From the NCBI GenBank assembly GCA_017457105.1, contig JAFTIA010000104.1:1-64000 (forward strand): a stretch of 64,000 bases of DNA, written 5' to 3'. Under the pieces are notes generated by a model. That model saw nothing but the letters and a program-made list of their open reading frames with translations. It ran no database searches and had not been told where the DNA came from. Shown one piece after another: positions 1 to 64,000 of the stretch. Positions within the stretch are counted from its first letter, which is position 1. Each line of letters opens with the position of its first letter. Both the position numbers and the translations under genes were made by a program. The stretch is from Lentisphaeria bacterium (GTDB lineage: Bacteria; Verrucomicrobiota; Lentisphaeria; Victivallales; Victivallaceae).

Positions 1-137
1 AGCAATCAGCTTGCGATTTTTTCCGGGGCCTTGCGGTTCTGCGTGCGTTCAGCACGCGGAACCCAGCCTCGCAGAGACCAAGTGCACAGCAAATAAATTG
101 CTATATAGAAAAATCAGTCATTGTTTAGTACACAGCC
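1..137 (-). mobile_element. Partial copy of a 344-bp terminal-inverted-repeat element
   Basis: Positions 1-137 are the near-identical reverse complement of the first ~137 bases of the complete element at 22747-23090, ending at 123-137 in the terminal repeat GTTTAGTACACAGCC. Only a few substitutions separate the copies. The rest of the element lies outside the window. No transposase is encoded in the visible part, so it resembles a MITE or other non-autonomous element. Confidence 0.75.
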
Positions 138-147
138 TTTTTTTTTA

Positions 148-176
148 TTGACTTTTGAGCATAAATGTGCTATTTT
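148..176 (+). promoter_or_regulatory. Sigma-70-type promoter of the cation efflux gene
   Basis: TTGACT (148-153), 17 bp, TATTTT (171-176), beginning 10 bp beyond the terminal repeat of the element at 1-137. It would give a leader of about 25 nt before the start at 206. Confidence 0.45.
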
Positions 177-205
177 TTGAGGAATTTTGTAAATCAGGAA
201 TACTT

Positions 206-1378
206 ATGCTGACAACTTTGATATTGAAAACATTTGTTCCCGGCTTCGGAAAATCACTGACTCCGGCGGAACGGGTGCGTTGCGGCATCGTGAGCGGGAT
301 CACCGGTATCGTCTGCAATGTTCTGCTGGCGGTGTTAAAGGTGATCCTTGCCATTGTTTCCGGCAGTATTGCCGTGGCGGCGGATGCAGTGAACAACCTT
401 TCGGATGCCGGTTCCGGCGTGATCGCTGTTGCCGGGTTCCGGCTTTCCAGCCAGCCGCCGGATGCGGAACACCCCTTCGGGCACGGGCGCACGGAATATG
501 TTGCCGCCTTGATCGTGGCGGTGCTGATCGTGGCTTTGGGCGTGAGTTTTCTGAAAGATTCTGTCATGGCGCTTTTCCGGGAACCGGGCGAAGCCGCCGG
601 GAACGGGGTGATCGTCTTTTTCGGTGCCACCATTCTGGTAAAATGCTGGCTTTTTTTCTTTTACCGGAAAGTGGGAAAGTTGATCCATTCCGAAGTGATC
701 CGTGCCGCCGCTTATGATAGTTTGAGCGACTGCATGAGTACGGGCGTGGTGGTCGTTTCCCTTATCGCCGCCCGGTTTACGGATTTTCCGGTGGACGGTG
801 CCGCCGGGATACTGGTGGCCGGCATGATCCTCTGGGCGGGAAGTCAGGTTTTGCGGGAAGCTGTGAGCAAACTTCTGGGCGAACCTCCGGACAAAGAACT
901 GGTGGAGAAAGTCCGGGAAGTGATCCTGGCAAGTCCCGGCATTGACGGCGTGCATGATATCATGATCCACAATTACGGGGAAAACTCCTATTATGTCACC
1001 GCCCATGCGGAAATTTCCTGCGACGGGGACCGCTTTTCGGCTCACGACATTCTTGAAAATGCAGAGATCGCCGCAGCGCAGGCTCTGCCGGTACATCTGC
1101 TGCTTCATGCAGACCCCTATCATCAGGATGATCCGGAAGTCATTTTCTGGCGGAGCCGCATGGAAAATGCAGTGTCTGCATTGAATTGCGAGTTCAAACT
1201 CTACGATTTCCGGCTGATCAAGGAGGGGGATCGTCTTGACGCACTGTCATTTCATCTGCTGGTGCCCCACTCCTACGGGATGAGTGAGCGGGAAGTCCTT
1301 TGTTCGTTGGAAGATGCCATGCAGATCCACCGGCCCGGACTGCGGCTGCAAATCCGCTTTGTACACAGTTTTCTGTAA
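206..1378 (+). CDS. Cation diffusion facilitator (CDF) family metal efflux protein
   Basis: A 390-residue inner-membrane protein of the CDF family, which exports divalent metals (Zn, Fe, Mn, Co) in exchange for protons. The metal-site motif DAVNNLSD lies at residues 60-67, followed by the family hallmark HPFGHGR in the loop after TM2, and by a second site YDSLSD in TM5. The C-terminal ~200 residues contain the usual cytoplasmic ferredoxin-like dimerisation domain (EVILASPGIDGVHDIMIH) plus an extra ~80-residue extension. I chose ATG at 206 because AGGAA lies just upstream; an in-frame TTG at 155 would overlap the promoter. The metal is not predictable. It stands alone between two element-derived repeats. 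Confidence 0.88.
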   Translation: MLTTLILKTFVPGFGKSLTPAERVRCGIVSGITGIVCNVLLAVLKVILAIVSGSIAVAADAVNNLSDAGSGVIAVAGFRLSSQPPDAEHPFGHGRTEYVAALIVAVLIVALGVSFLKDSVMALFREPGEAAGNGVIVFFGATILVKCWLFFFYRKVGKLIHSEVIRAAAYDSLSDCMSTGVVVVSLIAARFTDFPVDGAAGILVAGMILWAGSQVLREAVSKLLGEPPDKELVEKVREVILASPGIDGVHDIMIHNYGENSYYVTAHAEISCDGDRFSAHDILENAEIAAAQALPVHLLLHADPYHQDDPEVIFWRSRMENAVSALNCEFKLYDFRLIKEGDRLDALSFHLLVPHSYGMSEREVLCSLEDAMQIHRPGLRLQIRFVHSFL

Positions 1379-1469
1379 GAGAAGTCATGGGCTTGAATTC
1401 AGTGGATAACATTTGTATATGCCGGCGAAAACCTTGTTTTCAAAAGAATCTGCCAATGTTTTTCTGATT

Positions 1470-1536
1470 GGCTCTGTACTAAACATAGACTGATATTATG
1501 GAGCGCAGACATTCTGGATCGTCAGGCGACGGGTCA
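1470..1536 (-). repeat. 67-bp end fragment of the terminal-inverted-repeat element
   Basis: Matches the reverse complement of the right end of the complete element (about 23024-23090), including the terminal repeat and the segment TGATATTATGGAGCGCAGAC. It abuts the stop codon of the sialidase remnant. Confidence 0.8.
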
Positions 1537-2034
1537 CGGGACCAGTTTTTCCAGATATTCCGCCCGCCATTTCCGGGCGGATTCCTTTCGGGATTCGTAT
1601 TTTGCCTGATCCGCAGGAACAGGAGCTTTGCTGATGATGCGCCCGGAATAGGAATCCTGCCGGGTGAGGACGCCCCGGAGAATGTCTTCCTCGGTGATTT
1701 GCGCCATCAGGATCTCCCGGCAGGTATTGCGGCCCCGGTCGTAAATCACAAAGATCCTGCCGTCTGCATCCACTGCCGCATCCGGGTAGGAGATACTGCG
1801 TTCCGGATTTTCCGCATCATCCAGCAGGAGAGGTTTGGGCCATGTAACGCCGTCATCTTCCGAGAGTTTTGCCACAAGGTTCCGGCGGAAATCGTGGGCT
1901 TCATTGTGGATCAGCAGTACTCTTCCGGAGGGCAGACGCCGGAGAAAGAAACGGCTGCCTGCATTGAGGATACCGGTGTATTCGCCATCGCTCCATGTTT
2001 CCCCCGCCAAAGTGGCGGATTCTGTTTTTACCAG
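1534..2034 (-). pseudogene. 3' remnant of a sialidase (BNR repeat) gene
   Basis: Encodes only the last ~165 residues of the sialidase found intact at 3663-4811, ending in the same residues (YLEKLVP). It retains one Asp-box (SEDDGVTW) and the LIHNEAHDF, ISYPDAAV and IYDRGRN segments. There is no start codon or upstream part: the reading frame enters from the end of the neighbouring hydrolase gene in another frame. It is a broken duplicate and is unlikely to be functional. Confidence 0.85.
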
Positions 2035-3296
2035 CCTTTCCGGTTCAGCTGATTGCGCAGCCAGCAGTACATGGCATCTGCCATCTGCCAAGCCCCGGAA
2101 CTGGTGGTATGCAGGGCATTGATTCCCCGGGCGATAGTGTTTTTTTCCCGGGCGCTGGCGGGACGTTGTCTTACCGGATAACCATGAACCGGGTCGATGC
2201 TTTGATAATAGGGCAGCACAATGATTTCCGGATCATTGCGGTCCGCAACAAACTTTTCCACAGCCGCATTGTAGATCCGCTTGTTGCGCAGAAACTGGTA
2301 ACGGGTCTGCAAACAGCCGTAGTTGGCGCCGTAAGCATCCTGAACCCGGCTGCCGAGCCCGGACTGGCAGATGCCGATCGTAGCGTTGGGCGCGGCTTTC
2401 CGCAATTCGTTGATCACTGCTGTCATGGCAGGCAGGATCTGTTCCTGCATTCTGGCATGGATCTGGTCTTCATTGGCAGAAAAAACATCATTGCCGCCAA
2501 GGTCGATGATGATGAAATCCGGGGCTTTCCCGCCGTTGATCCGGTCAAACCAGCCCTGAACGTCCACCACGACTTTGCCGTTTCTGACATTGAGCAGAGG
2601 GCTTTTCTGCCGGTAATTATCTTTCTGCGCTGCGGTGGAAATGCCGAGATGCTGCATCTGTTCCTTTTCCGCCTGATCCTGAACGCCATTGAATTCATCC
2701 CGGGTATATTTCCACTGGGTCAGGAAAGTGCTCCATGCCCAGCCTCCGTAACTGTCACTGGCGGCCAGTCCCGGCTTGAGGGGGAGGCCGCACCGGTGAT
2801 ACGTTCCCACCGGGGTGTAATGGGTGTAACCGGTCTGGTGCATGGTTTCCATCAGAAACTGGGTGTAGCCGCTGCCGCCGGAGGAGGCGGAAAGCAGTGC
2901 CAGCGTGATTTTCCGTGCAACTTCACGGGCGGGGGCGGCAACTTTGATCACACATTCCGCCCGGTCGATCACGCCCCGGTCATCCCGGACTTCCACGGTC
3001 ATAGGGTAGGACTTTCCTGCATCATCTTTTGTCGGCGTCCAGCACCAGCGGTGATTTTGCAGAACACCTTTTTTGCACCGGACGATATAGGCAAAATTTT
3101 CCGGCACAATGGCGTTGAAAATATTGGCAAAATAGATATTGCTTTCAATTTCCGGGGCCGCGTAGATCACCGGCGGCAGGGAAAGGCGCAGAGGATCGGC
3201 TTCAGCCGCTGCCGGGGCGGCGGCTGATACTGTAAGACAGCCGCAAAGTACTGTCATAACGGAAAAAAAGACTTTACCGGGAAACGTCATTTTCAT
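2028..3296 (-). CDS. Secreted SGNH/GDSL-like hydrolase
   Basis: A 422-residue exported protein with an N-terminal signal peptide (KVFFSVMTVLCGCLTVSAAAPA). An Ig-like segment (~50-120, TVEVRDDRG) precedes an SGNH-hydrolase-like domain, with a Ser-rich nucleophile region (LLSASSGGSG) near residue 130, the block-III motif IIDLGGNDVF, and a late His in NALHTTSSGAWQMAD near the C-terminus. Such enzymes remove acyl groups from carbohydrates. ATG at 3296 is preferred because GGAG precedes it by 6-7 nt; another ATG lies 12 nt upstream. Its last codons and stop overlap the edge of the duplicated sialidase fragment (LVKT region), so the true C-terminus may have been replaced by a residue or two. Confidence 0.65.
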   Translation of the reverse strand: MKMTFPGKVFFSVMTVLCGCLTVSAAAPAAAEADPLRLSLPPVIYAAPEIESNIYFANIFNAIVPENFAYIVRCKKGVLQNHRWCWTPTKDDAGKSYPMTVEVRDDRGVIDRAECVIKVAAPAREVARKITLALLSASSGGSGYTQFLMETMHQTGYTHYTPVGTYHRCGLPLKPGLAASDSYGGWAWSTFLTQWKYTRDEFNGVQDQAEKEQMQHLGISTAAQKDNYRQKSPLLNVRNGKVVVDVQGWFDRINGGKAPDFIIIDLGGNDVFSANEDQIHARMQEQILPAMTAVINELRKAAPNATIGICQSGLGSRVQDAYGANYGCLQTRYQFLRNKRIYNAAVEKFVADRNDPEIIVLPYYQSIDPVHGYPVRQRPASAREKNTIARGINALHTTSSGAWQMADAMYCWLRNQLNRKGW

Positions 3297-3327
3297 AAGT
3301 TGCTCCATTGATCGTTATTGGCTTTCT

Positions 3328-3456
3328 TTATGCTTCACTGAACTCATCAGATCGAATGCGGCTCAATGTACCGGACATTGCCCGGCACCAGCTCCTGCGC
3401 CCGGGCAAGATCCCCCGCGCCAAAGGTTCATTCCAGACATTGGGCAGTTCCGGCAT
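3328..3456 (-). CDS. Short ORF, probably the 5' remnant of a broken gene
   Basis: Forty-two codons (MPELPNVWNEPLARG...) behind a good ribosome-binding site (AAGGAAGGATG) and an excellent promoter at 3497-3525. After residue 15 the frame runs through a G5 run. Adding one G would switch to another open frame reading DLARAQELVPGNVRYIEPHSI followed by a stop, which looks more protein-like. I read this as the start of a gene damaged by a one-base deletion and then truncated. A genuine leader peptide upstream of the hydrolase gene cannot be excluded. No function is recognised. Confidence 0.35.
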   Translation of the reverse strand: MPELPNVWNEPLARGILPGRRSWCRAMSGTLSRIRSDEFSEA

Positions 3457-3496
3457 ATTTACATCCTTCCTTGAATACTGATGTGCTGTCGGATGT

Positions 3497-3525
3497 AATA
3501 TAGGCAGAATGCGAAAAAAATGCAA
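3497..3525 (-). promoter_or_regulatory. Sigma-70-type promoter facing the short ORF and hydrolase gene
   Basis: On the minus strand TTGCAT, 17 bp, TATATT. Transcription would run through the 42-codon ORF into the hydrolase gene at 3296, leaving a ~190-nt leader for the latter. Confidence 0.55.
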
Positions 3526-3550
3526 GTCTGCAGAAGCGTTTCGTCCGCTG

Positions 3551-3592
3551 AAAAAAATCACAACACACACAATTTTAAGCGGTGTTGTGATT
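3551..3592 (-). terminator. Rho-independent terminator of the sialidase gene
   Basis: 11-bp stem AATCACAACAC / GTGTTGTGATT (3556-3566 with 3582-3592), followed on the minus strand by a run of seven T. It lies about 70 nt after the sialidase stop codon, separated from it by the element end fragment. Confidence 0.65.
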
Positions 3593-3597
3593 CATTT

Positions 3598-4163
3598 GGC
3601 TCCGTACTAAACGTAGGCTGATATTATGGAGCGCAGACGATTTTTAATCGCCAGGCGACGGGTCACGGGACCAGTTTTTCCAGATATTCCGCCCGCCATT
3701 TTCGGGCGTATTCCCTTCGGGATTCGTATTTTGCCTGATCCGCAGGAACAGGAGCTTTGCTGATGATGCGCCCGGAATAGGAATCCTGCCGGGTGAGGAC
3801 GCCCCGGAGAATGTCTTCTTCGGTGATTTGTGCCATCAGGATCTCCCGGCAGGTATTGCGGCCCCGGTCGTAGATCACAAAGATCCTGCCGTCAGAGGCG
3901 ATTGCCGCATCCGGGTAGGAGATACTGCGTTCCGGATTTTCCGCATCATCCAGCAGGAGGGGGCAAGTCCATGTAACGCCGTCATCTTCCGAGAGTTTCG
4001 CCACAAGGTTCCGGCGGAAATCGTGGGCTTCATTGTGGATCAGCAGTACCCGCCCGGAAGGCAGGCGGCGTATGAAGAACCGGGACGAGGCATTGAGGAT
4101 ATTGGTGTATTCGCCATCGCTCCATGTTTCCCCCGCCAAAGTGGCGGATTCTGTTTTTACCAG
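3598..4163. repeat. Segmental duplication, copy 2 (element end plus sialidase 3' end)
   Basis: Partner of 1470-2034. Here the sialidase continues intact beyond 4163, so this is the probable source copy. The element end fragment occupies 3598-3664 and supplies the DNA immediately after the sialidase stop codon, including the near-palindrome GACGATTTTTAATCGCC. Confidence 0.85.
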
Positions 4164-4811
4164 TAAAGTACGGGAATCCCGTGCCAGCATCAGGAGAGAA
4201 CCGTCTTTCCGTTCCAGGATCATGGATTCATCAAAGTCCGGATGCTGCTTTTTGCCCGCACGGCAGTTGACCCATGTTTTCCCCTGATCTGTACTGCGGG
4301 CGTACTGGTAATGGTCATGGCACCAGTTGTAGGCGCAGAGGACCCAATCGCCGTTGGAAAGAACGGTGGGCTGTGTACGCAGAAATCCATTGGTGATATA
4401 TTGAGGTTTGTTCCAGACAAGAGTCTCCGCATCCGGGTCTTCGCAGACAACAGCCCACAGAGCCAGATGATCGGGGTCTGTCATTTTCCTGCCGCCGCCC
4501 ATATAACGCTGGGTAATGAACATCCACATGCGTCCGGCGGGATCCAGCCACAGCTGGATATCAATCGCAAGATAATGGCAGGAAAAATCGCTTTCCACCA
4601 CGGCGACGGGGTTGCTCCATGTCCAGCCGTCATCGTTGCTCTGAATAAGCAGATTGTAATTTTCCGGTTCCGCTTCACCGGTTCCGCCGGAGTACCATCC
4701 GGCAAAAAGCCGACCTCCCGGCGTTCGCAGAATGGTGGGACAGCCCTGCCAGAGACGGTGGCGGAGTTGAAATTTTTCTCCGGGCGCAGTATTGACAATG
4801 ATGGGAGTCAT
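3663..4811 (-). CDS. Sialidase-like BNR-repeat protein (exo-glycosidase family)
   Basis: A 382-residue six-bladed propeller-type protein of the sialidase/neuraminidase superfamily. Three Asp-boxes are visible: SNDDGWTW (58-65), STDQGKTW and SEDDGVTW. An early conserved Arg-bearing segment, RHRLWQGCPTI, is present. There is no signal peptide, so it probably acts in the cytoplasm on imported sugars; the substrate need not be sialic acid. ATG at 4811 follows AAGAAAGG and a strong promoter. The same frame remains open upstream into the exchanger gene in another frame, but that is not a fusion. Its 3' third has been duplicated at 1534-2034, and a more diverged relative of the same region is at 24194-24631. 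Confidence 0.78.
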   Translation of the reverse strand: MTPIIVNTAPGEKFQLRHRLWQGCPTILRTPGGRLFAGWYSGGTGEAEPENYNLLIQSNDDGWTWSNPVAVVESDFSCHYLAIDIQLWLDPAGRMWMFITQRYMGGGRKMTDPDHLALWAVVCEDPDAETLVWNKPQYITNGFLRTQPTVLSNGDWVLCAYNWCHDHYQYARSTDQGKTWVNCRAGKKQHPDFDESMILERKDGSLLMLARDSRTLLVKTESATLAGETWSDGEYTNILNASSRFFIRRLPSGRVLLIHNEAHDFRRNLVAKLSEDDGVTWTCPLLLDDAENPERSISYPDAAIASDGRIFVIYDRGRNTCREILMAQITEEDILRGVLTRQDSYSGRIISKAPVPADQAKYESRREYARKWRAEYLEKLVP

Positions 4812-4843
4812 AGAAAAAACCTTTCTTCTTTCATTTTCCCATG

Positions 4844-4872
4844 AATATATCCTTATTTCTGATGATTTGCAA
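4844..4872 (-). promoter_or_regulatory. Promoter of the sialidase gene
   Basis: On the minus strand TTGCAA, 17 bp, TATATT, ending about 33 nt before the start codon at 4811. It sits just after the terminator of the upstream exchanger gene. Confidence 0.65.
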
Positions 4873-4900
4873 ACAAAAAAAGCGGAGCATGCACTCCGCT
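4871..4900 (-). terminator. Rho-independent terminator of the exchanger gene
   Basis: Hairpin AGCGGAGTGCATGCTCCGCT (minus strand, 4881-4900) followed by seven T, 16 nt past the exchanger stop codon. Confidence 0.8.
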
Positions 4901-4915
4901 TTGCCGGCTGGGTTC

Positions 4916-5863
4916 TTACATCGTTCCCCTGATCAGCCAGAGAAGATACACGCTGTAAATTCCCAGCAGGAACCAGCCTTCCCGGCGGTTGATGGAAAAC
5001 CCGGTTCTCATGATCGGGATCAGGATCACCGAGAGAAAAAGCATGACTCCCATATCCGTCATGCTGATCCCCGGCGCATGGATCGGCACAAGAAGCGGAG
5101 CCACCCCGAGGATGCAGAGAATGTTGAAGATATTGCTGCCCACCACATTGCCGATGGCGATATCCGCTTCCCCTTTCCGGGCGGCGACTACCGAAGTTGC
5201 CAGTTCCGGAAGGCTTGTCCCCACTGCTACAATAGTGAGTCCGATAATGGCTTCCGGGACTTTGCACAGATGTGCCGCATACACGGCCGCCTTGACAAGG
5301 AATTTCCCGCCGCCCACCAGTGCTGCCAACCCGCCTGTGACCATGATCACCGCCAGCCAGACCGCAATTTCTTTGGTCTGCATGGATTCCTCTTCTTCCG
5401 CACCGTTTTTGCGGCCGAAATACAAACTTAACAGCGTGTAGGTGATGATCCCTGCAAAAAAGATCGCCCCCTGCCACCGGGTGATCCCGCCCGACATGGC
5501 GTGAAACAGCAGCAGTACAATGCTGGCAATCACCAGAAGCGGCGCATCCGCTTTAAAAAGTTTTTTGTTGACTTTCAAAGGGGAAATCACCGCACAAAGC
5601 CCCAGGATCAGGGCGATATTGCAGATATTGCTGCCGACCACGTTGCCGATACTGACATCGCCGTGACCGGACAATGCGGCATCTGCGCTTACCACCAGTT
5701 CCGGGGCGGATGTCCCGAACGCCACCAGAGTAAGCCCGATGACCAGCGGCGGCACTTTGCATTTCTTCGCAATGGCGACCCCGCCGGTGACCAGCCATTC
5801 CGCTCCGTAATAAAGCAGGCCGATCCCGAGGATACCCATGCAGATATTGACCAGAATTTCCAT
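4916..5863 (-). CDS. Calcium/sodium antiporter (CaCA family, YrbG type)
   Basis: A 315-residue inner-membrane protein made of two homologous halves of five membrane helices. The paired alpha-repeats that build the ion site are clear: LTLVAFGTSAPELVVS near residue 44, with GNVVGSNICNIALILG, and ITIVAVGTSLPELATS-like sequence near residue 185, with GNVVGSNIFNILCILG. The family exchanges Na+ for Ca2+ across the inner membrane. A 33-residue membrane peptide is encoded 22 nt upstream, apparently in the same transcript, and a strong terminator follows. The length is normal for prokaryotic members. Confidence 0.9.
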   Translation of the reverse strand: MEILVNICMGILGIGLLYYGAEWLVTGGVAIAKKCKVPPLVIGLTLVAFGTSAPELVVSADAALSGHGDVSIGNVVGSNICNIALILGLCAVISPLKVNKKLFKADAPLLVIASIVLLLFHAMSGGITRWQGAIFFAGIITYTLLSLYFGRKNGAEEEESMQTKEIAVWLAVIMVTGGLAALVGGGKFLVKAAVYAAHLCKVPEAIIGLTIVAVGTSLPELATSVVAARKGEADIAIGNVVGSNIFNILCILGVAPLLVPIHAPGISMTDMGVMLFLSVILIPIMRTGFSINRREGWFLLGIYSVYLLWLIRGTM

Positions 5864-5885
5864 GGATCTATTCCGTTTTTATGGA

Positions 5886-5987
5886 TTAAAAAAAGGCTTT
5901 ATTCACCGCCCAGACTGCGGCAATAAAGATGATGACCAGAGAATAGCAGACAATATGCTCCCAATGTTTTTTGAAAAATTCTTTCAT
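5886..5987 (-). CDS. 33-residue single-pass membrane peptide
   Basis: ATG at 5987 follows AAGG in AAAAGGTTAAAAA. The product is a short basic N-terminus (MKEFFKKHWEH) and one hydrophobic helix (IVCYSLVIIFIAAVWAV) ending NKAFF. It is encoded 22 nt before the exchanger gene on the same strand, with a plausible -10 box (TATTAT) 23 nt upstream. It could be a regulatory or stabilising peptide of the exchanger, but no family is recognised and this is inferred from position alone. Confidence 0.45.
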   Translation of the reverse strand: MKEFFKKHWEHIVCYSLVIIFIAAVWAVNKAFF

Positions 5988-6009
5988 TTTTTAACCTTTT
6001 TCTGTGTAA

Positions 6010-6038
6010 ATAATACATTTGCGCCACTCCCCCCCCCC
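6010..6038 (-). promoter_or_regulatory. Putative promoter with a G10 tract at the -35 position
   Basis: On the minus strand a TATTAT box (6010-6015) lies before the small peptide and exchanger genes. Counting back 17 bp places the -35 hexamer entirely inside a run of ten G (6029-6038). Homopolymer G tracts in promoter spacers are known sites of length variation in several bacteria; here it is only a suggestion. Confidence 0.35.
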
Positions 6039-6094
6039 GCAGGAATGGGGAACAGGGGATCTTCTGCAACCTTTGCGTGCAGAACAATGGATTT

Positions 6095-6526
6095 TTACGC
6101 AGAAAAAGGTGCCGCCCTTGCCGGAACTGCGGTTTTGAGAAAGAATAAAAGCAGATTTTGCTCTGAAAGCGGGTTCAGGTGTATTTTATTCCAGCTGCAG
6201 GGGAGAACCAGAGCCGTCCGCTGGCAGGGAGTGCAAATTTTGAGAGTGAAATGGGTTTGATTCCGCGCAGATCCCCGGTAGATCCTTTGCAGAAAACCGG
6301 AGGAATTGCCCCGGAGCCGGGTGCCGGAACTGCCGCAGTCAAAGTCTTTAGAGCAGTTCAAAGTGGATTGGAAGATGTCCGTTTGTCTGGAATCATTTTC
6401 CGCCGGAACCGTTACTGCCGCCGTCAGGAAAAAGCCCGCCAGGAGGAGGAGCGCAGAAAAAAAAAGTCCCGCCCGTCCGGAAAGACCGGCATCCCGCACT
6501 TTGCTGATCCACGAAAGAATTTTCAC
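6095..6526 (-). CDS. Doubtful hypothetical protein with N-terminal membrane segment
   Basis: A possible 143-residue product from GTG at 6526 (GGAG 6 nt upstream). The first ~45 residues look real: a basic start and a strong hydrophobic segment (GLFFSALLLLAGFFLTAAV). The remaining ~100 residues are rich in Ser, Arg and Cys without recognisable pattern, and may be read-through of non-coding DNA after a frameshift. No homology is recognised. The rest of the 850-bp stretch between the exchanger and nrdD holds only the small peptide gene, the G10 tract and the nrdD terminator. Confidence 0.3.
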   Translation of the reverse strand: MKILSWISKVRDAGLSGRAGLFFSALLLLAGFFLTAAVTVPAENDSRQTDIFQSTLNCSKDFDCGSSGTRLRGNSSGFLQRIYRGSARNQTHFTLKICTPCQRTALVLPCSWNKIHLNPLSEQNLLLFFLKTAVPARAAPFSA

Positions 6527-6622
6527 CCTGTACTCCAATGAAAAGGATTTCCAACTTTAAGTCAATATATCACAGAACCCGCATTTTGTCAACGCCCCCG
6601 GTATCGGATCGGGATAAGATGA

Positions 6623-6663
6623 CAAAAAATCGTCCGAAATGGAATGGGATCCCAAATCGGACG
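6623..6663 (-). terminator. Rho-independent terminator of nrdD
   Basis: 7-bp stem CGTCCGA/TCGGACG (6631-6637 with 6657-6663) and, on the minus strand, ATTTTTTG after it. It lies about 50 nt after the nrdD stop. A second hairpin nearer the gene (about 6683-6703) lacks a T run. Confidence 0.6.
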
Positions 6664-6713
6664 GAAATGTTTTTTCACTCCCGCCTGATTTACAGGCGGG
6701 GCGGGCGTTCAGT

Positions 6714-9104
6714 TCAGCGGTTATTGATGTAACGCTGGATCTCGCCGATATTGACGGAGGTGCTGACCGAACCATCCGCATGCTGGATCACCAGCGTGGG
6801 GACCTGACGGATATCGCCGGCCATTTCCGTAATGGCGCGGGCAGCTTCCTGATCCTGATCCGCCACCAGTACGGCGTATTCCAGACCGGCCTTGTCAAGG
6901 AAGTTCTTTGCCATACGGCAGTTGCCGCAGGTGGAGGTGGTGACAAGCGTCAATTTATCCGTACCTGCTGCGTGATCATGCCCGCAGCTGCAGCTTTCGG
7001 CAGCACTGGGGGCTGCGGGGGCAAATTCCCGTTTCAGAGCGGAGGCGGCATTGTAAACCTTCCGTTCCTTGTATTCCTGGGTCTTCCCTGCGTTCCAGTT
7101 CTGGACGGGCCGGTAGTAGCCTGTGATACGGCTGTAAACTTCCGTGCGGTTGCCGCAGTCCGGACAGGTGAACTGTTCGCCGGCAATGTACCCGTGATCC
7201 CGGCACACAGAATAGGTGGGGCTCAGGGTGTAATACGGCAGTTTGTAATTTTCTGCGATCTTCCGGACCAGATTGGCAGCGGACTTCCAGTCCGGCATCT
7301 TTTCCCCGAGGAAGCCGTGGAAAACGGTGCCGGAGGTGTAAAGGGTCTGCAGTTTGTCCTGAATATCCAGTGCGGAGAAGATGTCATCGCTGTACCACAC
7401 CGGCAGATGGGAACTGTTGGTGTAATACGGGGTTTCATCCCCGGCAGTGATGATTTTGTCAAACCGCTTCTTGTCATGCATGGCAAGCCGGTAACTGGTG
7501 GATTCAGCCGGAGTGGCTTCCAGATTGTAGAGGTCGCCATACTGTTCCTGATAATCGGAAAGGCGTTCCCGCATGTGATTGAGCACTTCCTGGGTAAATT
7601 CCTGGGCCTCTTCGCTGGAGAGGTCTTTGCCCACCCATTTGGCGTTCAGACAGGCTTCATTCATCCCCAGAAGACCGATGGTGGAGAAGTGGTTGTTGAA
7701 GGTCCCCAGATACCGCTTGGTGTAGGGATACAAACCTTCATCCAGCAGTTTGGAGATCACGCCGCGCTTGATTTTCAAACTCCGGGCGGAAATATCCATC
7801 ATCAGATCCAGCCGGGCATAGAAGTCTTCCTTGTTTTCCGCAAGGTAGGCGATGCGGGGCATGTTGATGGTCACCACGCCGATGGACCCGGTGCTTTCGC
7901 CGCTGCCGAAGTAGCCGCCGGACTTTTTCCGCAGTTCCCGCAGATCCAGCCGCAGACGGCAGCACATGGAGCGGATATCGCTGGGTTCCATGTCGCTGTT
8001 GACATAGTTGGAGAAGTACGGCGTACCGTATTTGGCGGTCATTTCAAAGAGCAGCTTGTTGTTTTCGCTGTCGCTCCAGTCAAAATCCCGGGTGATGGAG
8101 TAGGTGGGGATGGGGTACTGGAAGCCGCGGCCGTTGGCATCACCTTCGATCATGGTTTCGATGAAGGCACGGTTGACCATGTCCATTTCCTTCTGGCAGT
8201 CTTTGTACTTGAAATCCATCTCCTTGCCGCCGACGATGCAGGGCTGTTCAGCAAGGTCGGCGGGAACCGTCCAGTCCAGCGTGATGTTGCTGAAGGGGGC
8301 CTGTGTCCCCCAGCGGCTCGGGGTATTCACGCCGAAAATGAAGGATTCGATGCACTTTTTCACCTGCCCGTAGTCCAGTTTATCCACACGGACGAAGGGG
8401 GCAAGATAGGTATCAAAAGAGCTGAACGCCTGTGCGCCCGCCCATTCGTTCTGCATGATGCCGAGGAAGTTCACCATCTGGTTGCACAGCGTGGCAAGGT
8501 GGGAAGCCGGTGCAGAAGTGATCTTGCCGGGGACGCCGCCCAACCCTTCCTTGATGAGCTGGCGCAGGGACCAGCCGGCACAGTAGCCGGTCAGCATGGA
8601 AAGGTCGTGCAAATGGATATCCGCATTGCGGTGGGCGTTGGCGATCTGGTCGTCATAAATTTCGGAAAGCCAGTAATTTGCAGTAATGGCACCGCTGTTG
8701 GAAAGGATCAAACCGCCCACAGAGTAGGTCACGGTGGAGTTTTCCTTTACACGCCAGTCGTTGATTTTGACATAATCGTCCACAGTCTTTTTGAAGTCCA
8801 GGATGGTGGACTGGGCATCACGCAATTTTGCCCGCTGACGGCGGTAAAGGATATAGGCTTTGGCAACATCGCTGTAACCGGCCTGCACCAGCACGGATTC
8901 CACGGAGTCCTGAATATCTTCCACCTGGATCAGGCCTTCCTTGATCTTCGGCTCAAAATCCGCCGTGACCTTGAGGGCGATAAAGTCGATAATGGAGGGA
9001 TTGTACTGTTTCTCCTGCGCCTCAAAAGCCATTTTGATCGCATCGGAGATCTTCTTCAGATCAAACTCCACATTTTTCCCGTTGCGCTTCTGAACCTGAT
9101 ACAT
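6714..9104 (-). CDS. nrdD: Anaerobic (class III) ribonucleoside-triphosphate reductase with C-terminal glutaredoxin-like domain
   Basis: A 796-residue oxygen-sensitive enzyme that makes deoxyribonucleotides with a glycyl radical installed by its radical-SAM activase. An ATP-cone occupies residues ~1-90 (VQKRNGKNVEFD). The catalytic barrel includes SDIRSMCCRLRLD and SGGYFGSGESTGSIG. A zinc site (CRDHG and CPDCG, ~630-650) precedes the glycyl radical loop RITGYYRP near residue 663. The last ~80 residues form a thioredoxin-fold domain with the active site CGNC (~726) and cis-proline QVPTLV, an unusual fusion suggesting a built-in disulphide reductant. ATG at 9104 is the only start matching the family N-terminus. 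It is downstream of nrdG and presumably under NrdR control. Confidence 0.95.
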   Translation of the reverse strand: MYQVQKRNGKNVEFDLKKISDAIKMAFEAQEKQYNPSIIDFIALKVTADFEPKIKEGLIQVEDIQDSVESVLVQAGYSDVAKAYILYRRQRAKLRDAQSTILDFKKTVDDYVKINDWRVKENSTVTYSVGGLILSNSGAITANYWLSEIYDDQIANAHRNADIHLHDLSMLTGYCAGWSLRQLIKEGLGGVPGKITSAPASHLATLCNQMVNFLGIMQNEWAGAQAFSSFDTYLAPFVRVDKLDYGQVKKCIESFIFGVNTPSRWGTQAPFSNITLDWTVPADLAEQPCIVGGKEMDFKYKDCQKEMDMVNRAFIETMIEGDANGRGFQYPIPTYSITRDFDWSDSENNKLLFEMTAKYGTPYFSNYVNSDMEPSDIRSMCCRLRLDLRELRKKSGGYFGSGESTGSIGVVTINMPRIAYLAENKEDFYARLDLMMDISARSLKIKRGVISKLLDEGLYPYTKRYLGTFNNHFSTIGLLGMNEACLNAKWVGKDLSSEEAQEFTQEVLNHMRERLSDYQEQYGDLYNLEATPAESTSYRLAMHDKKRFDKIITAGDETPYYTNSSHLPVWYSDDIFSALDIQDKLQTLYTSGTVFHGFLGEKMPDWKSAANLVRKIAENYKLPYYTLSPTYSVCRDHGYIAGEQFTCPDCGNRTEVYSRITGYYRPVQNWNAGKTQEYKERKVYNAASALKREFAPAAPSAAESCSCGHDHAAGTDKLTLVTTSTCGNCRMAKNFLDKAGLEYAVLVADQDQEAARAITEMAGDIRQVPTLVIQHADGSVSTSVNIGEIQRYINNR

Positions 9105-9175
9105 TTTCCCCGCTTCCTTCCTTTCCTGATTCTGATTTTGTGTTGTTTCTATCTTAAAAATTCTGTAAACTTTCT

Positions 9176-9865
9176 TTACTTGCCCCGGATGACCGCTCCG
9201 GGGATAAATACCTGCACCGCAGCAAGACACTCCTGCATCTGTGCGGCGGATACAGGATACCCCGCATCCGGCTTCAGCACCTCTCCGGAATCCAGAAAGG
9301 GCTGCAGAAAATACCGCTCCACCCCGCCGAGCCACCGGCCGATGGCGGTAAAATCCGCCGCTTCATGGAGATTGCCCGTGACCGTGGTCCGGAATTCAAA
9401 GGGGATCCGGCAATTCCGCAGGATCTCCACACTTTTCTCCACCTGTTCCAACGCTTCACAACCGGCTGTGGCCGCATATTTGGCAGGGGCATTTTTGATG
9501 TCCATTGCCACATAATCCAGCAATCCAGCATCCAGCAAGGCGCGCAATTTTTCCGGGAAAGATCCATTGGTATCCAGCTTCACCTGAAACCCCAGTTCCC
9601 GCACCTTTGCAATGAAATCCGGCAACCCGGCATGGATCAGCGGTTCACCGCCTGTGATGCAAACGCCGTCAAGCAGACCGGATCGCTTCTTCAGAAACTG
9701 CAAAATCTCCTCTTCCGGCATCATGCCGGAGGGGGTTGCCCCCCCGTGAACCAGCTCCGGATTGTGGCAGAAGGGACAGCGGAAATTGCACCCGCCTGTA
9801 AACACCGTACATGCCACCTTGCCGGGATAGTCCAACAGGGTCATTTTCTGTAAGCCGAATTCCAT
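9176..9865 (-). CDS. nrdG: Anaerobic ribonucleotide reductase activating protein (radical SAM, NrdG2 type)
   Basis: A 229-residue radical-SAM protein with the iron-sulphur motif CNFRCPFC (Cys26, Cys30, Cys33), SAM-binding GGEP (~95-98) and the start segment LLDYPGKVACTVFTGGC typical of the NrdG2 subfamily. It cleaves SAM to abstract hydrogen from the reductase glycine. ATG at 9865 follows GGAGAG. It is the first gene of the nrdG-nrdD operon, with 71 nt between the genes. A pyruvate-formate-lyase activase role is less likely given the neighbour. Confidence 0.9.
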   Translation of the reverse strand: MEFGLQKMTLLDYPGKVACTVFTGGCNFRCPFCHNPELVHGGATPSGMMPEEEILQFLKKRSGLLDGVCITGGEPLIHAGLPDFIAKVRELGFQVKLDTNGSFPEKLRALLDAGLLDYVAMDIKNAPAKYAATAGCEALEQVEKSVEILRNCRIPFEFRTTVTGNLHEAADFTAIGRWLGGVERYFLQPFLDSGEVLKPDAGYPVSAAQMQECLAAVQVFIPGAVIRGK

Positions 9866-9915
9866 TTTATCTCTCCATAAAACAGGAACGCATCCATCGT
9901 CCGCAAAAGACAAGG

Positions 9916-9962
9916 ACACAATATATAGTGTCTATTGATTTTGTCAACCACAATATTTGTAT
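9916..9962 (-). promoter_or_regulatory. Tandem NrdR boxes over the nrdG promoter
   Basis: Two 16-bp sites, ACACAATATATAGTGT (9916-9931) and ACCACAATATTTGTAT (9947-9962), start 31 bp apart, that is, three helical turns. Both fit the known NrdR box (acaCwAtATaTwGtgt). The first matches every core position. NrdR is the ATP/dATP-sensing repressor of ribonucleotide reductase operons. Confidence 0.85.
9920..9947 (-). promoter_or_regulatory. Promoter of the nrdG-nrdD operon
   Basis: On the minus strand TTGACA (9942-9947), 16 bp, TATATT (9920-9925). The -10 is buried in NrdR box 1 and the -35 touches box 2, which explains repression by NrdR. Confidence 0.75.
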
Positions 9963-10073
9963 TTTTTTGAAATTTTTAAAAATTGAGGCGGGGAGCATTT
10001 TTTTGTGCCGTCACGGTATTTTTTTATCATCCGAAATAATGGAAAAATGGTGGGGGAAGTGCGGAAAAAACAC

Positions 10074-10102
10074 TTGAAAAATACCGGGAAATGTGGTATT
10101 AT
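10074..10102 (+). promoter_or_regulatory. Promoter of the frameshifted heparinase-like gene
   Basis: TTGAAA (10074-10079), 17 bp, TATTAT (10097-10102), 42 nt before the chosen start codon. Confidence 0.6.
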
Positions 10103-10144
10103 TTTATTATGTATATAAAAGGATCGAAAGACAGGAGCGCAACG

Positions 10145-11278
10145 GTGAAAAAATATGTGTTGATGTTGGCGGCGGCCATGCTGGGGCTGGGGCTTGCGGC
10201 GGAACCTCTGGAAGTGGCTTCTTTTGCCATGGAAAACAAGGGAAAAGTCACTTCTCCCTCTGCCGGAGTGTACCGGATGGATGGGGTGAGTATTCAGAAT
10301 CCTCCGGGGAAATCGGCGCAATATTGCCGGTTTGTTCTCACCTTCAAGGAGCCGGTGGATCTGCGGCATCAGACATTGAGTTTCAAGGCCTCCACTGAAA
10401 CACCGGAAAAGATCGTGGCCTTTTATGTCCGTGCCTACGGAAGCAATCCCAAAAAACCGGATGCCAGTTTCAACAATTATACCCCTCTTTTTCAGCGGAC
10501 CCCCGGAGCGATCCAGTTCCGCCTCCGGGAAAAAAAGAGTTATGCGCCGTTTTTCTGGGAACAGGCAGTCGTTACCGGCAAGGCGGCGGACGGGGTGACC
10601 AAATTACAGTTTCTGGTGGGGACCCGTACGGCAAACAGCAATATCCAGTTGACCGTTTCCGACCTTCAGATTTCGGGAAGGCCTGCCGGTGATGCAGTGG
10701 AGATCGCCTCCATTCAGCCGGAACGGAATGTGAAAGTAACAGAGGTGACTCCCGGGACGTATCAGATGAAAGCCATGAGCGGTGTGAATCCTCCGGGGAG
10801 ATCGTCGCAATATTGCCGGTTCGTTCTCACACTCAAGGAGCCTGTGGATCTGCGGAACGCCCAGTTGCGGATGAAGGTTTCCAGCCGGACCGGGGAGAAA
10901 ATCACGGCTTTCTACATCCGTGCATACGGCAGTGATCCCAAAAAGCCGGATGCCAGTTTCTATAAATACGCCGCTCTTTTCAAGAATCAGAAGGCACCGC
11001 TGCCGCTCCGTCTGCAGGAAGGCAAAAGCGGTGTGTTGGCGTGGGAGGCCAATACTGTCACAGGGGTTCCGGCGGACAAAATCACCCGGCTGCAGTTTCT
11101 GGTGGGGACCCGTACCGAAAACAGTCCCATTGAACTGACGGTTTCCGATATGACACTGGTGGGCGGTGCATTGCCTCACCGTGCCGATGCCGCTCTTGCT
11201 GTTCCGGAATTTTTCAATCCGGAACGGGTGAGCGTAACCAACGGAAAAGTGGATTTAAAAAAAAAGAGTTGCTTATAA
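10145..11278 (+). CDS. Secreted two-module protein: 5' part of a frameshifted heparinase II/III-like gene
   Basis: From GTG at 10145 (AGGAG 8 nt upstream) this encodes 377 residues: a signal peptide (KKYVLMLAAAMLGLGLAAEP) and two homologous ~160-residue modules (about 21-190 and 195-355) that share PPGKSAQYCRFVLT, FYVRAYGSNPKKPDASF and LQFLVGTRTANS. They look like beta-sandwich carbohydrate-binding modules. A third module begins at FFNPERVSVTNGKVDL, but the frame ends 12 nt after an A9 run. The next open frame, -1 relative to this one, completes the third module and adds a heparinase catalytic region. The two parts are very probably one gene, interrupted by mutation or joined by slippage. Confidence 0.75.
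   Translation: MKKYVLMLAAAMLGLGLAAEPLEVASFAMENKGKVTSPSAGVYRMDGVSIQNPPGKSAQYCRFVLTFKEPVDLRHQTLSFKASTETPEKIVAFYVRAYGSNPKKPDASFNNYTPLFQRTPGAIQFRLREKKSYAPFFWEQAVVTGKAADGVTKLQFLVGTRTANSNIQLTVSDLQISGRPAGDAVEIASIQPERNVKVTEVTPGTYQMKAMSGVNPPGRSSQYCRFVLTLKEPVDLRNAQLRMKVSSRTGEKITAFYIRAYGSDPKKPDASFYKYAALFKNQKAPLPLRLQEGKSGVLAWEANTVTGVPADKITRLQFLVGTRTENSPIELTVSDMTLVGGALPHRADAALAVPEFFNPERVSVTNGKVDLKKKSCL
11257..11266 (+). other. A9 run with dnaX-type slippery heptamer at the frameshift
   Basis: Nine A followed by G. Read in the upstream frame, the last seven bases are A AAA AAG, the same heptamer that drives -1 frameshifting in E. coli dnaX. A -1 slip makes the next codon GAG, entering the downstream frame exactly (KKKELLITTP). 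No Shine-Dalgarno stimulator and only a weak downstream hairpin (ACCC/GGGT) are visible. Confidence 0.6.
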
Positions 11279-14200
11279 CTACCCCGGGGAACAATCGGGT
11301 CATCTTTGAAGTTGAACTGCCGTTTACGGTGGATATGACCGGCAAACAGTTTGCTTTTACCCTCAAAACGGCAGATGTTACAGTTATCCGGGATATCCGG
11401 ACACTGTTTTTTCAGGAGGGGGATGCCAAACCGGCATGGCTTCACTGCGCCTGGGGGGCTCCGCTGGAAGTGACTCCCGGCGGGCGTTTTGTGGTCTATG
11501 AGGCCAGTGCCGGAGCCACGCTGAAAAGTGAATACCGGGAAATTTCCCGAAAACCTGCCAAAAAAGTCAACCGTTTTCAGCTGCAGCTGGCGGTGGCTTT
11601 GCCGGAAAAAAGTCCGGTAAAAATCGAATTGTCGGATATCCGCATTGAGCCGCAAGCCCCCACCGGGCTTGCCGCCACAGACAACTGGAGCCCGGTTCCG
11701 GTCTATGCCAAAACGCCCGCCAGAGTACAGCACCCGGTGGGCCCCATCCGGGAGGATGCCATTGCCCGCGCCCGGGAAAATGTTAAAAATCACGCCTGGG
11801 CAGTCAAACAGATGGAAAACTTCCGTTCCATCGGAAAACATTGGCTGAACATGAAAAAAGAGGACATTCCCCGCTGGATCCCCGAAGAAGATGCCTTTTT
11901 CAAATGTGTCTGCCCCAACTGCCGTACCGCTACGGAATTTGCCTGGGCCGGCAGTAAAGCGATTTCGCCGGACGGCAATACCCTTATTTGCCAGAAGTGC
12001 AAAATGACTTTCCCCAACGAAAAGTATCCGGAAAATCACACCTATACCATTGAAAGACCGGATGGAAGTTTGAAAACGATCCGCTGTTATCTCGGTCCGG
12101 ACCAGATCACCGGCGGGGAAAATATGGGGCCCCGGCATCATATTACAGGCGCCCTCAATTATGTAAAGATCCGGCACCTTGCCGCCATCCGTCATGTAGC
12201 ACTGCTTTACGCGCTGGACCCGAAAAAGGAATATGCCGAACGGGTGCGGGATGTTCTTTTGCGTGCCGCCGAAGTGTATCCCGGGTATTCGGTGAAATTC
12301 CGTTCCACCGTGTATAAAAATCCCCGGGAGGGTCATTACATGGCAGGGAAATTCCATTCCTGGAAATTTTCCGACAGCGGGATCATATCCAGTCTGATGC
12401 TCGCCTATACCCTGACCGTGAACAGCGGTGTTTATTCCGATGCGGACAAGGTCGCCATCGAAAACGGTCTTGCCAGGGAATTTCTCTGGCTCATGACCGC
12501 GTATCCCCCCTCTGCGGATTATTGCAGCAACGCCGTCCCCGCCCATTATAACGCCGCAGCCATCTGTGCAGCGGTGCTGGGCGACCACGATGCCATGCAG
12601 TGGGTACTGCAAAGTCTGCCTGATTTTCTGAAAACCTATTACCGGCGGGACGGCTTCTGGCACGAAGCCACCCCCAGTTATGCCAATATGGCCAACGGGC
12701 CTCTCAATTATCTTGCCGCCACACTGCACGGTTATTCGGATGCGGCGGATTATCGGGGAAAAGACCGGTATGACAATATCGACATCATAGCCCTGCTTCC
12801 CCAGTTGGGGCAGGTATTGAACTGCATGGCTGTGGGGGTGCTGCCCACCGGATGTCTGCCTGCGGTGAATGACAGTGCTTATCAGGCACGGCAGAATGTG
12901 ATGCCGCTGGACCAGATCGCACTCCTGCGCCCCACGGAAAGCAATAAACGCCTTGCGGCGTACTTTGCCAGGCGTTATCCTGTACCGTGGGAACGGGACT
13001 CCCTCTTTTCCCGGGCGGCGGATGCAGACCCCAACGAGCCCCGGCCGGAGATCCTGAACCGGAGCCGGATCCTGCCCGGCGGCGGCTGGGCGATCCTGCG
13101 GCGGCCGGAAAGTGCGGAAAAGAGTGCCACGGTATTGACATATCCATTCTTTTCCAGTTCTCACAGTCACCACAGCACGCTGGGGTTCATCGTCTGCGAA
13201 AATGGGGAGGAAGTCATCAGCGACCTGGGGTATCAGAGCTGCTGGCACCCGGAATACAAGTGGATCCTGTCTCCGCTGGCGCATAATCTTGTAGTGGTGG
13301 ACGGCTTTCCCCAGCAGTCCGGGAAATACGCTGAAATCGAACTTTTTGCCGGACACACGGATATTCTGGCGGTGCGTGCCGCCGGATACCGGACTGCGGC
13401 TCCCGGCGTGACCCGTCATGCCCGGACACTGCTGGATCTTCCGCTGCCCGGGGCCCGGAAATATCTGGTGGATCTCTTTGAAGTCCGGGGCGGAAAACGC
13501 CACACCTATGTTTTCCATGCAGACGGCCCCGGATTTTCCGCCGGAGAACTGGCTTTGAAGCCGGACAAGGCTTCCCGGATCGGCGGTCCGGTGCTGGGAA
13601 CAACTTTTATGACCAATGTCCGCTCGGCAGATCTGGCAAAAGGGATCCACCGTTTTGAGTGGACTTATGACAGTAAAAATGTGACTGCAAGCCACATTGC
13701 CCTTGCCAAAAACGGCTTGCTGGTGCTGGGCGAAGGGCCCGGCGCACGGGCTCATTCTCTGGAAAAGAAGCCGCTTCATGTGATCACCGTGGAACAGGCA
13801 GGTCCGGAAAACCTTTTTGCAGCAGTGATCGAAACCTCCGCCCCCGGCAAAGCTGCGGTGCAGCGTGTTCAGCGGGAAGAACTTCCTGACGGGACAAAAC
13901 TGACCGTCAAACACCTGTTCGGCCGGGATGAAATCACCTTTTACCGGAATACGGACATGGTGGTGATGCGTTATACCGCAGAAGAGCAGCTTGCTTCCGT
14001 CTGGATCTCCGGCGATCGTGAAGCCGCCGGGGTCAAGGGTTATCCGGAATACCGCGGGAAGATTTTGAAGGTGGAAAAAGACGGCCGCACCCTTGTGACA
14101 GATTTGAAGGCTCTGCCTGAAGGATATGACCTTTCCGGCAAGATCCTTTCCATAGATGGTTTGGGGGACGGGGCCTACCGTATCGATTCTGTCCAAATGG

Positions 14201-14316
14201 CCAACGTTGGAGCGGTGATCAAACTTGATCCGGAGGAGATCCCCCGGGAGGTGAAAGCCGGAAAAACATTCCGTTTCCGCCCGGTGGTGGAAAAGATTTT
14301 CCTCCCCCGGCAGTGA
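11269..14316 (+). CDS. Heparinase II/III-like catalytic part of the frameshifted gene
   Basis: About 1015 residues in the -1 frame after the A9 run, with no initiation signal of its own (the first possible codon is TTG without a ribosome site). It starts with the rest of a third beta-sandwich module (IFEVELPFTVDMTGK, to ~130). There follow an alpha-helical toroid (~170-560), with a zinc-ribbon-like insertion (CVCPNCRT and CQKCKM, ~205-245), and a C-terminal beta-sheet domain with SHSHHSTLGFIV and LAHNLVVVDG typical of heparinase II/III lyases. It would cleave uronic-acid polysaccharides outside the cell if expressed. Its stop codon abuts the stop of the next, convergent gene. Confidence 0.75.
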   Translation: MLITTPGNNRVIFEVELPFTVDMTGKQFAFTLKTADVTVIRDIRTLFFQEGDAKPAWLHCAWGAPLEVTPGGRFVVYEASAGATLKSEYREISRKPAKKVNRFQLQLAVALPEKSPVKIELSDIRIEPQAPTGLAATDNWSPVPVYAKTPARVQHPVGPIREDAIARARENVKNHAWAVKQMENFRSIGKHWLNMKKEDIPRWIPEEDAFFKCVCPNCRTATEFAWAGSKAISPDGNTLICQKCKMTFPNEKYPENHTYTIERPDGSLKTIRCYLGPDQITGGENMGPRHHITGALNYVKIRHLAAIRHVALLYALDPKKEYAERVRDVLLRAAEVYPGYSVKFRSTVYKNPREGHYMAGKFHSWKFSDSGIISSLMLAYTLTVNSGVYSDADKVAIENGLAREFLWLMTAYPPSADYCSNAVPAHYNAAAICAAVLGDHDAMQWVLQSLPDFLKTYYRRDGFWHEATPSYANMANGPLNYLAATLHGYSDAADYRGKDRYDNIDIIALLPQLGQVLNCMAVGVLPTGCLPAVNDSAYQARQNVMPLDQIALLRPTESNKRLAAYFARRYPVPWERDSLFSRAADADPNEPRPEILNRSRILPGGGWAILRRPESAEKSATVLTYPFFSSSHSHHSTLGFIVCENGEEVISDLGYQSCWHPEYKWILSPLAHNLVVVDGFPQQSGKYAEIELFAGHTDILAVRAAGYRTAAPGVTRHARTLLDLPLPGARKYLVDLFEVRGGKRHTYVFHADGPGFSAGELALKPDKASRIGGPVLGTTFMTNVRSADLAKGIHRFEWTYDSKNVTASHIALAKNGLLVLGEGPGARAHSLEKKPLHVITVEQAGPENLFAAVIETSAPGKAAVQRVQREELPDGTKLTVKHLFGRDEITFYRNTDMVVMRYTAEEQLASVWISGDREAAGVKGYPEYRGKILKVEKDGRTLVTDLKALPEGYDLSGKILSIDGLGDGAYRIDSVQMANVGAVIKLDPEEIPREVKAGKTFRFRPVVEKIFLPRQ

Positions 14317-15666
14317 TCAGTGTTTTTTTTCGGGACGGATGAAAATATCGTTTGCCACGGTGTCAATACTCCGGAAAGAGTTTTGCCGTGGCAGATTGGT
14401 CCGGCATCCGGGAGCCGTTTGGAAATATTCCATTCCCAATTCATTGCATCCCGGATCCGGTGCTGTGCCGTGAGCCGGGAAGAGGATGGGCATATTGTTT
14501 TCCGCTTCTACTGCCCGGTCCAGATAGAGAAGATTTTTTTCCGGTTCCACCCGGATGATCCGGGCCGGAAGACGGGAATCGCCGATCCAGATGGTGTCCG
14601 GTATTTGCAGGCGGGTGAGCCCCTGCGGGATAAAAAATCCGGCATTGTTGACCGGGAGAACATTGCTTCCTGAAACGTTCCCGCGCACATGAGTAATGGC
14701 TTTCCCTGTATCCACTGCGGAATGAGTCAAATTCAGACGGAGAGTATGGAGCCCCCACCGTAAATTCTTTTTATTGGTGAGAAACAGATCGTTAACACTG
14801 TTCTCCGGCATCTTTTGGGGGCGTTTCCCGAAAATGGTATTATGAGTTGAGCGGGCTTGGATGATCTCCGGCTTTGCCGGAAAGCCGCCGGAAAAAAGAA
14901 TGTTTCTCCGGAAAAGGACAAAGGGAGATTTCCAGAGGGAGGAATGAGGATGGGCTTTTGTCCAACTGCATTGATGCAGAAAAAGTTCTACCGGCCCGGA
15001 CTGGAGTTCCGGCCCGGATGTACCGTTTTCAAACAGACAGAGATGAAAGGTGTTTCCGCTTCCCTTTCCGGAAAAGACAATGCTGTGATCTTTGCCGGAA
15101 AAGGTGCAATTTTTCCACAGAAGATCACTGCAGTTCCGTATTTGCCACCGGCTGGTATTTTTTCCGGAATTGCTCAACTGGCAATGGAGAAAAATGGCGG
15201 TATGGATGTCGTCCATTTCTCCCGGGGCGCACATATCCATATACCGGAAAACAAGCCGTTCCGAATCCCGGCAGACCATCCCGGTGCCTCCATCTTCGCC
15301 GGAAAGGCGCAAGCCGGAAATTTCGGCAAACCACACCTGATCCATCCGTATCGCCGGGGCTCCGGCGGGAGGGCGCAAAATGACTTTGCCGGGATGGACG
15401 GCAAAAATATACACCGGCTGCTGCCCCCGGGAGGAGGGGGCAAAAGGGATACGCAAAGAAAGCGTCTCCGTGTAAGTGCCATCTAAAATGGCCAACTGGT
15501 CGCCGGGCTTCAATCTGCTCCCGGCTTTTGCCAGTGATTTCCACGGTTTCTGCAGTGTACCGGGGTTGCGGTCATTGCCTTCCGGGGAAAGAAAATACTG
15601 TTTCCCCCAGAGCGGCAATGCCAGAATGACGATCAGGAGCGCCAGAATTCCCCGATACCGGATCAT
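14317..15666 (-). CDS. Secreted beta-helix protein (DUF1565-like)
   Basis: A 449-residue exported protein with a signal peptide (ILALLIVILALPLWGKQ), then FLSPEGNDRNPGTLQKPWKSLAKA, the standard opening of pectate-lyase-fold proteins with a DUF1565 start (xxGxDxNPGT...PW). Irregular beta-helix coils follow (RNCSDLLWKNCTFSG). No catalytic residues can be assigned. It is the last gene of a four-gene operon, 6 nt after the larger beta-helix gene. Its stop codon directly abuts that of the convergent heparinase-like gene in the palindrome TGATCA. Confidence 0.72.
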   Translation of the reverse strand: MIRYRGILALLIVILALPLWGKQYFLSPEGNDRNPGTLQKPWKSLAKAGSRLKPGDQLAILDGTYTETLSLRIPFAPSSRGQQPVYIFAVHPGKVILRPPAGAPAIRMDQVWFAEISGLRLSGEDGGTGMVCRDSERLVFRYMDMCAPGEMDDIHTAIFLHCQLSNSGKNTSRWQIRNCSDLLWKNCTFSGKDHSIVFSGKGSGNTFHLCLFENGTSGPELQSGPVELFLHQCSWTKAHPHSSLWKSPFVLFRRNILFSGGFPAKPEIIQARSTHNTIFGKRPQKMPENSVNDLFLTNKKNLRWGLHTLRLNLTHSAVDTGKAITHVRGNVSGSNVLPVNNAGFFIPQGLTRLQIPDTIWIGDSRLPARIIRVEPEKNLLYLDRAVEAENNMPILFPAHGTAPDPGCNELGMEYFQTAPGCRTNLPRQNSFRSIDTVANDIFIRPEKKH

Positions 15667-15672
15667 ATTAAA

Positions 15673-17871
15673 TTACTTCTCCGGCAGGATGGAGAAATCG
15701 TCGATCCAATAGCAATCCCCGATTTTTCCATTGGCTCCCGGCGTCCAGAATTGCAGACGGGAGAGCATCTTTACATGGGGGAATTTTTCCCGGATGGCAC
15801 GGACATCCAGCGTAAGAGTGTGCCACTGTCCATCGTCGATCAGTTTGATTTTGTTGAGATTGATCAAGGTCGATCCGTAAACATTTCTGGGGTCAAAGTT
15901 CCCGGTGCCGCCCAAAGCCACTTCCGCCGGAATGGAGGAGGCGGCAGTTTTGCTCGTTTCGTGGAGAGAAATGCCCACCGGGGTTCCTTTGGGGATACGG
16001 TAACTGAACTTGACATACGGGAAACGGTCAATGAACCACCGTGCCGGACAAATATGGGTGGAAAGAACGGAACCGGCATATTTTTTACCGTAAGCGTTCT
16101 TTTCGGCGACGACTTTGAAACAGCCTTTGCTGTTGTTGGCACCGCCAGTTTTGTCCACAAAAGCACGGCTGTTGATGCGGCGGGTCCATTTCCAGAGATA
16201 GAACCAGTTTTCCTGATCTTCCGGTTCAAAATTGCAGGTCACCACCGGCGTGACTGCCGTATCCATCTTTTCCTGCCGGACGGCTTTCGGGTCAAAGACC
16301 GGGCCGGTCTGCAACCCTGTCTGGTACGCCCCCAGATCCGGGGCTTTCCCGGCATAAGCAAGGTTGACAGAATCGCCTTTCTTGAAGGAAATGGGGCGGT
16401 CCAGCGTCAGGACATTCTGTTCCGTATCGTTCAGGATCACCCGGGCTTCGGTTTTGTCGGGGCCCACATAGATCAGGTCGCCCTTTTCGCCGGGGATGCC
16501 GTATCCGTCATAAAAATAACGGGAGTCTTTGACGGAAAGGTAAATGGACTTTGCCTGACTTTCCACTGTTTCGGTGAGGTTGGCGGCCTTTTCCCGGGCG
16601 GGACTGTCGGGGCGCAGACGGTAATCGTCTGCATCCGCATTCACAAAACCGGGGTCGGCATCAAAGTTGCCGGCATACTGTTTGGGCATGGCGGCATTGG
16701 CTTCTTCCGCAGTGAACATTCTGGCAGGTCCGGGCCAGGAGGGGATCTTGACCGTCGTATCCCCGGCTTTCCGGCCGCGGAGAAGATTGTTCAGGAACAT
16801 ATTGTCCGGAGCGATGTTGCTGTGGATCTGCAAAGCGGTACCGTCGGCAGGATTGTTGTCCACCATGATATTGTTTTTGACAACATTGTTTTCCACCATG
16901 AATGTGCCATCTTTTTTCCCCATATCCACCATCTGCCAGCCGCAGTCCTGATTCATGTACCAGGTATTGAAATAAAGGCGGCTGCGCTTCATGCCGAAGG
17001 GAGGCATGTCTTGATACCGGTAGGCATTGATGACCAGCGGGCAGAAGCCGTTCCGCATAATAAGGTTGTAGCGGAAGATACCGTCGATGGTAAAAAGTTT
17101 TGCACGGCCGTCAAAAGAGCCGGAGCCTTCAAAGGCGTTGGTGATCACGCACCGCTCCATCAGAACGCCTTTAGGGGAGAAAAATTCAAAATTCCGGCAC
17201 CAGCGGCCGTCAAAAACGCTGTTGCGGACCACATTCTTGCGGCAGTCGAACCACAATCCGAAGGGTCGGTGCCCCACGCGGCTGATGTAAAGACCGTCGA
17301 AGACGTTGTGGGAAATATTGTAGTTGTTCCACATATCGCTGGAAACAAGACCGTCACGGCCGTCGTAGTTGCAGCGGAAGGCCTTGACATTTTCAAAACG
17401 GCAGTAGTGCATGTTCTGACAGCGGATGGGGTCATAGATGGTGCTGTGCTCCATGTGGAGGTTGCGGAAAATGGCGTGGGACACATTTTCCACCCGCATC
17501 CAGCGGGTCCCCGGTTTGACATCGTAGCGGAACCCGTCCAGAATGACATGCTGGACATCTTTTACCAGTGCCGCATATTCACTGCGGGGGCCGCCGGTCA
17601 GAACGGCTTTCCCCGCTTCACTTGCCCGGTAGGTGATGGGTGCATTTTTTGCGCCGGACCGGGGCGGGATCAGATTGCCGGAGTAACGGCCGGGGAGGAA
17701 GGTGAGAGTATCCCCCGGAAGCAGTTTGGCAGAGGCAAATTCCATGGTTTTCCAAGGGGCTTTTTTGGTACCGGGGTTGCTGTCTTTTCCGTCCGGGGCG
17801 ATGAAATATTCCGCAGACACGGCTGCAGAACCGATCATTGCTGTCACCAGAAGAGTCATCCATTTTTTCAT
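15673..17871 (-). CDS. Secreted right-handed beta-helix polysaccharide-active protein
   Basis: A 732-residue exported protein: signal peptide (MTLLVTAMIGSAAVSAEY), DUF1565-like start (FIAPDGKDSNPGTKKAPWKTM), a long parallel beta-helix (~60-480; repeats such as NNYNISHNVFDGLYI, KNVVRNSVFDGRW), and a C-terminal ~180-residue jelly-roll-like domain (FEPEDQENWFYLWKW, ending DCYWIDDFSILPEK) resembling a carbohydrate-binding module. It may be a lyase or hydrolase; the activity is not deducible. AAGGAG precedes ATG. It sits between epimerase and second beta-helix genes, suggesting joint breakdown and processing of one glycan. Confidence 0.75.
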   Translation of the reverse strand: MKKWMTLLVTAMIGSAAVSAEYFIAPDGKDSNPGTKKAPWKTMEFASAKLLPGDTLTFLPGRYSGNLIPPRSGAKNAPITYRASEAGKAVLTGGPRSEYAALVKDVQHVILDGFRYDVKPGTRWMRVENVSHAIFRNLHMEHSTIYDPIRCQNMHYCRFENVKAFRCNYDGRDGLVSSDMWNNYNISHNVFDGLYISRVGHRPFGLWFDCRKNVVRNSVFDGRWCRNFEFFSPKGVLMERCVITNAFEGSGSFDGRAKLFTIDGIFRYNLIMRNGFCPLVINAYRYQDMPPFGMKRSRLYFNTWYMNQDCGWQMVDMGKKDGTFMVENNVVKNNIMVDNNPADGTALQIHSNIAPDNMFLNNLLRGRKAGDTTVKIPSWPGPARMFTAEEANAAMPKQYAGNFDADPGFVNADADDYRLRPDSPAREKAANLTETVESQAKSIYLSVKDSRYFYDGYGIPGEKGDLIYVGPDKTEARVILNDTEQNVLTLDRPISFKKGDSVNLAYAGKAPDLGAYQTGLQTGPVFDPKAVRQEKMDTAVTPVVTCNFEPEDQENWFYLWKWTRRINSRAFVDKTGGANNSKGCFKVVAEKNAYGKKYAGSVLSTHICPARWFIDRFPYVKFSYRIPKGTPVGISLHETSKTAASSIPAEVALGGTGNFDPRNVYGSTLINLNKIKLIDDGQWHTLTLDVRAIREKFPHVKMLSRLQFWTPGANGKIGDCYWIDDFSILPEK

Positions 17872-17899
17872 TTTTTCTCCTTAATAATAGAGGTTAGAT

Positions 17900-18820
17900 T
17901 CAAAATCCGAGTTCGCGGAATGTTTTTACCAGCCGGTTGATGGTGTAACCGCCCAGAGGCGCGAGCAGTTCGCCAGCCCAGTTGATGCCGTAGTGATAGA
18001 GGGAGACTTCCGTCTGCATTTCCAGCATCCGCGGGCAGTTTTTCAGTTTGGGCAGCAAATCTTCCCAGCCAATATTTCCGTCTCCCGGCATGGCGTGGAG
18101 GTCGCCGTAACCATCGTTATCATGAATATGGGTGGTGACGATGTGGGGAGAAAGTTTTTCAAAAGCATCATTTTCCGGGAGAATGCCTGTTTCGTACCAA
18201 CTGTTATACATATACGCCCGGTAACGGTCCGGGCGTTTTCCGGGGTGCATGGTCATAATATTAGCGTGACCGGTATCATAGCAGACCCCTACGGCGGGAT
18301 TGCCGATATAGGGCGTCACCAGCGCCAGCACTTCCCGGGCGGCATTGGTGGGTTCAAAACTGTTTTCCACGGCAATGGTGATTCCGATTTTTTCTGCGGC
18401 AGGAACCAGTTTTTCAAGGGTTTCCGCCGCAAGAACCCGGGATTCCTGCAGGGAGGAAAGCCCGACAATGTAGTGATATGCCCCGATATGGATCGTGTAG
18501 GTCTGGCAGCCGAATTCAGAAGCGATTTCCATGGCGCGGATATGTTCTTTAACCATTTCCGGGCGGCGCACCGGATTGATGATATTCATATCATATTCAG
18601 GCCCGAAGGGGGCGTGCATACTTAAAAACTGTACCCCGAAACTGCGTTCCAGCCGGTGCAGATAGTCGATCCACGACGGGTCGCTCAGGCAATTTTTGAT
18701 CAACCCGTTGCCGAATACAAAACGGTGAATGCCCAGGTCAAGACTTTCCCGGAGCAGATAGGGGATCTGTTCCCGGTTAAAATATACCCACGGAATGTAG
18801 TAGATCAAATCATGTTTCAT
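17900..18820 (-). CDS. Sugar phosphate isomerase/epimerase (AP endonuclease 2-type TIM barrel), paralogue 2
   Basis: A 306-residue cytoplasmic TIM barrel of the xylose-isomerase-like family. Metal-site segments are visible: VENSFEPTN, CYDTGHANI and HIHDNDGYGDLHAMPGDGNIGW. Such enzymes epimerise or isomerise sugars using one divalent metal. ATG at 18820 is chosen for the GGAGATGATAAA preceding it; an open extension of 18 codons upstream lacks a ribosome site. It closely resembles the gene just upstream, and the pair is a tandem duplication feeding the beta-helix operon. Confidence 0.82.
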   Translation of the reverse strand: MKHDLIYYIPWVYFNREQIPYLLRESLDLGIHRFVFGNGLIKNCLSDPSWIDYLHRLERSFGVQFLSMHAPFGPEYDMNIINPVRRPEMVKEHIRAMEIASEFGCQTYTIHIGAYHYIVGLSSLQESRVLAAETLEKLVPAAEKIGITIAVENSFEPTNAAREVLALVTPYIGNPAVGVCYDTGHANIMTMHPGKRPDRYRAYMYNSWYETGILPENDAFEKLSPHIVTTHIHDNDGYGDLHAMPGDGNIGWEDLLPKLKNCPRMLEMQTEVSLYHYGINWAGELLAPLGGYTINRLVKTFRELGF

Positions 18821-18878
18821 TTTATCATCTCCGGAATTATAATGAAAATATACCTTGCTGCAGTGATTTTTCAACTGT

Positions 18879-19796
18879 TCAGAAGCCTAAATTGCGGAAG
18901 GTTTCCACCAGTCGCCTGATGGAGTATCCGCCATGGGGCGCACACAGTTCTCCAGCCCAGTTGATTCCACTCAAATAATTGACTTCCGTCTGGATCTCCT
19001 CCAAACGGGGACATTTTTTCAGTTTTGCCACAGTTTCCTGCCAGTCCACATCCCCATCTCCGGGCATGGCGTGGAGATCGCCATAGCCGTCATTGTCATG
19101 GAGATGTGCGGTCACGATATGGGGCATCAGAATATCCAGCGCATCATTTTCCGGGATGATGCCTGTTTCGTACCACTCGTTATGGAGATAGGAACGGTAA
19201 CGGTCCAGTCGCTTCCCGGGGTACATCCGCATGATGTTGGCGTGCCCCACATCAAAACACACGCCCACATAGGGTTCTCCGGCGTAGGGTTCTACATAAC
19301 GGAGGACTTCCCGGGCAGAGTTGGGCGGTTCAAAATTGTTTTCCACCGCCAGGATCACTTTATATTTTTGTGCGGCGGGAACCAGTTTTTCCATAGTGTC
19401 ATGGGCATATTTCCGCAGTTCCGGCAGTTTGGCGTGCTGGTGGACATAGTGATACGCTCCGATATGGATCGTATATGTTTTGCAACCCAGTTCTGAAGCG
19501 ATCTCCATGGCGCGGATATGATCGGCGATCATGGCCGGGCGGCGGGTTTCATCCATGGTATTCAGGTCATAGCCCGGGCCGCAGGGGGCGTGCATATTGG
19601 CAAAAGTAATGGGGAATTCCCGCTGCCAGCGTTGGAGATCGTCCAATCTGTGCTCATTTTTCAGGCACTCTTCAATAAGGTAACAACTTACCACAAAACG
19701 GTTTTCCCCCCAGTCCAGAAATTCCCGCAATAACCGGGGGATCATCTCATCTGTAATGCCGTATCCCGGGAAATAATAGCTCAACTGCTGTGCCAT
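18879..19796 (-). CDS. Sugar phosphate isomerase/epimerase (TIM barrel), paralogue 1
   Basis: A 305-residue TIM barrel, first gene of the operon, with the same metal-site pattern as its neighbour (VENNFEPPNSAREV, CFDVGHANIMRMYPGKR, HLHDNDGYGDLHAMPGDGDVDW). The paralogues share long identical stretches (DHIRAMEIASE, TYTIHIGAYHYV), but paralogue 1 differs in the N-terminal third, so substrates may differ. A strong promoter and GGAGG-rich leader precede it. There are 58 nt to the next gene. Confidence 0.82.
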   Translation of the reverse strand: MAQQLSYYFPGYGITDEMIPRLLREFLDWGENRFVVSCYLIEECLKNEHRLDDLQRWQREFPITFANMHAPCGPGYDLNTMDETRRPAMIADHIRAMEIASELGCKTYTIHIGAYHYVHQHAKLPELRKYAHDTMEKLVPAAQKYKVILAVENNFEPPNSAREVLRYVEPYAGEPYVGVCFDVGHANIMRMYPGKRLDRYRSYLHNEWYETGIIPENDALDILMPHIVTAHLHDNDGYGDLHAMPGDGDVDWQETVAKLKKCPRLEEIQTEVNYLSGINWAGELCAPHGGYSIRRLVETFRNLGF

Positions 19797-19833
19797 AAAA
19801 AAGATTCCTTACTGTAAAATCATGACAAGGAGG

Positions 19834-19862
19834 AATATAGCCCGGGAAATCGTATTTTTCAA
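19834..19862 (-). promoter_or_regulatory. Promoter of the epimerase/beta-helix operon
   Basis: On the minus strand TTGAAA (19857-19862), 17 bp, TATATT (19834-19839), 38 nt before the first start codon. Confidence 0.65.
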
Positions 19863-19869
19863 TCTTTTT

Positions 19870-20523
19870 TCAGCGGAAAAGGAGACATTGTCCGGCAAGA
19901 TGTTGAGCAATGAAGTTCCCGGAAAGTTTTTCGCCGGGAAGCTGCAGGAGTTTCACCCAGTCGTCCTCCCGGGAAAGGGTGATCATGGCGGCACGGCGTA
20001 CCCATTGGGCAAAGAGGGAATCGGGAGGAAGGCTGCAGGCGTTGGCTGTCAGAAAGAAATCGCAGTCAATATCCAGAATAAAGGGGTCAGACACCTGTAT
20101 TTCCGGCAGAAGCTCAAGGGCGTGATCGGCCGTATGCCGGATGATTTCCGGAGATTGCAGAACCGTTTCCGGTGTCATTTCCGGCGAAAGCGGATGGACC
20201 TGCATGGCGGGGTGTCCGTATTCCCCAACCTGCGGAGAAATGGCAATGATGTCCGCCCGGGAAATGAGCCCGGTACGCAGTGCCCAGTCAAAATGTTCAT
20301 CGTGATGCAGGGTTTGGATGGCATTTCTCAAAAGCTCTGCCTCCTGCCACGCTCCGGCGGGAATGGCAAGCCCCCGACTGGCGGCAGAAAGGGTATCCGT
20401 ATGAAAATCCAGCGAAATCACCTGCGGCGGAGTCGGGAGCATCCGGCGCAATTCCGCCCACGGCAGTAAAACATGATGATGGAGCGAAACAGTGACCGGA
20501 TCAGTAAAAAAAGGATTTTCCAT
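19870..20523 (-). CDS. UPF0489-like hypothetical protein
   Basis: A 217-residue cytoplasmic protein with an early SLHHHVLLPWAE and ISLDFHTDT and a later FILDIDCDFF. This spacing of Asp/His clusters resembles the UPF0489 family, which is related to arginase-type metal hydrolases; no activity is known. ATG at 20523 is the first in frame. It lies downstream of the tRNA-Lys gene on the same strand and immediately upstream of the epimerase operon promoter; no functional link is evident. Confidence 0.5.
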   Translation of the reverse strand: MENPFFTDPVTVSLHHHVLLPWAELRRMLPTPPQVISLDFHTDTLSAASRGLAIPAGAWQEAELLRNAIQTLHHDEHFDWALRTGLISRADIIAISPQVGEYGHPAMQVHPLSPEMTPETVLQSPEIIRHTADHALELLPEIQVSDPFILDIDCDFFLTANACSLPPDSLFAQWVRRAAMITLSREDDWVKLLQLPGEKLSGNFIAQHLAGQCLLFR

Positions 20524-20553
20524 GGAGATTTACCGGAAAAAAGACAAAAAAAA

Positions 20554-20629
20554 TGGTACACCCGCAGGGACTCGAACCCAGGACCCGATGATTAAGAGTC
20601 ATCTGCTCTACCGACTGAGCTACGGGTGC
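20554..20629 (-). tRNA. tRNA-Lys (anticodon CUU)
   Basis: Minus-strand cloverleaf: acceptor GCACCCG pairing with CGGGTGT (one G-U), D arm GCTCAGTCGGTAGAGC, anticodon stem GATGA/TCATC around loop CTCTTAA, T arm with GGTTCGAGTCCC, discriminator A and genomically encoded CCA (20554-20556). A T8 stretch follows as terminator. Confidence 0.93.
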
Positions 20630-20645
20630 ATATTCAATGAGAATG

Positions 20646-20673
20646 AATATACACCTTTTTTGACAAATTGCAA
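20646..20673 (-). promoter_or_regulatory. Promoter of tRNA-Lys
   Basis: On the minus strand TTGCAA (20668-20673), 16 bp, TATATT (20646-20651), 17 nt before the tRNA 5' end. Confidence 0.6.
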
Positions 20674-20691
20674 GCTGGAATTTGAAAAAAC

Positions 20692-20719
20692 TTGCAAAAA
20701 AATCCTTTTGTGGTATCTT
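20692..20719 (+). promoter_or_regulatory. Promoter of the GH28-like gene
   Basis: TTGCAA (20692-20697), 16 bp, TATCTT (20714-20719), 27 nt before the start codon at 20746; back to back with the tRNA promoter. Confidence 0.5.
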
Positions 20720-20745
20720 TCCTGTTAAAAAATCGGAGGTTGCGG

Positions 20746-21921
20746 ATGTTTATTGATCCCAATGATTTTTCAGGCAGTGATTCGGAGCGGCTCAATCAGG
20801 CTGTTGCCCGGGCTGCGGCGGAGGGCGTAGTTGTCCGGATCGGCAAACGCAAAGGGGAGCGGGAGTATTGGCTGCTGGATTCTGCGGTGCTTGTCCCCTC
20901 CAACACGGTGATGATTCTGGAAAACTGCCGCTGGAAACTTTCCAATTCCTGCCGGGATAACTTCATCCGCTCTGCCAACTGTGTTCCCGGCGGGGAATTT
21001 GTGGAGCAGGCAGAAAATATCCATATTTCCGGGATCGGCAATGTGGTGCTGGAGGGTGCGGAGAACCCCCGCAGTACCGGCGACTCCGGCAAGAGGAACA
21101 AGGCTTATTCCACGGATTACACATCTTCTTACGGCACGGACGGGATGATCCCGGATGCCATGGAAACATGGGGGGATTGGCGCAATATCGGTATCCTGCT
21201 GGTACGGGTAAAAAATTTTTCGCTGGAAGGGGTGACGGTGAAAGATCCCCACTGCTGGTCCATTTCTCTGGAATACTGCACCGATGGTCTTGTCCGCAAT
21301 ATTCAGTTTGACAGTACTGGCTGTCTTACGGAACACAGCGGAAAACCTTTTGTCCGCAATCAGGACGGACTGGATCTGCGCCGGGGCTGCAAACGCATCC
21401 GGATCGAAAATATCCGGGGGCGCACCGGGGATGATGTAATCGCCCTTACAGCAATTGCGGGCAGGTCCCGTCCTGCCGGGCAGGCGAAGACCACCGAATT
21501 TTGCGGTATGCAGCCGGAAGGGGAAATCAATGACACCTGCTGTATATCGATCAGCAATGTGCAGGCATATTGTGCCGGAGGGCATCATATCGTGCGGTTT
21601 CTGAATAATGGCGGAGTCAGGATCCATCATGTTCAGCTTGAGGGGCTGATGGATACTGCCCCGGCAGATTTTCATTGCAAAGCTGCTGTAAAAGTGGGGG
21701 ATACGAATTACGGTGGTCTTGCCGCCGCCGGAGATACATACGGCTTTCAAATATCCCATATCCAGAGCAATGCGCAGCATGCCATTCTGCTTGCCGGGCC
21801 GCTGACGGATTCCTGTATCTCCAATATCATTTCTTTTTTCCATGATGGTGCAGTTATTAACCGGTGTGCGGAGGAAGATGGCAGTTACCGGGGGCTTGCG
21901 GTAAACAATATTACAGGATAA
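20746..21921 (+). CDS. GH28-like beta-helix glycosidase, cytoplasmic
   Basis: A 391-residue right-handed beta-helix resembling polygalacturonase-family (GH28) enzymes: NQDGLDL starting at residue 205 and TGDD at 227-230 correspond to the catalytic NxD and DD pairs. The later GHG motif may be GGHHIVRF. ATG at 20746 follows GGAGG, and there is no signal peptide, so it would act on short oligosaccharides inside the cell. GH28 family assignment is by motif and the substrate is unknown. It is transcribed alone, divergently from tRNA-Lys. Confidence 0.7.
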   Translation: MFIDPNDFSGSDSERLNQAVARAAAEGVVVRIGKRKGEREYWLLDSAVLVPSNTVMILENCRWKLSNSCRDNFIRSANCVPGGEFVEQAENIHISGIGNVVLEGAENPRSTGDSGKRNKAYSTDYTSSYGTDGMIPDAMETWGDWRNIGILLVRVKNFSLEGVTVKDPHCWSISLEYCTDGLVRNIQFDSTGCLTEHSGKPFVRNQDGLDLRRGCKRIRIENIRGRTGDDVIALTAIAGRSRPAGQAKTTEFCGMQPEGEINDTCCISISNVQAYCAGGHHIVRFLNNGGVRIHHVQLEGLMDTAPADFHCKAAVKVGDTNYGGLAAAGDTYGFQISHIQSNAQHAILLAGPLTDSCISNIISFFHDGAVINRCAEEDGSYRGLAVNNITG

Positions 21922-21944
21922 TCCGGATTTTTTTGAAATTTGAT

Positions 21945-21973
21945 TTGCTTTTTTTGTTTTTTTCGTCTATAAT
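21945..21973 (+). promoter_or_regulatory. Promoter of pseudopilin 1
   Basis: TTGCTT (21945-21950), 17 bp, TATAAT (21968-21973). The second pseudopilin has the same -35 and spacing. Confidence 0.65.
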
Positions 21974-22006
21974 TAACAGTAACTCAGAATACTGGAGATA
22001 ATAGGA

Positions 22007-22717
22007 ATGAAGAAATTTACACTGATCGAACTTCTGGTTGTTATTGCGATTATCGCTATTCTGGCGGCGATGCTGCTTCCCGCTCTGAATACCGCCCGGG
22101 AAAAGGGGCGGCAGTCCAGCTGCAGCGGCAATGTAAAACAGATCAATCAGGCACAGATCATGTACAGTGCCGATACGGATGACTGGATCGTGCCTTGCGG
22201 GTACGGTGTCAAGTGGTCGCAGGTTTACAGCTGGCGCAATACATTGGGCCCGTATATCGGCGCACCCTCCCTTGCCACGCTGGGGGCATCCACTGATCCG
22301 TATGTTTACCCGACCATTTACCAGTGTCCATCTGTGCCCAAAGACCAGTATACCGATCTGCACTGGTCTGCTGTCGGCCGGACTTATGGTGCATACGGCA
22401 TGAATTTCTCCAGCAGCAATACTCTGGGGGCAAGGGTCGGCGGCTACTTTGATGCCCAGGGGCGGACCGGTAAACTGTCCCAGATCAAATATCCCTCTGC
22501 ATTGGCTTTGTTTACGGAAGGGTACTGGGCATTCTCTGCGGACAACTGTGCGCAGCCGTTGAATGATACTATTCTGACCACGGTCAAGATGCCCAATCCT
22601 CATGCCGGCAGCCGTACCATCGGTTATCTGGATGGTCATGTGGAATCCTACAAGGGATATCTGCCGACCTATACCTTCGGGCATGAAGAATCGACAAAGT
22701 TCTACTTCGGGATCTGA
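22007..22717 (+). CDS. Type II secretion-like pseudopilin with C-terminal H..DGH motif
   Basis: A 236-residue protein with a class III (prepilin-type) leader: MKK, then [19 protein letters not shown] with Glu at mature position 5, cleaved and methylated by prepilin peptidase. The C-terminal domain carries [13 protein letters not shown], the hallmark of the large pseudopilin-like family of Planctomycetes/Lentisphaerae (DUF1559-like). These proteins are usually exported and anchored by the N-terminal helix; their role is mostly unknown. ATG at 22007 has GGAGATAATAGGA before it. No secretion machinery genes are nearby. Confidence 0.85.
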
Positions 22718-22746
22718 GCCGGTTTTTTGATCTTGTTATTTAAAAA

Positions 22747-23090
22747 GGCTGTGTACTAAACAATGACTGATTTTTCTATATAGCAATTTATTTGCTATGC
22801 ACCTGGTCTCTGCGAGGCTGGGTTCCGCGTGCTGAACGCACGCAGAACCGTAAGGCCCCGGAAAAAATCGCAAGCTGATTGCTTGCTGATTTTTTATTGG
22901 AGCGGGGTGCCGGGGCTTGCTATTTAAGGGCTGCGGTCTGGCGGAAAATCCCCGCAAGGGGCTTGGAGGCTCGAGAGCGAAGCGACAGCCGACATTCGGT
23001 CGCAGCGGCACGATGCCGCCCTTGACCCGTCGCTTGACGATTAAAAATCGTCTGCGCTCCATAATATCAGTCTACGTTTAGTACACAGCC
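22747..23090 (+). mobile_element. Complete 344-bp terminal-inverted-repeat element (MITE-like)
   Basis: Bounded by perfect 15-bp inverted repeats, GGCTGTGTACTAAAC at 22747-22761 and its complement at 23076-23090. The interior holds an imperfect hairpin (CCGCGTGCTGAACGCACGC) and the palindrome GACGATTAAAAATCGTC near the right end. It has no credible ORF, so it would depend on a transposase elsewhere. No target-site duplication is evident. It sits between pseudopilin 1 and that gene's presumed terminator. This element accounts for most of the 545-bp gap between the pseudopilins. Confidence 0.75.
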
Positions 23091-23094
23091 AATC

Positions 23095-23122
23095 AAAAAC
23101 GCCGGAAACACCGGCGTTTTTT
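23095..23122. terminator. Bidirectional rho-independent terminator
   Basis: Perfect stem AAAAACGCCGG / CCGGCGTTTTT with loop AAACA; T or A runs on both sides. It is probably the original terminator of pseudopilin 1, now separated from it by the 344-bp element. Confidence 0.8.
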
Positions 23123-23197
23123 CTGCAAAAAGGGTACACCCGGCAGCCTGTTCCCGGTATTTCTCCGGAAAATTGCAAAAAAAAATGATAATAAAAC

Positions 23198-23226
23198 TTG
23201 CTTTTAAACAATTTTTTTGCTACATT
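23198..23226 (+). promoter_or_regulatory. Promoter of pseudopilin 2
   Basis: TTGCTT (23198-23203), 17 bp, TACATT (23221-23226), 36 nt before the start. Confidence 0.5.
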
Positions 23227-23262
23227 TACAATAAAGATCAATTACAAACACAGGGGAAAAAA

Positions 23263-24159
23263 ATGAAAAAAGCCTTTACACTGATTGAACTTCTGGTGAC
23301 TACTGCACAGCAGAACTGTATTTCTAAAACAGAAAACAACACATCCTTACGCCCGCAAGGGCGCACTTCACGCATTTTTGACGCTCGTCAAAAATGCTCT
23401 TCACACCTTCACATCTTCACTCAATCAGCGTTCACGCTGATTGAACTCCTTGTTGTTATTGCCATCATCGCCATTCTGGCGGCCATGCTGCTTCCCGCAT
23501 TGAATAAAGCCCGGATGACGGCGCAGAAATCCTCCTGTCAGGGGAATTTGAAAACGATTGCTACGGCGTTTCTCCAGTACACTGCCGACCATGAAGATTA
23601 CATGCCGGGCACCGGCCGTATTTCCGGATACAGCCTTGCCGGGTGGAAGGCTCAGCTTGCCCCCTACATGGGCATCCCGCTGAAAATAACCGATTCCGCC
23701 TCCACCTGGATCCCCCATCTGGGCAAAGGTTCGTTCCGCTGCCCGGTATGGCGGCCGGAACTGGTGACCAATGATGCGGCAAGAGTGTTGGAAACAGACA
23801 GAGAAGCCGGCGGTTACGGCATCGGCTGGCCCGGGGCCTCTCAGGGAACCGGCTATACCAGCGCCACGGCAAATCACTGGATGAAGATCACCAAAGTCGC
23901 CCTTCCCTCAGACACCATCGTGTACGGGGACAGCGGGGACGGTTATCAGAAAGACAAGGGTGCAAGCTCCATTATTTACTCCAAGGGCAACACCAACGGC
24001 TGTGATACGCCGACCCGTCATGAAAAGGCCTTCAATGCCTCCTGGGTAGATGGCCATGTCAGCACTATTTCCACCTTGGATTACGATACAGGCAAAACCA
24101 GCACCTACCTCACCGGTGCCAATCAGGCAAAATACTACACCTATACCGGCAGAAAGTAA
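23263..24159 (+). CDS. Pseudopilin with duplicated leader and 52-residue insertion
   Basis: A 298-residue protein from ATG at 23263 (AGGGG upstream). It begins [12 protein letters not shown] like a normal prepilin, but instead of the hydrophobic helix it continues with 44 mostly polar residues ([10 protein letters not shown]...[12 protein letters not shown]). It then restarts with a complete [19 protein letters not shown] at residues 57-75. The C-terminal domain has [14 protein letters not shown], the same H..DGH box as pseudopilin 1. Removing the 156-bp unit between the two FTLIE copies would restore a standard pseudopilin. Only the second leader is followed by a membrane helix, so the first is probably a relic or an extended precursor. 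Confidence 0.82.
23275..23430 (+). repeat. 156-bp in-frame insertion between direct FTLIELLV repeats
   Basis: The direct repeat (TTTACACTGATTGAACTTCT at 23275, TTCACGCTGATTGAACTCCT at 23431) bounds a 156-bp unit. It contains two perfect hairpins, CGCCC/GGGCG (23350-23363) and an 11-bp stem at 23372-23397. A third, 8-bp, hairpin (23423-23442) spans the right junction. The length is exactly 52 codons. Confidence 0.8.
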
Positions 24160-24193
24160 AATCTCTGCCGGAAGAAAGTCTGCAGGCCGGCCT

Positions 24194-24631
24194 TTATTTC
24201 CGGCATCCGCCGGAGCGGTCGATCACTTTCCGCAAGGCGGCCTGCGGAGAAATTGCTTTCCCGGCAAGAATGTCCTCTTCCGTAAACCGGGCCAGAAGAA
24301 TTTCCCCCACCCCCTGCCGGTCATGGTCATAAATGACACAAATTGACCCGTCCGGCATAAAATCCGCATCCGGATAGGCCACCAGATCCCGGTCATCCAG
24401 CAGCAGTCCGCCCTGCCAGGTTCTGCCGTCATCGTCAGAGATTCTGGCAGTAAGATTGGTTCGCAGAGCATAACGCTCCGGCCATACGCCCCGGGAATCA
24501 TTGTAGATCTGCAAAAGTTTTCCGGACGGCAGACGGCGAATACACATCCGGCTGTTGGTCATAGTAAATCCGGCAGGCCGGTACGGATCACTCCAGGTCA
24601 CACCACCGTCATAACTTACGGCTTCAGCCAT
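24194..24631 (-). pseudogene. 3' remnant of a second sialidase-like gene
   Basis: About 145 codons corresponding to the C-terminal third of a BNR sialidase. It has two Asp-boxes (SYDGGVTW, SDDDGRTW), CIRRLPSGKLLQIYND and ITEEDIL-like EEDILAGKAI near the end. It is homologous to but clearly diverged from the gene at 3663-4811. The ATG at 24631 is internal to the family and overlaps the end of another remnant, so there is no proper start. Confidence 0.7.
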
Positions 24632-24910
24632 GCCTTCCGATATTTGCCGAAATTGTCCGTAACCATAACTTCCTTACGGGTATAATATTCCGGATATCCT
24701 TCATAAATATCTAATGCAGCAAGATCGTTTTCGGAAATCTCATACAGAGCCCCGTTAACGCATTCGCCCGGACATTCTTCGATATCGGCATAAGTGCGTT
24801 CCACAAGTTTCCAGCCGTTAAGGACCGCCGGAGAAATCCCGATTGAATCAGGACAGCGCCCTTCATCTGTTCAACATTAAGATTATTGCTTGAATGTTGA
24901 TAGATTTTTT
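24616..24910 (-). pseudogene. Remnant of a gamma-glutamylcyclotransferase/AIG2-like gene
   Basis: The open part reads RCPDSIGISPAVLNGWKLVERTYADIEECPG..VNGALYEIS..DLAALDIYEGYP.YY, a clear match to the GGCT/AIG2 fold. Upstream the matching sequence (SNNLNVEQMKG) continues in another frame: one G appears to be lost near 24859-24861. The usual N-terminal YGSN start is degraded. The 3' end runs directly into the sialidase remnant, so two dead genes are joined. It accounts for most of the gap between the sialidase remnant and the promoter at 25101. Confidence 0.65.
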
Positions 24911-25100
24911 GATCCGCTTTTTGAATTCCTGAAAAAGAGCAAGGAAGCCGGTTTCATGTCGCAAAAAGCTTTTGCCATGCTCCACTGCGGCAGAACCCCC
25001 GAAGAACTTTTTGAAAATTTTCAATAAAGACGTCAAACTTTTCCGGGAAAGCTTATTTCTTGCCCGCCCAGCTCGGGTGTGCAAAAACATAAAAAAGATG

Positions 25101-25129
25101 TTGTATTTTGATTCAAAGGGTGATATAGT
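25101..25129 (+). promoter_or_regulatory. Promoter of the large heparinase-like gene
   Basis: TTGTAT (25101-25106), 17 bp, TATAGT (25124-25129), 43 nt before the start codon. Confidence 0.55.
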
Positions 25130-25171
25130 ACTATCGGGTGTATTACTGCAGGAGAAAAAAAGGAGGTTCCC

Positions 25172-28100
25172 ATGAGTCAGAAGTTGTTGGGCAGTGCGTT
25201 GTTATGTTCCTTGTTTGTGTCTTTGCTGGCGGCGTCCCCGGCTTTCGCGCCGGAAAAAGCGTTGATCAATAAGACTTCCGGCCAGCCGGTCACGGTGGAA
25301 AAGGGGGTGTTTTCTGTAGCCAATCTCAAGCCGGGAAGGTATTCCGGTATGTTTTTCAATCTTGCCGGAATGACCTGGCAGGACGATTTGAAGCTGGTTT
25401 TTGAATACCGTACCACGATCCCGGCGGGCGGCAAAGTCCGTTATGTCGGGGTGGCGTTCCACAGCAAAACAAAGGGGATGAGTTTCAACGCCTTCGATAT
25501 ATCGGAAAAGTGGCAGACGGCTTCTCTGGACTTCAAAAAATTGAAGTTCCATAAAAAAATACCTCTTGTTGCCGGAGATGAATTGACGAAACTGCACATT
25601 TATTGCCGTATGCCGGACGATGCTCAAGGGACGGCAAAGCTGGAGTTGCGGAACATCCGTTTTGAAGTGAGCAGTCCGGAAACGGATTTTAATGCAGTCA
25701 AATCCTTTGTCCGCAATAAAATTACCATTTCCGACGGTTCCAAAGACGGCATTTTTATTTCGGAAAACAAAGTGCCCGCCAATTCCGTCCCGGTGACTTT
25801 CAATTTGAACGGGATGCCGTATCGCCCGGAATACCGGATGTGTTTTGAATACCGGAGCAAAGTTCTTTCCGAAGGCAAAGAGCGTTATATCGGGATCAAC
25901 TTTGCCCATCGGACCGGAGGGACCACATTCAGCAGTGTACCTGCATCTACGGAGTGGGCAAAGGGCAGTGTGGTTCTGGCAGGGTTGAAGTTCCACAAGG
26001 CTGGAAAGTTGAAAGCCGGGGAACCTTTGCAGCGGGTGACCATTTACAGCCGTCTGGAGGCTCCCGGTTTGAGCCGTCTGGAAGTCCGGAACGTGCGGTT
26101 TGAAAAAGATCCTTTGTACGATGCCAAAGCCAATGTCCGTCTTTCCTACTCTGCTCTGCCGCTCATTTCCTGGGCGGGCGAACAGGGGGAAATCTATACG
26201 GTGGATTGTTCCCGGAACGGGGAAACCGTTTACTCTGTGGACTGCAACACCCCCTATTTCGTACCGGAAAAAGTGATGAAGCCCGGCATGTACGATTTCC
26301 GGGTGACTGCCAAAAAGACCGGGAAACTTCTTGCCAGTGAAGAAATCGAGATCCCGGAAAAGTTCCACTCCTGGGAACTGCCCGCATACGATTTTGCGGC
26401 ATTTGCCGCCCGCCCCCGTCCCCGGCTGAAGAAGTTGGCGCAGTTTTTCAACCCCGATGCGGAACAGGTGATCTCTTCTGCCCGGCGGAACGGCCCTTCC
26501 ACGAAGATCCCTCCCAATCCCGAACCTTACAAAGAGGGGGCTGACCCCAACATCCGTTCCTGGGTGGAATGGTATGGCAAGGTTGCCGGCGGCATTGTGG
26601 CCCGTACCGGCGGGAAATTGCAGCAGCTCGGTCAGGCGGCAGTATTGTCTGATGATCCGGCTTTGCAGAAACTTGCCGGGGAAAAGGCTCTGATCATCGC
26701 CCGCACCTGGGATCCGGACAGTGGTTCCAGCATGTCCCGGGGCGACTTGCAGGCGGCATCCCTTCTGCGGGGGCTTGTCTGGTGCTATGACGGTGCGTAC
26801 AATGTTTTGACTCCTGCGGAACGCAAAGAATTGGCATCCTGCATCCGTGTCCGCGGCAATCAATTCTGGAAATCCACCTATCCCTTCCGCTCCAACGAAT
26901 CCCAGAACCATCCCTGGGACCGGGCGGAAGCGGCGGCGTTTGCCGCCGTGGGGCTGGCGGAAGAGCCGGATATGCCGGTGCGTTTTGATTATATTGCCCG
27001 TTTGTATGCCTACCGGATCCTGCCCAGTCTGGGCTTTAAGGGGGAAAATAATGAAGGCTTGAAGTACTGGAGTTACGGTCTGGGGCTTGCGGTGCGTTTT
27101 GTGGATGTGGCACGCTATGCGGTGGGCCTCTCTTATTACGGACACCCGTGGCTGAAACAGACAGCCCGTTTCCCGCTGTACGGGATGCCCGCCCGCGGGG
27201 TGATCCTCTCCTTCGGGGATAACGGGGTCCCCAATCACGCTTCCATCGGACCTCTGAACCGGCCTTTTACCGGGAAACTGGCGGCGGAAGCCGGAGATGC
27301 AGCGGCGTTATGGTATGCCGGGTACCCGGAACGCAACGGCGTTGCCGCCAAGCCCCCGGTGGATATCCCGCAATCCATTGACTACGATCACCTTGGGATC
27401 GCTCTTTTTAATACTTTCCTTGCGGACGGCAGGGAAAATGTGGCACTGGGGTTTCACAGCGGCAAATTCTTTGCCGGACACCAGCACCCGGACAATAACA
27501 GCTTTATCATCAATGCTTACGGCGACAAACTTGCTATTGACGGCGGCTATTATGACTGGTACGGCAGCCGCCACTTCAAGGCATATTCCTTTACTACCAA
27601 GGCACATAACACCATTCTGGTGAACGGCAAAGAACAAAAGCCCCGTGTCCCCGGCGGCGATGGAAAGATGACCGGCTACTTTGATTCCCCCAACTTCGGG
27701 TTTGTTTCCGGCGATGCCTCCAACCCCAAGATCTACATGGGGGAACTCAAAAGGTTTGACCGTGACATCCTTTTCCTCAAGCCGGATTTTGTGGCGGTTT
27801 ATGACCGTCTGGCGGCGGACAAGCCTTCCAAATTCCAGTGGCTCATGCACTCTCACTCGGCAAAACCCATGGATTATGCCGCCGGAAAGTTCAGCTTTGA
27901 GCGGCCCCTTGCCCGGATGTCCGGCGTGATGCTCCTGCCGGAAAAGTTCACCGGATTTGTGGCACCTTCCTATTCGCCGGAAGTGGGCCCCGTTCTGGGT
28001 TATTCCGAAACGAAAAACCCCGATCCCCAGCCGGAATGGACCCTGACCGTGGAAAATGCTGATGCGGCAAAGGAAACTGAATTCCTTTCCGTAATGCAGA

Positions 28101-29164
28101 TCGCCCGGGCCCGGGAGGCCTGCAATGCGGAATGGCGCAAGGCCGTTACGGAAAGTGCTGTTGCCGCCATGTCCAAAAATGCGGCAGTGATCTTCCGCCG
28201 TACCGATTCCGGAGCGGCCGTTGCAGGGCCCTTCAAGACGGATGCCCGTGCCGCCGCCGTGATCCTGAATGATGACGGAACTGTCTTTGATGCCATGATG
28301 AAGGACGGAACCAGTCTGGAATACAACGGGAAAACTCTGTTGAAGGGCAAGGGGTCTCTTGCCCTCAAGAAGACTGCCGATGTGGAAAATCGCAAAGTGG
28401 CATTCAAAATGGACGGCAAAACCATCTCCGCAGATTACCGGATCCAGCGTCTGGCATTCGGGCGGGAGATCCATCTTTTGACCGGCGTGACGGATATTGC
28501 CGCCGGAGCCCACTGCTGGGCGGTGGAGGGGGCCATCGGAACTGCTCCGGTCAGCATCATTTTTATGCAGCAGGACCGTTTCCTTTGCGGCGACAGCGGT
28601 ACGGCGAGAGCTTATTTTTTGAATGAGGGCAAAGTGGCGTTCTCTTTTGCCTCATCCAAGCCTTTCCGCCTGCCGGAATTCATTTCCATGGGGGATATGA
28701 AGATCCTGAAAGGGAAAGCTATGCCCACAGGCTGGCAGCCCCCCGCCAATGCAGTGAAGTTTGAGGCGGAAAATATGTTTAAAAAGAGCGATCCGGCAGC
28801 CGTCGTTGCGGAACGGCCCTCTGCCTCCGGCGGCCGTGCCAGCTGTCATTGGAACGAGGAGGGGCAGTGGGCGATCTGGAAATTCACGGTTCCGGCAGAT
28901 GGAAAATATCAGCTGGGTATTGCTTACGCCACCACCCTTTCCCGGGTGGAGCGGGAGCTGATGATCGACGGGAAATACCTTTGCTCCGATGCGGCGGGGA
29001 TGACCATGCCTTCCTCCGGCGGGTTCGGATACGCTCCGGCGGAGTGGCGTTGGTGCCTCTTCCCCCGCACCATTGAATTAAAGGCAGGGGAACACGAACT
29101 TTATCTTGCGATGATGCAGGGAACTGCCAATCTGGATGCCTTTACCCTGATCCCCGTCAGGTAA
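25172..29164 (+). CDS. Large secreted heparinase II/III-like protein with binding modules
   Basis: A 1330-residue exported protein: signal peptide (LLGSALLCSLFVSLLAASPAFA), two homologous ~140-residue modules (~30-165 and ~175-310; shared FEYRT/FEYRS, RYVGVAF/RYIGINF, LKFHK), a short Ig-like linker, an alpha-toroid (~400-730, like the DUF4962/heparinase N-domain), and the beta-sheet domain with GHQHPDNNSFIINAYGD and TKAHNTILVNGKEQ (~770-1000). A C-terminal CBM6/35-like module follows (~1195-1330, WAIWKFTVPADGKYQL). It probably acts as a polysaccharide lyase. AAGGAGG precedes ATG. It has the same plan as the frameshifted gene at 10145-14316 and is in an operon with a glycerate kinase gene 4 nt downstream. 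Confidence 0.8.
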   Translation: MSQKLLGSALLCSLFVSLLAASPAFAPEKALINKTSGQPVTVEKGVFSVANLKPGRYSGMFFNLAGMTWQDDLKLVFEYRTTIPAGGKVRYVGVAFHSKTKGMSFNAFDISEKWQTASLDFKKLKFHKKIPLVAGDELTKLHIYCRMPDDAQGTAKLELRNIRFEVSSPETDFNAVKSFVRNKITISDGSKDGIFISENKVPANSVPVTFNLNGMPYRPEYRMCFEYRSKVLSEGKERYIGINFAHRTGGTTFSSVPASTEWAKGSVVLAGLKFHKAGKLKAGEPLQRVTIYSRLEAPGLSRLEVRNVRFEKDPLYDAKANVRLSYSALPLISWAGEQGEIYTVDCSRNGETVYSVDCNTPYFVPEKVMKPGMYDFRVTAKKTGKLLASEEIEIPEKFHSWELPAYDFAAFAARPRPRLKKLAQFFNPDAEQVISSARRNGPSTKIPPNPEPYKEGADPNIRSWVEWYGKVAGGIVARTGGKLQQLGQAAVLSDDPALQKLAGEKALIIARTWDPDSGSSMSRGDLQAASLLRGLVWCYDGAYNVLTPAERKELASCIRVRGNQFWKSTYPFRSNESQNHPWDRAEAAAFAAVGLAEEPDMPVRFDYIARLYAYRILPSLGFKGENNEGLKYWSYGLGLAVRFVDVARYAVGLSYYGHPWLKQTARFPLYGMPARGVILSFGDNGVPNHASIGPLNRPFTGKLAAEAGDAAALWYAGYPERNGVAAKPPVDIPQSIDYDHLGIALFNTFLADGRENVALGFHSGKFFAGHQHPDNNSFIINAYGDKLAIDGGYYDWYGSRHFKAYSFTTKAHNTILVNGKEQKPRVPGGDGKMTGYFDSPNFGFVSGDASNPKIYMGELKRFDRDILFLKPDFVAVYDRLAADKPSKFQWLMHSHSAKPMDYAAGKFSFERPLARMSGVMLLPEKFTGFVAPSYSPEVGPVLGYSETKNPDPQPEWTLTVENADAAKETEFLSVMQIARAREACNAEWRKAVTESAVAAMSKNAAVIFRRTDSGAAVAGPFKTDARAAAVILNDDGTVFDAMMKDGTSLEYNGKTLLKGKGSLALKKTADVENRKVAFKMDGKTISADYRIQRLAFGREIHLLTGVTDIAAGAHCWAVEGAIGTAPVSIIFMQQDRFLCGDSGTARAYFLNEGKVAFSFASSKPFRLPEFISMGDMKILKGKAMPTGWQPPANAVKFEAENMFKKSDPAAVVAERPSASGGRASCHWNEEGQWAIWKFTVPADGKYQLGIAYATTLSRVERELMIDGKYLCSDAAGMTMPSSGGFGYAPAEWRWCLFPRTIELKAGEHELYLAMMQGTANLDAFTLIPVR

Positions 29165-29168
29165 AACC

Positions 29169-30245
29169 ATGAAGATCCTTCTGGCTTTTGATTCATTCAA
29201 GCACTGTATGCGTGCTTGTGATGTGTGCAGTTGCGTACGGGAGGGGATTTTGCAAGCCGTCCCGGAGGCGCAGGTGCTTTCTTTCCCGCTGGCAGACGGC
29301 GGGGAGGGGACGGTGGATGCCGTTTGCCGCATTGCAGGAAAAGGGCCGGAAATGATTGTGGTAACAGGCCCGCTCGGGGAACGGCGGGAGGCCCCCGTGC
29401 TGATCCAAGGGGATTTTGCCGTACTGGAAGCGGCTTCCGCCTGCGGGATCGAATGGGTGCCGCCGGAGAAGCGGAACCCTTTCCGGACAACCACTTACGG
29501 TGTGGGGGAACTCCTTGCCGCTCTGGCTGCCCGGGGTGTCCGGAAATGCGTTGTCGGGCTGGGCGGCAGTGCTACCGTGGATGGCGGGATCGGTATGCTC
29601 CGGGCATTGGGAGGGCATTTTTATGATGCTTCCGGCAGGGAAACCGGTTCCCTTGTGGATGTGGTGACCATGGATGCCCTGCCGCCCATGCCGGAAATGG
29701 ATATCCTCCTTGCCAGTGATGTGGAAAATCCCCTGTGCGGCCCCCATGGGGCGGCGGCAGTCTTCGGCCCGCAGAAAGGGGCTGGAGAAGAGGATATCCC
29801 GGTTCTGGACAAGGCTTTGTGCCATTTTCAAACCCTGTTTCATGCCCATGATCTCCCCGGGGACGGTGCCGCAGGCGGGCTTGGGTTTGCATTCCGGATG
29901 CTGGGGGCCGCAAGAACCTCCGGCGCACGCTGGATGCTGGAATATGCCGGGATAAAAGAGGCGTTGCAGGGGGCAGATCTTCTGATTACCGGTGAAGGCC
30001 GTTCCGATGGCCAGACTGCTGATGGAAAACTGCCGTGGATCGCCGCCGGATATGCCGCCTGTGCCGGAGTTCCGGCTGTCCTCCTTTCCGGCGCATTGGG
30101 GGAGGGCTGTGAGGCGTTGGAGGAGCGTTTTACGGCATTGTGCAGTCTGGCTCCCGGGCCCATGACACTGGAGGCGTGTTTGCAGGCTGCGCCGGAGCAG
30201 TTGCGGCGGCAGGGGCGCAATCTTGCCCGGCTGCTGGCTCTTTGA
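29169..30245 (+). CDS. Glycerate kinase (GarK/GlxK family)
   Basis: A 358-residue cytoplasmic kinase of the glycerate 2-kinase family. The N-terminal LAFDSFKHCMRA, the substrate loop LADGGEGTVDA (~42-52), the central GLGGSATVDGGIGM (~129-142) and LLITGEGRSDGQT (~273) are typical. The product, 2- or 3-phosphoglycerate, enters glycolysis. Located 4 nt behind a polysaccharide-lyase-like gene, it may use glycerate released in uronic-acid catabolism; that is inference. It converges with the next gene with a 2-nt gap. Confidence 0.88.
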   Translation: MKILLAFDSFKHCMRACDVCSCVREGILQAVPEAQVLSFPLADGGEGTVDAVCRIAGKGPEMIVVTGPLGERREAPVLIQGDFAVLEAASACGIEWVPPEKRNPFRTTTYGVGELLAALAARGVRKCVVGLGGSATVDGGIGMLRALGGHFYDASGRETGSLVDVVTMDALPPMPEMDILLASDVENPLCGPHGAAAVFGPQKGAGEEDIPVLDKALCHFQTLFHAHDLPGDGAAGGLGFAFRMLGAARTSGARWMLEYAGIKEALQGADLLITGEGRSDGQTADGKLPWIAAGYAACAGVPAVLLSGALGEGCEALEERFTALCSLAPGPMTLEACLQAAPEQLRRQGRNLARLLAL

Positions 30246-30247
30246 AG

Positions 30248-30826
30248 TTACCCCTTCAGAAAACGGAAAAAACGGTCTTCCAATTCTACAGAAATCTCCT
30301 CTGTAACTTTGCAGGAATCGTAAACTTCCTGAATGGAAAGATGGACCGCATCCGTTTCCAGCCCGCCTCCCGGGTAAAGCGTTTGGCGGCTTGTCAGCAG
30401 GAATCCCGCATCCGTCAGCATTTTTGCTTTTTCTTCATTGCCCTGAAAGCCGTGGAGCATTTTCCGTATTTGCGGGAAGGGTTTTATTTCTGCCAGAAGC
30501 TCCGGATATGCCCGGACGCAGTGGAACACCACCGGTTTCCCGCAATCTGCCGCGGCTTCCAGCACGGCACGTAAATATTGCCGCTGTATGTCCATTGCAG
30601 GGCCTTGCAGCCTGTCCAGGCCCACTTCGCCAATGGCATCTGCCTGCCGGATTTGATTGAGAAAATTCTCCGGCAGTTCCGTAAAACTCTCCGGCAGATT
30701 CCACGGGTGGAGTTCCAATGCAAAAAAAACTCCCGGCAAATCTTCTTCCGGGAGTTCGGCGGCGGAAAGCAGTTTTAAAACCTGTTCCGCCGGTTTTGCA
30801 TTATGCGTATGAAAGTCGCAAAACAT
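30248..30826 (-). CDS. Short TatD-family metal-dependent hydrolase
   Basis: A 192-residue member of the TatD amidohydrolase family (typically ~255), with the metal motifs FHTHN, GEVGLDR (~78), VFHCVRAY (~112), MLHGFQG (~134) and LETDA near the end. TatD proteins are Mg2+-dependent nucleases or uncharacterised hydrolases. It is shorter than usual at the C-terminus. Its ATG overlaps the stop of the upstream symporter gene in TAATG, so it is translationally coupled to it. Confidence 0.78.
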   Translation of the reverse strand: MFCDFHTHNAKPAEQVLKLLSAAELPEEDLPGVFFALELHPWNLPESFTELPENFLNQIRQADAIGEVGLDRLQGPAMDIQRQYLRAVLEAAADCGKPVVFHCVRAYPELLAEIKPFPQIRKMLHGFQGNEEKAKMLTDAGFLLTSRQTLYPGGGLETDAVHLSIQEVYDSCKVTEEISVELEDRFFRFLKG

Positions 30827-33267
30827 TATTTTTCTTCTTGCGTATCTTTCTTTTCTGTGCTCTGCTTTTCAGCTTCCGCCACCTTGGCAAGGTCGGCGGC
30901 ACTGATGTTGCCGATCACGCGGCCGTCATCCAGCGCGTTCGCTTCCTTGGCCGCCAGATCCTTGAAGAGGCGGAAGAGGTCACGGGTACCGCAGATGGAG
31001 AACCAGATGGTAGTCACGATCCCCACGCAACCTGCATAAAGAATGCTCTTGACGAAGAAGAAGGTACTCCAGTTGTTTGCCGTCCACGGATCCAGCAGGT
31101 CCCAGATCACCACCCCCACAAAGAAGGAGAGGAAGAAGATCCCGAAGGAGGAAACGAATACGGACCAGGCGAGGATCTTGTCCCCGGTGGTGTAGTTGCT
31201 GTCGATCCCCACCATCTTGCGGAACACCAGATTGCGGAAGCTGAACGGCTCTTTCTTGAGCTGCGTGGCCTGATCGTCCGCATAGATCCCGCGATGGAGC
31301 ATGCGTTCCATATTGAAGGGCTTCCGGCAGGTGACCAGAGATACCACCATGTAGATGATCACAGTAGCTGTATTGGCAATAAAGGCAATTTCCTGGGAGT
31401 TGATGGGGAACTTCCGGGGATTGATTTCCCAGACGATATAGGGATTGAAGGGCTTGGAAAGGGCGGTGAGGACTTCCTGCACCGGTTCCAGCAGGTTGGC
31501 ACCTTCCAGCCAGGGATAGATGTAGCCGGCCCAGTAGTACTGGCCGAAAATTCCTGTCAGAGCAATGGCGGCACCGAGGATCAGGGCAGAGAACGCCCCG
31601 GCACTGGTACCACGGCTCCAGTAAAGCCCCAGTGTAATGACCACGCCTGCCCCGGACCAGATGGCACCGGTGATCATAAAGAACATGGCAATGTAGTCAA
31701 TCTGGGCAAAGAACAGACTGAAGAGGAAGACAAAGACCGCCACCCCGGCAATCGTGATACGCAAGGTCCGCAGCTGCTGTTCCGGCGTGAATGCTTTTTT
31801 CCGCAGCGGAACAACAAAGTCCTGCACGATGATGGAACCCCAGCTGTGCAGATAAGTGGTATCCGTGGAAAGCAGCAGGAAGATCATGAGGGCGCAGAAA
31901 ATACCCGTAATACCCATGGGCAGGATCTCCCGGGTGGCCAGCGGCACGATCATCTGCTGATAGATCGTACGGAAAGTCTGCACCTGTTTTCTGGCCTCCG
32001 GCGTATTGATTTTACGGAGTGCTTCTTCTGCAGCCAGAGGATAGGGGTCATCATTTTCCGCATGGAACTTTTCAAGAGCACTCTTTTCCACTGCATTCCG
32101 GTGAGCAATGGCGGCATCTTTTTCCGCCTTGGTCTTGGCATTGCGCACAGCGGCCTTGGCCGCAAGGATCTCTTCGGTGCCGTAAGTGGCACTGAAGGTG
32201 GTACGCACCGGGATGGCTTTGAATTTGGCTTTTACTTCTTCCCGGACTTTATCCATACCGGGGCCGACAATGATATCATCGGCCACTTTGCAGGCAAGCT
32301 GGGTACGGACTTCTTTGGCCTCCGGAGCAAATTTCTGGTTGTGCAGATAAGCATAAACTGCCACCGTGAGCAGTGTGAAGATCATTACGCTCAAGCCGGA
32401 ACGCCAGGAACCGAGGACACCCCCCATTTTCGCTTCGTGCGGGTTCTTGGCCGCCCCGAAATAACCCTGACTCCCACCCCAGCTCATACGATTGAGGAAC
32501 ATACTTGCCACACCGACAAAGACATAGAACAAGTTGAAGTCACGCATGTTGTAAACATCGTACGGGTCCATGAAGCTCAAGCCGGGCCCGCGGGCGATCA
32601 GTGTTGGCGCCATATCTTCGGTCCAGCTGAAACGGTACACCAGATATGCCACCACAATGACGTACATGGGGTAACTCAAAAGCCCCTGCACGCAGTCCGT
32701 CACCATGATGGTGACCTGACCGCCCACCAGCGCAATGGTAAGAGCCGCTCCGAGGAAGAGGACCATCAGCAAGGCAAATGTGGGGCAGTGCCAGCCGAAA
32801 ATATTCAGATACATGGGCAAGTCCAGGAAGTAGATCAGGAACCGGGCCCCTACTGCCGGGAAGATGGCGTAGTTGAGGATCCCGGAAACAGACTGGATGA
32901 TGGATGCCGTGACCCGCATGGATTTGCAGTAACGGATTTCAAAGAACTGCCCCATGGTCATGGCTTTGGTTTCCCGGAAACGGTAGGTGCAGAACCCGAT
33001 CAGCCCAAGCACCATACTGATAGGCAGCACGATGGTGGACCAGAAGGAATACGCAAATCCGCACTGGTAATGCATTTCCATGGTACACACCACACTGATA
33101 AGCCCCATGGCTGCTTCCCCGCTGGCCACGGACACCACATAACGCCCTGCCACACGGCCTGCCGTCAGAAAGTCCGCCACACCTTTCACATACTTCTGGG
33201 ACTTGTACGCCAGATAGAACGTGATGATGAGCGGGATCCAGATGATGATCCAGTCCAACCAAAACAT
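30826..33267 (-). CDS. Sodium:solute symporter (SSS family)
   Basis: An 813-residue inner-membrane transporter with about 13-15 predicted helices. The N-terminal LDWIIIWIPLIITFYLAYKSQ, the GRVAGRYVVSVASGEAAMG segment and the FWSTIVLPISMVLGLIG region are typical of sodium-coupled sugar/amino-acid symporters. An extra ~150-residue hydrophilic, Lys/Ala-rich insertion (~320-440) separates two membrane blocks, making it longer than the ~500-550 of standard members. The C-terminus is charged. Substrate unknown; polysaccharide-degrading neighbours hint at a sugar. GGAG precedes the ATG and a strong promoter lies upstream. Confidence 0.85.
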   Translation of the reverse strand: MFWLDWIIIWIPLIITFYLAYKSQKYVKGVADFLTAGRVAGRYVVSVASGEAAMGLISVVCTMEMHYQCGFAYSFWSTIVLPISMVLGLIGFCTYRFRETKAMTMGQFFEIRYCKSMRVTASIIQSVSGILNYAIFPAVGARFLIYFLDLPMYLNIFGWHCPTFALLMVLFLGAALTIALVGGQVTIMVTDCVQGLLSYPMYVIVVAYLVYRFSWTEDMAPTLIARGPGLSFMDPYDVYNMRDFNLFYVFVGVASMFLNRMSWGGSQGYFGAAKNPHEAKMGGVLGSWRSGLSVMIFTLLTVAVYAYLHNQKFAPEAKEVRTQLACKVADDIIVGPGMDKVREEVKAKFKAIPVRTTFSATYGTEEILAAKAAVRNAKTKAEKDAAIAHRNAVEKSALEKFHAENDDPYPLAAEEALRKINTPEARKQVQTFRTIYQQMIVPLATREILPMGITGIFCALMIFLLLSTDTTYLHSWGSIIVQDFVVPLRKKAFTPEQQLRTLRITIAGVAVFVFLFSLFFAQIDYIAMFFMITGAIWSGAGVVITLGLYWSRGTSAGAFSALILGAAIALTGIFGQYYWAGYIYPWLEGANLLEPVQEVLTALSKPFNPYIVWEINPRKFPINSQEIAFIANTATVIIYMVVSLVTCRKPFNMERMLHRGIYADDQATQLKKEPFSFRNLVFRKMVGIDSNYTTGDKILAWSVFVSSFGIFFLSFFVGVVIWDLLDPWTANNWSTFFFVKSILYAGCVGIVTTIWFSICGTRDLFRLFKDLAAKEANALDDGRVIGNISAADLAKVAEAEKQSTEKKDTQEEK

Positions 33268-33333
33268 GTTGTTTCTCCTTTTTGTTTTCTTATGCTAAAA
33301 AAAATATTTCGGAAAATAAAAATACACTTGGCT

Positions 33334-33361
33334 ATTATACATGTTTTTAGAGAAATGTCAA
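33334..33361 (-). promoter_or_regulatory. Promoter of the symporter-TatD operon
   Basis: On the minus strand TTGACA (33356-33361), 16 bp, TATAAT (33334-33339): consensus in both hexamers, with a 66-nt leader. Confidence 0.75.
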
Positions 33362-33514
33362 GCAGAGGAAAAAGGAAATAACCGAAAAAATGGGCTGGCT
33401 GGCAGGGCATATTGCGCAGCGCACAGGGTGCAGGCAATGGAATACGGAGGGGCACATGGCTGCGTGGGAGCTATGCGCTCCGGAAATTCCATAGCACATG
33501 GCTTCCGGGGTATG

Positions 33515-33548
33515 AAAAAAACTGCCGGACAATGTTTTGTCCGGCAGT
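33515..33548 (-). terminator. Rho-independent terminator after der
   Basis: 11-bp perfect stem ACTGCCGGACA / TGTCCGGCAGT (33521-33548) followed on the minus strand by six T, beginning 9 nt past the der stop. It ends the gltX-clc-pyrF-der operon. Confidence 0.85.
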
Positions 33549-33557
33549 CGGGGGAAC

Positions 33558-34988
33558 TTATTTCTTTTTCTTCCGGGGAGAGCGGGTCGGAGAGTGGAAA
33601 CTTGCCACTTTCCGTGGTTTTTCCCGCAGGATCAGTTCCACCGGCAGTCCGGTGAGCCCGAATGCCTGACGCATTTCATTTTTCAGGTACGTCAGGTAGT
33701 GGGAGGCGCAATATGCCGGATTGTTCACAAAAAGCAGGAACCGGGGCGGCAGATCGCAGATCCGGGAGGCGTAATACATTTTGAGCGGTGCCGCACCGAT
33801 GACCGGCGGCGTGCGTTTTTCAAAAGCATCCGCAAGCACACGGTTCAAAAGCGGCGTTCCGATCCGGATACGGGTCTGTTCCAGCACCACAGCGGTGGTA
33901 TCCAGCAGTCTTCCCAGATTCCGCTTTTCTTTGGCACTGATAAAGACCACAGGCGCATAATTCATCCCCGGGAGAGATTCACGGAGAGATTGCTCCAGTT
34001 CTTTGACCTGATGTTCGTCCCGCTGCAAGTCAAACTTGTTGCACACCAGCACACAGGCTTTCCCTGCATCCTGGATCAGGGAGGCAATGCGTTTATCCTG
34101 CGCCGTCACCCCGTCCGGAGAGGCTTCCAGCACCAGCAGGACAATGTCTGCCCGGCGGATGGCGTTTTCTGTACGCATCCCGCTGAAAAATTCCACCACC
34201 GTATCCACTTTTCCTTTCCGGCGGACACCGGCGGTATCCACCAGGACGGCAGGACGGGATTCCCCCTGAAATTCAAAGAGAAAATGAATATCCACCGCAT
34301 CCCGGGTGGTGCCGGGAACATCACTGACGATGACCCGTTCTTCCCCGAGAAGCGCATTCACCAGAGAGGATTTCCCCACATTGGGCCGTCCTGCAACGGC
34401 GATCCGGAAAGGTTTTTCCTCTTCCGTTTCCCCGTCTTCGGTGACCGGTGCTTCCGGCAGTGTACGCAGAAGGGAATCCAGCAGATCCTTCAACCCTTTG
34501 TTGTGCATACAGGAAATGGGGTACACATGCTGGAACCCCAGTTCGGCAAATTCCACGGCAGCGGCAACGCCTTCATCATTGTCGCACTGATTGACGGCCA
34601 GCAGGACTTTTTTGCCGGAAGTACGCAGTCTTTGCGCCACTTCCTTGTCCAGCTGGTGAAGCCCTTCCCGGACGCTGGTGACAAAAATCAGCACATCCGC
34701 CCCTTCGATGGCGGCGGCAGATTGTTCGGCAATGACCTTGTCCCACCGGTCAGCGGAACGCTTTTCCCCGTCCAGCAGACCCAGACCGCCGGTATCGATC
34801 AGCTGAAAATGGCGGCCCATATAAGAGGCGGGCGCAACCACCCGGTCCCGGGTGACACCGCTTTCCTCGTGGACAATGGAGATCCGCCGCTTGAGAATGC
34901 AGTTGAAGAGAGAGGACTTGCCCACATTGGGCCGCCCCACGATAGCCACGCTGGGAAGCGTGTTTTCCGGTACAATGATCCTCGGCAT
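33558..34988 (-). CDS. der: Ribosome biogenesis GTPase Der (EngA)
   Basis: A 476-residue tandem-GTPase required for 50S subunit assembly. Two complete G domains are seen, each with GRPNVGKSSL (about residues 14 and 185), DTGG/DTAG switch motifs and N/TKxD-like motifs (NQCD, NKFD). A C-terminal KH-like domain follows (PPRFLLFVNNPAYCASHYLTYLKNEMR). The initiator ATG at 34988 overlaps the pyrF stop as TAATG; a GTG two codons upstream is less likely. Confidence 0.96.
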   Translation of the reverse strand: MPRIIVPENTLPSVAIVGRPNVGKSSLFNCILKRRISIVHEESGVTRDRVVAPASYMGRHFQLIDTGGLGLLDGEKRSADRWDKVIAEQSAAAIEGADVLIFVTSVREGLHQLDKEVAQRLRTSGKKVLLAVNQCDNDEGVAAAVEFAELGFQHVYPISCMHNKGLKDLLDSLLRTLPEAPVTEDGETEEEKPFRIAVAGRPNVGKSSLVNALLGEERVIVSDVPGTTRDAVDIHFLFEFQGESRPAVLVDTAGVRRKGKVDTVVEFFSGMRTENAIRRADIVLLVLEASPDGVTAQDKRIASLIQDAGKACVLVCNKFDLQRDEHQVKELEQSLRESLPGMNYAPVVFISAKEKRNLGRLLDTTAVVLEQTRIRIGTPLLNRVLADAFEKRTPPVIGAAPLKMYYASRICDLPPRFLLFVNNPAYCASHYLTYLKNEMRQAFGLTGLPVELILREKPRKVASFHSPTRSPRKKKK

Positions 34989-35806
34989 TAACACCCCCGG
35001 TACTGATTGATGGTGTCACGGAGCGTTTCCGTGGCTTTTCTGGCGGCTTCCGCAAAATCCGCTTCCGCAGAAGCGTAGATGATCCCGCGGGAAGAGTTGA
35101 TGATAAGTCCGTAACCGTCTGCGGTACAGCCGTTTTTCACCACGGCTTCCACATCGCCCCCCTGGGCACCCACACCGGGGACCAGGAGCGGCATATCCGG
35201 ACAGACCGCACGGACACGGGCCAGTTCTTCCGGACAGGTGGCCCCCACCACCAGTGCGGCATTGCCGTTCACATTCCACTGGTCCCGGGCCAGTTCGGCA
35301 ACATGGATAAAGACGGGTTTCCCGTCACAGATCAAATTCTGCAGTTCACAGCCGCTGGGATTGGACGTGCGGCAGAGGATCACCACACCCTTGTCCGTCC
35401 GGTCATAAAAGGGTTTGAGGGTATCCGTTCCCATGTAGGGGTTCACTGTGGCGGCATCGGCACCGTAGCAGTCAAAGGCTTCTTTGGCATACATGGAAGC
35501 GGTGGAGCCGATATCGCCCCGTTTGACGTCCAGAATCACCGGGATTTCCGGGCAGGTTTCCCGCAGGTATTCCATGGTCATCATCAGCTGATCTTCCGCC
35601 TGCTGCCCGGCGTAGAACGCCGCCTGGGGCTTGTAGGCACAGACAGCGTGGCAGGTGGCATCGATCAACGCCTTGTTGAAGGCGAAAATGGGATATTTTT
35701 CATCTTTCAGCACGGCAGGGAGTTTTTTCAGATCCGGATCCAGTCCCACGCAGACCATGGAGTCATTTTTGCGCCAGGCAGTGTTCAATTTTTCTGCAAA
35801 AGTCAT
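34988..35806 (-). CDS. pyrF: Orotidine 5'-phosphate decarboxylase, type 2
   Basis: A 272-residue enzyme giving UMP from OMP, the last step of pyrimidine synthesis. It has the catalytic Lys/Asp array DVKRGDIGST (~92-101), the early CVGLDPDLKKLP, and a C-terminal PGVGAQGGD phosphate loop typical of the longer type 2 subfamily. GGAGG precedes the ATG. It is third in the gltX-clc-pyrF-der operon, 30 nt after clc. Confidence 0.95.
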   Translation of the reverse strand: MTFAEKLNTAWRKNDSMVCVGLDPDLKKLPAVLKDEKYPIFAFNKALIDATCHAVCAYKPQAAFYAGQQAEDQLMMTMEYLRETCPEIPVILDVKRGDIGSTASMYAKEAFDCYGADAATVNPYMGTDTLKPFYDRTDKGVVILCRTSNPSGCELQNLICDGKPVFIHVAELARDQWNVNGNAALVVGATCPEELARVRAVCPDMPLLVPGVGAQGGDVEAVVKNGCTADGYGLIINSSRGIIYASAEADFAEAARKATETLRDTINQYRGC

Positions 35807-35836
35807 TTCATACCTCCAAAGATTAGTTGAATACAG

Positions 35837-37654
35837 TTAAAACGAATCCGCATCCCGCACCAGTTTCCGGTATTGGGCAAAGATGGGGCCTTTATAAACG
35901 ATCCCTTGAAACGTCCCGTCTGCCAGACAGACCGGCAGACTGTCCATTTTGGTCATTTCAAAACCTTTCATCGCCACGGCAAGGTCATCTTCCGGGCGCA
36001 GGATACAGCGGGGCGTTTCCATAAGGTCAAAAACCAGAAGATGCGAGTACACATCTTTATTCAGCATGGCGTTCAAAATCCGCTGGAGATAGACCACGCC
36101 GAGGAGTTTGCCTGCTTCATCCAGTACCGGATAGATTTCCTCCCCGGTATGTTCCACCATTTCGATCACATCTGCCAGCGGAGCATTTTCCGGCAGCGGA
36201 TGATACCGGCGGATCACATTCTGCCGCACCGAGAGGCGGCGCAGCATGGATTGATCCCGGTCATTGTCCAGAAATTTATTTTCCACCAGAACTTTGTGAT
36301 AGATGGAATTGGGCTCCGCAAAGCGGGCGATAAAACAGGATACGGAGGAAACGATCATCAGCGGCACCAGAAGAATGTAGCCGCCTGTCACTTCCGCGAT
36401 CAGAAAGATTCCCGTCAGCGGGGCGCGCATGACTGCACTGAAAACCCCGCACATCCCCACTGCAATAAAATTGACCACCTGCAGCTGGATCAGGCCTGTC
36501 ATATTCACCGCATGGGCAAAGGTGAAGCCGGTGACCGCCCCCATAAACAACGCCGGGGCAAAGATCCCGCCGTCCCCTCCGGATTCCACCGTCAGTACCG
36601 TGGCAATGACTTTCAGCAAAACCACTGCCGCCAGAAGAAGCAGGATCAGCCAGGGATTTTCCGGCCAGAACTGCCAGCTTTTGCCGTCTGCAAAATTCAA
36701 TTCCCCGTTGCCGATTTGGAACAGCGAGGCGATCATGCTGTACCCCTGCCCGCGCAATACCGGGACGCAGAAAAGCAGGGTGGAAAGCATGATGCCGCCC
36801 ACCGCCAGTCGGAGCAGGGGTTGACGGAATTTTTTCTTGAGCAGTGCCCCGGCACGGTACGCCATGCGGATGATGTAAACCCCCACCATGGCGCAGACGA
36901 TCCCGCAGAGGAAAAAGTAAGGTACTTCCTCCGTGTGGTACGGGGCCTGTGTTGCGGGGAAAAAGGCCAGCGTGCCCATCAGAACACGGCTTGTCACCGC
37001 CGCCACTGCTGAACTCATCACCATGGGGACCAGTGCGGAAACACTGAATTCCGGAAGCAGGACTTCCGCCGTAAAAAGCACACCTGCAATGGGACTGTTG
37101 AAGATGGCGGAGATGGCCGCCGCCGACCCGCAGGCAAGGAGCAGTGTCCGGTGTTTGGGGGCGATCCGGAGATAACGCCCCACATTGGCACCGATGGCGG
37201 ACCCTGTCAGCACGCTGGGGGCTTCCAATCCTGCCGAGCCATTCAGCCCCACCGAAAGTCCGCTGGAAAGCATGTGGGAAAAGGTTTCCGGGAAGGGAAT
37301 GGCCGTTTTTCTGCGGCTCAATGCCAGGATGAGAGGACTCAAACTCTTGGCATAACGGGGCCCCCCGATCAGCCGCTGCACAAGATACGCCAGGGCGATC
37401 CCGATCAGGGGGAGCAGGAAAAAGAGCAGGACATATTTCCAGTCCCGGGTGGTCACTGCTCCCGTCTGGATACGCATGGCGAATTCAGACAGCGTGTGTA
37501 CCAGCCAATGCAGTGCCGCCGCCGCCGTTGCCGCCAGAATACCGATCACAATGGAAATGCAGAGAAGCACCCCCCGGCTGCCGGCATGTTTGGTGATATA
37601 CTGCAGCAGTCGGGTGATCATCCGGCGGATCTGGCGTTGTACGGGCAGTCCCAT
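35837..37654 (-). CDS. ClC-family chloride channel/antiporter with CBS pair
   Basis: A 605-residue inner-membrane protein with a ClC core (~25-430): selectivity segments GLSVGLNGSAGLEAPSV (gating Glu in GLEAP) and SAIFNSPIAGVLFTAEVL, and the C-terminal helix sequence GGIFAPALFMG. Two cytoplasmic CBS domains follow (~460-600). CBS pairs often bind adenine nucleotides and gate the channel. Bacterial ClCs are usually Cl-/H+ exchangers used in acid resistance. It lies 14 nt after gltX and before pyrF; no functional link is obvious. Confidence 0.9.
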   Translation of the reverse strand: MGLPVQRQIRRMITRLLQYITKHAGSRGVLLCISIVIGILAATAAAALHWLVHTLSEFAMRIQTGAVTTRDWKYVLLFFLLPLIGIALAYLVQRLIGGPRYAKSLSPLILALSRRKTAIPFPETFSHMLSSGLSVGLNGSAGLEAPSVLTGSAIGANVGRYLRIAPKHRTLLLACGSAAAISAIFNSPIAGVLFTAEVLLPEFSVSALVPMVMSSAVAAVTSRVLMGTLAFFPATQAPYHTEEVPYFFLCGIVCAMVGVYIIRMAYRAGALLKKKFRQPLLRLAVGGIMLSTLLFCVPVLRGQGYSMIASLFQIGNGELNFADGKSWQFWPENPWLILLLLAAVVLLKVIATVLTVESGGDGGIFAPALFMGAVTGFTFAHAVNMTGLIQLQVVNFIAVGMCGVFSAVMRAPLTGIFLIAEVTGGYILLVPLMIVSSVSCFIARFAEPNSIYHKVLVENKFLDNDRDQSMLRRLSVRQNVIRRYHPLPENAPLADVIEMVEHTGEEIYPVLDEAGKLLGVVYLQRILNAMLNKDVYSHLLVFDLMETPRCILRPEDDLAVAMKGFEMTKMDSLPVCLADGTFQGIVYKGPIFAQYRKLVRDADSF

Positions 37655-37668
37655 GGCTGATTTTTCTT

Positions 37669-39132
37669 TCAGTTCAATTTCTGCAAAGCAACATCATACC
37701 GCTTCATGGCTTCTTCTTTCCCGAGGATCTCCATGATCTCTCCGGGGCCGCCGGGGGTGACCATCTGGCCGGAAACAGCAATCCGGACTGCCCACATGGG
37801 AAGCCCCAGTTTGCAGGTGCGTCGTTCCGCACAGCCGGAAAGTACGGCAGAAATGGCAGGAGCCGTCCAATCGGCAAGATTTTCAAATTCCGGCCGCAGT
37901 TCCAGCAGGATCTCTTTGGCGACTTCGGGATTGCACTTGCTCTTTTTGTTGTTGAAGATTTCGATTTCGTATTCCGGAAGAGCGTGGAGGAACGCGATTT
38001 TTTCCGGGATCTCATCAAGTTTGTTCACCCGCTGCTGGAGCATGGGGGCAAAACCTGCCCACCGGGCTTCCAGCGGAGTCCCCGCCACACCGGCAAAGGG
38101 GAACGATGCCGCCGCAAAGGCTTCCGGCGTCATGGCTTTCAAATATTCGGTATTCATCCACATCAGTTTATCGTAGTCAAAAATCGCCGGGGCTTTGTTC
38201 AAGCCATCCACCTTGAAGATGGAAATAAGTTCTTCCAGTGTAAAGATTTCACGATCGTTTTTCGGCGACCATCCCAGCAGGGCGATGTAGTTGATGACCG
38301 CTTCGGCAAGATAGCCTTCCTGCATCAGATTTTCAAAACTCACCGAGCCGTGCCGCTTGGAAAGTTTTGCCACATTTCCTTCGGCATCCCGCCCCATGAT
38401 GAGGGGCAGATGGACGTATTGCGGGATCTCCCAGCCGAATGCCCGGTACAGCATGTTGTATTTGGGCGTGCTGGGCAGGTATTCCGCCCCGCGCACCACA
38501 TGGGTGATATTCATCAGGTGATCGTCCACCACGTTGGCAAAATTGTAGGTGGGCATCTTGTCCTGTTTGATCAGGATCTGATCATCCAGAACATCATTGT
38601 CGATTTCGATATGCCCGAACACGGCATCATCATAAGCACTTTTTCCGGTACGGTCGATTTTCTGCCGGATCACAAAAGGAACGCCGGAAGCGGCTTTGGC
38701 AGCGGCTTCCGCGGGATCCAGATCCCGGCAGTGACCGGGGCAGGTTTCGTGGGGATCGGTACCGGCTTCCTGGGTTTCGCCTTCCTGTTTGTCGCAGAAG
38801 CAATAGTATGCCGCACCTTTTTTCACCAGTTCTTCGGCGTAAGGCAGATAAAGGTCCCGGCGTTCACTCTGGATATAGGGGCCGTATTCACCCCCCTTGT
38901 CCGGACCTTCATCATGGACCAGACCGGCACGGGCGAGGGTGTTGTAAATGACTTCCGTGGCACCTTCCACAAAACGCGCCTGATCCGTATCTTCAATGCG
39001 GAGGACGAATGTCCCCCCCTGGGATTTTGCCAGCAGAAAGGCATACAATGCCGTACGCAAGTTCCCCACATGCATGAATCCGGTGGGGCTGGGGGCAAAC
39101 CGTGTCCGGACTGTTTTATTGGTGTTTTCCAT
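37669..39132 (-). CDS. gltX: Glutamyl-tRNA synthetase
   Basis: A 487-residue class I synthetase with RFAPSPTGFMHVGNLRTALYA at the start (the HIGH-box variant HVGN) and KLSKRHG (~245) as the KMSKS equivalent. An insert with CFCDKQEGETQEAG..CPGHC carries the four ligands of the tRNA-binding zinc motif. The C-terminal anticodon-binding helical domain ends KRYDVALQKLN. AGGAG precedes ATG. First gene of its operon. Confidence 0.96.
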   Translation of the reverse strand: MENTNKTVRTRFAPSPTGFMHVGNLRTALYAFLLAKSQGGTFVLRIEDTDQARFVEGATEVIYNTLARAGLVHDEGPDKGGEYGPYIQSERRDLYLPYAEELVKKGAAYYCFCDKQEGETQEAGTDPHETCPGHCRDLDPAEAAAKAASGVPFVIRQKIDRTGKSAYDDAVFGHIEIDNDVLDDQILIKQDKMPTYNFANVVDDHLMNITHVVRGAEYLPSTPKYNMLYRAFGWEIPQYVHLPLIMGRDAEGNVAKLSKRHGSVSFENLMQEGYLAEAVINYIALLGWSPKNDREIFTLEELISIFKVDGLNKAPAIFDYDKLMWMNTEYLKAMTPEAFAAASFPFAGVAGTPLEARWAGFAPMLQQRVNKLDEIPEKIAFLHALPEYEIEIFNNKKSKCNPEVAKEILLELRPEFENLADWTAPAISAVLSGCAERRTCKLGLPMWAVRIAVSGQMVTPGGPGEIMEILGKEEAMKRYDVALQKLN

Positions 39133-39173
39133 AAAAATGAACTCCTGATTTTCAAAAAATATGCAATCTCTTT

Positions 39174-39202
39174 AATATACATCTGAAACCGCGATTTTTC
39201 AA
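39174..39202 (-). promoter_or_regulatory. Promoter of the gltX operon
   Basis: On the minus strand TTGAAA (39197-39202), 17 bp, TATATT (39174-39179). Confidence 0.65.
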
Positions 39203-39227
39203 CTGAAAAAGGGGGATATTTCCGCTG

Positions 39228-39256
39228 TTGAAAATCATGGTCCCCGATGCTATATT
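39228..39256 (+). promoter_or_regulatory. Promoter of the inositol monophosphatase family gene
   Basis: TTGAAA (39228-39233), 17 bp, TATATT (39251-39256). Transcription would start near 39263, which argues for the ATG at 39280 over upstream codons. Confidence 0.7.
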
Positions 39257-39279
39257 ACGCAAAAATGAAAGGATATGAA

Positions 39280-40053
39280 ATGATCGATTTTCTGAAAGAA
39301 ACTGCGTTGATGGCAGGAGCTCTTGTCAAGGCGGGCCGGGAACGGCTTTCCGCTGATGCCATCCATGCCAAAGGAACGCCCACCGATATGGTGACGGATA
39401 TTGACCGGGAGGTGGAAAAGTTTATTGTAACCCGGGTTCGGGAGCGTTATCCGGATCACGGATTTATCGGGGAGGAATACGGAGCCAGTGCCGCTGAACG
39501 GGAATATTGCTGGATCATAGACCCTATTGACGGAACGACCAGTTTTATCCATGATTTTCCGTTTTACGCCGTGTCCATTGCCATTTACAGAAATGGAAAA
39601 CCCTTTGCCGGAGCGGTATTTGCGCCTGCCATGAATGAGTTTTTTCTTGCAGAATCAGGGAAGGGGGCTTTTTTGAACGGCCGTGCCATCCATGTTTCCG
39701 GGTGTGCCAAACTGGGGGAATCGCTTCTGGGGACGGGTTTTGTCTGCGTCCGGGCTGGGATCAAGCCGGATAATTTCGACTATCTTCCCGCCATTGCTTA
39801 TGCCACACAGGGCTTCCGCCGCTGCGGTGCGGCTTCGCTGGGGCTGTGTTATGTGGCGGCAGGGCGGTTTGAGGCGTATTGGGAACTGCTTTTGAATATT
39901 TACGACATTGCCGCCGGTGCCCTGATCGTTCAGGAGGCGGGCGGGCAGGTAACGGATCTCCGCGGTGGTGGCGCCTATCCGGCAAAAGGGATCCTTGCAA
40001 GCAACGGTCTTATTCACGAACCCATGCTGGACTTTTTCCGGGAGAAAAAGTAA
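39280..40053 (+). CDS. Inositol monophosphatase family phosphatase
   Basis: A 257-residue Mg2+-dependent phosphatase with the three metal motifs: GEEYG (~60), IDPIDGTTSFIHDFPF (~78-93) and YDIAAGALIVQEAGG (~207; Tyr replaces the usual Trp of WDxAAG). Members hydrolyse inositol phosphate, other sugar phosphates or PAP, or assist rRNA processing as SuhB. ATG at 39280 has AAAGGA 6 nt upstream. Single gene, divergent from gltX. Confidence 0.88.
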   Translation: MIDFLKETALMAGALVKAGRERLSADAIHAKGTPTDMVTDIDREVEKFIVTRVRERYPDHGFIGEEYGASAAEREYCWIIDPIDGTTSFIHDFPFYAVSIAIYRNGKPFAGAVFAPAMNEFFLAESGKGAFLNGRAIHVSGCAKLGESLLGTGFVCVRAGIKPDNFDYLPAIAYATQGFRRCGAASLGLCYVAAGRFEAYWELLLNIYDIAAGALIVQEAGGQVTDLRGGGAYPAKGILASNGLIHEPMLDFFREKK

Positions 40054-40080
40054 GTCCCGGTCAGGAATTCCTGCCGGGAC
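40054..40080. terminator. Hairpin between convergent genes
   Basis: GTCCCGG and CCGGGAC flank CAGGAATTCCTG in a nearly perfect stem just after the phosphatase stop. On the minus strand a moderately T-rich stretch follows (TTACTTTTTC); on the plus strand no T run. It may serve the convergent aldo/keto reductase gene. Confidence 0.45.
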
Positions 40081-40105
40081 TCTGCCGGATCGTTTTGCAA
40101 ATCAG

Positions 40106-41236
40106 TTATTTTGCAAAACGCCGGTGGGCGTCTTTCAATAATTCCCGGATGGGGAGTTTCTGCGGACACTTTTTCTCGCAGAGCCCGCACTGACTGCAGG
40201 CATTGGCGGCGGTTCCGGGGTGGAAACGGTCGCCGATCTGGGAGTAACAGAGTTTTCCGGCATCCGGCATCCCGTACACTTTGTCGTAAATAAGGGATGT
40301 CATGATATCCGGGATACGGACCTCTTTCGGGCAGGGCTGGCAATAGGCACAGCCGGTGCAGTACACGGTTTTCAGCTCGTTGAGTTTGGCTTCCAACTCT
40401 TCCACTGCGGCAAGCTCTTCCGGTGTGAGCGGATCCGGATCGGATGCCACACGGACATTGTCTTCCAGCATCTCCATATTGCCCATGCCGGAAAGCGCAC
40501 AGCTTACTGCCGGGTTGGAAAGAACGAATTTCAATGCCAGTTCCGGCGTGGTCCAGCGGGAACTCACATTTTCAAAGACGCCTTCCTTGAATGCCAGTCT
40601 GCCGCCGCCCACCGGCCCCATGATGCAGACCCCCAGTCCTTTTTTGTGGGCGTATTCAAACCCTTCCACCAGGGTGCGGTCCAGAAGATTGTACTGGCAG
40701 AGGACGGAACTGAACGCATCCGTATCGATGATCTCTTTCATCAATGCCGGAGTATCGTGGAAAGAGAAGGAGAGGTGCCGGATCATTTTCTGATCCAATG
40801 CCTTTTCTGCAAGGTCGATCAGTTTGAATTTGCGGACGATATTATCCCAGCGGTCCTGATTGAGGGCGTGCAGATGATAGAAATCAATGTGATCCGTCTG
40901 GAGCCGTTCCAACTGCTGTTCCAGAAAACGGAAGAAATCATCCGGCTCCTGAACCAGCCAGGTGGGGAGTTTGGTGGAAAGAACGATCCTGTCCCGGCGG
41001 CGGTCCTGCGCCAGCCCCATCCCTACAGCTTTTTCACAGCGGCCGCCGCAATAGCCCCACGCCGCATCCACATAGGTAATTCCGGCATCCACCCCGGCTG
41101 CCACCAGATTGGCGGCTTCTTCCAGATCGTCGGTACGGTCTTTCAGTGCCGGATCATCGTTGATCGGCAACCGCATGGTGCCGAATCCGAGGCGGGAGAT
41201 TTTCACGCCGGTTTTTCCAAAATCACAATATTGCAT
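40106..41236 (-). CDS. Aldo/keto reductase with C-terminal 2x[4Fe-4S] ferredoxin domain
   Basis: A 376-residue protein: an AKR TIM barrel (~1-290) with the tetrad Asp/Tyr in YVDAAWGY, Lys in LSTKLP and His in FYHLHALNQD, then two ferredoxin motifs: CTGCAYCQPCP (~315) and CSQCGLCEKKCP (~355). Such Fe-S AKRs occur in anaerobes and may transfer electrons from ferredoxin to small carbonyls. ATG at 41236. It lies 77 nt after the Flp-like pilin pair; whether co-transcribed is unclear. Confidence 0.85.
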   Translation of the reverse strand: MQYCDFGKTGVKISRLGFGTMRLPINDDPALKDRTDDLEEAANLVAAGVDAGITYVDAAWGYCGGRCEKAVGMGLAQDRRRDRIVLSTKLPTWLVQEPDDFFRFLEQQLERLQTDHIDFYHLHALNQDRWDNIVRKFKLIDLAEKALDQKMIRHLSFSFHDTPALMKEIIDTDAFSSVLCQYNLLDRTLVEGFEYAHKKGLGVCIMGPVGGGRLAFKEGVFENVSSRWTTPELALKFVLSNPAVSCALSGMGNMEMLEDNVRVASDPDPLTPEELAAVEELEAKLNELKTVYCTGCAYCQPCPKEVRIPDIMTSLIYDKVYGMPDAGKLCYSQIGDRFHPGTAANACSQCGLCEKKCPQKLPIRELLKDAHRRFAK

Positions 41237-41312
41237 ATAAAATACCCCCGCCCGGATCGATCACTCCGGGATCCCGTGATTTAAAACGATTGATTTTGTG
41301 CAGACGGACCGG

Positions 41313-41546
41313 TTACTCGATGCCGTCAGCACCCAGTTCTTTGGTCAATTCTTCGGAAGACTTGTCTGCTTTTTCATGTGCTTCGCCGCCCAGAGTTTTG
41401 GTTGCGCCGGTGATCATGTCCCGGAGACGGTCGCTGAATGCGGTCAGCACAAAAAACGCCGCCAGTGCAACCACGACCACGAGGATCACATATTCCACAA
41501 CAGCCTGTCCTTTTTGTCTTCTTTTCCACTTGCCTCTGCGAATCAT
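41313..41546 (-). CDS. Flp/TadE-like small pilin, copy 2
   Basis: A 77-residue protein with basic leader MIRRGKWKRRQKG, then QAVVEYVILVVVVALAAFFVL, a class III-type signal with Glu at position 4-5 of the hydrophobic helix, as in Flp pilins and TadE/TadF pseudopilins. A short helical, charged C-terminus follows (EKADKSSEELTKELG). ATG at 41546 follows AGGAG. It lies 26 nt behind a shorter relative. No tad assembly genes occur in the window. Confidence 0.65.
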   Translation of the reverse strand: MIRRGKWKRRQKGQAVVEYVILVVVVALAAFFVLTAFSDRLRDMITGATKTLGGEAHEKADKSSEELTKELGADGIE

Positions 41547-41572
41547 GCCGCACACTCCTTTCTTGCCGTGGA

Positions 41573-41758
41573 TCACGGATATTCAATACTCACTGAATCA
41601 GTCATTCGTTCGCCGTAAAGGTTGAAATAATAGGAGAATCCCAGTACGCCCAGCGCAATGAGCAGAATGATCACCAGCATAATGACATATTCCACGATCA
41701 CCTGCCCGGATGCTTTGCTGAATGCTGGTTTATGGTGTACGGATCCTGCTTTTTTCAT
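41573..41758 (-). CDS. Flp/TadE-like small pilin, copy 1
   Basis: A 61-residue protein: leader MKKAGSVHHKPAFSKASG, cleavage-site-like G/QVIVEYVIMLVIILLIALGVLGF, then a short tail ending VSIEYP. It shares the (Q)xxVEYVI signature with its neighbour. Transcribed from a strong promoter at 41780-41808. By family it would be cleaved by a prepilin peptidase and assembled into a thin pilus or act in membrane complexes. Confidence 0.62.
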   Translation of the reverse strand: MKKAGSVHHKPAFSKASGQVIVEYVIMLVIILLIALGVLGFSYYFNLYGERMTDSVSIEYP

Positions 41759-41779
41759 TCAAACAGCCCTTTCACTGAT

Positions 41780-41808
41780 AATATAGTCTGTTGTATGAAT
41801 TTTGTCAA
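41780..41808 (-). promoter_or_regulatory. Promoter of the Flp-like pilin pair
   Basis: On the minus strand TTGACA (41803-41808), 17 bp, TATATT (41780-41785): near-consensus, suggesting strong expression. Confidence 0.75.
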
Positions 41809-41909
41809 GCGGCAGTTTTTTCCGGAGAAATACTTGCGAAAACCGGAATGGGCATGTATGTTATAAATATGATGTAAAGTATTGTAAACATTTCAGGACT
41901 GGAATCATT

Positions 41910-42995
41910 ATGTGGATATTGAATTGGTATGTGACCCGCGGGTTTCTTCTGGCGTTTTTTATGGCCATCGGTATTCTTACATTCGGGATGACCGGGGCGA
42001 ATATCGTGAAAGTTCTGGATTTTTTGGCGCAGGGGATCCCCCTGATGACCTTCTGCAAGTTCACCCTTTACCTCATGCCGGTGATCCTGACATTCACTGT
42101 GCCGTGGGCGGTGATGGTGGCGGTGATGCTGGTTTTCGGCAGATTGTCTGCGGATTCCGAATTGACTGCCATGCGGGCTTGCGGGGTTTCCATTCTTCAG
42201 ATCGTTTCCCCGATCCTGCTGATCACAGTGGCGTTGACCGGGCTCTGTCTTTATCTGCAGATCGAACTGGGGCCTCCTTTGCTGGGGCAGTCCCGGGAAT
42301 TGCTGAAAATGGAAGCGATCAACCAGCCGCTTGCACTTTTTGAACCCGGGCGGCAGATCCTTTATGAAAACACGATCATTACCATTGCAGACAAAACCCC
42401 GGACGGGAAGTTGAAGGGGGTTCAGCTGTATAAACTGGCGGACAAGGATACGCTGGCACTGGATATTTCCGCCGCTTCCGGCAAGCTGGAAATGGATAAG
42501 GAAAATCAACTGCTGAAAGTGATCCTGTACGATTGCGTTCTCCACGACAAACGCTCTGATCCGGAGACCCGCATGTTCCATAAAGAGTTGGAATTTGCCT
42601 TCAATTACGGGAAAAAATTGAACAGTATGAACCTTACCACCCGGGCAAAATATATGACCGTCCGGGACTTGATGGGGTTGATCAAAGTCACCCGGCAGAT
42701 GAATCAGGATACCACCAAACTGGAAGTGGAACTCAATCAGCGGATCGCTTTTGCCCTTTCTCCCATTGCATTTCTGCTTCTGGGGCTTCCGCTTGCCATT
42801 CGCACCAGCCGGAGAGAGACTTCTGTGGGGCTCTTTTTGAGCGTGATCCTTGCCGGGGTGTTTTTCCTTTCCATCATTCTGTGTGAGTCGTTTGTGCGTT
42901 ATCCCAAAATGTATCCCCAGTATCTTCTCTGGCTGCCGAATATTATTTTCCAGGTGGTGGGGGCGTACATGACTTACAAGGTGAGTCAGCGATGA
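41910..42995 (+). CDS. LptF/LptG-family permease (YjgP/YjgQ)
   Basis: A 361-residue inner-membrane protein with three N-terminal helices, a periplasmic beta-jelly-roll domain (~130-260) and three C-terminal helices (IAFALSPIAFLLLGLPLAIRTSRRE). This is the layout of LptF and LptG, which with LptB extract lipopolysaccharide for transport. ATG at 41910 begins WILNWYVTRGFLLAFF; upstream frame is open but lacks a ribosome site. It overlaps the next gene by ATGA. LptF or LptG cannot be distinguished. Confidence 0.82.
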   Translation: MWILNWYVTRGFLLAFFMAIGILTFGMTGANIVKVLDFLAQGIPLMTFCKFTLYLMPVILTFTVPWAVMVAVMLVFGRLSADSELTAMRACGVSILQIVSPILLITVALTGLCLYLQIELGPPLLGQSRELLKMEAINQPLALFEPGRQILYENTIITIADKTPDGKLKGVQLYKLADKDTLALDISAASGKLEMDKENQLLKVILYDCVLHDKRSDPETRMFHKELEFAFNYGKKLNSMNLTTRAKYMTVRDLMGLIKVTRQMNQDTTKLEVELNQRIAFALSPIAFLLLGLPLAIRTSRRETSVGLFLSVILAGVFFLSIILCESFVRYPKMYPQYLLWLPNIIFQVVGAYMTYKVSQR

Positions 42996-44818
42996 ACCGC
43001 AGTTTGTACTGCAAGGTGGTACTGACGCTGCTTCTGGCGGCAGTGATTTTCTTTGGCATCATGATCGTCAATGCTTTGGACAGGGTCCATGGGGCGTTGC
43101 GGGAGCTTGCGGCTCACGGCATTGTCCGGCAGACCGCGGAAGCTGTTCCGGCAGATGCCGCCCCTGCTGAAAAAGCTGCTCCGGCTGCCAATCAGGAGTT
43201 TTTTGATCCTGATGCCGTTCCCGGCGGCAGACTTGTTCAAGCCATCAGTGCCGACACCCAGAATTTGAATCATTTGATCAATGCGGATGCCTATGTGGCG
43301 GCATTTCAGGGGCTTGCCAATTCCAGTCTGGGCGCGCGCAACTATGCCCGCCCGGAAGAGTGGGAGCCTTTGATGGCGGAAAAGTGGGTCGTTTCCGAAG
43401 ATTGCAAGACTTACCACATCTATCTCCGGAAAGGTATTCTCTGGCAGGATTTCACCGATCCTGTGACCGGGAAAAAGTGGGAGAAAAAAGAGGTCACATC
43501 GGTGGACTTCAAGTTTTTCATCGATTTGATCCGGAATCCGGATGTAAACTGTGAACAGTGGCGGGATTATTACCGGGATCTGGAGGCTCTGGAAATCATC
43601 GGCCCCTATGAATTCCGTGTCCGCTGGAAAGAGCCTTTTTACGGCTCCAAAAGTTTTACGCTGGGGATGAGCCCCATGCCCCGGCATTTGTATGAGGATT
43701 ATCCGGAACCTTTTGATGGGAAACGCTTTAATGACGATCACCGGCGCAACCGTATTCTGGTTGGCTGCGGACCTTACCAGCTGGTCAAGTGGGAAAAAGA
43801 TGTACGGGTGGTGTTCAAGCGGTTTGAGGGATATTTCGGCAACCGCCTCGGGATCGGGCCCGCACTGGAACATGTGGTCTTTGAATTGATCCGGCTTCCC
43901 AACAGCCGTTTTCAGGCTTTGACTGCCGGGAAACTGGATCTTCTTTCCCTGACACCGGATCAGTGGATCAACCGTACCGGGATCAGGGCCTTTCAGGATG
44001 GAGATTTGCGCAAATACCGTTATCTTTCCCGCAGTTTCAGTTATATCGGCTACAATTTGCGGAATCCGCTTTTCTCTGATGTTCGTGTCCGCCGTGCCCT
44101 GACCATGCTTGTTGACCGGGAAAAGATTTTGAAAGATGTGTATTTTGACCTTGGTGTTGTTACGCCCGGGCCGTTTTTCCCGGAAAGTCCCTACGCTGAT
44201 CCCTCCATCAAGCCCTGGCCTTTTGATGTGGAAGGGGCAAAGAAACTGCTTTCAGAAGCCGGGTGGAAGGATTCTGACGGGGACGGCGTGCTGGAAAAAG
44301 ACGGAAAGAAATTTATTTTTACCATTCTTCAGGTGGCATCCCACCCCATTCAGCAGCGGATGCTGCCCATGATCAAAGAAACCATGGCACAGGCGGGGAT
44401 CCAGATGCAGATCCTGCCGGTGGAATGGTCCGTGATGCTTCAGCGCATCGACCGCCGGAACTTTGAAGCCTGCACGTTGGGGTGGACGATTTCCCTTGAT
44501 CCGGATATGTTCCAGCTTTTTCACTCCAGTCTGGCGGAAAAAGAGGGCTCCGGCAATCTGGTGGGTTATCAGAATAAAGAGGTGGACCGCCTGATCGAAC
44601 AATTACGGCGGACCTTTGACGAAAAGGAACGGGTGAAGATCTGCCACAGGATCGGGGCGATCTTCCATGCGGATCAGCCCTATACCTTCCTTTTTACCCC
44701 CAGTTCTCTTCTGGCTCTTTCCGGGCGTTACCGGAATGCCCGGGTATTTCCCGGGGGACTGGCGGAGGATATTCTCTGGACGCCAAGGGCGGAACAGCGG
44801 AAGGTGCCGGGCCTGTGA
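42992..44818 (+). CDS. Extracellular solute-binding protein, family 5
   Basis: A 608-residue periplasmic protein of the oligopeptide/dipeptide-binding family, held by an uncleaved-looking N-terminal membrane helix (VVLTLLLAAVIFFGIMIVNAL) without a lipobox. A ~30-residue Ala/Pro-rich linker leads to the binding domain, with WVVSEDCKTYHIYLRKGILWQD and VRRALTMLVDREKI typical of the family. No permease or ATPase subunits are adjacent; instead it is coupled by overlaps (ATGA, GTGA) to an LptF/G-like permease and a GT-C-like protein. Confidence 0.82.
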   Translation: MNRSLYCKVVLTLLLAAVIFFGIMIVNALDRVHGALRELAAHGIVRQTAEAVPADAAPAEKAAPAANQEFFDPDAVPGGRLVQAISADTQNLNHLINADAYVAAFQGLANSSLGARNYARPEEWEPLMAEKWVVSEDCKTYHIYLRKGILWQDFTDPVTGKKWEKKEVTSVDFKFFIDLIRNPDVNCEQWRDYYRDLEALEIIGPYEFRVRWKEPFYGSKSFTLGMSPMPRHLYEDYPEPFDGKRFNDDHRRNRILVGCGPYQLVKWEKDVRVVFKRFEGYFGNRLGIGPALEHVVFELIRLPNSRFQALTAGKLDLLSLTPDQWINRTGIRAFQDGDLRKYRYLSRSFSYIGYNLRNPLFSDVRVRRALTMLVDREKILKDVYFDLGVVTPGPFFPESPYADPSIKPWPFDVEGAKKLLSEAGWKDSDGDGVLEKDGKKFIFTILQVASHPIQQRMLPMIKETMAQAGIQMQILPVEWSVMLQRIDRRNFEACTLGWTISLDPDMFQLFHSSLAEKEGSGNLVGYQNKEVDRLIEQLRRTFDEKERVKICHRIGAIFHADQPYTFLFTPSSLLALSGRYRNARVFPGGLAEDILWTPRAEQRKVPGL

Positions 44819-46596
44819 AAAATGTATTCCTGCAAAGGTTTGCCCTCCTCTTTCTGGGCTTTCTTTTGCTTCTTCCCCTGCGGGGAGAGGTGGTATTGGA
44901 GCCGGGGACGCCTGTTTTTACGGCTCCGGCTCATAATCAGCCTATTACAGCGGTGGCACAGCAGGCGGTTGCGGTGGAAAGTCTGCCGGAAACCATGTCC
45001 ATCATCAGTAAACACCCGCTTGCAAGATATTTCTATTTCACCCCTGTGCGTCTGCCGGATGGAAGGACCGGTTTTGCGGATCTTTCGGCAAAACTGCAAG
45101 TGTCCGGTTCCGGAAAAAATACCCTTGTCATGACACCTTACCGCCCATTGTGGCGCAATTTTGTCATGGCTTTGGCCGCCGTCGGGATGGTGCTTCTGGG
45201 GTACGACTGGTACCGGAAAAAGCAGGGGGCGTGGTATCATCATGCGGGGGTGATCACGCTGTTGCGGCTTTTGCTTTTGATGATCCTGATCCAGCGGGCG
45301 GGGAACATCATTGCCACGCCGGTGGATGAATTTGGTTATTACGGCAATCTGGAATCTTTTTTGAAGGGGGATTTCTCCAAGCCGTGGCATTTTACGGTGG
45401 GTTTGAGTATTCTTTATGCACCTTTTGCATGGCTTGCACACGCCCGGCATGTGGGGGATATTGTGATCCCCTTTTCGCTGTTTTCCAGTATGGTGCTGGC
45501 TCCGGGAATGCTGGTCATGGGATATTTTATCGGGCGGAAGATCACCGGGAGTCCCCTGAAAAGCTTTTTTGCCATGCTCATGTGGGCGGTATGGCCCTTC
45601 TTCAATCATCATTTTGCGGGGTTCGGCATCAAACAGTTCTGGAGTTATCTGGCACTGCCGTCTGCCAATTATGACTTTGCCCATTATGTGAACCTGATCG
45701 GGACATCTTATAACGCCATGAGTGATACGCCGTCCACCTTTTTTGTTTTGGGGGTGATGGTGTCGCTCCTCTTTATCCGCCGCCGGCAGGCGGCTGCGCT
45801 GACGGCGGGATTTCTGTACGGATTTGCCTGCATGATACGCATCAATAACATTCTTTTTTTCCCGGCATTGTTCGCCATGGTTTTCTTTTACCGGAAAGAA
45901 TGGCTGAAAGACTGGAAATTTTATCTTCTGGGCGGTAGTGCATTTATTCTGGGATTCCTGCCGCAATTCTGTGCCAACAGTTTCTTTTTCGGCAGTCCCT
46001 TCCGCTTTTCCTACACCAATTATGCGGGCGGGGCGCACACCTATTTGCATTGGATCTTTTTCCGTACAACTGCGGCGTATTACGGGGCGGCAAACCACTG
46101 GTGCTGGGTGCTGGCGGCATCGGGATTATGGGTCATGCGGGATAACCGCCTCCGGCTTCTGCTGGCACTCTGGGCGGTTCCTGTGATCCTCTTTTTCACG
46201 TTTTACAGCCACGGGACGGATGATGCGGTACGGTTTATCATGACAAGTTATCCCGCATTGTTCCTTGCCGTGACAAGCTGCGGCATCTGGGAGAAACTTT
46301 CCTGCCGGGGATGGGTTTTGGCGGCATCGTTTCTTGCTGTGCTGGCGTGGATCCCATGCAATGTCACCCATGCGGGGAAAGGGATCTGGTACTTTTACCG
46401 GAACAGCATCCCTGCGGCGGGGATCTGCCTTGCCGGAAAGAGCCGGACGGTGATCTTTTTCGGGATGATCACCATTCTGCACCTTTTCGGCAACGGGTGG
46501 ATTTTGACATTTCTCCTTGCCGGAGCGTTGATGGCGGCAATTATTCAGAGTCTTCTTCCGGAGCGTTTCCGGAGCGTTCTTTGCCGATCCCGATAA
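44815..46596 (+). CDS. Multi-pass membrane protein, GT-C glycosyltransferase-like, with N-terminal SH3-like domain
   Basis: A 593-residue protein from GTG at 44815 (GTGA overlap with the previous stop). A signal-like helix (FALLFLGFLLLLPLRG) is followed by a ~85-residue periplasmic SH3-like segment (LEPGTPVFTAPAHNQPITAVAQ). About ten to eleven helices follow with an early luminal Asp/Glu loop (TPVDEFGYYGNLESF, ~187), as in PMT/ArnT-type GT-C enzymes that transfer lipid-linked sugars. The 3' end overlaps the convergent rsmI gene by 56 bp. Assignment to GT-C is by topology and the acidic loop only. Confidence 0.6.
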   Translation: MKNVFLQRFALLFLGFLLLLPLRGEVVLEPGTPVFTAPAHNQPITAVAQQAVAVESLPETMSIISKHPLARYFYFTPVRLPDGRTGFADLSAKLQVSGSGKNTLVMTPYRPLWRNFVMALAAVGMVLLGYDWYRKKQGAWYHHAGVITLLRLLLLMILIQRAGNIIATPVDEFGYYGNLESFLKGDFSKPWHFTVGLSILYAPFAWLAHARHVGDIVIPFSLFSSMVLAPGMLVMGYFIGRKITGSPLKSFFAMLMWAVWPFFNHHFAGFGIKQFWSYLALPSANYDFAHYVNLIGTSYNAMSDTPSTFFVLGVMVSLLFIRRRQAAALTAGFLYGFACMIRINNILFFPALFAMVFFYRKEWLKDWKFYLLGGSAFILGFLPQFCANSFFFGSPFRFSYTNYAGGAHTYLHWIFFRTTAAYYGAANHWCWVLAASGLWVMRDNRLRLLLALWAVPVILFFTFYSHGTDDAVRFIMTSYPALFLAVTSCGIWEKLSCRGWVLAASFLAVLAWIPCNVTHAGKGIWYFYRNSIPAAGICLAGKSRTVIFFGMITILHLFGNGWILTFLLAGALMAAIIQSLLPERFRSVLCRSR

Positions 46597-47251
46597 CGAA
46601 TTCCCCTTTCAGCACGCCCGGATTTGCCGCCAGTTCTGCGGCGGTGCCCCGGCGGATCTCTTCATGGAGTTTGGTGGCTTCCCGGATGAGCGCCACTTGT
46701 GTTTCCGGACCGATCCAATCTGCGATCTCCTTCAATGTTTTGGCGATCCGGTGGACGGATTCGTAGAAAAATACCGTCTTGTCTTCGGCGGCGATCCGGT
46801 CAAAAAACATTTTCCGTCTGCCTGATTTGATGGGGGGAAAGGCGTAAAAAGCAAATTTATCCACCGGCAGCCCGGAGGCTGTGGCGGCAAATGTCAACGC
46901 CGAAACCCCGGGGATCACCACCGGTTCAAACCCGGCTTCGATGGCAGCCCTTGCCAGACAGTAGCCCGGGTCGGCAATGGACGGGGTCCCCGCATCGGAA
47001 ACCGCCGCAATGGAACGGCCCTGCCGGAGTTCTTCCAGCAATTCCCCCACTCGGGCGTGTTCGTTGAAGGCGTGACAACTCACCAGTCTGGTGTGAATAT
47101 CAAAGTGCGCCAGCAGTTCCCGGGTGTGCCGGGTATCTTCTGCCGCCACCAGATCCACCTGTTTGAGGACCGAAAGTGCCCGCAGGGTGATGTCTTCCAG
47201 ATTGCCGATCGGCGTACTGACCAAATACAATGTTCCAGCTTGAATATCCAT
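46541..47251 (-). CDS. rsmI: 16S rRNA (cytidine1402-2'-O)-methyltransferase
   Basis: A 236-residue tetrapyrrole-methylase-fold protein. LYLVSTPIGNLEDITLRAL at the N-terminus, AEDTRHTRELL (~39) and SDAGTPSIADPGY (~85) are diagnostic of RsmI, which methylates C1402 in the ribosomal P site. ATG at 47251 follows GGAAGGA; longer open frame upstream lacks homology. Its last 19 codons overlap the end of the opposite gene. Confidence 0.94.
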   Translation of the reverse strand: MDIQAGTLYLVSTPIGNLEDITLRALSVLKQVDLVAAEDTRHTRELLAHFDIHTRLVSCHAFNEHARVGELLEELRQGRSIAAVSDAGTPSIADPGYCLARAAIEAGFEPVVIPGVSALTFAATASGLPVDKFAFYAFPPIKSGRRKMFFDRIAAEDKTVFFYESVHRIAKTLKEIADWIGPETQVALIREATKLHEEIRRGTAAELAANPGVLKGEFVIGIGKERSGNAPEEDSE

Positions 47252-47297
47252 TTGCAAATCCTTCCATTCAGGTGTAAAATAATACACGGGAGAAAAA

Positions 47298-48020
47298 ATG
47301 CAAATGGAAACTGTGCGATTAGTGAAATTCTTGAGCGGATGCGGGGTCCTTTCCCGGCGTGCCGCAGGAGATGCCGTCCTTGCCGGACGGGTGAAGGTCA
47401 ATGGGGAAGTCACTTTGAATCCGGGACTGCAGGTGTCAGAGAAAGACCAAATCTCTCTTGACGGAAATGTTGTGGCGCAGGAGGGGCACAAATATTATAT
47501 CATGCTCAACAAGCCCCGGGGATACACCTGCAGTGCCGATGACCGGTATGCGGAACATCTGGCTCTGGAATTGATCGATCTGCCGGTACGGCTTTTTTCG
47601 GCGGGGCGTCTGGATAAAGAGAGCGAGGGGCTGATCCTCTTTTCCAACGATGGCGATTTTATTGAACGCCTGACCCATCCCCGCCATGCGGTGCGGAAGC
47701 GTTATGTTGTTACGGTATCCCGCTCTTTGTCAGCAGGGGATATCCGCCGCCTGACTTCCGGCATTACCGATGAAGGGGAACGCCTTGCCGCCCTTGCGGT
47801 GAAACCTTTGGATAATAACCGCTATATGTTCACGCTGGGAGAGGGGAAAAAACGGGAGATCCGCCGGATGGTCGCCGCATTGAATGCCAAAACCCTGCGG
47901 TTGAAACGCATTGCAGTGGGTAATCTCCTGCTGGGGGCGCTTCCCGCAGGGAAATGGCGGGAATTGACCCCGGAGGAACGGGATCAGGCTTTGATGACCC
48001 CTGCAAGCATTTCAGAATAA
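47298..48020 (+). CDS. Pseudouridine synthase, RsuA/RluB/E/F family
   Basis: A 240-residue rRNA-modifying enzyme: N-terminal S4 RNA-binding domain (VRLVKFLSGCGVLSRRAAGDAVLAGRVKVNG), a linker, and the catalytic domain with SAGRLDKESEGLILFSNDGD, whose Asp is the nucleophile, and a C-terminal EGKKREIRRM motif. The exact target uridine is not predictable. It is divergent from rsmI with 46 bp between starts, and its 3' end overlaps the opposite peptidase gene by 37 bp. Confidence 0.9.
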   Translation: MQMETVRLVKFLSGCGVLSRRAAGDAVLAGRVKVNGEVTLNPGLQVSEKDQISLDGNVVAQEGHKYYIMLNKPRGYTCSADDRYAEHLALELIDLPVRLFSAGRLDKESEGLILFSNDGDFIERLTHPRHAVRKRYVVTVSRSLSAGDIRRLTSGITDEGERLAALAVKPLDNNRYMFTLGEGKKREIRRMVAALNAKTLRLKRIAVGNLLLGALPAGKWRELTPEERDQALMTPASISE

Positions 48021-49039
48021 TCCCGGATACAGTCCAGATCTGCCCATTCTCCGTCGGAGTGGCAGCCTTCGCCCTCGATCCCCAGAACCGCCACAGGCGT
48101 ATCGGCAGGGAAATGCCGGGCATCTGTGGCTCCGCACATGCGGGTGAGCCCGATTTCCCGGTGGAATGCTTTTTCCATGGCAGAACGCAATTCTTTCAGG
48201 GCAGGAGCTTCGGGATCACAAGCCACCGGAGGGCAGCAATCGTCGACGCAAAGAACTTCCAATCCGCTCAATGAACGGATTTTTTCAATGATTTTTTCCT
48301 TGTCTTCCGGGTTTACATAACGGATATTCAACTTCATTTCCGCCCGTTCCGGAATGCGGTTGATCACGCTTCCCGCCTGACAGATCGTGGCGGCAAGAGA
48401 GTCTGTATAGTGGGCTTCCGACATGGCGGGCCATGCGTTGCGTACTTTTACATAGCCATCGATCAGGCGGTCAAGGGCGTTGTCCGCTTCCCATGGGTGG
48501 GCGGCATGTCCGGCTTTCCCGTGGGCAGTCAGTGTCAGATTCAGGATGCCTTTCTGGGCGTAATTGATGCTCCACGGGCTGGCATCCAGAATGATCACAA
48601 GTTTTTTTGCCTTGTAATCATGCCGGACCATCCACGCCGTGGTATCGCCGCCGATTTCTTCATCCGCAGAAAAGAAGGCTCCGGCTTTGCCATCCTGCCC
48701 TGCCAGCACCAGTGCCCGGGCAATGGCAACGGCACAGCCCAGGCAGTCATTGGAGCCCCGGCCGTAAATGCGGCTGCCCTCCACATAGGGGGAGAACATG
48801 GATTCCTGTGCCGGGACCACGTCCAGATGAGCATTCAGGAGGTACTCCGGTGATTTGCCGTCACGGGGAGCGGCGTAGAGGATCTTGCGGCCGTCCGGGG
48901 CATCTTCCAGCGTGCAGTGCAAGCCGTGACCTGCAAGGAAATCCCGCATGAGTTCCGTGGCTTTGTTGACTGCCGGAATATCCGTGGAAACGGGCCGGCA
49001 CCGGATCAGGTCTTCCAGAAGTTTGATGTATTCAGTCAT
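47984..49039 (-). CDS. M20-family metallopeptidase/deacylase
   Basis: A 351-residue zinc amidohydrolase of the M20 family (ArgE/DapE/carboxypeptidase G2 like). Metal ligands lie in NAHLDVVP (~69), GRGSNDCLG (~91) and SADEEIGGD (~123, with the catalytic Glu), with a dimerisation domain around GKAGHAAHPWEADNALDRL and a late Gly-Ala-Thr-Asp segment (CGATDARHF). Substrate unclear. Its ATG overlaps the stop of the upstream lipoprotein gene as ATGA. Confidence 0.85.
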   Translation of the reverse strand: MTEYIKLLEDLIRCRPVSTDIPAVNKATELMRDFLAGHGLHCTLEDAPDGRKILYAAPRDGKSPEYLLNAHLDVVPAQESMFSPYVEGSRIYGRGSNDCLGCAVAIARALVLAGQDGKAGAFFSADEEIGGDTTAWMVRHDYKAKKLVIILDASPWSINYAQKGILNLTLTAHGKAGHAAHPWEADNALDRLIDGYVKVRNAWPAMSEAHYTDSLAATICQAGSVINRIPERAEMKLNIRYVNPEDKEKIIEKIRSLSGLEVLCVDDCCPPVACDPEAPALKELRSAMEKAFHREIGLTRMCGATDARHFPADTPVAVLGIEGEGCHSDGEWADLDCIRDYSEMLAGVIKA

Positions 49040-50607
49040 TTGCTGTATCCTTTCAGAAATGTATTATCCAGAGTATCGGCAACATCCAGAAGCCGCCGGA
49101 AATCCTGTTCCGGATAGAGAAAACGGCTTTGCAGAAAACTTGCCAGTTTCCGGCAGCTGTTCAAATCCCTGATGGAAAAAGTGTGTATTTTGCCGCCCAC
49201 TGTCAAAATCCGGACTTCGTCCCGGTGATTCAGCGGCCAGTCCATGATCAGCGGAAAATCTGCCGGTGTCTGCCGGGTGGAGCCTCCAATGTAAATGTAG
49301 GAACAGTTGTCTGCTGTAAAACTTTCGGCATTTTTTGCGGCTGTATCGCCGGTGGCGGCGGGGCAGAGAAGCTGTTCCGGGGTAATCCATTTTTCTTTCA
49401 AAAGTTCCCGCAAGCCTTCCACACTGTGTGGAACCGGGTATTTGCCGCCATGTTTTTCCGCATAGTTTTCCAGTGCTGTCCGGAGTTTTTCCAGCTGCAC
49501 GGTGCATGCGGATTCTTCCGTCAGAGAATTTTTTGTCTCCGGCGGCATTTCCACGCTTTGAAAAATTTCTGAAAAAGGGGCAATGGGGGCAAGGACTGCC
49601 GGGAGAAGCCATTGCTCGCTGACTGGATCCCAGTCCGATACCGATTGCAGGATCAGGGCTTCCGGTTTGGCTGTCAGTACCGCAAGAATACCGGGCGTGG
49701 CAGCCCGGTCAGGCTGGAGATATTGACCTGCGGACGGCGAGAGATAGAAGAATCCGGCCCCATTGGCATCCAGATACGCCAGGTGCTTAAGGATTTGAGG
49801 ATTGTCCCCGAGGGTTCCAGCCGGTGGCTCCGTCTTTTCCCCAATGGCAAGAGTCAGGCGTCCGGGCTGGAAAAGGAATGTGATTTCCGGGGAAAATTCA
49901 CTTTGCGGCGCGTATTTTGTACCATCTTCCCGGGTCGGGAGGATGGATTGCAAAAGTGCGGAAAAATGGCTCCGGGGATCCGGCAGGGTGATTTCTGTAT
50001 AAATGCCGTCTTTCCCCGGAAGACAGACAAATTCCCATACGCCGGCAAGCCCCTCTGCAATTTCCGGAGGGAAGGGGCGCATTTCTCCGGAAAGGGTGTT
50101 GACTGTTTTTCCGAACAACCGGAAAAGGTGCTCTGTGCGGACTTCAACTGCACCCGCCGCAATGGTGTTTGCAGGGAGCGGGTTCAGTTTTTCCCCGATA
50201 CGGATCGATTGCGGAGCGAATATTTGCCACAGAAGACCGGGGGGCGTGGAGGTTGTCCCCAAAACTCTGGTGGTACGGAACAGCGGTTTTTCTCCGGGGA
50301 GCCGGACACTGGATGTGCCGCTGAAGAGGTTTTCATCCAGCCCGGATGCCCCGGCAGTCAGCCGGAGAGCGGAAAGGCGGATGCTCCACTTTTCTTTTTC
50401 ACGGTCAGGGAGTTTGGAATGAAGGATATGCAGATGAGCATTGTCTGCAATGGTGTTCAAATTCCGGAAGAAAAAATGATAATCTGTAATATGATAATAT
50501 GTATTGCTTTCCGGCAGGTATCCGGCAGCTCCCTTTGCATTGTCCACGGCGCATCCCGCCAGAAGCAAGACAGATAATGCGCCGGTCAGCAGCAGAAATG
50601 ACTTCAT
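49036..50607 (-). CDS. Lipoprotein of unknown function with pseudopilin-like C-terminal domain
   Basis: A 523-residue protein with a type II signal peptide: MKSFLLLTGALSVLLLAGC, with lipobox LAGC and mature Cys19. The bulk is unrecognised. The last ~140 residues (LRTALENYAEKHGGKYPV..GLRELLKEKWITPEQLLCPA..CSYIYIGG) resemble the globular domain of the short pseudopilins of this phylum but without the prepilin helix. ATG at 50607 follows GGAGAAG. It is translationally coupled to the M20 peptidase. Confidence 0.6.
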   Translation of the reverse strand: MKSFLLLTGALSVLLLAGCAVDNAKGAAGYLPESNTYYHITDYHFFFRNLNTIADNAHLHILHSKLPDREKEKWSIRLSALRLTAGASGLDENLFSGTSSVRLPGEKPLFRTTRVLGTTSTPPGLLWQIFAPQSIRIGEKLNPLPANTIAAGAVEVRTEHLFRLFGKTVNTLSGEMRPFPPEIAEGLAGVWEFVCLPGKDGIYTEITLPDPRSHFSALLQSILPTREDGTKYAPQSEFSPEITFLFQPGRLTLAIGEKTEPPAGTLGDNPQILKHLAYLDANGAGFFYLSPSAGQYLQPDRAATPGILAVLTAKPEALILQSVSDWDPVSEQWLLPAVLAPIAPFSEIFQSVEMPPETKNSLTEESACTVQLEKLRTALENYAEKHGGKYPVPHSVEGLRELLKEKWITPEQLLCPAATGDTAAKNAESFTADNCSYIYIGGSTRQTPADFPLIMDWPLNHRDEVRILTVGGKIHTFSIRDLNSCRKLASFLQSRFLYPEQDFRRLLDVADTLDNTFLKGYSK

Positions 50608-50711
50608 TTGATCTTCTCCCATTGATGGTTTTTCCGGGGTTAATGTAGCACATATTTCCAACAGGTAAAGAGAGGATATTTGTTTTTTTCGGTGTTTTTT
50701 CTGAAATATAT

Positions 50712-50739
50712 TTGAAAAATTTGCAAAACATGCTAAAGT
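50712..50739 (+). promoter_or_regulatory. Candidate promoter of rpsT
   Basis: TTGAAA (50712-50717), 16 bp, TAAAGT (50734-50739), with a ~65-nt leader. Only moderate agreement. Confidence 0.35.
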
Positions 50740-50809
50740 AATAAATCGACATACAGTCGGAAAAGAGATCTAACAAAAACTGAATTAAAAAATAGAAGGA
50801 AAAACAATT

Positions 50810-51079
50810 ATGGCTATGACTTCCAAGTCCGCCGCGAAGCGTCTGCGCAACAGCGTGAAGACCAACCTCCGCAACCGTGCCCGCAAGAGCGAGCTCAAGA
50901 CCCTCGAAAAGAGTTTCCGTGCCGCTGTCGCCGCCGGTGATAAGGAAGCTGCCGCCGCTCTGTGCAGCAAGTGCTGCAGCAGGTACGACAAGGCTGTGAA
51001 GGCCGGTACCTATCATGTCAACAAGGCCGCCAACAAGAAGGGCCAGTTCGACAAGCTGCTCGCCGGGATGCAGGCATAA
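50810..51079 (+). CDS. rpsT: 30S ribosomal protein S20
   Basis: An 89-residue basic, helical protein (SAAKRLRNSVKTNLRNRARKSELKTLEKSF...VHKNKAANKK-like HVNKAANKKGQFDKLL) that binds 16S rRNA. ATG at 50810 follows AGAAGGAAA. Codon choice is more uniform than in its neighbours, as expected for a highly expressed gene. It has its own terminator. Confidence 0.95.
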   Translation: MAMTSKSAAKRLRNSVKTNLRNRARKSELKTLEKSFRAAVAAGDKEAAAALCSKCCSRYDKAVKAGTYHVNKAANKKGQFDKLLAGMQA

Positions 51080-51101
51080 TCAAAAGCCTCATTCAAAGGG
51101 T

Positions 51102-51139
51102 AAAAAAATCCGCTTGATTCGTTCAAGCGGATTTTTTTT
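51102..51139. terminator. Bidirectional terminator between rpsT and the lon operon
   Basis: 11-bp stem AATCCGCTTGA / TCAAGCGGATT (51107-51133), loop TTCGT, flanked by A7 and T8, so it works for rpsT and for the convergent operon ending at 51157. Confidence 0.88.
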
Positions 51140-51156
51140 GTCCTGATTTCAGAAGG

Positions 51157-51912
51157 TTATCTGGAAATTTTTTCCTTCATCCCCCGGAAGGGGGGCAAGA
51201 CACCCACGGGCGGTACGGAAAGTTCCGCCTGGTGGAAGGTGACGCGGCTTCTCCAATCCGGACCGTGAAGATTGATCACTTCTGCGTAATAAAGATCATT
51301 TTTCTTCCGGAAAGAACCGATTTCCAGTGTCCGGAGAAGATTTTGATTTTTTTCCGCTGAAGCGGCGTCTGCAAAAAATTCCACTTTCAGGGGGAAATAG
51401 TAGTCCCGCAAAATATAGACGCGGACGGCTTCTCCACCTTTGGAGGCCAGCACCAGGATCCGGCAGGGCAGCCCCTTGATCCTGCCCGGGGGCAGCTCTT
51501 TTACCAAATCGTAGTGCAGAAAGCCCATGGTCAGGTCTGTGGGGTTCAACCCGTACCGCAGAAGCCGGGATTGTTCCGGGCGTGTCCGCATGGGGCGGAC
51601 GGCAATGGTCACACCGCCGGCGGCGGACTGGCGCAGAAGCTGGTCGATCCAGTAGCCCTCATCTTCATTGAGGATCAACTGGCCCCGGGTTTTGCCCGGT
51701 TCGATCAAAAGCCCCAGATAGATCGGCACACTTTCCATGGTACCGCCCTGTTTTTTGTACTGCATGATGCCATCCAATGCCGCCATACTCCGTCCGGTAC
51801 GGGGATAACGGGCACGGTCCAGAAAGGCTTCGGCAGAAAGTTCACTTTTTTCTGCCGCTCCGCAGAACACTGCGGCTGACAAAATCGCCAGGGCTGTGAT
51901 CAATCGCTTCAT
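51157..51912 (-). CDS. Periplasmic LolA-like protein (outer-membrane lipoprotein-sorting family)
   Basis: A 251-residue exported protein with signal peptide MKRLITALAILSAAVFCGAAEK. Segments such as SMAALDGIMQYKKQGG, the fourfold beta pattern, GLNPTDLTMGFLHYDLVKEL and YFPLKVEFF match the LolA/RseB-like half-barrel family often annotated as lipoprotein-sorting protein. It may carry lipids or lipoproteins across the periplasm. ATG overlaps the lon stop (TAATG), so it is the last gene of the tolB-folC-lon operon. Confidence 0.6.
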   Translation of the reverse strand: MKRLITALAILSAAVFCGAAEKSELSAEAFLDRARYPRTGRSMAALDGIMQYKKQGGTMESVPIYLGLLIEPGKTRGQLILNEDEGYWIDQLLRQSAAGGVTIAVRPMRTRPEQSRLLRYGLNPTDLTMGFLHYDLVKELPPGRIKGLPCRILVLASKGGEAVRVYILRDYYFPLKVEFFADAASAEKNQNLLRTLEIGSFRKKNDLYYAEVINLHGPDWRSRVTFHQAELSVPPVGVLPPFRGMKEKISR

Positions 51913-54284
51913 TATTTTTCCTTTTCCAGAGCCAGTCTGACGGCATCTTCAAATTTCTCAATAAAGTGGATGGTGACTTGTTCTTTGACTTCCTCCGGCA
52001 AATCTTCCGTATCTTTCCGGTTGGCTTCCGGCAAAAGGACCGTATGGATCCCTGCACGCAGGGCACCGATCACCTTTTCCCGGATGCCGCCCACGGCTGT
52101 AATGTGGCCCCGGAGATTGATTTCGCCAGTCATGGCAAGGCGGGGTTTGACCGCCCGCCCTGTTAGATGGGAAAGCAGTGCCGTCGCCAATGTGACCCCC
52201 GCTGACGGACCGTCTTTGGGTGTCGCCCCGTCCGGAACGTGGATATGAAAATTGTTTTCTTCAAAGTGTTCCGGCGCAATGCCCCACTTTTCCGCCTGAC
52301 TGCGGATGTAACTGTATGCGGCATTGGCACTTTCCTGCATGACTTTGCCGAGGGATCCGGTGAGTTTGAGTTCGCCTTTTCCGGGCATGGAAATCACTTC
52401 CACCGGGAGGACGGTGCCGCCGCAGCTGGTCCATGCCATGCCGGTGGCGCAGCCGACCTGCGGGGTCTTTTCCGCTTCGTCCATCAGGAACTTGCGGGGA
52501 CCCAGAAGTTCCCGGACCATTTCGGCATTGACGGAAACTTTGCTGTCCGGCGGGATCTCTCCGGAAACGATCTTGCGAGCCACTTTGCGGCACAACTGGC
52601 CCACCGTCCGTTCCAGCTGGCGGACCCCCGCTTCCCGGGTGTAATAGTTGATCAATTCATTGATGGCGGAAAGCCGGACGGTGATGCGTTTGGCACTCAA
52701 GCCGCACTGTTCCAGCTGCCGGGGAACCAGATGGCGTTTGGCGATCTCCCGCTTTTCAATGGCGGTGTAGCCGGGAAGTTCCACGATCTCCATACGGTCC
52801 CGCAGAGGACCGGGAATGGTTTCCAGCATGTTGGCTGTCGTCAGGAAAAAGACCCGGCTCAAATCATAATCCGCTTCCAGATAGTGATCCTGAAAAGCAC
52901 TGTTCTGTTCCGGATCCAGCACTTCCAGCAAAGCAGAGGCAGGATCCCCTTTGACATCGTGGGAAAGTTTATCGATTTCATCCAGCAGGAAGACGGGGTT
53001 GACGGTTCCTGCTCGTTTCATCCCCTGAATGATCCTGCCGGGCAGAGCCCCCACGTATGTGCGGCGGTGCCCCCGGATCTCTGATTCATCATGGACGCCG
53101 CCCAGTGCGGCCCGGATGAATTTCCGGTTCATGGCGCGGGCAATGGATTGCCCCAGAGAGGTTTTTCCCACGCCCGGAGGACCTGCAAGACAGAGGATGG
53201 GGGACTTCCGGTCCGGCTTGAGCTGGAGGACTGCCAGAAATTCCAGAATACGATCTTTTACTTCCTGCAAGCCGTAATGGTCTTCATCCAGAATTTTTGC
53301 CGCATGATTCAGGTCCAGAGTATCCATGGATTCCTCGGTCCACGGCACATCCAGCAACCATTGGATATAGGTGTAGGCAATATGGTATTCCGGCGCCGCC
53401 TGCGGGATCAGTTCCAGCCGGGCAAGTTCCTTGCGTACCATGGCTTCCACCTTTTCCGGAAGGCGTTTATTCTTCAATTTTTCCTCGATCATGGGGATAT
53501 CCGGATTGCCGAATTCCTCCCCCAGTTCCCGGCGGATGGCACGCAGCTGTTCTTTCAGGAAATATTCCCGCTGGGGCTGGCTCATGGCTTCGTGGACTTC
53601 GCTCTGGATCTGGTTGCCGAGATGGTGGACTTCCACTTCACGGTTCAGCCATTCCAGAAGCATGGCAGAACGCTGTTTGACCGATTTTTCATGCTGCAGC
53701 AGGACTTTTTCCGAGGTGGAAAAGTGATAGTTGTCCGCCAGAAGTTCCGTCAGGCGTTCCAGACTGCCCTGATTGGCCGCCGCCATGCGGAATTCTTCCG
53801 GGAGAGGCAGCTCTGCAAGCATCTGCTGCAGGGCTTTTGCCGTACCTGCCGCCTGATCCTGCGGGATGGAAACGGCATCGGAAATGCGGGGCTCGTAAAC
53901 AGAGCCCCGGCATTCGCTGATCTGGCAGTTCCGGAGATGCCGGATCCGTTTGAGGGAGCGGACCAGCACCCGGATCCCGCCATCGGGCAGGTTGACGACT
54001 TTGACGATCTTTGCCAGGATCCCAGTCTGCAACGCTTCTTCCTCTGCGCCGCAGTTGAAGCTGGGCAGTGCACGAACATCTTCATTGTCTTCAAAGGTGA
54101 TTTCGTGATAAACAGCAATCAGCCGGTCCCGGCGCATGGCAAGTTTCATGGCTTCGGTATTGGCTTCGCCCTGAACAGATATTTGCGTCAGGCTGTAGGG
54201 GAACAGCACCGGGGTGGGCAAAAGGATCATCGGGGCGAGCTGTTCAAACCCGCCTCCTGCAACTGTTACATTCAAGTTATCCAT
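51912..54284 (-). CDS. lon: ATP-dependent protease Lon
   Basis: A 790-residue AAA+ serine protease: N-terminal substrate-binding LON domain (~15-210; MILLPTPVLFPYS), coiled linker, Walker A GPPGVGKTSL (~365), Walker B VFLLDEIDKL, and a C-terminal protease domain with Ser in DGPSAGVTLA (~693) and Lys in GGIREKVIGALRAG. It degrades misfolded and regulatory proteins in the cytoplasm. It sits 43 nt after folC, and its stop is overlapped by the next start. Confidence 0.96.
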   Translation of the reverse strand: MDNLNVTVAGGGFEQLAPMILLPTPVLFPYSLTQISVQGEANTEAMKLAMRRDRLIAVYHEITFEDNEDVRALPSFNCGAEEEALQTGILAKIVKVVNLPDGGIRVLVRSLKRIRHLRNCQISECRGSVYEPRISDAVSIPQDQAAGTAKALQQMLAELPLPEEFRMAAANQGSLERLTELLADNYHFSTSEKVLLQHEKSVKQRSAMLLEWLNREVEVHHLGNQIQSEVHEAMSQPQREYFLKEQLRAIRRELGEEFGNPDIPMIEEKLKNKRLPEKVEAMVRKELARLELIPQAAPEYHIAYTYIQWLLDVPWTEESMDTLDLNHAAKILDEDHYGLQEVKDRILEFLAVLQLKPDRKSPILCLAGPPGVGKTSLGQSIARAMNRKFIRAALGGVHDESEIRGHRRTYVGALPGRIIQGMKRAGTVNPVFLLDEIDKLSHDVKGDPASALLEVLDPEQNSAFQDHYLEADYDLSRVFFLTTANMLETIPGPLRDRMEIVELPGYTAIEKREIAKRHLVPRQLEQCGLSAKRITVRLSAINELINYYTREAGVRQLERTVGQLCRKVARKIVSGEIPPDSKVSVNAEMVRELLGPRKFLMDEAEKTPQVGCATGMAWTSCGGTVLPVEVISMPGKGELKLTGSLGKVMQESANAAYSYIRSQAEKWGIAPEHFEENNFHIHVPDGATPKDGPSAGVTLATALLSHLTGRAVKPRLAMTGEINLRGHITAVGGIREKVIGALRAGIHTVLLPEANRKDTEDLPEEVKEQVTIHFIEKFEDAVRLALEKEK

Positions 54285-54327
54285 ATATCTCCTGTTGACT
54301 CTGCCGGGAAAAATCCGGCGTTAAAAA

Positions 54328-55617
54328 TTACAGATCAAAAACCGTTTCCGGCGCATATTCCCGCAGGACTTCCCCCACAAGGTACAGCGATCCCGCCGCC
54401 AGTACCGGCAAATTTCCGGCAAGGGCAAGTGCCGTTGCCTCTTTACTGTTTTCCGCTCCGGAGTACGGAGCAGCAGAGCCTGCGTCTTTTGCCATGTTTG
54501 CCAGATTTTCCGGCGTATGGCTGGGGCGGTCTGACTCAATGGGGGTAAAATACCAGTGCCCGGCCAGCGGCGCAAGCAATCGCAGATTTTCTGCCACATC
54601 CTTATCCTTGAATCCGGCAAAAACGACTGCGAATTTCTGCCCCGGATGGGCTTCCTGCATAGCTTGCACAAGTGCCGCCGCTCCGTCCGGATTGTGACCG
54701 CCATCCACCGTCAGGCGTTCATTTACCAGCTGACAGCGGCCCGGCCAGCGTGCTTCGCAAATGCCGTCCAGGGCTTTTTCCAGAGAAAAATCGAACTTTT
54801 CCGCCAGATAACGCAAAACCGGCACTGCCGTCCGGAAATTCCGCCGCTGCATGGCTCCTGCAAGATGCAGCCGTATTTCCCTGCCGCCATAGAAGAAGGA
54901 TTGATACAACCCCTGTTTATCACTGCGGTAAATTGCCTTTTCCCCCGTTGCCTCCGGATCCGGCCCGGCCATGGGGCAGTGGAGTTCAGCAGCTCTGGCG
55001 GCGATCACTTCCTTTGCCTCCGGAGCAAGAAAGCCAGTAAAGAGAGGAACTCCCTGCCGCAGGATCCCGGCTTTTTCTCCGGCGATCTCCCGCAGTGTTC
55101 CCCCCAGAAAATGCTCGTGATCCATGGCAATATTGGTGATGATATTGGCCAGCGGATTCACCACACTTGTGGCATCCAGCCTGCCGCCCATGCCGGTTTC
55201 CCAAATCACAAAGTCGGTTTCCGCCTCCTGAAAAATCAGAGCCGCCATGGCGGTGGTGACTTCAAAAAAGGTAGGACTTGCCCCCTCTTTCCGCATGGTT
55301 TCCGCCGCCGCATCCACCTTGCTGAAAGCCCGGGCAAGGGTTGCTTCATCCACCGATTTCCCGTTGACCCGGAACCGTTCCCGCACATCAATAAGGTGCG
55401 GCGATGAATAGAATCCAGTACGGAATCCGCAATGCCGCAATGCCGCTTCCAGCATAGCGCCCACAGAGCCTTTGCCGTTGGTTCCGGCGATATGCAGATA
55501 ATTCAGATCCAAAGGTGCGCCCGATCGTTCGAACAACACTGCAGTCTGATCCAGACCCAGTTTGATGCCGAACATACTCAGCCGGTCAAGCGCCTGCCGG
55601 ACTTCCGCCGGATTCAC
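54328..55617 (-). CDS. folC: Folylpolyglutamate synthase/dihydrofolate synthase
   Basis: A 429-residue Mur-ligase-type enzyme that adds glutamate to (dihydro)folate. P-loop AGTNGKGSVGAML (~40-52), YSSPHLIDVRERF, WETGMGGRLDATS and the late DGGHNPDGA are diagnostic. I place the start at GTG 55617, which overlaps the tolB stop as GTGA and has AAGGAG 4-5 nt upstream. A longer open frame to 55782 lacks homology. Second gene of the tolB-folC-lon-lolA-like operon. Confidence 0.93.
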   Translation of the reverse strand: MNPAEVRQALDRLSMFGIKLGLDQTAVLFERSGAPLDLNYLHIAGTNGKGSVGAMLEAALRHCGFRTGFYSSPHLIDVRERFRVNGKSVDEATLARAFSKVDAAAETMRKEGASPTFFEVTTAMAALIFQEAETDFVIWETGMGGRLDATSVVNPLANIITNIAMDHEHFLGGTLREIAGEKAGILRQGVPLFTGFLAPEAKEVIAARAAELHCPMAGPDPEATGEKAIYRSDKQGLYQSFFYGGREIRLHLAGAMQRRNFRTAVPVLRYLAEKFDFSLEKALDGICEARWPGRCQLVNERLTVDGGHNPDGAAALVQAMQEAHPGQKFAVVFAGFKDKDVAENLRLLAPLAGHWYFTPIESDRPSHTPENLANMAKDAGSAAPYSGAENSKEATALALAGNLPVLAAGSLYLVGEVLREYAPETVFDL

Positions 55618-56813
55618 CGGACTCCTTTCGACCAGCTGGGCATGGAAAGGTGGTTCCGGGTGATCAGGAGCTGACGGGCTTTGCCGGTCCAGGTGTCCAC
55701 AATAAAGAGAGAGGCACGGGGCCCGTCGGACCGTTTGCAGACCACCTGCCGGTTGTCCGGCCCCCATGAGGGCGATTCCCAACGGCCGGGGACGGTGGTG
55801 GCGCGCATATTTTCGCCGGTTTTCAAATCCAGTACTGCCAGAGTGTAACTGCCGCCGACAGTGGTGGCATAGATGATCTGGTCATCGTTGGACCAGTCCG
55901 GAGTGACCGCTTCCCGTCCCACGCTGGGCAGTTGTTTCGGAGTGCCGCCGGTCACCGGCACAGAATAGATCCGGGGGCGGCCGTTCTGGTCGCTGACAAA
56001 GCACACATTTTTCCCGTCCGGACTCCAGCAGGGGGAGGCTTCCACCGCCCGGCCTCTGGTAAGGCGCAGAAGTTTATTGCTGGCAAGCGGGCGCACATAC
56101 AGATCCACCTGATGATCCGGACTGAGGATCATGGCTACATTGTTTTTATCCGGGCTGACAGCCACGCCGGTATTCAAGCCGGGGAAAGAGGTGATGATCC
56201 GGCTTTGCAGGCGGGGGAAGAACCGGGTTTCCACGATTTCGGTTCTGGATTGGGCATAGCGTGTATAGGCAATGGATTTGCCGTCCGGGAACCAGCAGGG
56301 TTCCACGCAAAGACTGTTGAAACGGGTGACCTGCTTAATGTCATTGCCGTCAATATCGCAAGTGTAGATCTCTTTGATCCCCCGTGCGGTATCTGCACAG
56401 AAAGCGATGCGGGAAAAGCAGAGATTTTTGACATTGAAAAGTTTTTCCAGCAAGGTATCCACCAGCAGTTTGGCGGTTCTCCGTTCATCCGGGGAATGGA
56501 CGGTCCATGCCGCCAGCGGTGCGCCGCCCATGGCGACCTGCAAAGTGGTACGGCCTCCGGAACTGCTGCCGGTTATGGTGTAATCGGCATTGTCCTGATG
56601 GACCACATCAAACCAGCCGCAGGCTTTCAGGAAAGAGCCGACGGCGGCGGAAACATTGCTGTCTCCGGTGATCCCTTTGAAGTTCAAAGTGGGATTTTCC
56701 CGGACGCGTCCCTGGATACGCAACCCTTCTTCCGCTCCGGCACTTTCCGGAATTGCCGCCGCGCAGAAACACATTGCTGCAAGGCAAAGAAACAGATAAC
56801 GCAAATTCACCAT
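55614..56813 (-). CDS. tolB: TolB-like periplasmic beta-propeller protein
   Basis: A 399-residue exported protein with signal peptide MVNLRYLFLCLAAMCFCAAAIPESAGA, an N-terminal alpha/beta domain (~28-135) and a propeller of PD40 repeats (PCWFPDGKSIAYTRY, ASPCWSPDGKNVCFVSDQNGRPRIY, PDWSNDDQIIYAT). This is the domain order of TolB of the Tol-Pal outer-membrane system. No tolQRA or pal is in the window, so orthology is likely but unproved. GGGAGG precedes ATG; strong promoter upstream. Confidence 0.8.
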   Translation of the reverse strand: MVNLRYLFLCLAAMCFCAAAIPESAGAEEGLRIQGRVRENPTLNFKGITGDSNVSAAVGSFLKACGWFDVVHQDNADYTITGSSSGGRTTLQVAMGGAPLAAWTVHSPDERRTAKLLVDTLLEKLFNVKNLCFSRIAFCADTARGIKEIYTCDIDGNDIKQVTRFNSLCVEPCWFPDGKSIAYTRYAQSRTEIVETRFFPRLQSRIITSFPGLNTGVAVSPDKNNVAMILSPDHQVDLYVRPLASNKLLRLTRGRAVEASPCWSPDGKNVCFVSDQNGRPRIYSVPVTGGTPKQLPSVGREAVTPDWSNDDQIIYATTVGGSYTLAVLDLKTGENMRATTVPGRWESPSWGPDNRQVVCKRSDGPRASLFIVDTWTGKARQLLITRNHLSMPSWSKGVR

Positions 56814-56856
56814 AAAAACCTCCCTGAACGGATAGAATCCGGATATTGTTATATAT

Positions 56857-56885
56857 TTTATATACTATAGCACAGTTCGTGTCAA
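56857..56885 (-). promoter_or_regulatory. Promoter of the tolB-folC-lon operon
   Basis: On the minus strand TTGACA (56880-56885), 17 bp, TATAAA (56857-56862). Confidence 0.65.
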
Positions 56886-56971
56886 ATGCAATTGTTTTCC
56901 CGTGGTGTTTCAATACGGTTTCCGGAGAAAAAAATTTTGATGAAATGAAGTGTATTTTTTTGTCCGGACAG

Positions 56972-57000
56972 TTGCAGAAAAGGGGAATCCGGTGTAGATT
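56972..57000 (+). promoter_or_regulatory. Promoter of the PurF-like gene
   Basis: TTGCAG (56972-56977), 17 bp, TAGATT (56995-57000), 42 nt before the start. Confidence 0.5.
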
Positions 57001-57042
57001 AAAGGCACGACAAAATAGAACTGCAAGACACAGGAGCAAACT

Positions 57043-58461
57043 ATGGGCGGCTTTTTTGGAGTTGTATCCGACCATGATTGCGTGAGCGATCTTTTTTACG
57101 GAACTGATTATCATTCCCATTTGGGGACCCGCCGGGGCGGGATGGCGGTATCTTCTTCCGGAGGGATCTACCGCAAGATCCATGATATTTCCAGCGTGCC
57201 TTTCCGGGCGAAATTTGATTCGGATATCGACTCTTTCCGGGGCAATGCCGGGATCGGTGTGATCAGTGATACGGAGGATCAGCCGTTGACCATTACTTCC
57301 AAACATGGCACTTATGCCATTGTTACGGTGGGCAAAGTCGGCAACCTGCCGGAATTGGTCTCCAAAATTTTTGCCGAGGGCAATGCACATTTTGCGGAAA
57401 GCTGTGAAGGGGAAATCAATCCCACAGAGCTGATCGCCGCTTTGATCAACCGGGGGAACGATCTGGTGGACGGGATCGTGAAGGCCCAGGAGGCCATCAA
57501 GGGTTCCTGCTCCATGCTGATTTTGCACGATAACTTTGTGTATGCCGCCCGGGACCGTTACGGAAGAACCCCGGTGGAGATCGGCAGGAAAAAGGGGGCG
57601 TACGCCGTCAGTATGGAAAGTTCTGCTTTCCCGAATCTGGATTACACCTTCTGTCACGAACTGGGCCCCGGGGAGATCGTTCAGCTTTCCGCCAACGGCT
57701 TTGAGCAGAAAAAAGCCCCGGGCTGTACGCGGAAATTCTGTACCTTTTTCTGGGTTTATTACGGATACCCCTCTTCCACATACGAAGGCGTCAATTCCGA
57801 ATACGCCCGCTGGCGGAACGGGTCTTCTCTGGCAGAGGGCGATAAAGGGATGGAAATCGACTCTGTGTGCGGGATCCCGGATTCCGGTATTCCCCATGCC
57901 ATCGGGTACTCCTATGCCGCCGGGAAACCTTATTTGCGGACATTTGTAAAATACACGCCCACCTGGACGCGGTCTTTCATGCCCCAAAGTCAGAAGGTGC
58001 GGGAAAATATCGCCCGGATGAAGCTGATCCCGGTGAAAGAATTGATTGCCGGGAAGCGACTGCTTTTCTGTGACGATTCCATTGTGCGGGGGACCCAGCT
58101 CAAAGATACGGTCAAGCGTTTGTATGCAGGAGGAGCCAAAGAGATCCACATGCGTTCGGCCTGTCCTCCTCTGCTGTACGGCTGTCCCTTCCTGAATTTC
58201 TCCCGTTCCCGTTCCGAATTGGATCTGGCTGCCCGCCGTGCCATTGCTGCTCTGGAAAAGGGGGAGATCACTGCGGAAAAGATGGAAAAATACAAGGATC
58301 CGGAATCTGCAGAATACAAGGCTATGGTCGAATACATCCGCAAGGAGTTGAATTTGACCACGCTGAAATATCAGACGCTGGAACGGCTCCTGAATGCCAT
58401 CGGGCAGGATGCGGAGAACGTTTGCACCTATTGCTGGAATGGAAAAGATATTGATGCTTGA
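57043..58461 (+). CDS. PurF-like amidophosphoribosyltransferase homologue lacking the N-terminal cysteine
   Basis: A 472-residue protein with the PurF layout: Ntn glutaminase-like domain (~1-230; GRRGGMAV-like LGTRRGGMAV, GNAGIGVISD, GSCSMLILHD, RDRYGRTPV) and a phosphoribosyltransferase domain with PRPP loop LFCDDSIVRGTQ (~341-352). It starts MGGFFGVVS instead of MCGIxG, so the catalytic N-terminal Cys for glutamine hydrolysis is absent. ATG at 57043 follows AGGAG and no other start restores it. It may use free ammonia, partner with another glutaminase, or have another role. I recall a similar MGGFFG group in Bacteroides but cannot verify it here. Confidence 0.82.
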   Translation: MGGFFGVVSDHDCVSDLFYGTDYHSHLGTRRGGMAVSSSGGIYRKIHDISSVPFRAKFDSDIDSFRGNAGIGVISDTEDQPLTITSKHGTYAIVTVGKVGNLPELVSKIFAEGNAHFAESCEGEINPTELIAALINRGNDLVDGIVKAQEAIKGSCSMLILHDNFVYAARDRYGRTPVEIGRKKGAYAVSMESSAFPNLDYTFCHELGPGEIVQLSANGFEQKKAPGCTRKFCTFFWVYYGYPSSTYEGVNSEYARWRNGSSLAEGDKGMEIDSVCGIPDSGIPHAIGYSYAAGKPYLRTFVKYTPTWTRSFMPQSQKVRENIARMKLIPVKELIAGKRLLFCDDSIVRGTQLKDTVKRLYAGGAKEIHMRSACPPLLYGCPFLNFSRSRSELDLAARRAIAALEKGEITAEKMEKYKDPESAEYKAMVEYIRKELNLTTLKYQTLERLLNAIGQDAENVCTYCWNGKDIDA

Positions 58462-58486
58462 CAAAATATCTCTTCTGTGTTATATT
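58458..58486 (+). promoter_or_regulatory. Promoter of the tig-clpP operon
   Basis: TTGACA (58458-58463), 17 bp, TATATT (58481-58486). The -35 box includes the stop codon of the PurF-like gene. The leader contains a C/G hairpin (TCCCCCTGATCGGGGGA) near 58515. Confidence 0.75.
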
Positions 58487-58572
58487 ATTTGAAATGTATT
58501 TCATCGCGATTCTTCCCCCTGATCGGGGGAGGATTACAGAGAACCATTAGAAGCTGAAAGGTTTGTAAAGTC

Positions 58573-59877
58573 ATGGCCAAGTCATTTGCCGATGCGATTT
58601 CCATGGAAATCCGCTCCGATGTCCCCTGCCGCAAAGATTTTGTGTTCACCGTTTCTCCGGAAGCTCTCCGCAAGGAGTCTGCCCGCGCACTGCAGCGTGT
58701 CGCCATGGCGGTCAATATTCCGGGGTTCCGCCGCGGCAAGGCCCCTGCGGCTCTTCTCCAGAGCAAGTATGCCGGAGACATTGAAAACGAAGTCAAATGT
58801 ATGCTGGTTTACTTCGCTTACGATAAGATCGATGCCGCTGATGCCGGTGAAATGCTGAACTGCAATCTGGAAAAGGATATCCAGATCAGCAAAGATGCGG
58901 ATACTGTTTTCACCATGATCGCTGATATTGCTCCTGAATTTGAAGTGGGCGACTACAAGGCTCTGAAGGTGGATGTTGCCGCTGCGGAAGTCACTGATGA
59001 ACAGGTGGAAGAGCGGGTGAATTTCTACCGCACTATGTATGCCAACTATGCGGAAGTGGCCGAAACTGCCGCCGCCGGGGATATGCTGAAGGTCAATTAT
59101 ACCAGCGATTTCCCGATGCCGGAAGATGCTTCCGCTTCTTTGAAGCGCCAGCTCCAGGCCGAAGACGGCTATGTCTGGTTGAGCGAACCGGAAATCATTC
59201 CGGGCTCCATGGCTGCTCTGACCGGTGTGAAGGCCGGTGATGAACGCACCTTTGATGCTGTTTATGCCGAAGATTACCGCGAAGCCGCTCTGGCCGGCAA
59301 GACCGTGAAGTACACGGTGAAAGTTCTGACCGTCCAGCGCAAGAAGGATCTGACGGACGAAGAACTTTGCAGCAAGACCCAGGCTCCCTCCATGGATGAA
59401 TTCCGCAAGATGCTCCGCACTGCGCTGGAAAATGAAGCCAAGGGCCGCCGTCAGCAGGAACTCTCTGAAAAGATCTACGAAGAACTGGACAAGGCTGTGC
59501 CGCAGTTTGATCTGCCCCCGGCTATTCTGGCCAGCGAAACTTCCCGCGAACTCCGTAAGATCGCCAACGAGCTGGTGAAGAGTGCCGAAGATGCGGAAGC
59601 CTTCCAGAAAGATACCGCCAAGCACAATGAAGCCGCTGGGGAAGCCGCCAAAAAGACGTTGCGCCGCACCTTCATTCTGCGGAAGATCGCCCAGAAGGAA
59701 AACATCACTGTCGGTCAGGACGAAATCAATGCCCAGATCGGTAACATGAGCCGTTACTATGGCTACAAGCCCAACGAACTGCGTAATATGCTGGAAAAGA
59801 CCGGTGGCATGGGCGAATTGGAACTGGATATGATGAACGGCAAGGTGCTGGATTTCCTTGCCGGCATCTGCGGTTAA
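58573..59877 (+). CDS. tig: Trigger factor (ribosome-associated chaperone)
   Basis: A 434-residue protein. The ribosome-binding N-domain carries the signature NIPGFRRGKAP (~48-58). A reduced FKBP-like domain follows (~150-240; GDMLKVNYTSDF), then a helical C-terminal chaperone arm (~260-430). It shields nascent chains at the exit tunnel. Position before clpP and clpX is the classical tig-clpP-clpX order. Confidence 0.93.
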   Translation: MAKSFADAISMEIRSDVPCRKDFVFTVSPEALRKESARALQRVAMAVNIPGFRRGKAPAALLQSKYAGDIENEVKCMLVYFAYDKIDAADAGEMLNCNLEKDIQISKDADTVFTMIADIAPEFEVGDYKALKVDVAAAEVTDEQVEERVNFYRTMYANYAEVAETAAAGDMLKVNYTSDFPMPEDASASLKRQLQAEDGYVWLSEPEIIPGSMAALTGVKAGDERTFDAVYAEDYREAALAGKTVKYTVKVLTVQRKKDLTDEELCSKTQAPSMDEFRKMLRTALENEAKGRRQQELSEKIYEELDKAVPQFDLPPAILASETSRELRKIANELVKSAEDAEAFQKDTAKHNEAAGEAAKKTLRRTFILRKIAQKENITVGQDEINAQIGNMSRYYGYKPNELRNMLEKTGGMGELELDMMNGKVLDFLAGICG

Positions 59878-59906
59878 TGCACTGAACAACGGGGGGAGAG
59901 ATCGTT

Positions 59907-60506
59907 ATGAAAGATGTAAATTCCTATATGGTGCCGATGGTCGTGGAACAGACCGGTTCCGGCGAGCGGGGGTATGATATTTATTCCCGTCTTTTGAAGG
60001 ACCGGATCATTCTTCTGGGGACTCCGATCGATGACGAAGTTGCCAATCTGATCATTGCACAGCTGTTGTTTTTGCAGGCGGAAGATCCCAAGAAGGATAT
60101 TGACCTGTATATCAACAGTCCCGGGGGCAGCGTGACTGCCGGTCTGGCGATTTACGATACCATGCAGATCCTCTCCTGCGATGTCAAGACTTACTGCCTC
60201 GGTCAGTGCGCCTCCATGGGGGCGGTGCTGCTGGCGGCAGGGGCGGCGGGCAAGCGTTATGCGCTGCCTAATTCCCGTATTATGATCCATCAGCCCTGGG
60301 GCGGGGCGCAGGGGACGGCGTCGGATATCAATATTCAGGCCAAAGAGATCCTGCGTTTGCGTACCATGCTCAATGGGATCCTTGCCAATCACACCGGGCA
60401 GACACTGAAGAAGATCGCTTCCGATACGGATCGGGATTTCTTCATGTCCGCTGAAGAAGCAGTTGCTTATCATCTGGTGGATCAGGTTCTGACCCGGGGC
60501 GCATGA
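59907..60506 (+). CDS. clpP: ATP-dependent Clp protease proteolytic subunit
   Basis: A 199-residue serine protease with the catalytic triad Ser103 (CASMGAVLL), His128 (IMIHQP) and Asp173 (SDTDRDFF); the oxyanion loop NSPGGSV is at 70-76. It forms the tetradecameric chamber used with ClpX. It is 29 nt after tig, and a terminator separates it from clpX. Confidence 0.96.
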
Positions 60507-60566
60507 TTTCAAGCGGGGATCGCCGGTTTTCCGTCGGTTCCCGCCGTGCTGTTCCGGCTGAGTGAG

Positions 60567-60611
60567 CCGTTCTCCTTTGTTCGGAAACAGCAGGAGAACG
60601 GTTTTCTTTTT
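60567..60611 (+). terminator. Terminator or attenuator between clpP and clpX
   Basis: 10-bp stem CCGTTCTCCT / AGGAGAACGG (60567-60576 with 60592-60601) followed by TTTTCTTTTTG. It should reduce read-through from clpP into clpX. Confidence 0.75.
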
Positions 60612-60640
60612 GTGTTTTTCTCGGAAGGACTTACAAAACT

Positions 60641-61924
60641 ATGAGCAAGTCAAAGATCATTTGTGCTTTTTGCGGGCGGCCGGAATCCAAAAATGTGATG
60701 ATCGCCCGCAGCGGCATTGAGGGCGTGGGGATCTGTACGGATTGCCTGCGTACCGGATATACCAACTTGTGTGCAGAAGAACCTGCGGGCCATGGGAAAG
60801 TTCCGGCAGAGATCCGGGCGCTGATCCGTGATATGCAGCTGCCCAAACCGGCAGATTTGAAGGCCAGTCTGGACAGTTACGTCATCGGGCAGGATCGAGC
60901 CAAAAAAACCTTGGCGGTGGCCGTTTACAATCACTACAAACGCCTCAAGGCCGGGTTGGAGAATGCGGAGGACGAGGCCGACGGTGTGGAGCTGGAAAAA
61001 AGCAATGTTCTGCTTCTGGGGCCCACCGGAAGCGGGAAAACGCTGCTTGCCAAGACCCTTGCCCGGATGCTGAATGTGCCTTTCTGTATTTGCGATGCCA
61101 CGACTCTTACGGAAGCCGGGTATGTGGGCGACGATGTGGAAAATATTCTTCTCCGTCTGGTTCAGGCGGCGGATTACGATGTGGAGCGGGCGCAGATCGG
61201 GATCATTTATGTGGATGAGATCGACAAAATTGCCCGGAAAACGGAAAATGTTTCCATTACCCGTGACGTTTCCGGCGAAGGTGTTCAGCAGGCTTTGCTG
61301 AAGATCCTGGAAGGAACTGTTGCCAATGTGCCGCCGAAAGGCGGGCGCAAACACCCCCAGCAGGAATATTTACAGGTGGATACCTCCAAAATCCTTTTTA
61401 TCTGCGGCGGTGCCTTTGTGGGGTTGGATAAGGTCATCCAGCGGCGGTGCGGCAAGCAGGTTTTGGGGTTCAAACGCCTTGCGGAAGACGGAGCGGACCG
61501 GAAAGCCGAAGCGGATGCCGAAGCACTCCGTACCAATCCTCTTGACTTCTGCGAGCCGGAAGATCTGATCCGTTTCGGTCTGATCCCGGAATTTGCGGGG
61601 CGTCTGCCGGTGATGGTGAATCTTTCCCCGCTGGATCGGGAAGCATTGATCCGGATTTTGACGGAACCCCGCAACTCTCTGGTCCGGCAGTATCAGAAGT
61701 TGATGAAGATGGAGGATGTGGAACTGGAATTTTCGCAGGATGCTCTGGAAGCCATTGCAGACAAGGCGGTGGAACGGGGTACCGGTGCCCGCGGTTTGCG
61801 TGCCATTATGGAAGATCTGATGCTTGATGTCATGTACTCTGTTCCCTCCGAAGGTCCTCTCCGGAAGATCCGGGTGGATGGCGGTGCTGTGCGTGGTGAA
61901 CACGCTCCGGAATTGGTGAAATGA
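60641..61924 (+). CDS. clpX: Clp protease ATP-binding subunit ClpX
   Basis: A 427-residue AAA+ unfoldase: N-terminal zinc finger with Cys8, Cys11, Cys32 and Cys35, Walker A GPTGSGKT (~127-134), Walker [11 protein letters not shown], sensor and pore segment GYVGDD, and a ClpP-docking loop region ahead of [11 protein letters not shown]. It unfolds substrates and feeds them to ClpP. The stop overlaps the next gene's ATG (ATGA), coupling ClpX to a protein kinase. Confidence 0.95.
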
Positions 61925-62991
61925 ACAGTACGGGTATGGCGACCCGAACCGTGACTGCCCGGCCGGATGAGGAAAGCGGATTGGTCAAACCTCCGGATTT
62001 CCGGCAGAAAACGAATCGGCAGTACAAGTTTATCCGGAGCATCGGCTTTGGCGGCATGAAGGCGGTATTGCTTGTTTATGACATGGATACCGGCCGGGAG
62101 GTTGCCATGGCGATGATGCCGGATTTTCAGAACCGCAGTCAGGCGGATTTGAACCGCTTTATGGTCGAAGCCCGGATCACGGCCCGGCTGGAACACCCGA
62201 ATATCATCCCTGTTTATGATATGGGGCTGGATAAGCAGGGGGCTCCCTTTTTTACCATGAAATATTTGCGGGGGGAAAGTCTGGCGCAGTTTCTTCAGCG
62301 TGTTCGGGAAGGCGATCCGCAGGCTGCGGCGGAGTATTCCATGGCTCGGGTTTTGCAAATTTTCATCCGCGTCTGCAATGCCGTCAACTTTGCCCATTCC
62401 CGTAATGTACTGCATTTGGATATCAAGCCCAACAATGTAAGTCTGGGGGATTTCGGGGAAGTTTCGGTGCTGGACTGGGGGCTTGCCGCGGAGATCATTA
62501 TCGGGCCGGATGGCAAACGCCGTTTGCAGCGGCCGGTCAGTAAAGGTACGCCGGGATTTATGTCGCCGGAACAGATCATGGGCGGGACGGAGATGGATGA
62601 ACGGGCAGATATTTATTCTCTGGGGGCCCTGCTTTATACCATGCTGACCTTGCGGAATCCTTTGTGCGGCAAGAGCCCGGATGATATTCTGGAGGCGGCT
62701 ATGCAGGACAGGATCCCGCTGCCGTCGCAAGCGGAGCCGGACCGGGATATTCCGGCGGCATTGGAGGCCGTGGTCCAGAAAGCCATGGCGTTCCGGCCGC
62801 AGGACCGTTATATTTCGGTGCAAGAATTGCGTGACGATGTGGTCAAATTTCAAGCCGGATTTGCTCCGCAGGCGGAAAATGCTTCTTTTTTGCGGCGTGC
62901 GGCGTTATTTATCAACCGCAATTTTGTGGTTACAGTTCTTTTGGGGATCATTGCGGTACTGGTAACGGTATTGGTTTTTGTCCTGCAGTGA
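61921..62991 (+). CDS. Membrane-anchored serine/threonine kinase with WNK-like lysine placement
   Basis: A 356-residue Hanks-type kinase with a C-terminal membrane helix (~333-355, [22 protein letters not shown]), so the kinase domain faces the cytoplasm. Glycine loop IGFGGMKAV (41-49), beta-3 strand EVAMAMM with Ala64 where the ATP-binding Lys belongs, Glu83 in alpha-C, HLD 165-167 with Asn172, DWG 185-187, and SPEQ for APE. Lys47 sits at the glycine-loop position used by eukaryotic WNK kinases instead of the beta-3 Lys, so it may be active. Alternatively it is a pseudokinase. It overlaps clpX by ATGA. Confidence 0.85.
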
Positions 62992-63005
62992 TGCGGGATC
63001 AGGGA

Positions 63006-63034
63006 TTGCATTTTATACAGAACAGGTGTATATT
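63006..63034 (+). promoter_or_regulatory. Promoter of the coiled-coil protein-hldE operon
   Basis: TTGCAT (63006-63011), 17 bp, TATATT (63029-63034), 48 nt before the start. Confidence 0.65.
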
Positions 63035-63082
63035 CCTCCTGTGCAGGCGTGAGGTGTAAGGTTTTCAGCGGAGAAGGGAAAA

Positions 63083-63565
63083 ATGGCCGGAGCTGCGAAA
63101 TTTGATAAAAGTCTTTTTACCGCAAATTTCAAGCGGGATTATGTGGCGTTCAGTGCGGTGGCGATTTTTGTTTTGATCGTACTGGCAGAGGTCGGGCTTG
63201 CGGTGAGCATTCCCACCTACTTTGTCCGGTCGAATTTGTGGGAACTGCAGATTGCCCGGCAGGATTTGCTGAAGGATTTTGACAGTTTGCGGGGGCAATG
63301 CAACCGCTTTGTTGGAAAAACACCGGAACTGACCGAAGAAAACAATATTCTTGCATGGAATCTGAATTTGATGTCCAACTATATCCGGATCAACCAGAAA
63401 AAACTTCAAAGAGACGAGGTCCGGAGTTTGAAGGAGGATCTGCAGCAGATGCGGCAGTTGCAGGGGCGGTTGCGCAGCGGGAAGCCGTTCAATCGGCCGC
63501 TGAAATTGAAATCGGAAAAGATCCTTGCATCTTTTCGCAATGAATTGGCCCGGGGAGGGAAATGA
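63083..63565 (+). CDS. Small membrane protein with coiled-coil domain, unknown function
   Basis: A 160-residue protein: cytoplasmic basic N-terminus, one membrane helix (~21-44, FSAVAIFVLIVLAEVGLAVSI), and a periplasmic helical region (~50-140) rich in Leu, Gln and Arg with heptad-like spacing (VRSLKEDLQQMRQLQGRL). GGAGAAGGGAAAA precedes ATG. It overlaps the heptose kinase gene (ATGA), suggesting an envelope role, perhaps with lipopolysaccharide core synthesis; no family is recognised. Confidence 0.7.
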   Translation: MAGAAKFDKSLFTANFKRDYVAFSAVAIFVLIVLAEVGLAVSIPTYFVRSNLWELQIARQDLLKDFDSLRGQCNRFVGKTPELTEENNILAWNLNLMSNYIRINQKKLQRDEVRSLKEDLQQMRQLQGRLRSGKPFNRPLKLKSEKILASFRNELARGGK

Positions 63566-64000
63566 TGAGTGAAGCGTTGCTGAAATATATTGACTGTTTT
63601 GCGGATATGCGGGTCGCTGTTCTCGGCGATCTGATGCTGGATGTGTATTTTTGGGGAGATGCCAAAAGGATCTCTCCGGAAGCACCGGTGCCGGTGGTGG
63701 ATGTTAAGCGGATCACCCGTTGTCTGGGCGGTGCCGGAAATGTGATGAGCAATATCGTTACATTGGGTGGCCACTCTCTGGCATTCGGGATGATCGGCGG
63801 CGATGATGCCGGGAAACGGCTTCTGGCAGAGTTGGACCGGTTCGGTGTTGACCGGAGCGGCGTTCTGGTGGATGGTGAGCGGCGTACCACGGAGAAACAG
63901 CGGGTACTTGCCGGGCATCAACAGCTGCTCCGGCTGGATCACGAAGATGTCAGCAGTGCTCCGGAGGCTCTCCGGGAAAAATTGGTGGATCAACTGCTTA
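63562..64000 (+). CDS. hldE: D-glycero-beta-D-manno-heptose-7-phosphate kinase (partial)
   Basis: The first ~146 codons of a PfkB-type sugar kinase, cut by the window edge. VLGDLMLDVYFWGDAKRISPEAPVPVV (~19-45), CLGGAGNVMSNI and LGGHSLAFGMIGGDDAG are diagnostic of the HldE/RfaE kinase domain, which makes the ADP-heptose precursor for lipopolysaccharide core. Start ATG at 63562 overlaps the previous stop; the next codon is also ATG. Whether the adenylyltransferase domain is fused cannot be seen. Confidence 0.9.
   Translation, partial: MMSEALLKYIDCFADMRVAVLGDLMLDVYFWGDAKRISPEAPVPVVDVKRITRCLGGAGNVMSNIVTLGGHSLAFGMIGGDDAGKRLLAELDRFGVDRSGVLVDGERRTTEKQRVLAGHQQLLRLDHEDVSSAPEALREKLVDQLL

Follow-up and report, generated by a model that had tools for sequence, protein, structure and literature searches.

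A WNK-like lysine/alanine swap fixed in a large clade of bacterial protein kinases, with a short form encoded next to clpX

Background

In a 2007 survey, the WNK kinases were the sole functional ePK family without the beta-3 lysine (PMC1821047). The lysine of WNK stands at the third-glycine position of the glycine loop, at the start of strand beta-2, with a cysteine in beta-3; it is required for catalysis, and in WNK1 its position has been proposed to permit the binding of a chloride ion (PMC1821047; PMC4718504). A similar shift of positive charge, from PKA position 72 to 55, has been proposed for the CAK-chloro small-molecule kinases (PMC1821047), a different family, which unlike the proteins described here has arginine rather than lysine at 55, methionine at 72, and no helix-C glutamate. 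A review from 2025 that deals with pseudokinase families of bacteria cites WNK and, in the passages covered, describes no bacterial family with such a swap (PMC12599244). Searches of the open literature turned up no earlier account of WNK-like kinases in bacteria.

Here we analyze a kinase gene in a 64,000-nucleotide stretch of a Lentisphaeria contig (this whole stretch is the window). By combining alignments, trees that omit the diagnostic positions, a structure model, and gene order, we arrive at an explanation that we consider quite probable as a whole: the gene would encode a catalytically competent, WNK-like kinase with a relocated lysine of independent origin, its short form likely acting in ClpXP quality control. 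Large, conserved bacterial families with an independent swap would make the beta-3 lysine constraint testable in simple proteins.

Results and discussion

The kinase has 356 residues, of which 35-300 match the Pfam Pkinase domain (PF00069; E 1.4e-37); its 129.9 bits lie above the curated cut-off of 31.7 and place it in that family. The features of the gene are as follows:

61921..62991, + strand: WNK-like (relocated-lysine) Ser/Thr protein kinase gene (ORF, Pfam Pkinase)
62044..62061, + strand: glycine loop GFGGMK, residues 42-47; relocated Lys47 codon at 62059-62061
62101..62112, + strand: beta-3 motif VAMA, residues 61-64; Ala64 codon at 62110-62112
62167..62169, + strand: Glu83, the helix-C glutamate
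62413..62436, + strand: catalytic loop HLDIKPNN, residues 165-172, with catalytic Asp167, Lys169 and Asn172
62473..62484, + strand: metal-binding motif DWGL, residues 185-188
62923..62985, + strand: predicted C-terminal transmembrane helix, residues 335-355 (AF2 model), with one residue after it

The first-pass annotation of the window had pointed to an alanine in the beta-3 sequence EVAMAMM, where the usual catalytic lysine is expected, and to a lysine in GFGGMK; both are seen in the ORF, and alignments with PknB and WNK1 agree. Lys47 occupies the third-glycine position of the loop. Its further claim that loss and gain fall at the WNK1 positions is borne out by a tool alignment with the kinase domain of WNK1, whose sequence was verified against PDB 5w7t; it places Lys47 opposite Lys233 and Ala64 opposite Cys250, with no gap in the interval. 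Against Mycobacterium tuberculosis PknB, Lys47 aligns with a loop serine and Ala64 with the beta-3 lysine.

By sequence and fold alike, the best solved-structure match is PknB. In the AF2 model (pLDDT 89.8), the fold is that of a kinase and closest to that protein, and beta-2 starts at residue 47. Like PknB-type Ser/Thr kinases, the window kinase combines the Pkinase fold with a transmembrane segment after the kinase domain; unlike PknB, which has a beta-3 lysine and outside PASTA sensors, it carries a relocated lysine and lacks any outside domain. The protein ends after the transmembrane helix and has no PASTA repeats; it scores 212.7 bits with the PknB/Stk1 PASTA kinase model (NCBIfam NF033483), for which the cut-off is 450.

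With WNK, the protein shares the place of its lysine (third glycine of the loop, where beta-2 begins), the lack of a beta-3 lysine, and retention of the helix-C glutamate and catalytic residues. It differs in having alanine rather than cysteine in beta-3, HLD and DWG rather than HRD and DLG, and a transmembrane tail; its identity to WNK1 is only 28%, and it is nearer to PknB by sequence and fold and appears apart from WNK in a tree where WNK1 is a very long outgroup branch. By analogy, bacterial proteins of this type should work like WNK at the moved lysine, yet they are not WNKs. In WNK, activation is inhibited by chloride that binds close to the DLG motif. At what we take to be the positions of the WNK chloride pocket, placed through the WNK1 alignment, the window kinase has the hydrophobic residues V98, F111, W186 and L188. 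Comparison with the bacterial kinases could show whether the chloride sensing proposed for WNK is made possible by the moved lysine.

The first-pass annotation had also proposed that Lys47 and Ala64 be checked for co-occurrence. Among 149 distinct kinases with both positions readable, gathered by similarity or Pfam family and with no motif filter, 80 have Lys47 with Ala64 (hereafter K/A kinases) and 69 have Lys64 with glycine, alanine, serine or cysteine at residue 47, while none has both lysines and none has neither; the ratio of 80 to 69 is itself meaningless, many members having been gathered with the family profile, and the result lies in the empty off-diagonal cells. Three genomes of this sample (L197-L226) had initially come to notice by way of a K/A pattern. 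As every Lys47 kinase has Ala64 and every Lys64 kinase lacks Lys47, the pairing is not chance, and homologues that keep a normal beta-3 lysine beside a random residue 47, the pattern named beforehand as contrary to the reading, are not what the sample contains. Every top homologue, from the same family and order and at 37-70% identity, has K47/A64. The Lys/Ala swap is a family trait, fixed in a large bacterial kinase clade. Both types can share a genome: the best 30 of the 105 protein kinase matches in genome G070 comprise 8 K/A kinases, 22 canonical ones and no mixed form. That genome (L274-L303) belongs to the window's class and is 6.0 Mb in size.

Glu83 is kept in all 80 K/A kinases, and Asp167, Lys169, Asn172 and Asp185 show no substitution among them (2 or 3 being unreadable there); all five residues are invariant in a 31-member alignment spanning 37-70% identity. 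The retention of Glu83, HLD, Asn172 and DWG, from which an active enzyme had been argued at first pass, is therefore present in the window kinase and, for Glu83, Asn172 and Asp185, extends across the K/A set. Ratios of dN/dS for four close pairs are 0.05, 0.04, 0.15 and 0.15. The arginine of HRD is replaced by leucine in the window kinase (HLD, residues 165-167) and in most of the window-type K/A clade; together with the change from DFG to DWG, this would imply a regulation unlike that of RD kinases and WNK.

As we picture the mechanism, the lysine that binds the ATP phosphates would no longer stand in beta-3, where Ala64 is found, having been relocated to the third glycine of the loop as Lys47. 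From there, on the expected geometry, Lys47 would reach the alpha and beta phosphates and form a salt bridge with Glu83, and Asp167, Lys169, Asn172 and Asp185 would carry out the usual kinase chemistry.

The same residues could belong to a pseudokinase family, in which the beta-3 lysine was lost and Lys47 was kept to serve a structural purpose or to bind a nucleotide or a partner, with no phosphoryl transfer. A strict definition (no beta-3 lysine) fits, the HRD arginine is also lost in most members, and bacterial pseudokinase families with beta-3 lysine changes exist (PMC12599244). However, of the losses by which pseudokinases are recognized (beta-3 lysine, HRD aspartate and/or DFG aspartate) only the first is found here, with a lysine at the WNK position; Glu83, the catalytic residues and the metal-binding aspartate are unsubstituted, intermediates with both lysines or neither are missing, dN/dS is low, and the families described in the 2025 review mostly lose further motifs too (PMC12599244). 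We regard the pseudokinase reading as improbable. Co-occurrence of Lys47 with Ala64, retention of the catalytic residues and low dN/dS together argue that these are probably active enzymes with a relocated lysine rather than decayed pseudokinases, so that rules based on the beta-3 lysine would wrongly label as pseudokinases a set of kinases that are likely active.

The family profile matches in 197 of 198 genomes of the window's class, a figure that is not a K/A count, as the profile also finds canonical sisters; confirmed K/A members occur in several families of that class and in other families of its phylum. Members of the same type were found in 1 of 199 Planctomycetota genomes, and may have come there by transfer, misplacement or contamination. 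That genome, G693, holds at least eight of them (L191-L196, L225, L226). A second K/A group, with the signature GEGGxKxVYLAxDTxLDRDVAxA, was detected by a DNA pattern in 2 of 201 Chloroflexota and 4 of 237 Myxococcota genomes; it carries the swap at the identical two positions, and differs from the window's group in retaining HRD and DFG and in forming a separate clade. For all K/A sets outside the window's class, the pattern demands both residues, so that these counts speak to presence only and are silent on co-occurrence. A looser pattern was dropped in favor of this stricter one after it matched a non-kinase motif (GFGAAK...PFMAGA) and a reversed control. One member of the second group is fused to AAA_16 and TPR domains. 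Several Chloroflexota copies (L189, L190, L199, L202, L205; genome G463) look truncated or frameshifted.

Plasmid records yielded no K/A kinase in the four regions inspected, three having an ordinary beta-3 lysine and one being unaligned there. Searched on its own against GTDB contigs, the window protein matched distant kinases only.

Trees were built without the diagnostic columns 47 and 64, with WNK1 as outgroup. A single clade of all bacterial K/A kinases was rejected (p-AU 0.0097, and 0.0194 with more members), whereas one clade joining the K/A set of the window's phylum with the Planctomycetota members was not rejected and scored above the free tree. The second group formed one clade with support of 100/99 and lies among ordinary PknB-like kinases with HRD and DFG. 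On this tree evidence, the lysine relocation arose separately in two bacterial lineages, and at least three relocations are indicated if WNK is counted, its independence being judged from the closer similarity of the bacterial proteins to PknB and from the tree, in which WNK1 sits on a very long branch of unsure placement.

A single ancestral relocation, inherited or laterally transferred among the bacterial K/A kinases as a whole, with WNK perhaps included, would explain why both bacterial lineages changed the same two positions and have alanine at 64, and the clade members in one Planctomycetota genome suggest that transfer may happen. Against it, forcing the two lineages together costs about 66 log-likelihood units, and the surroundings of the second lineage are ordinary HRD/DFG kinases; we consider it highly improbable. 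Of the alternatives named at first pass, a convergent or a shared relocation, convergence with WNK thus fits best, and sharing between the two bacterial lineages is rejected. Under separate origins, the relocation would be ancestral to, and fixed in, one large clade (the window's class, other families of its phylum, and one Planctomycetota genome), independent of WNK and of the Chloroflexota/Myxococcota lineage. The canonical sisters L103, L106 and L108, which have HLD with VAMK, suggest that the change from HRD to HLD preceded the move of the lysine; L162 and L163, K/A kinases with HRD, run counter to this order, and branching near the canonical HLD sisters is poorly resolved.

The sole predicted transmembrane helix ends one residue before the end of the protein, there is no outside domain, and the hydrophobic tail is conserved in the 31-member alignment. 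From the model, the kinase looks tail-anchored in the membrane, and we have dropped the receptor-type label that it had been given. Upstream of it are the following features:

58458..58486, + strand: sigma-70-like promoter candidate before tig (11/12 match, extended -10; consensus match only)
58573..59877, + strand: tig (trigger factor), first gene of the tig-clpP-clpX-kinase order
59907..60506, + strand: clpP
60641..61924, + strand: clpX, directly upstream of the kinase gene

The promoter candidate is to be read beside the fact that sigma-70-like matches in the region do not exceed the shuffled background in total count. The kinase ATG overlaps the clpX TGA stop by four bases (ATGA), and likewise in a same-genus locus. 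The order tig-clpP-clpX-kinase, its gene families confirmed, recurs in 17 of 17 same-family loci (L233 having no tig match in the stretch covered), and an 18th short-form locus with this order was reached through clpX (L251).

Gene order adds a candidate link between a Ser/Thr kinase and ClpXP. The short form is likely a Ser/Thr kinase that is anchored in the membrane and linked with protein quality control by ClpXP: tail-anchored and encoded together with trigger factor, ClpP and ClpX, it might phosphorylate ClpX, an adaptor or substrates. Alternatively, the kinase is active and unrelated to ClpXP, the gene order reflecting only co-expression with a housekeeping operon. This we take as a serious possibility, if somewhat short of even: clpP-clpX stands without this kinase in four same-family genomes and in genomes sampled more widely across the class and phylum (in the stretches examined, some ending at a contig edge), and long forms lie elsewhere, though all 18 short-form loci keep the kinase in its place, their kinases being roughly 45-70% identical, and in many of them the genes overlap or lie close together. 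A general role of the K/A clade in ClpXP can be discarded, since linkage to clpX is confined to one family and the long relatives, two of three with leucine-rich-repeat Pfam matches, are not beside clpX. A still broader picture, in which WNK-type relocation is recurrent (at least twice in bacteria, once in eukaryotes) and has in this family produced a membrane-anchored kinase controlling ClpXP, possibly with ion-sensitive activation of the kind proposed for WNK, strikes us, taken as a whole, as rather doubtful.

Just downstream of the kinase, 63083-63565 encodes a predicted protein of 160 residues that has a hydrophobic stretch at its N-terminus and matches nothing in Pfam or NCBIfam; among the loci compared, it recurs only in the same-genus genome (L227). 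Near the N-terminus of the kinase (residues 8-11, window positions 61942-61953), the Thr8 column is more than 90% conserved in same-family homologues, often within a K-T-[RQ]-x-[IL] context. FHA domains prefer Ile or Leu at the +3 position from phosphothreonine, a preference that this context resembles, and Thr8 is a possible autophosphorylation or docking site.
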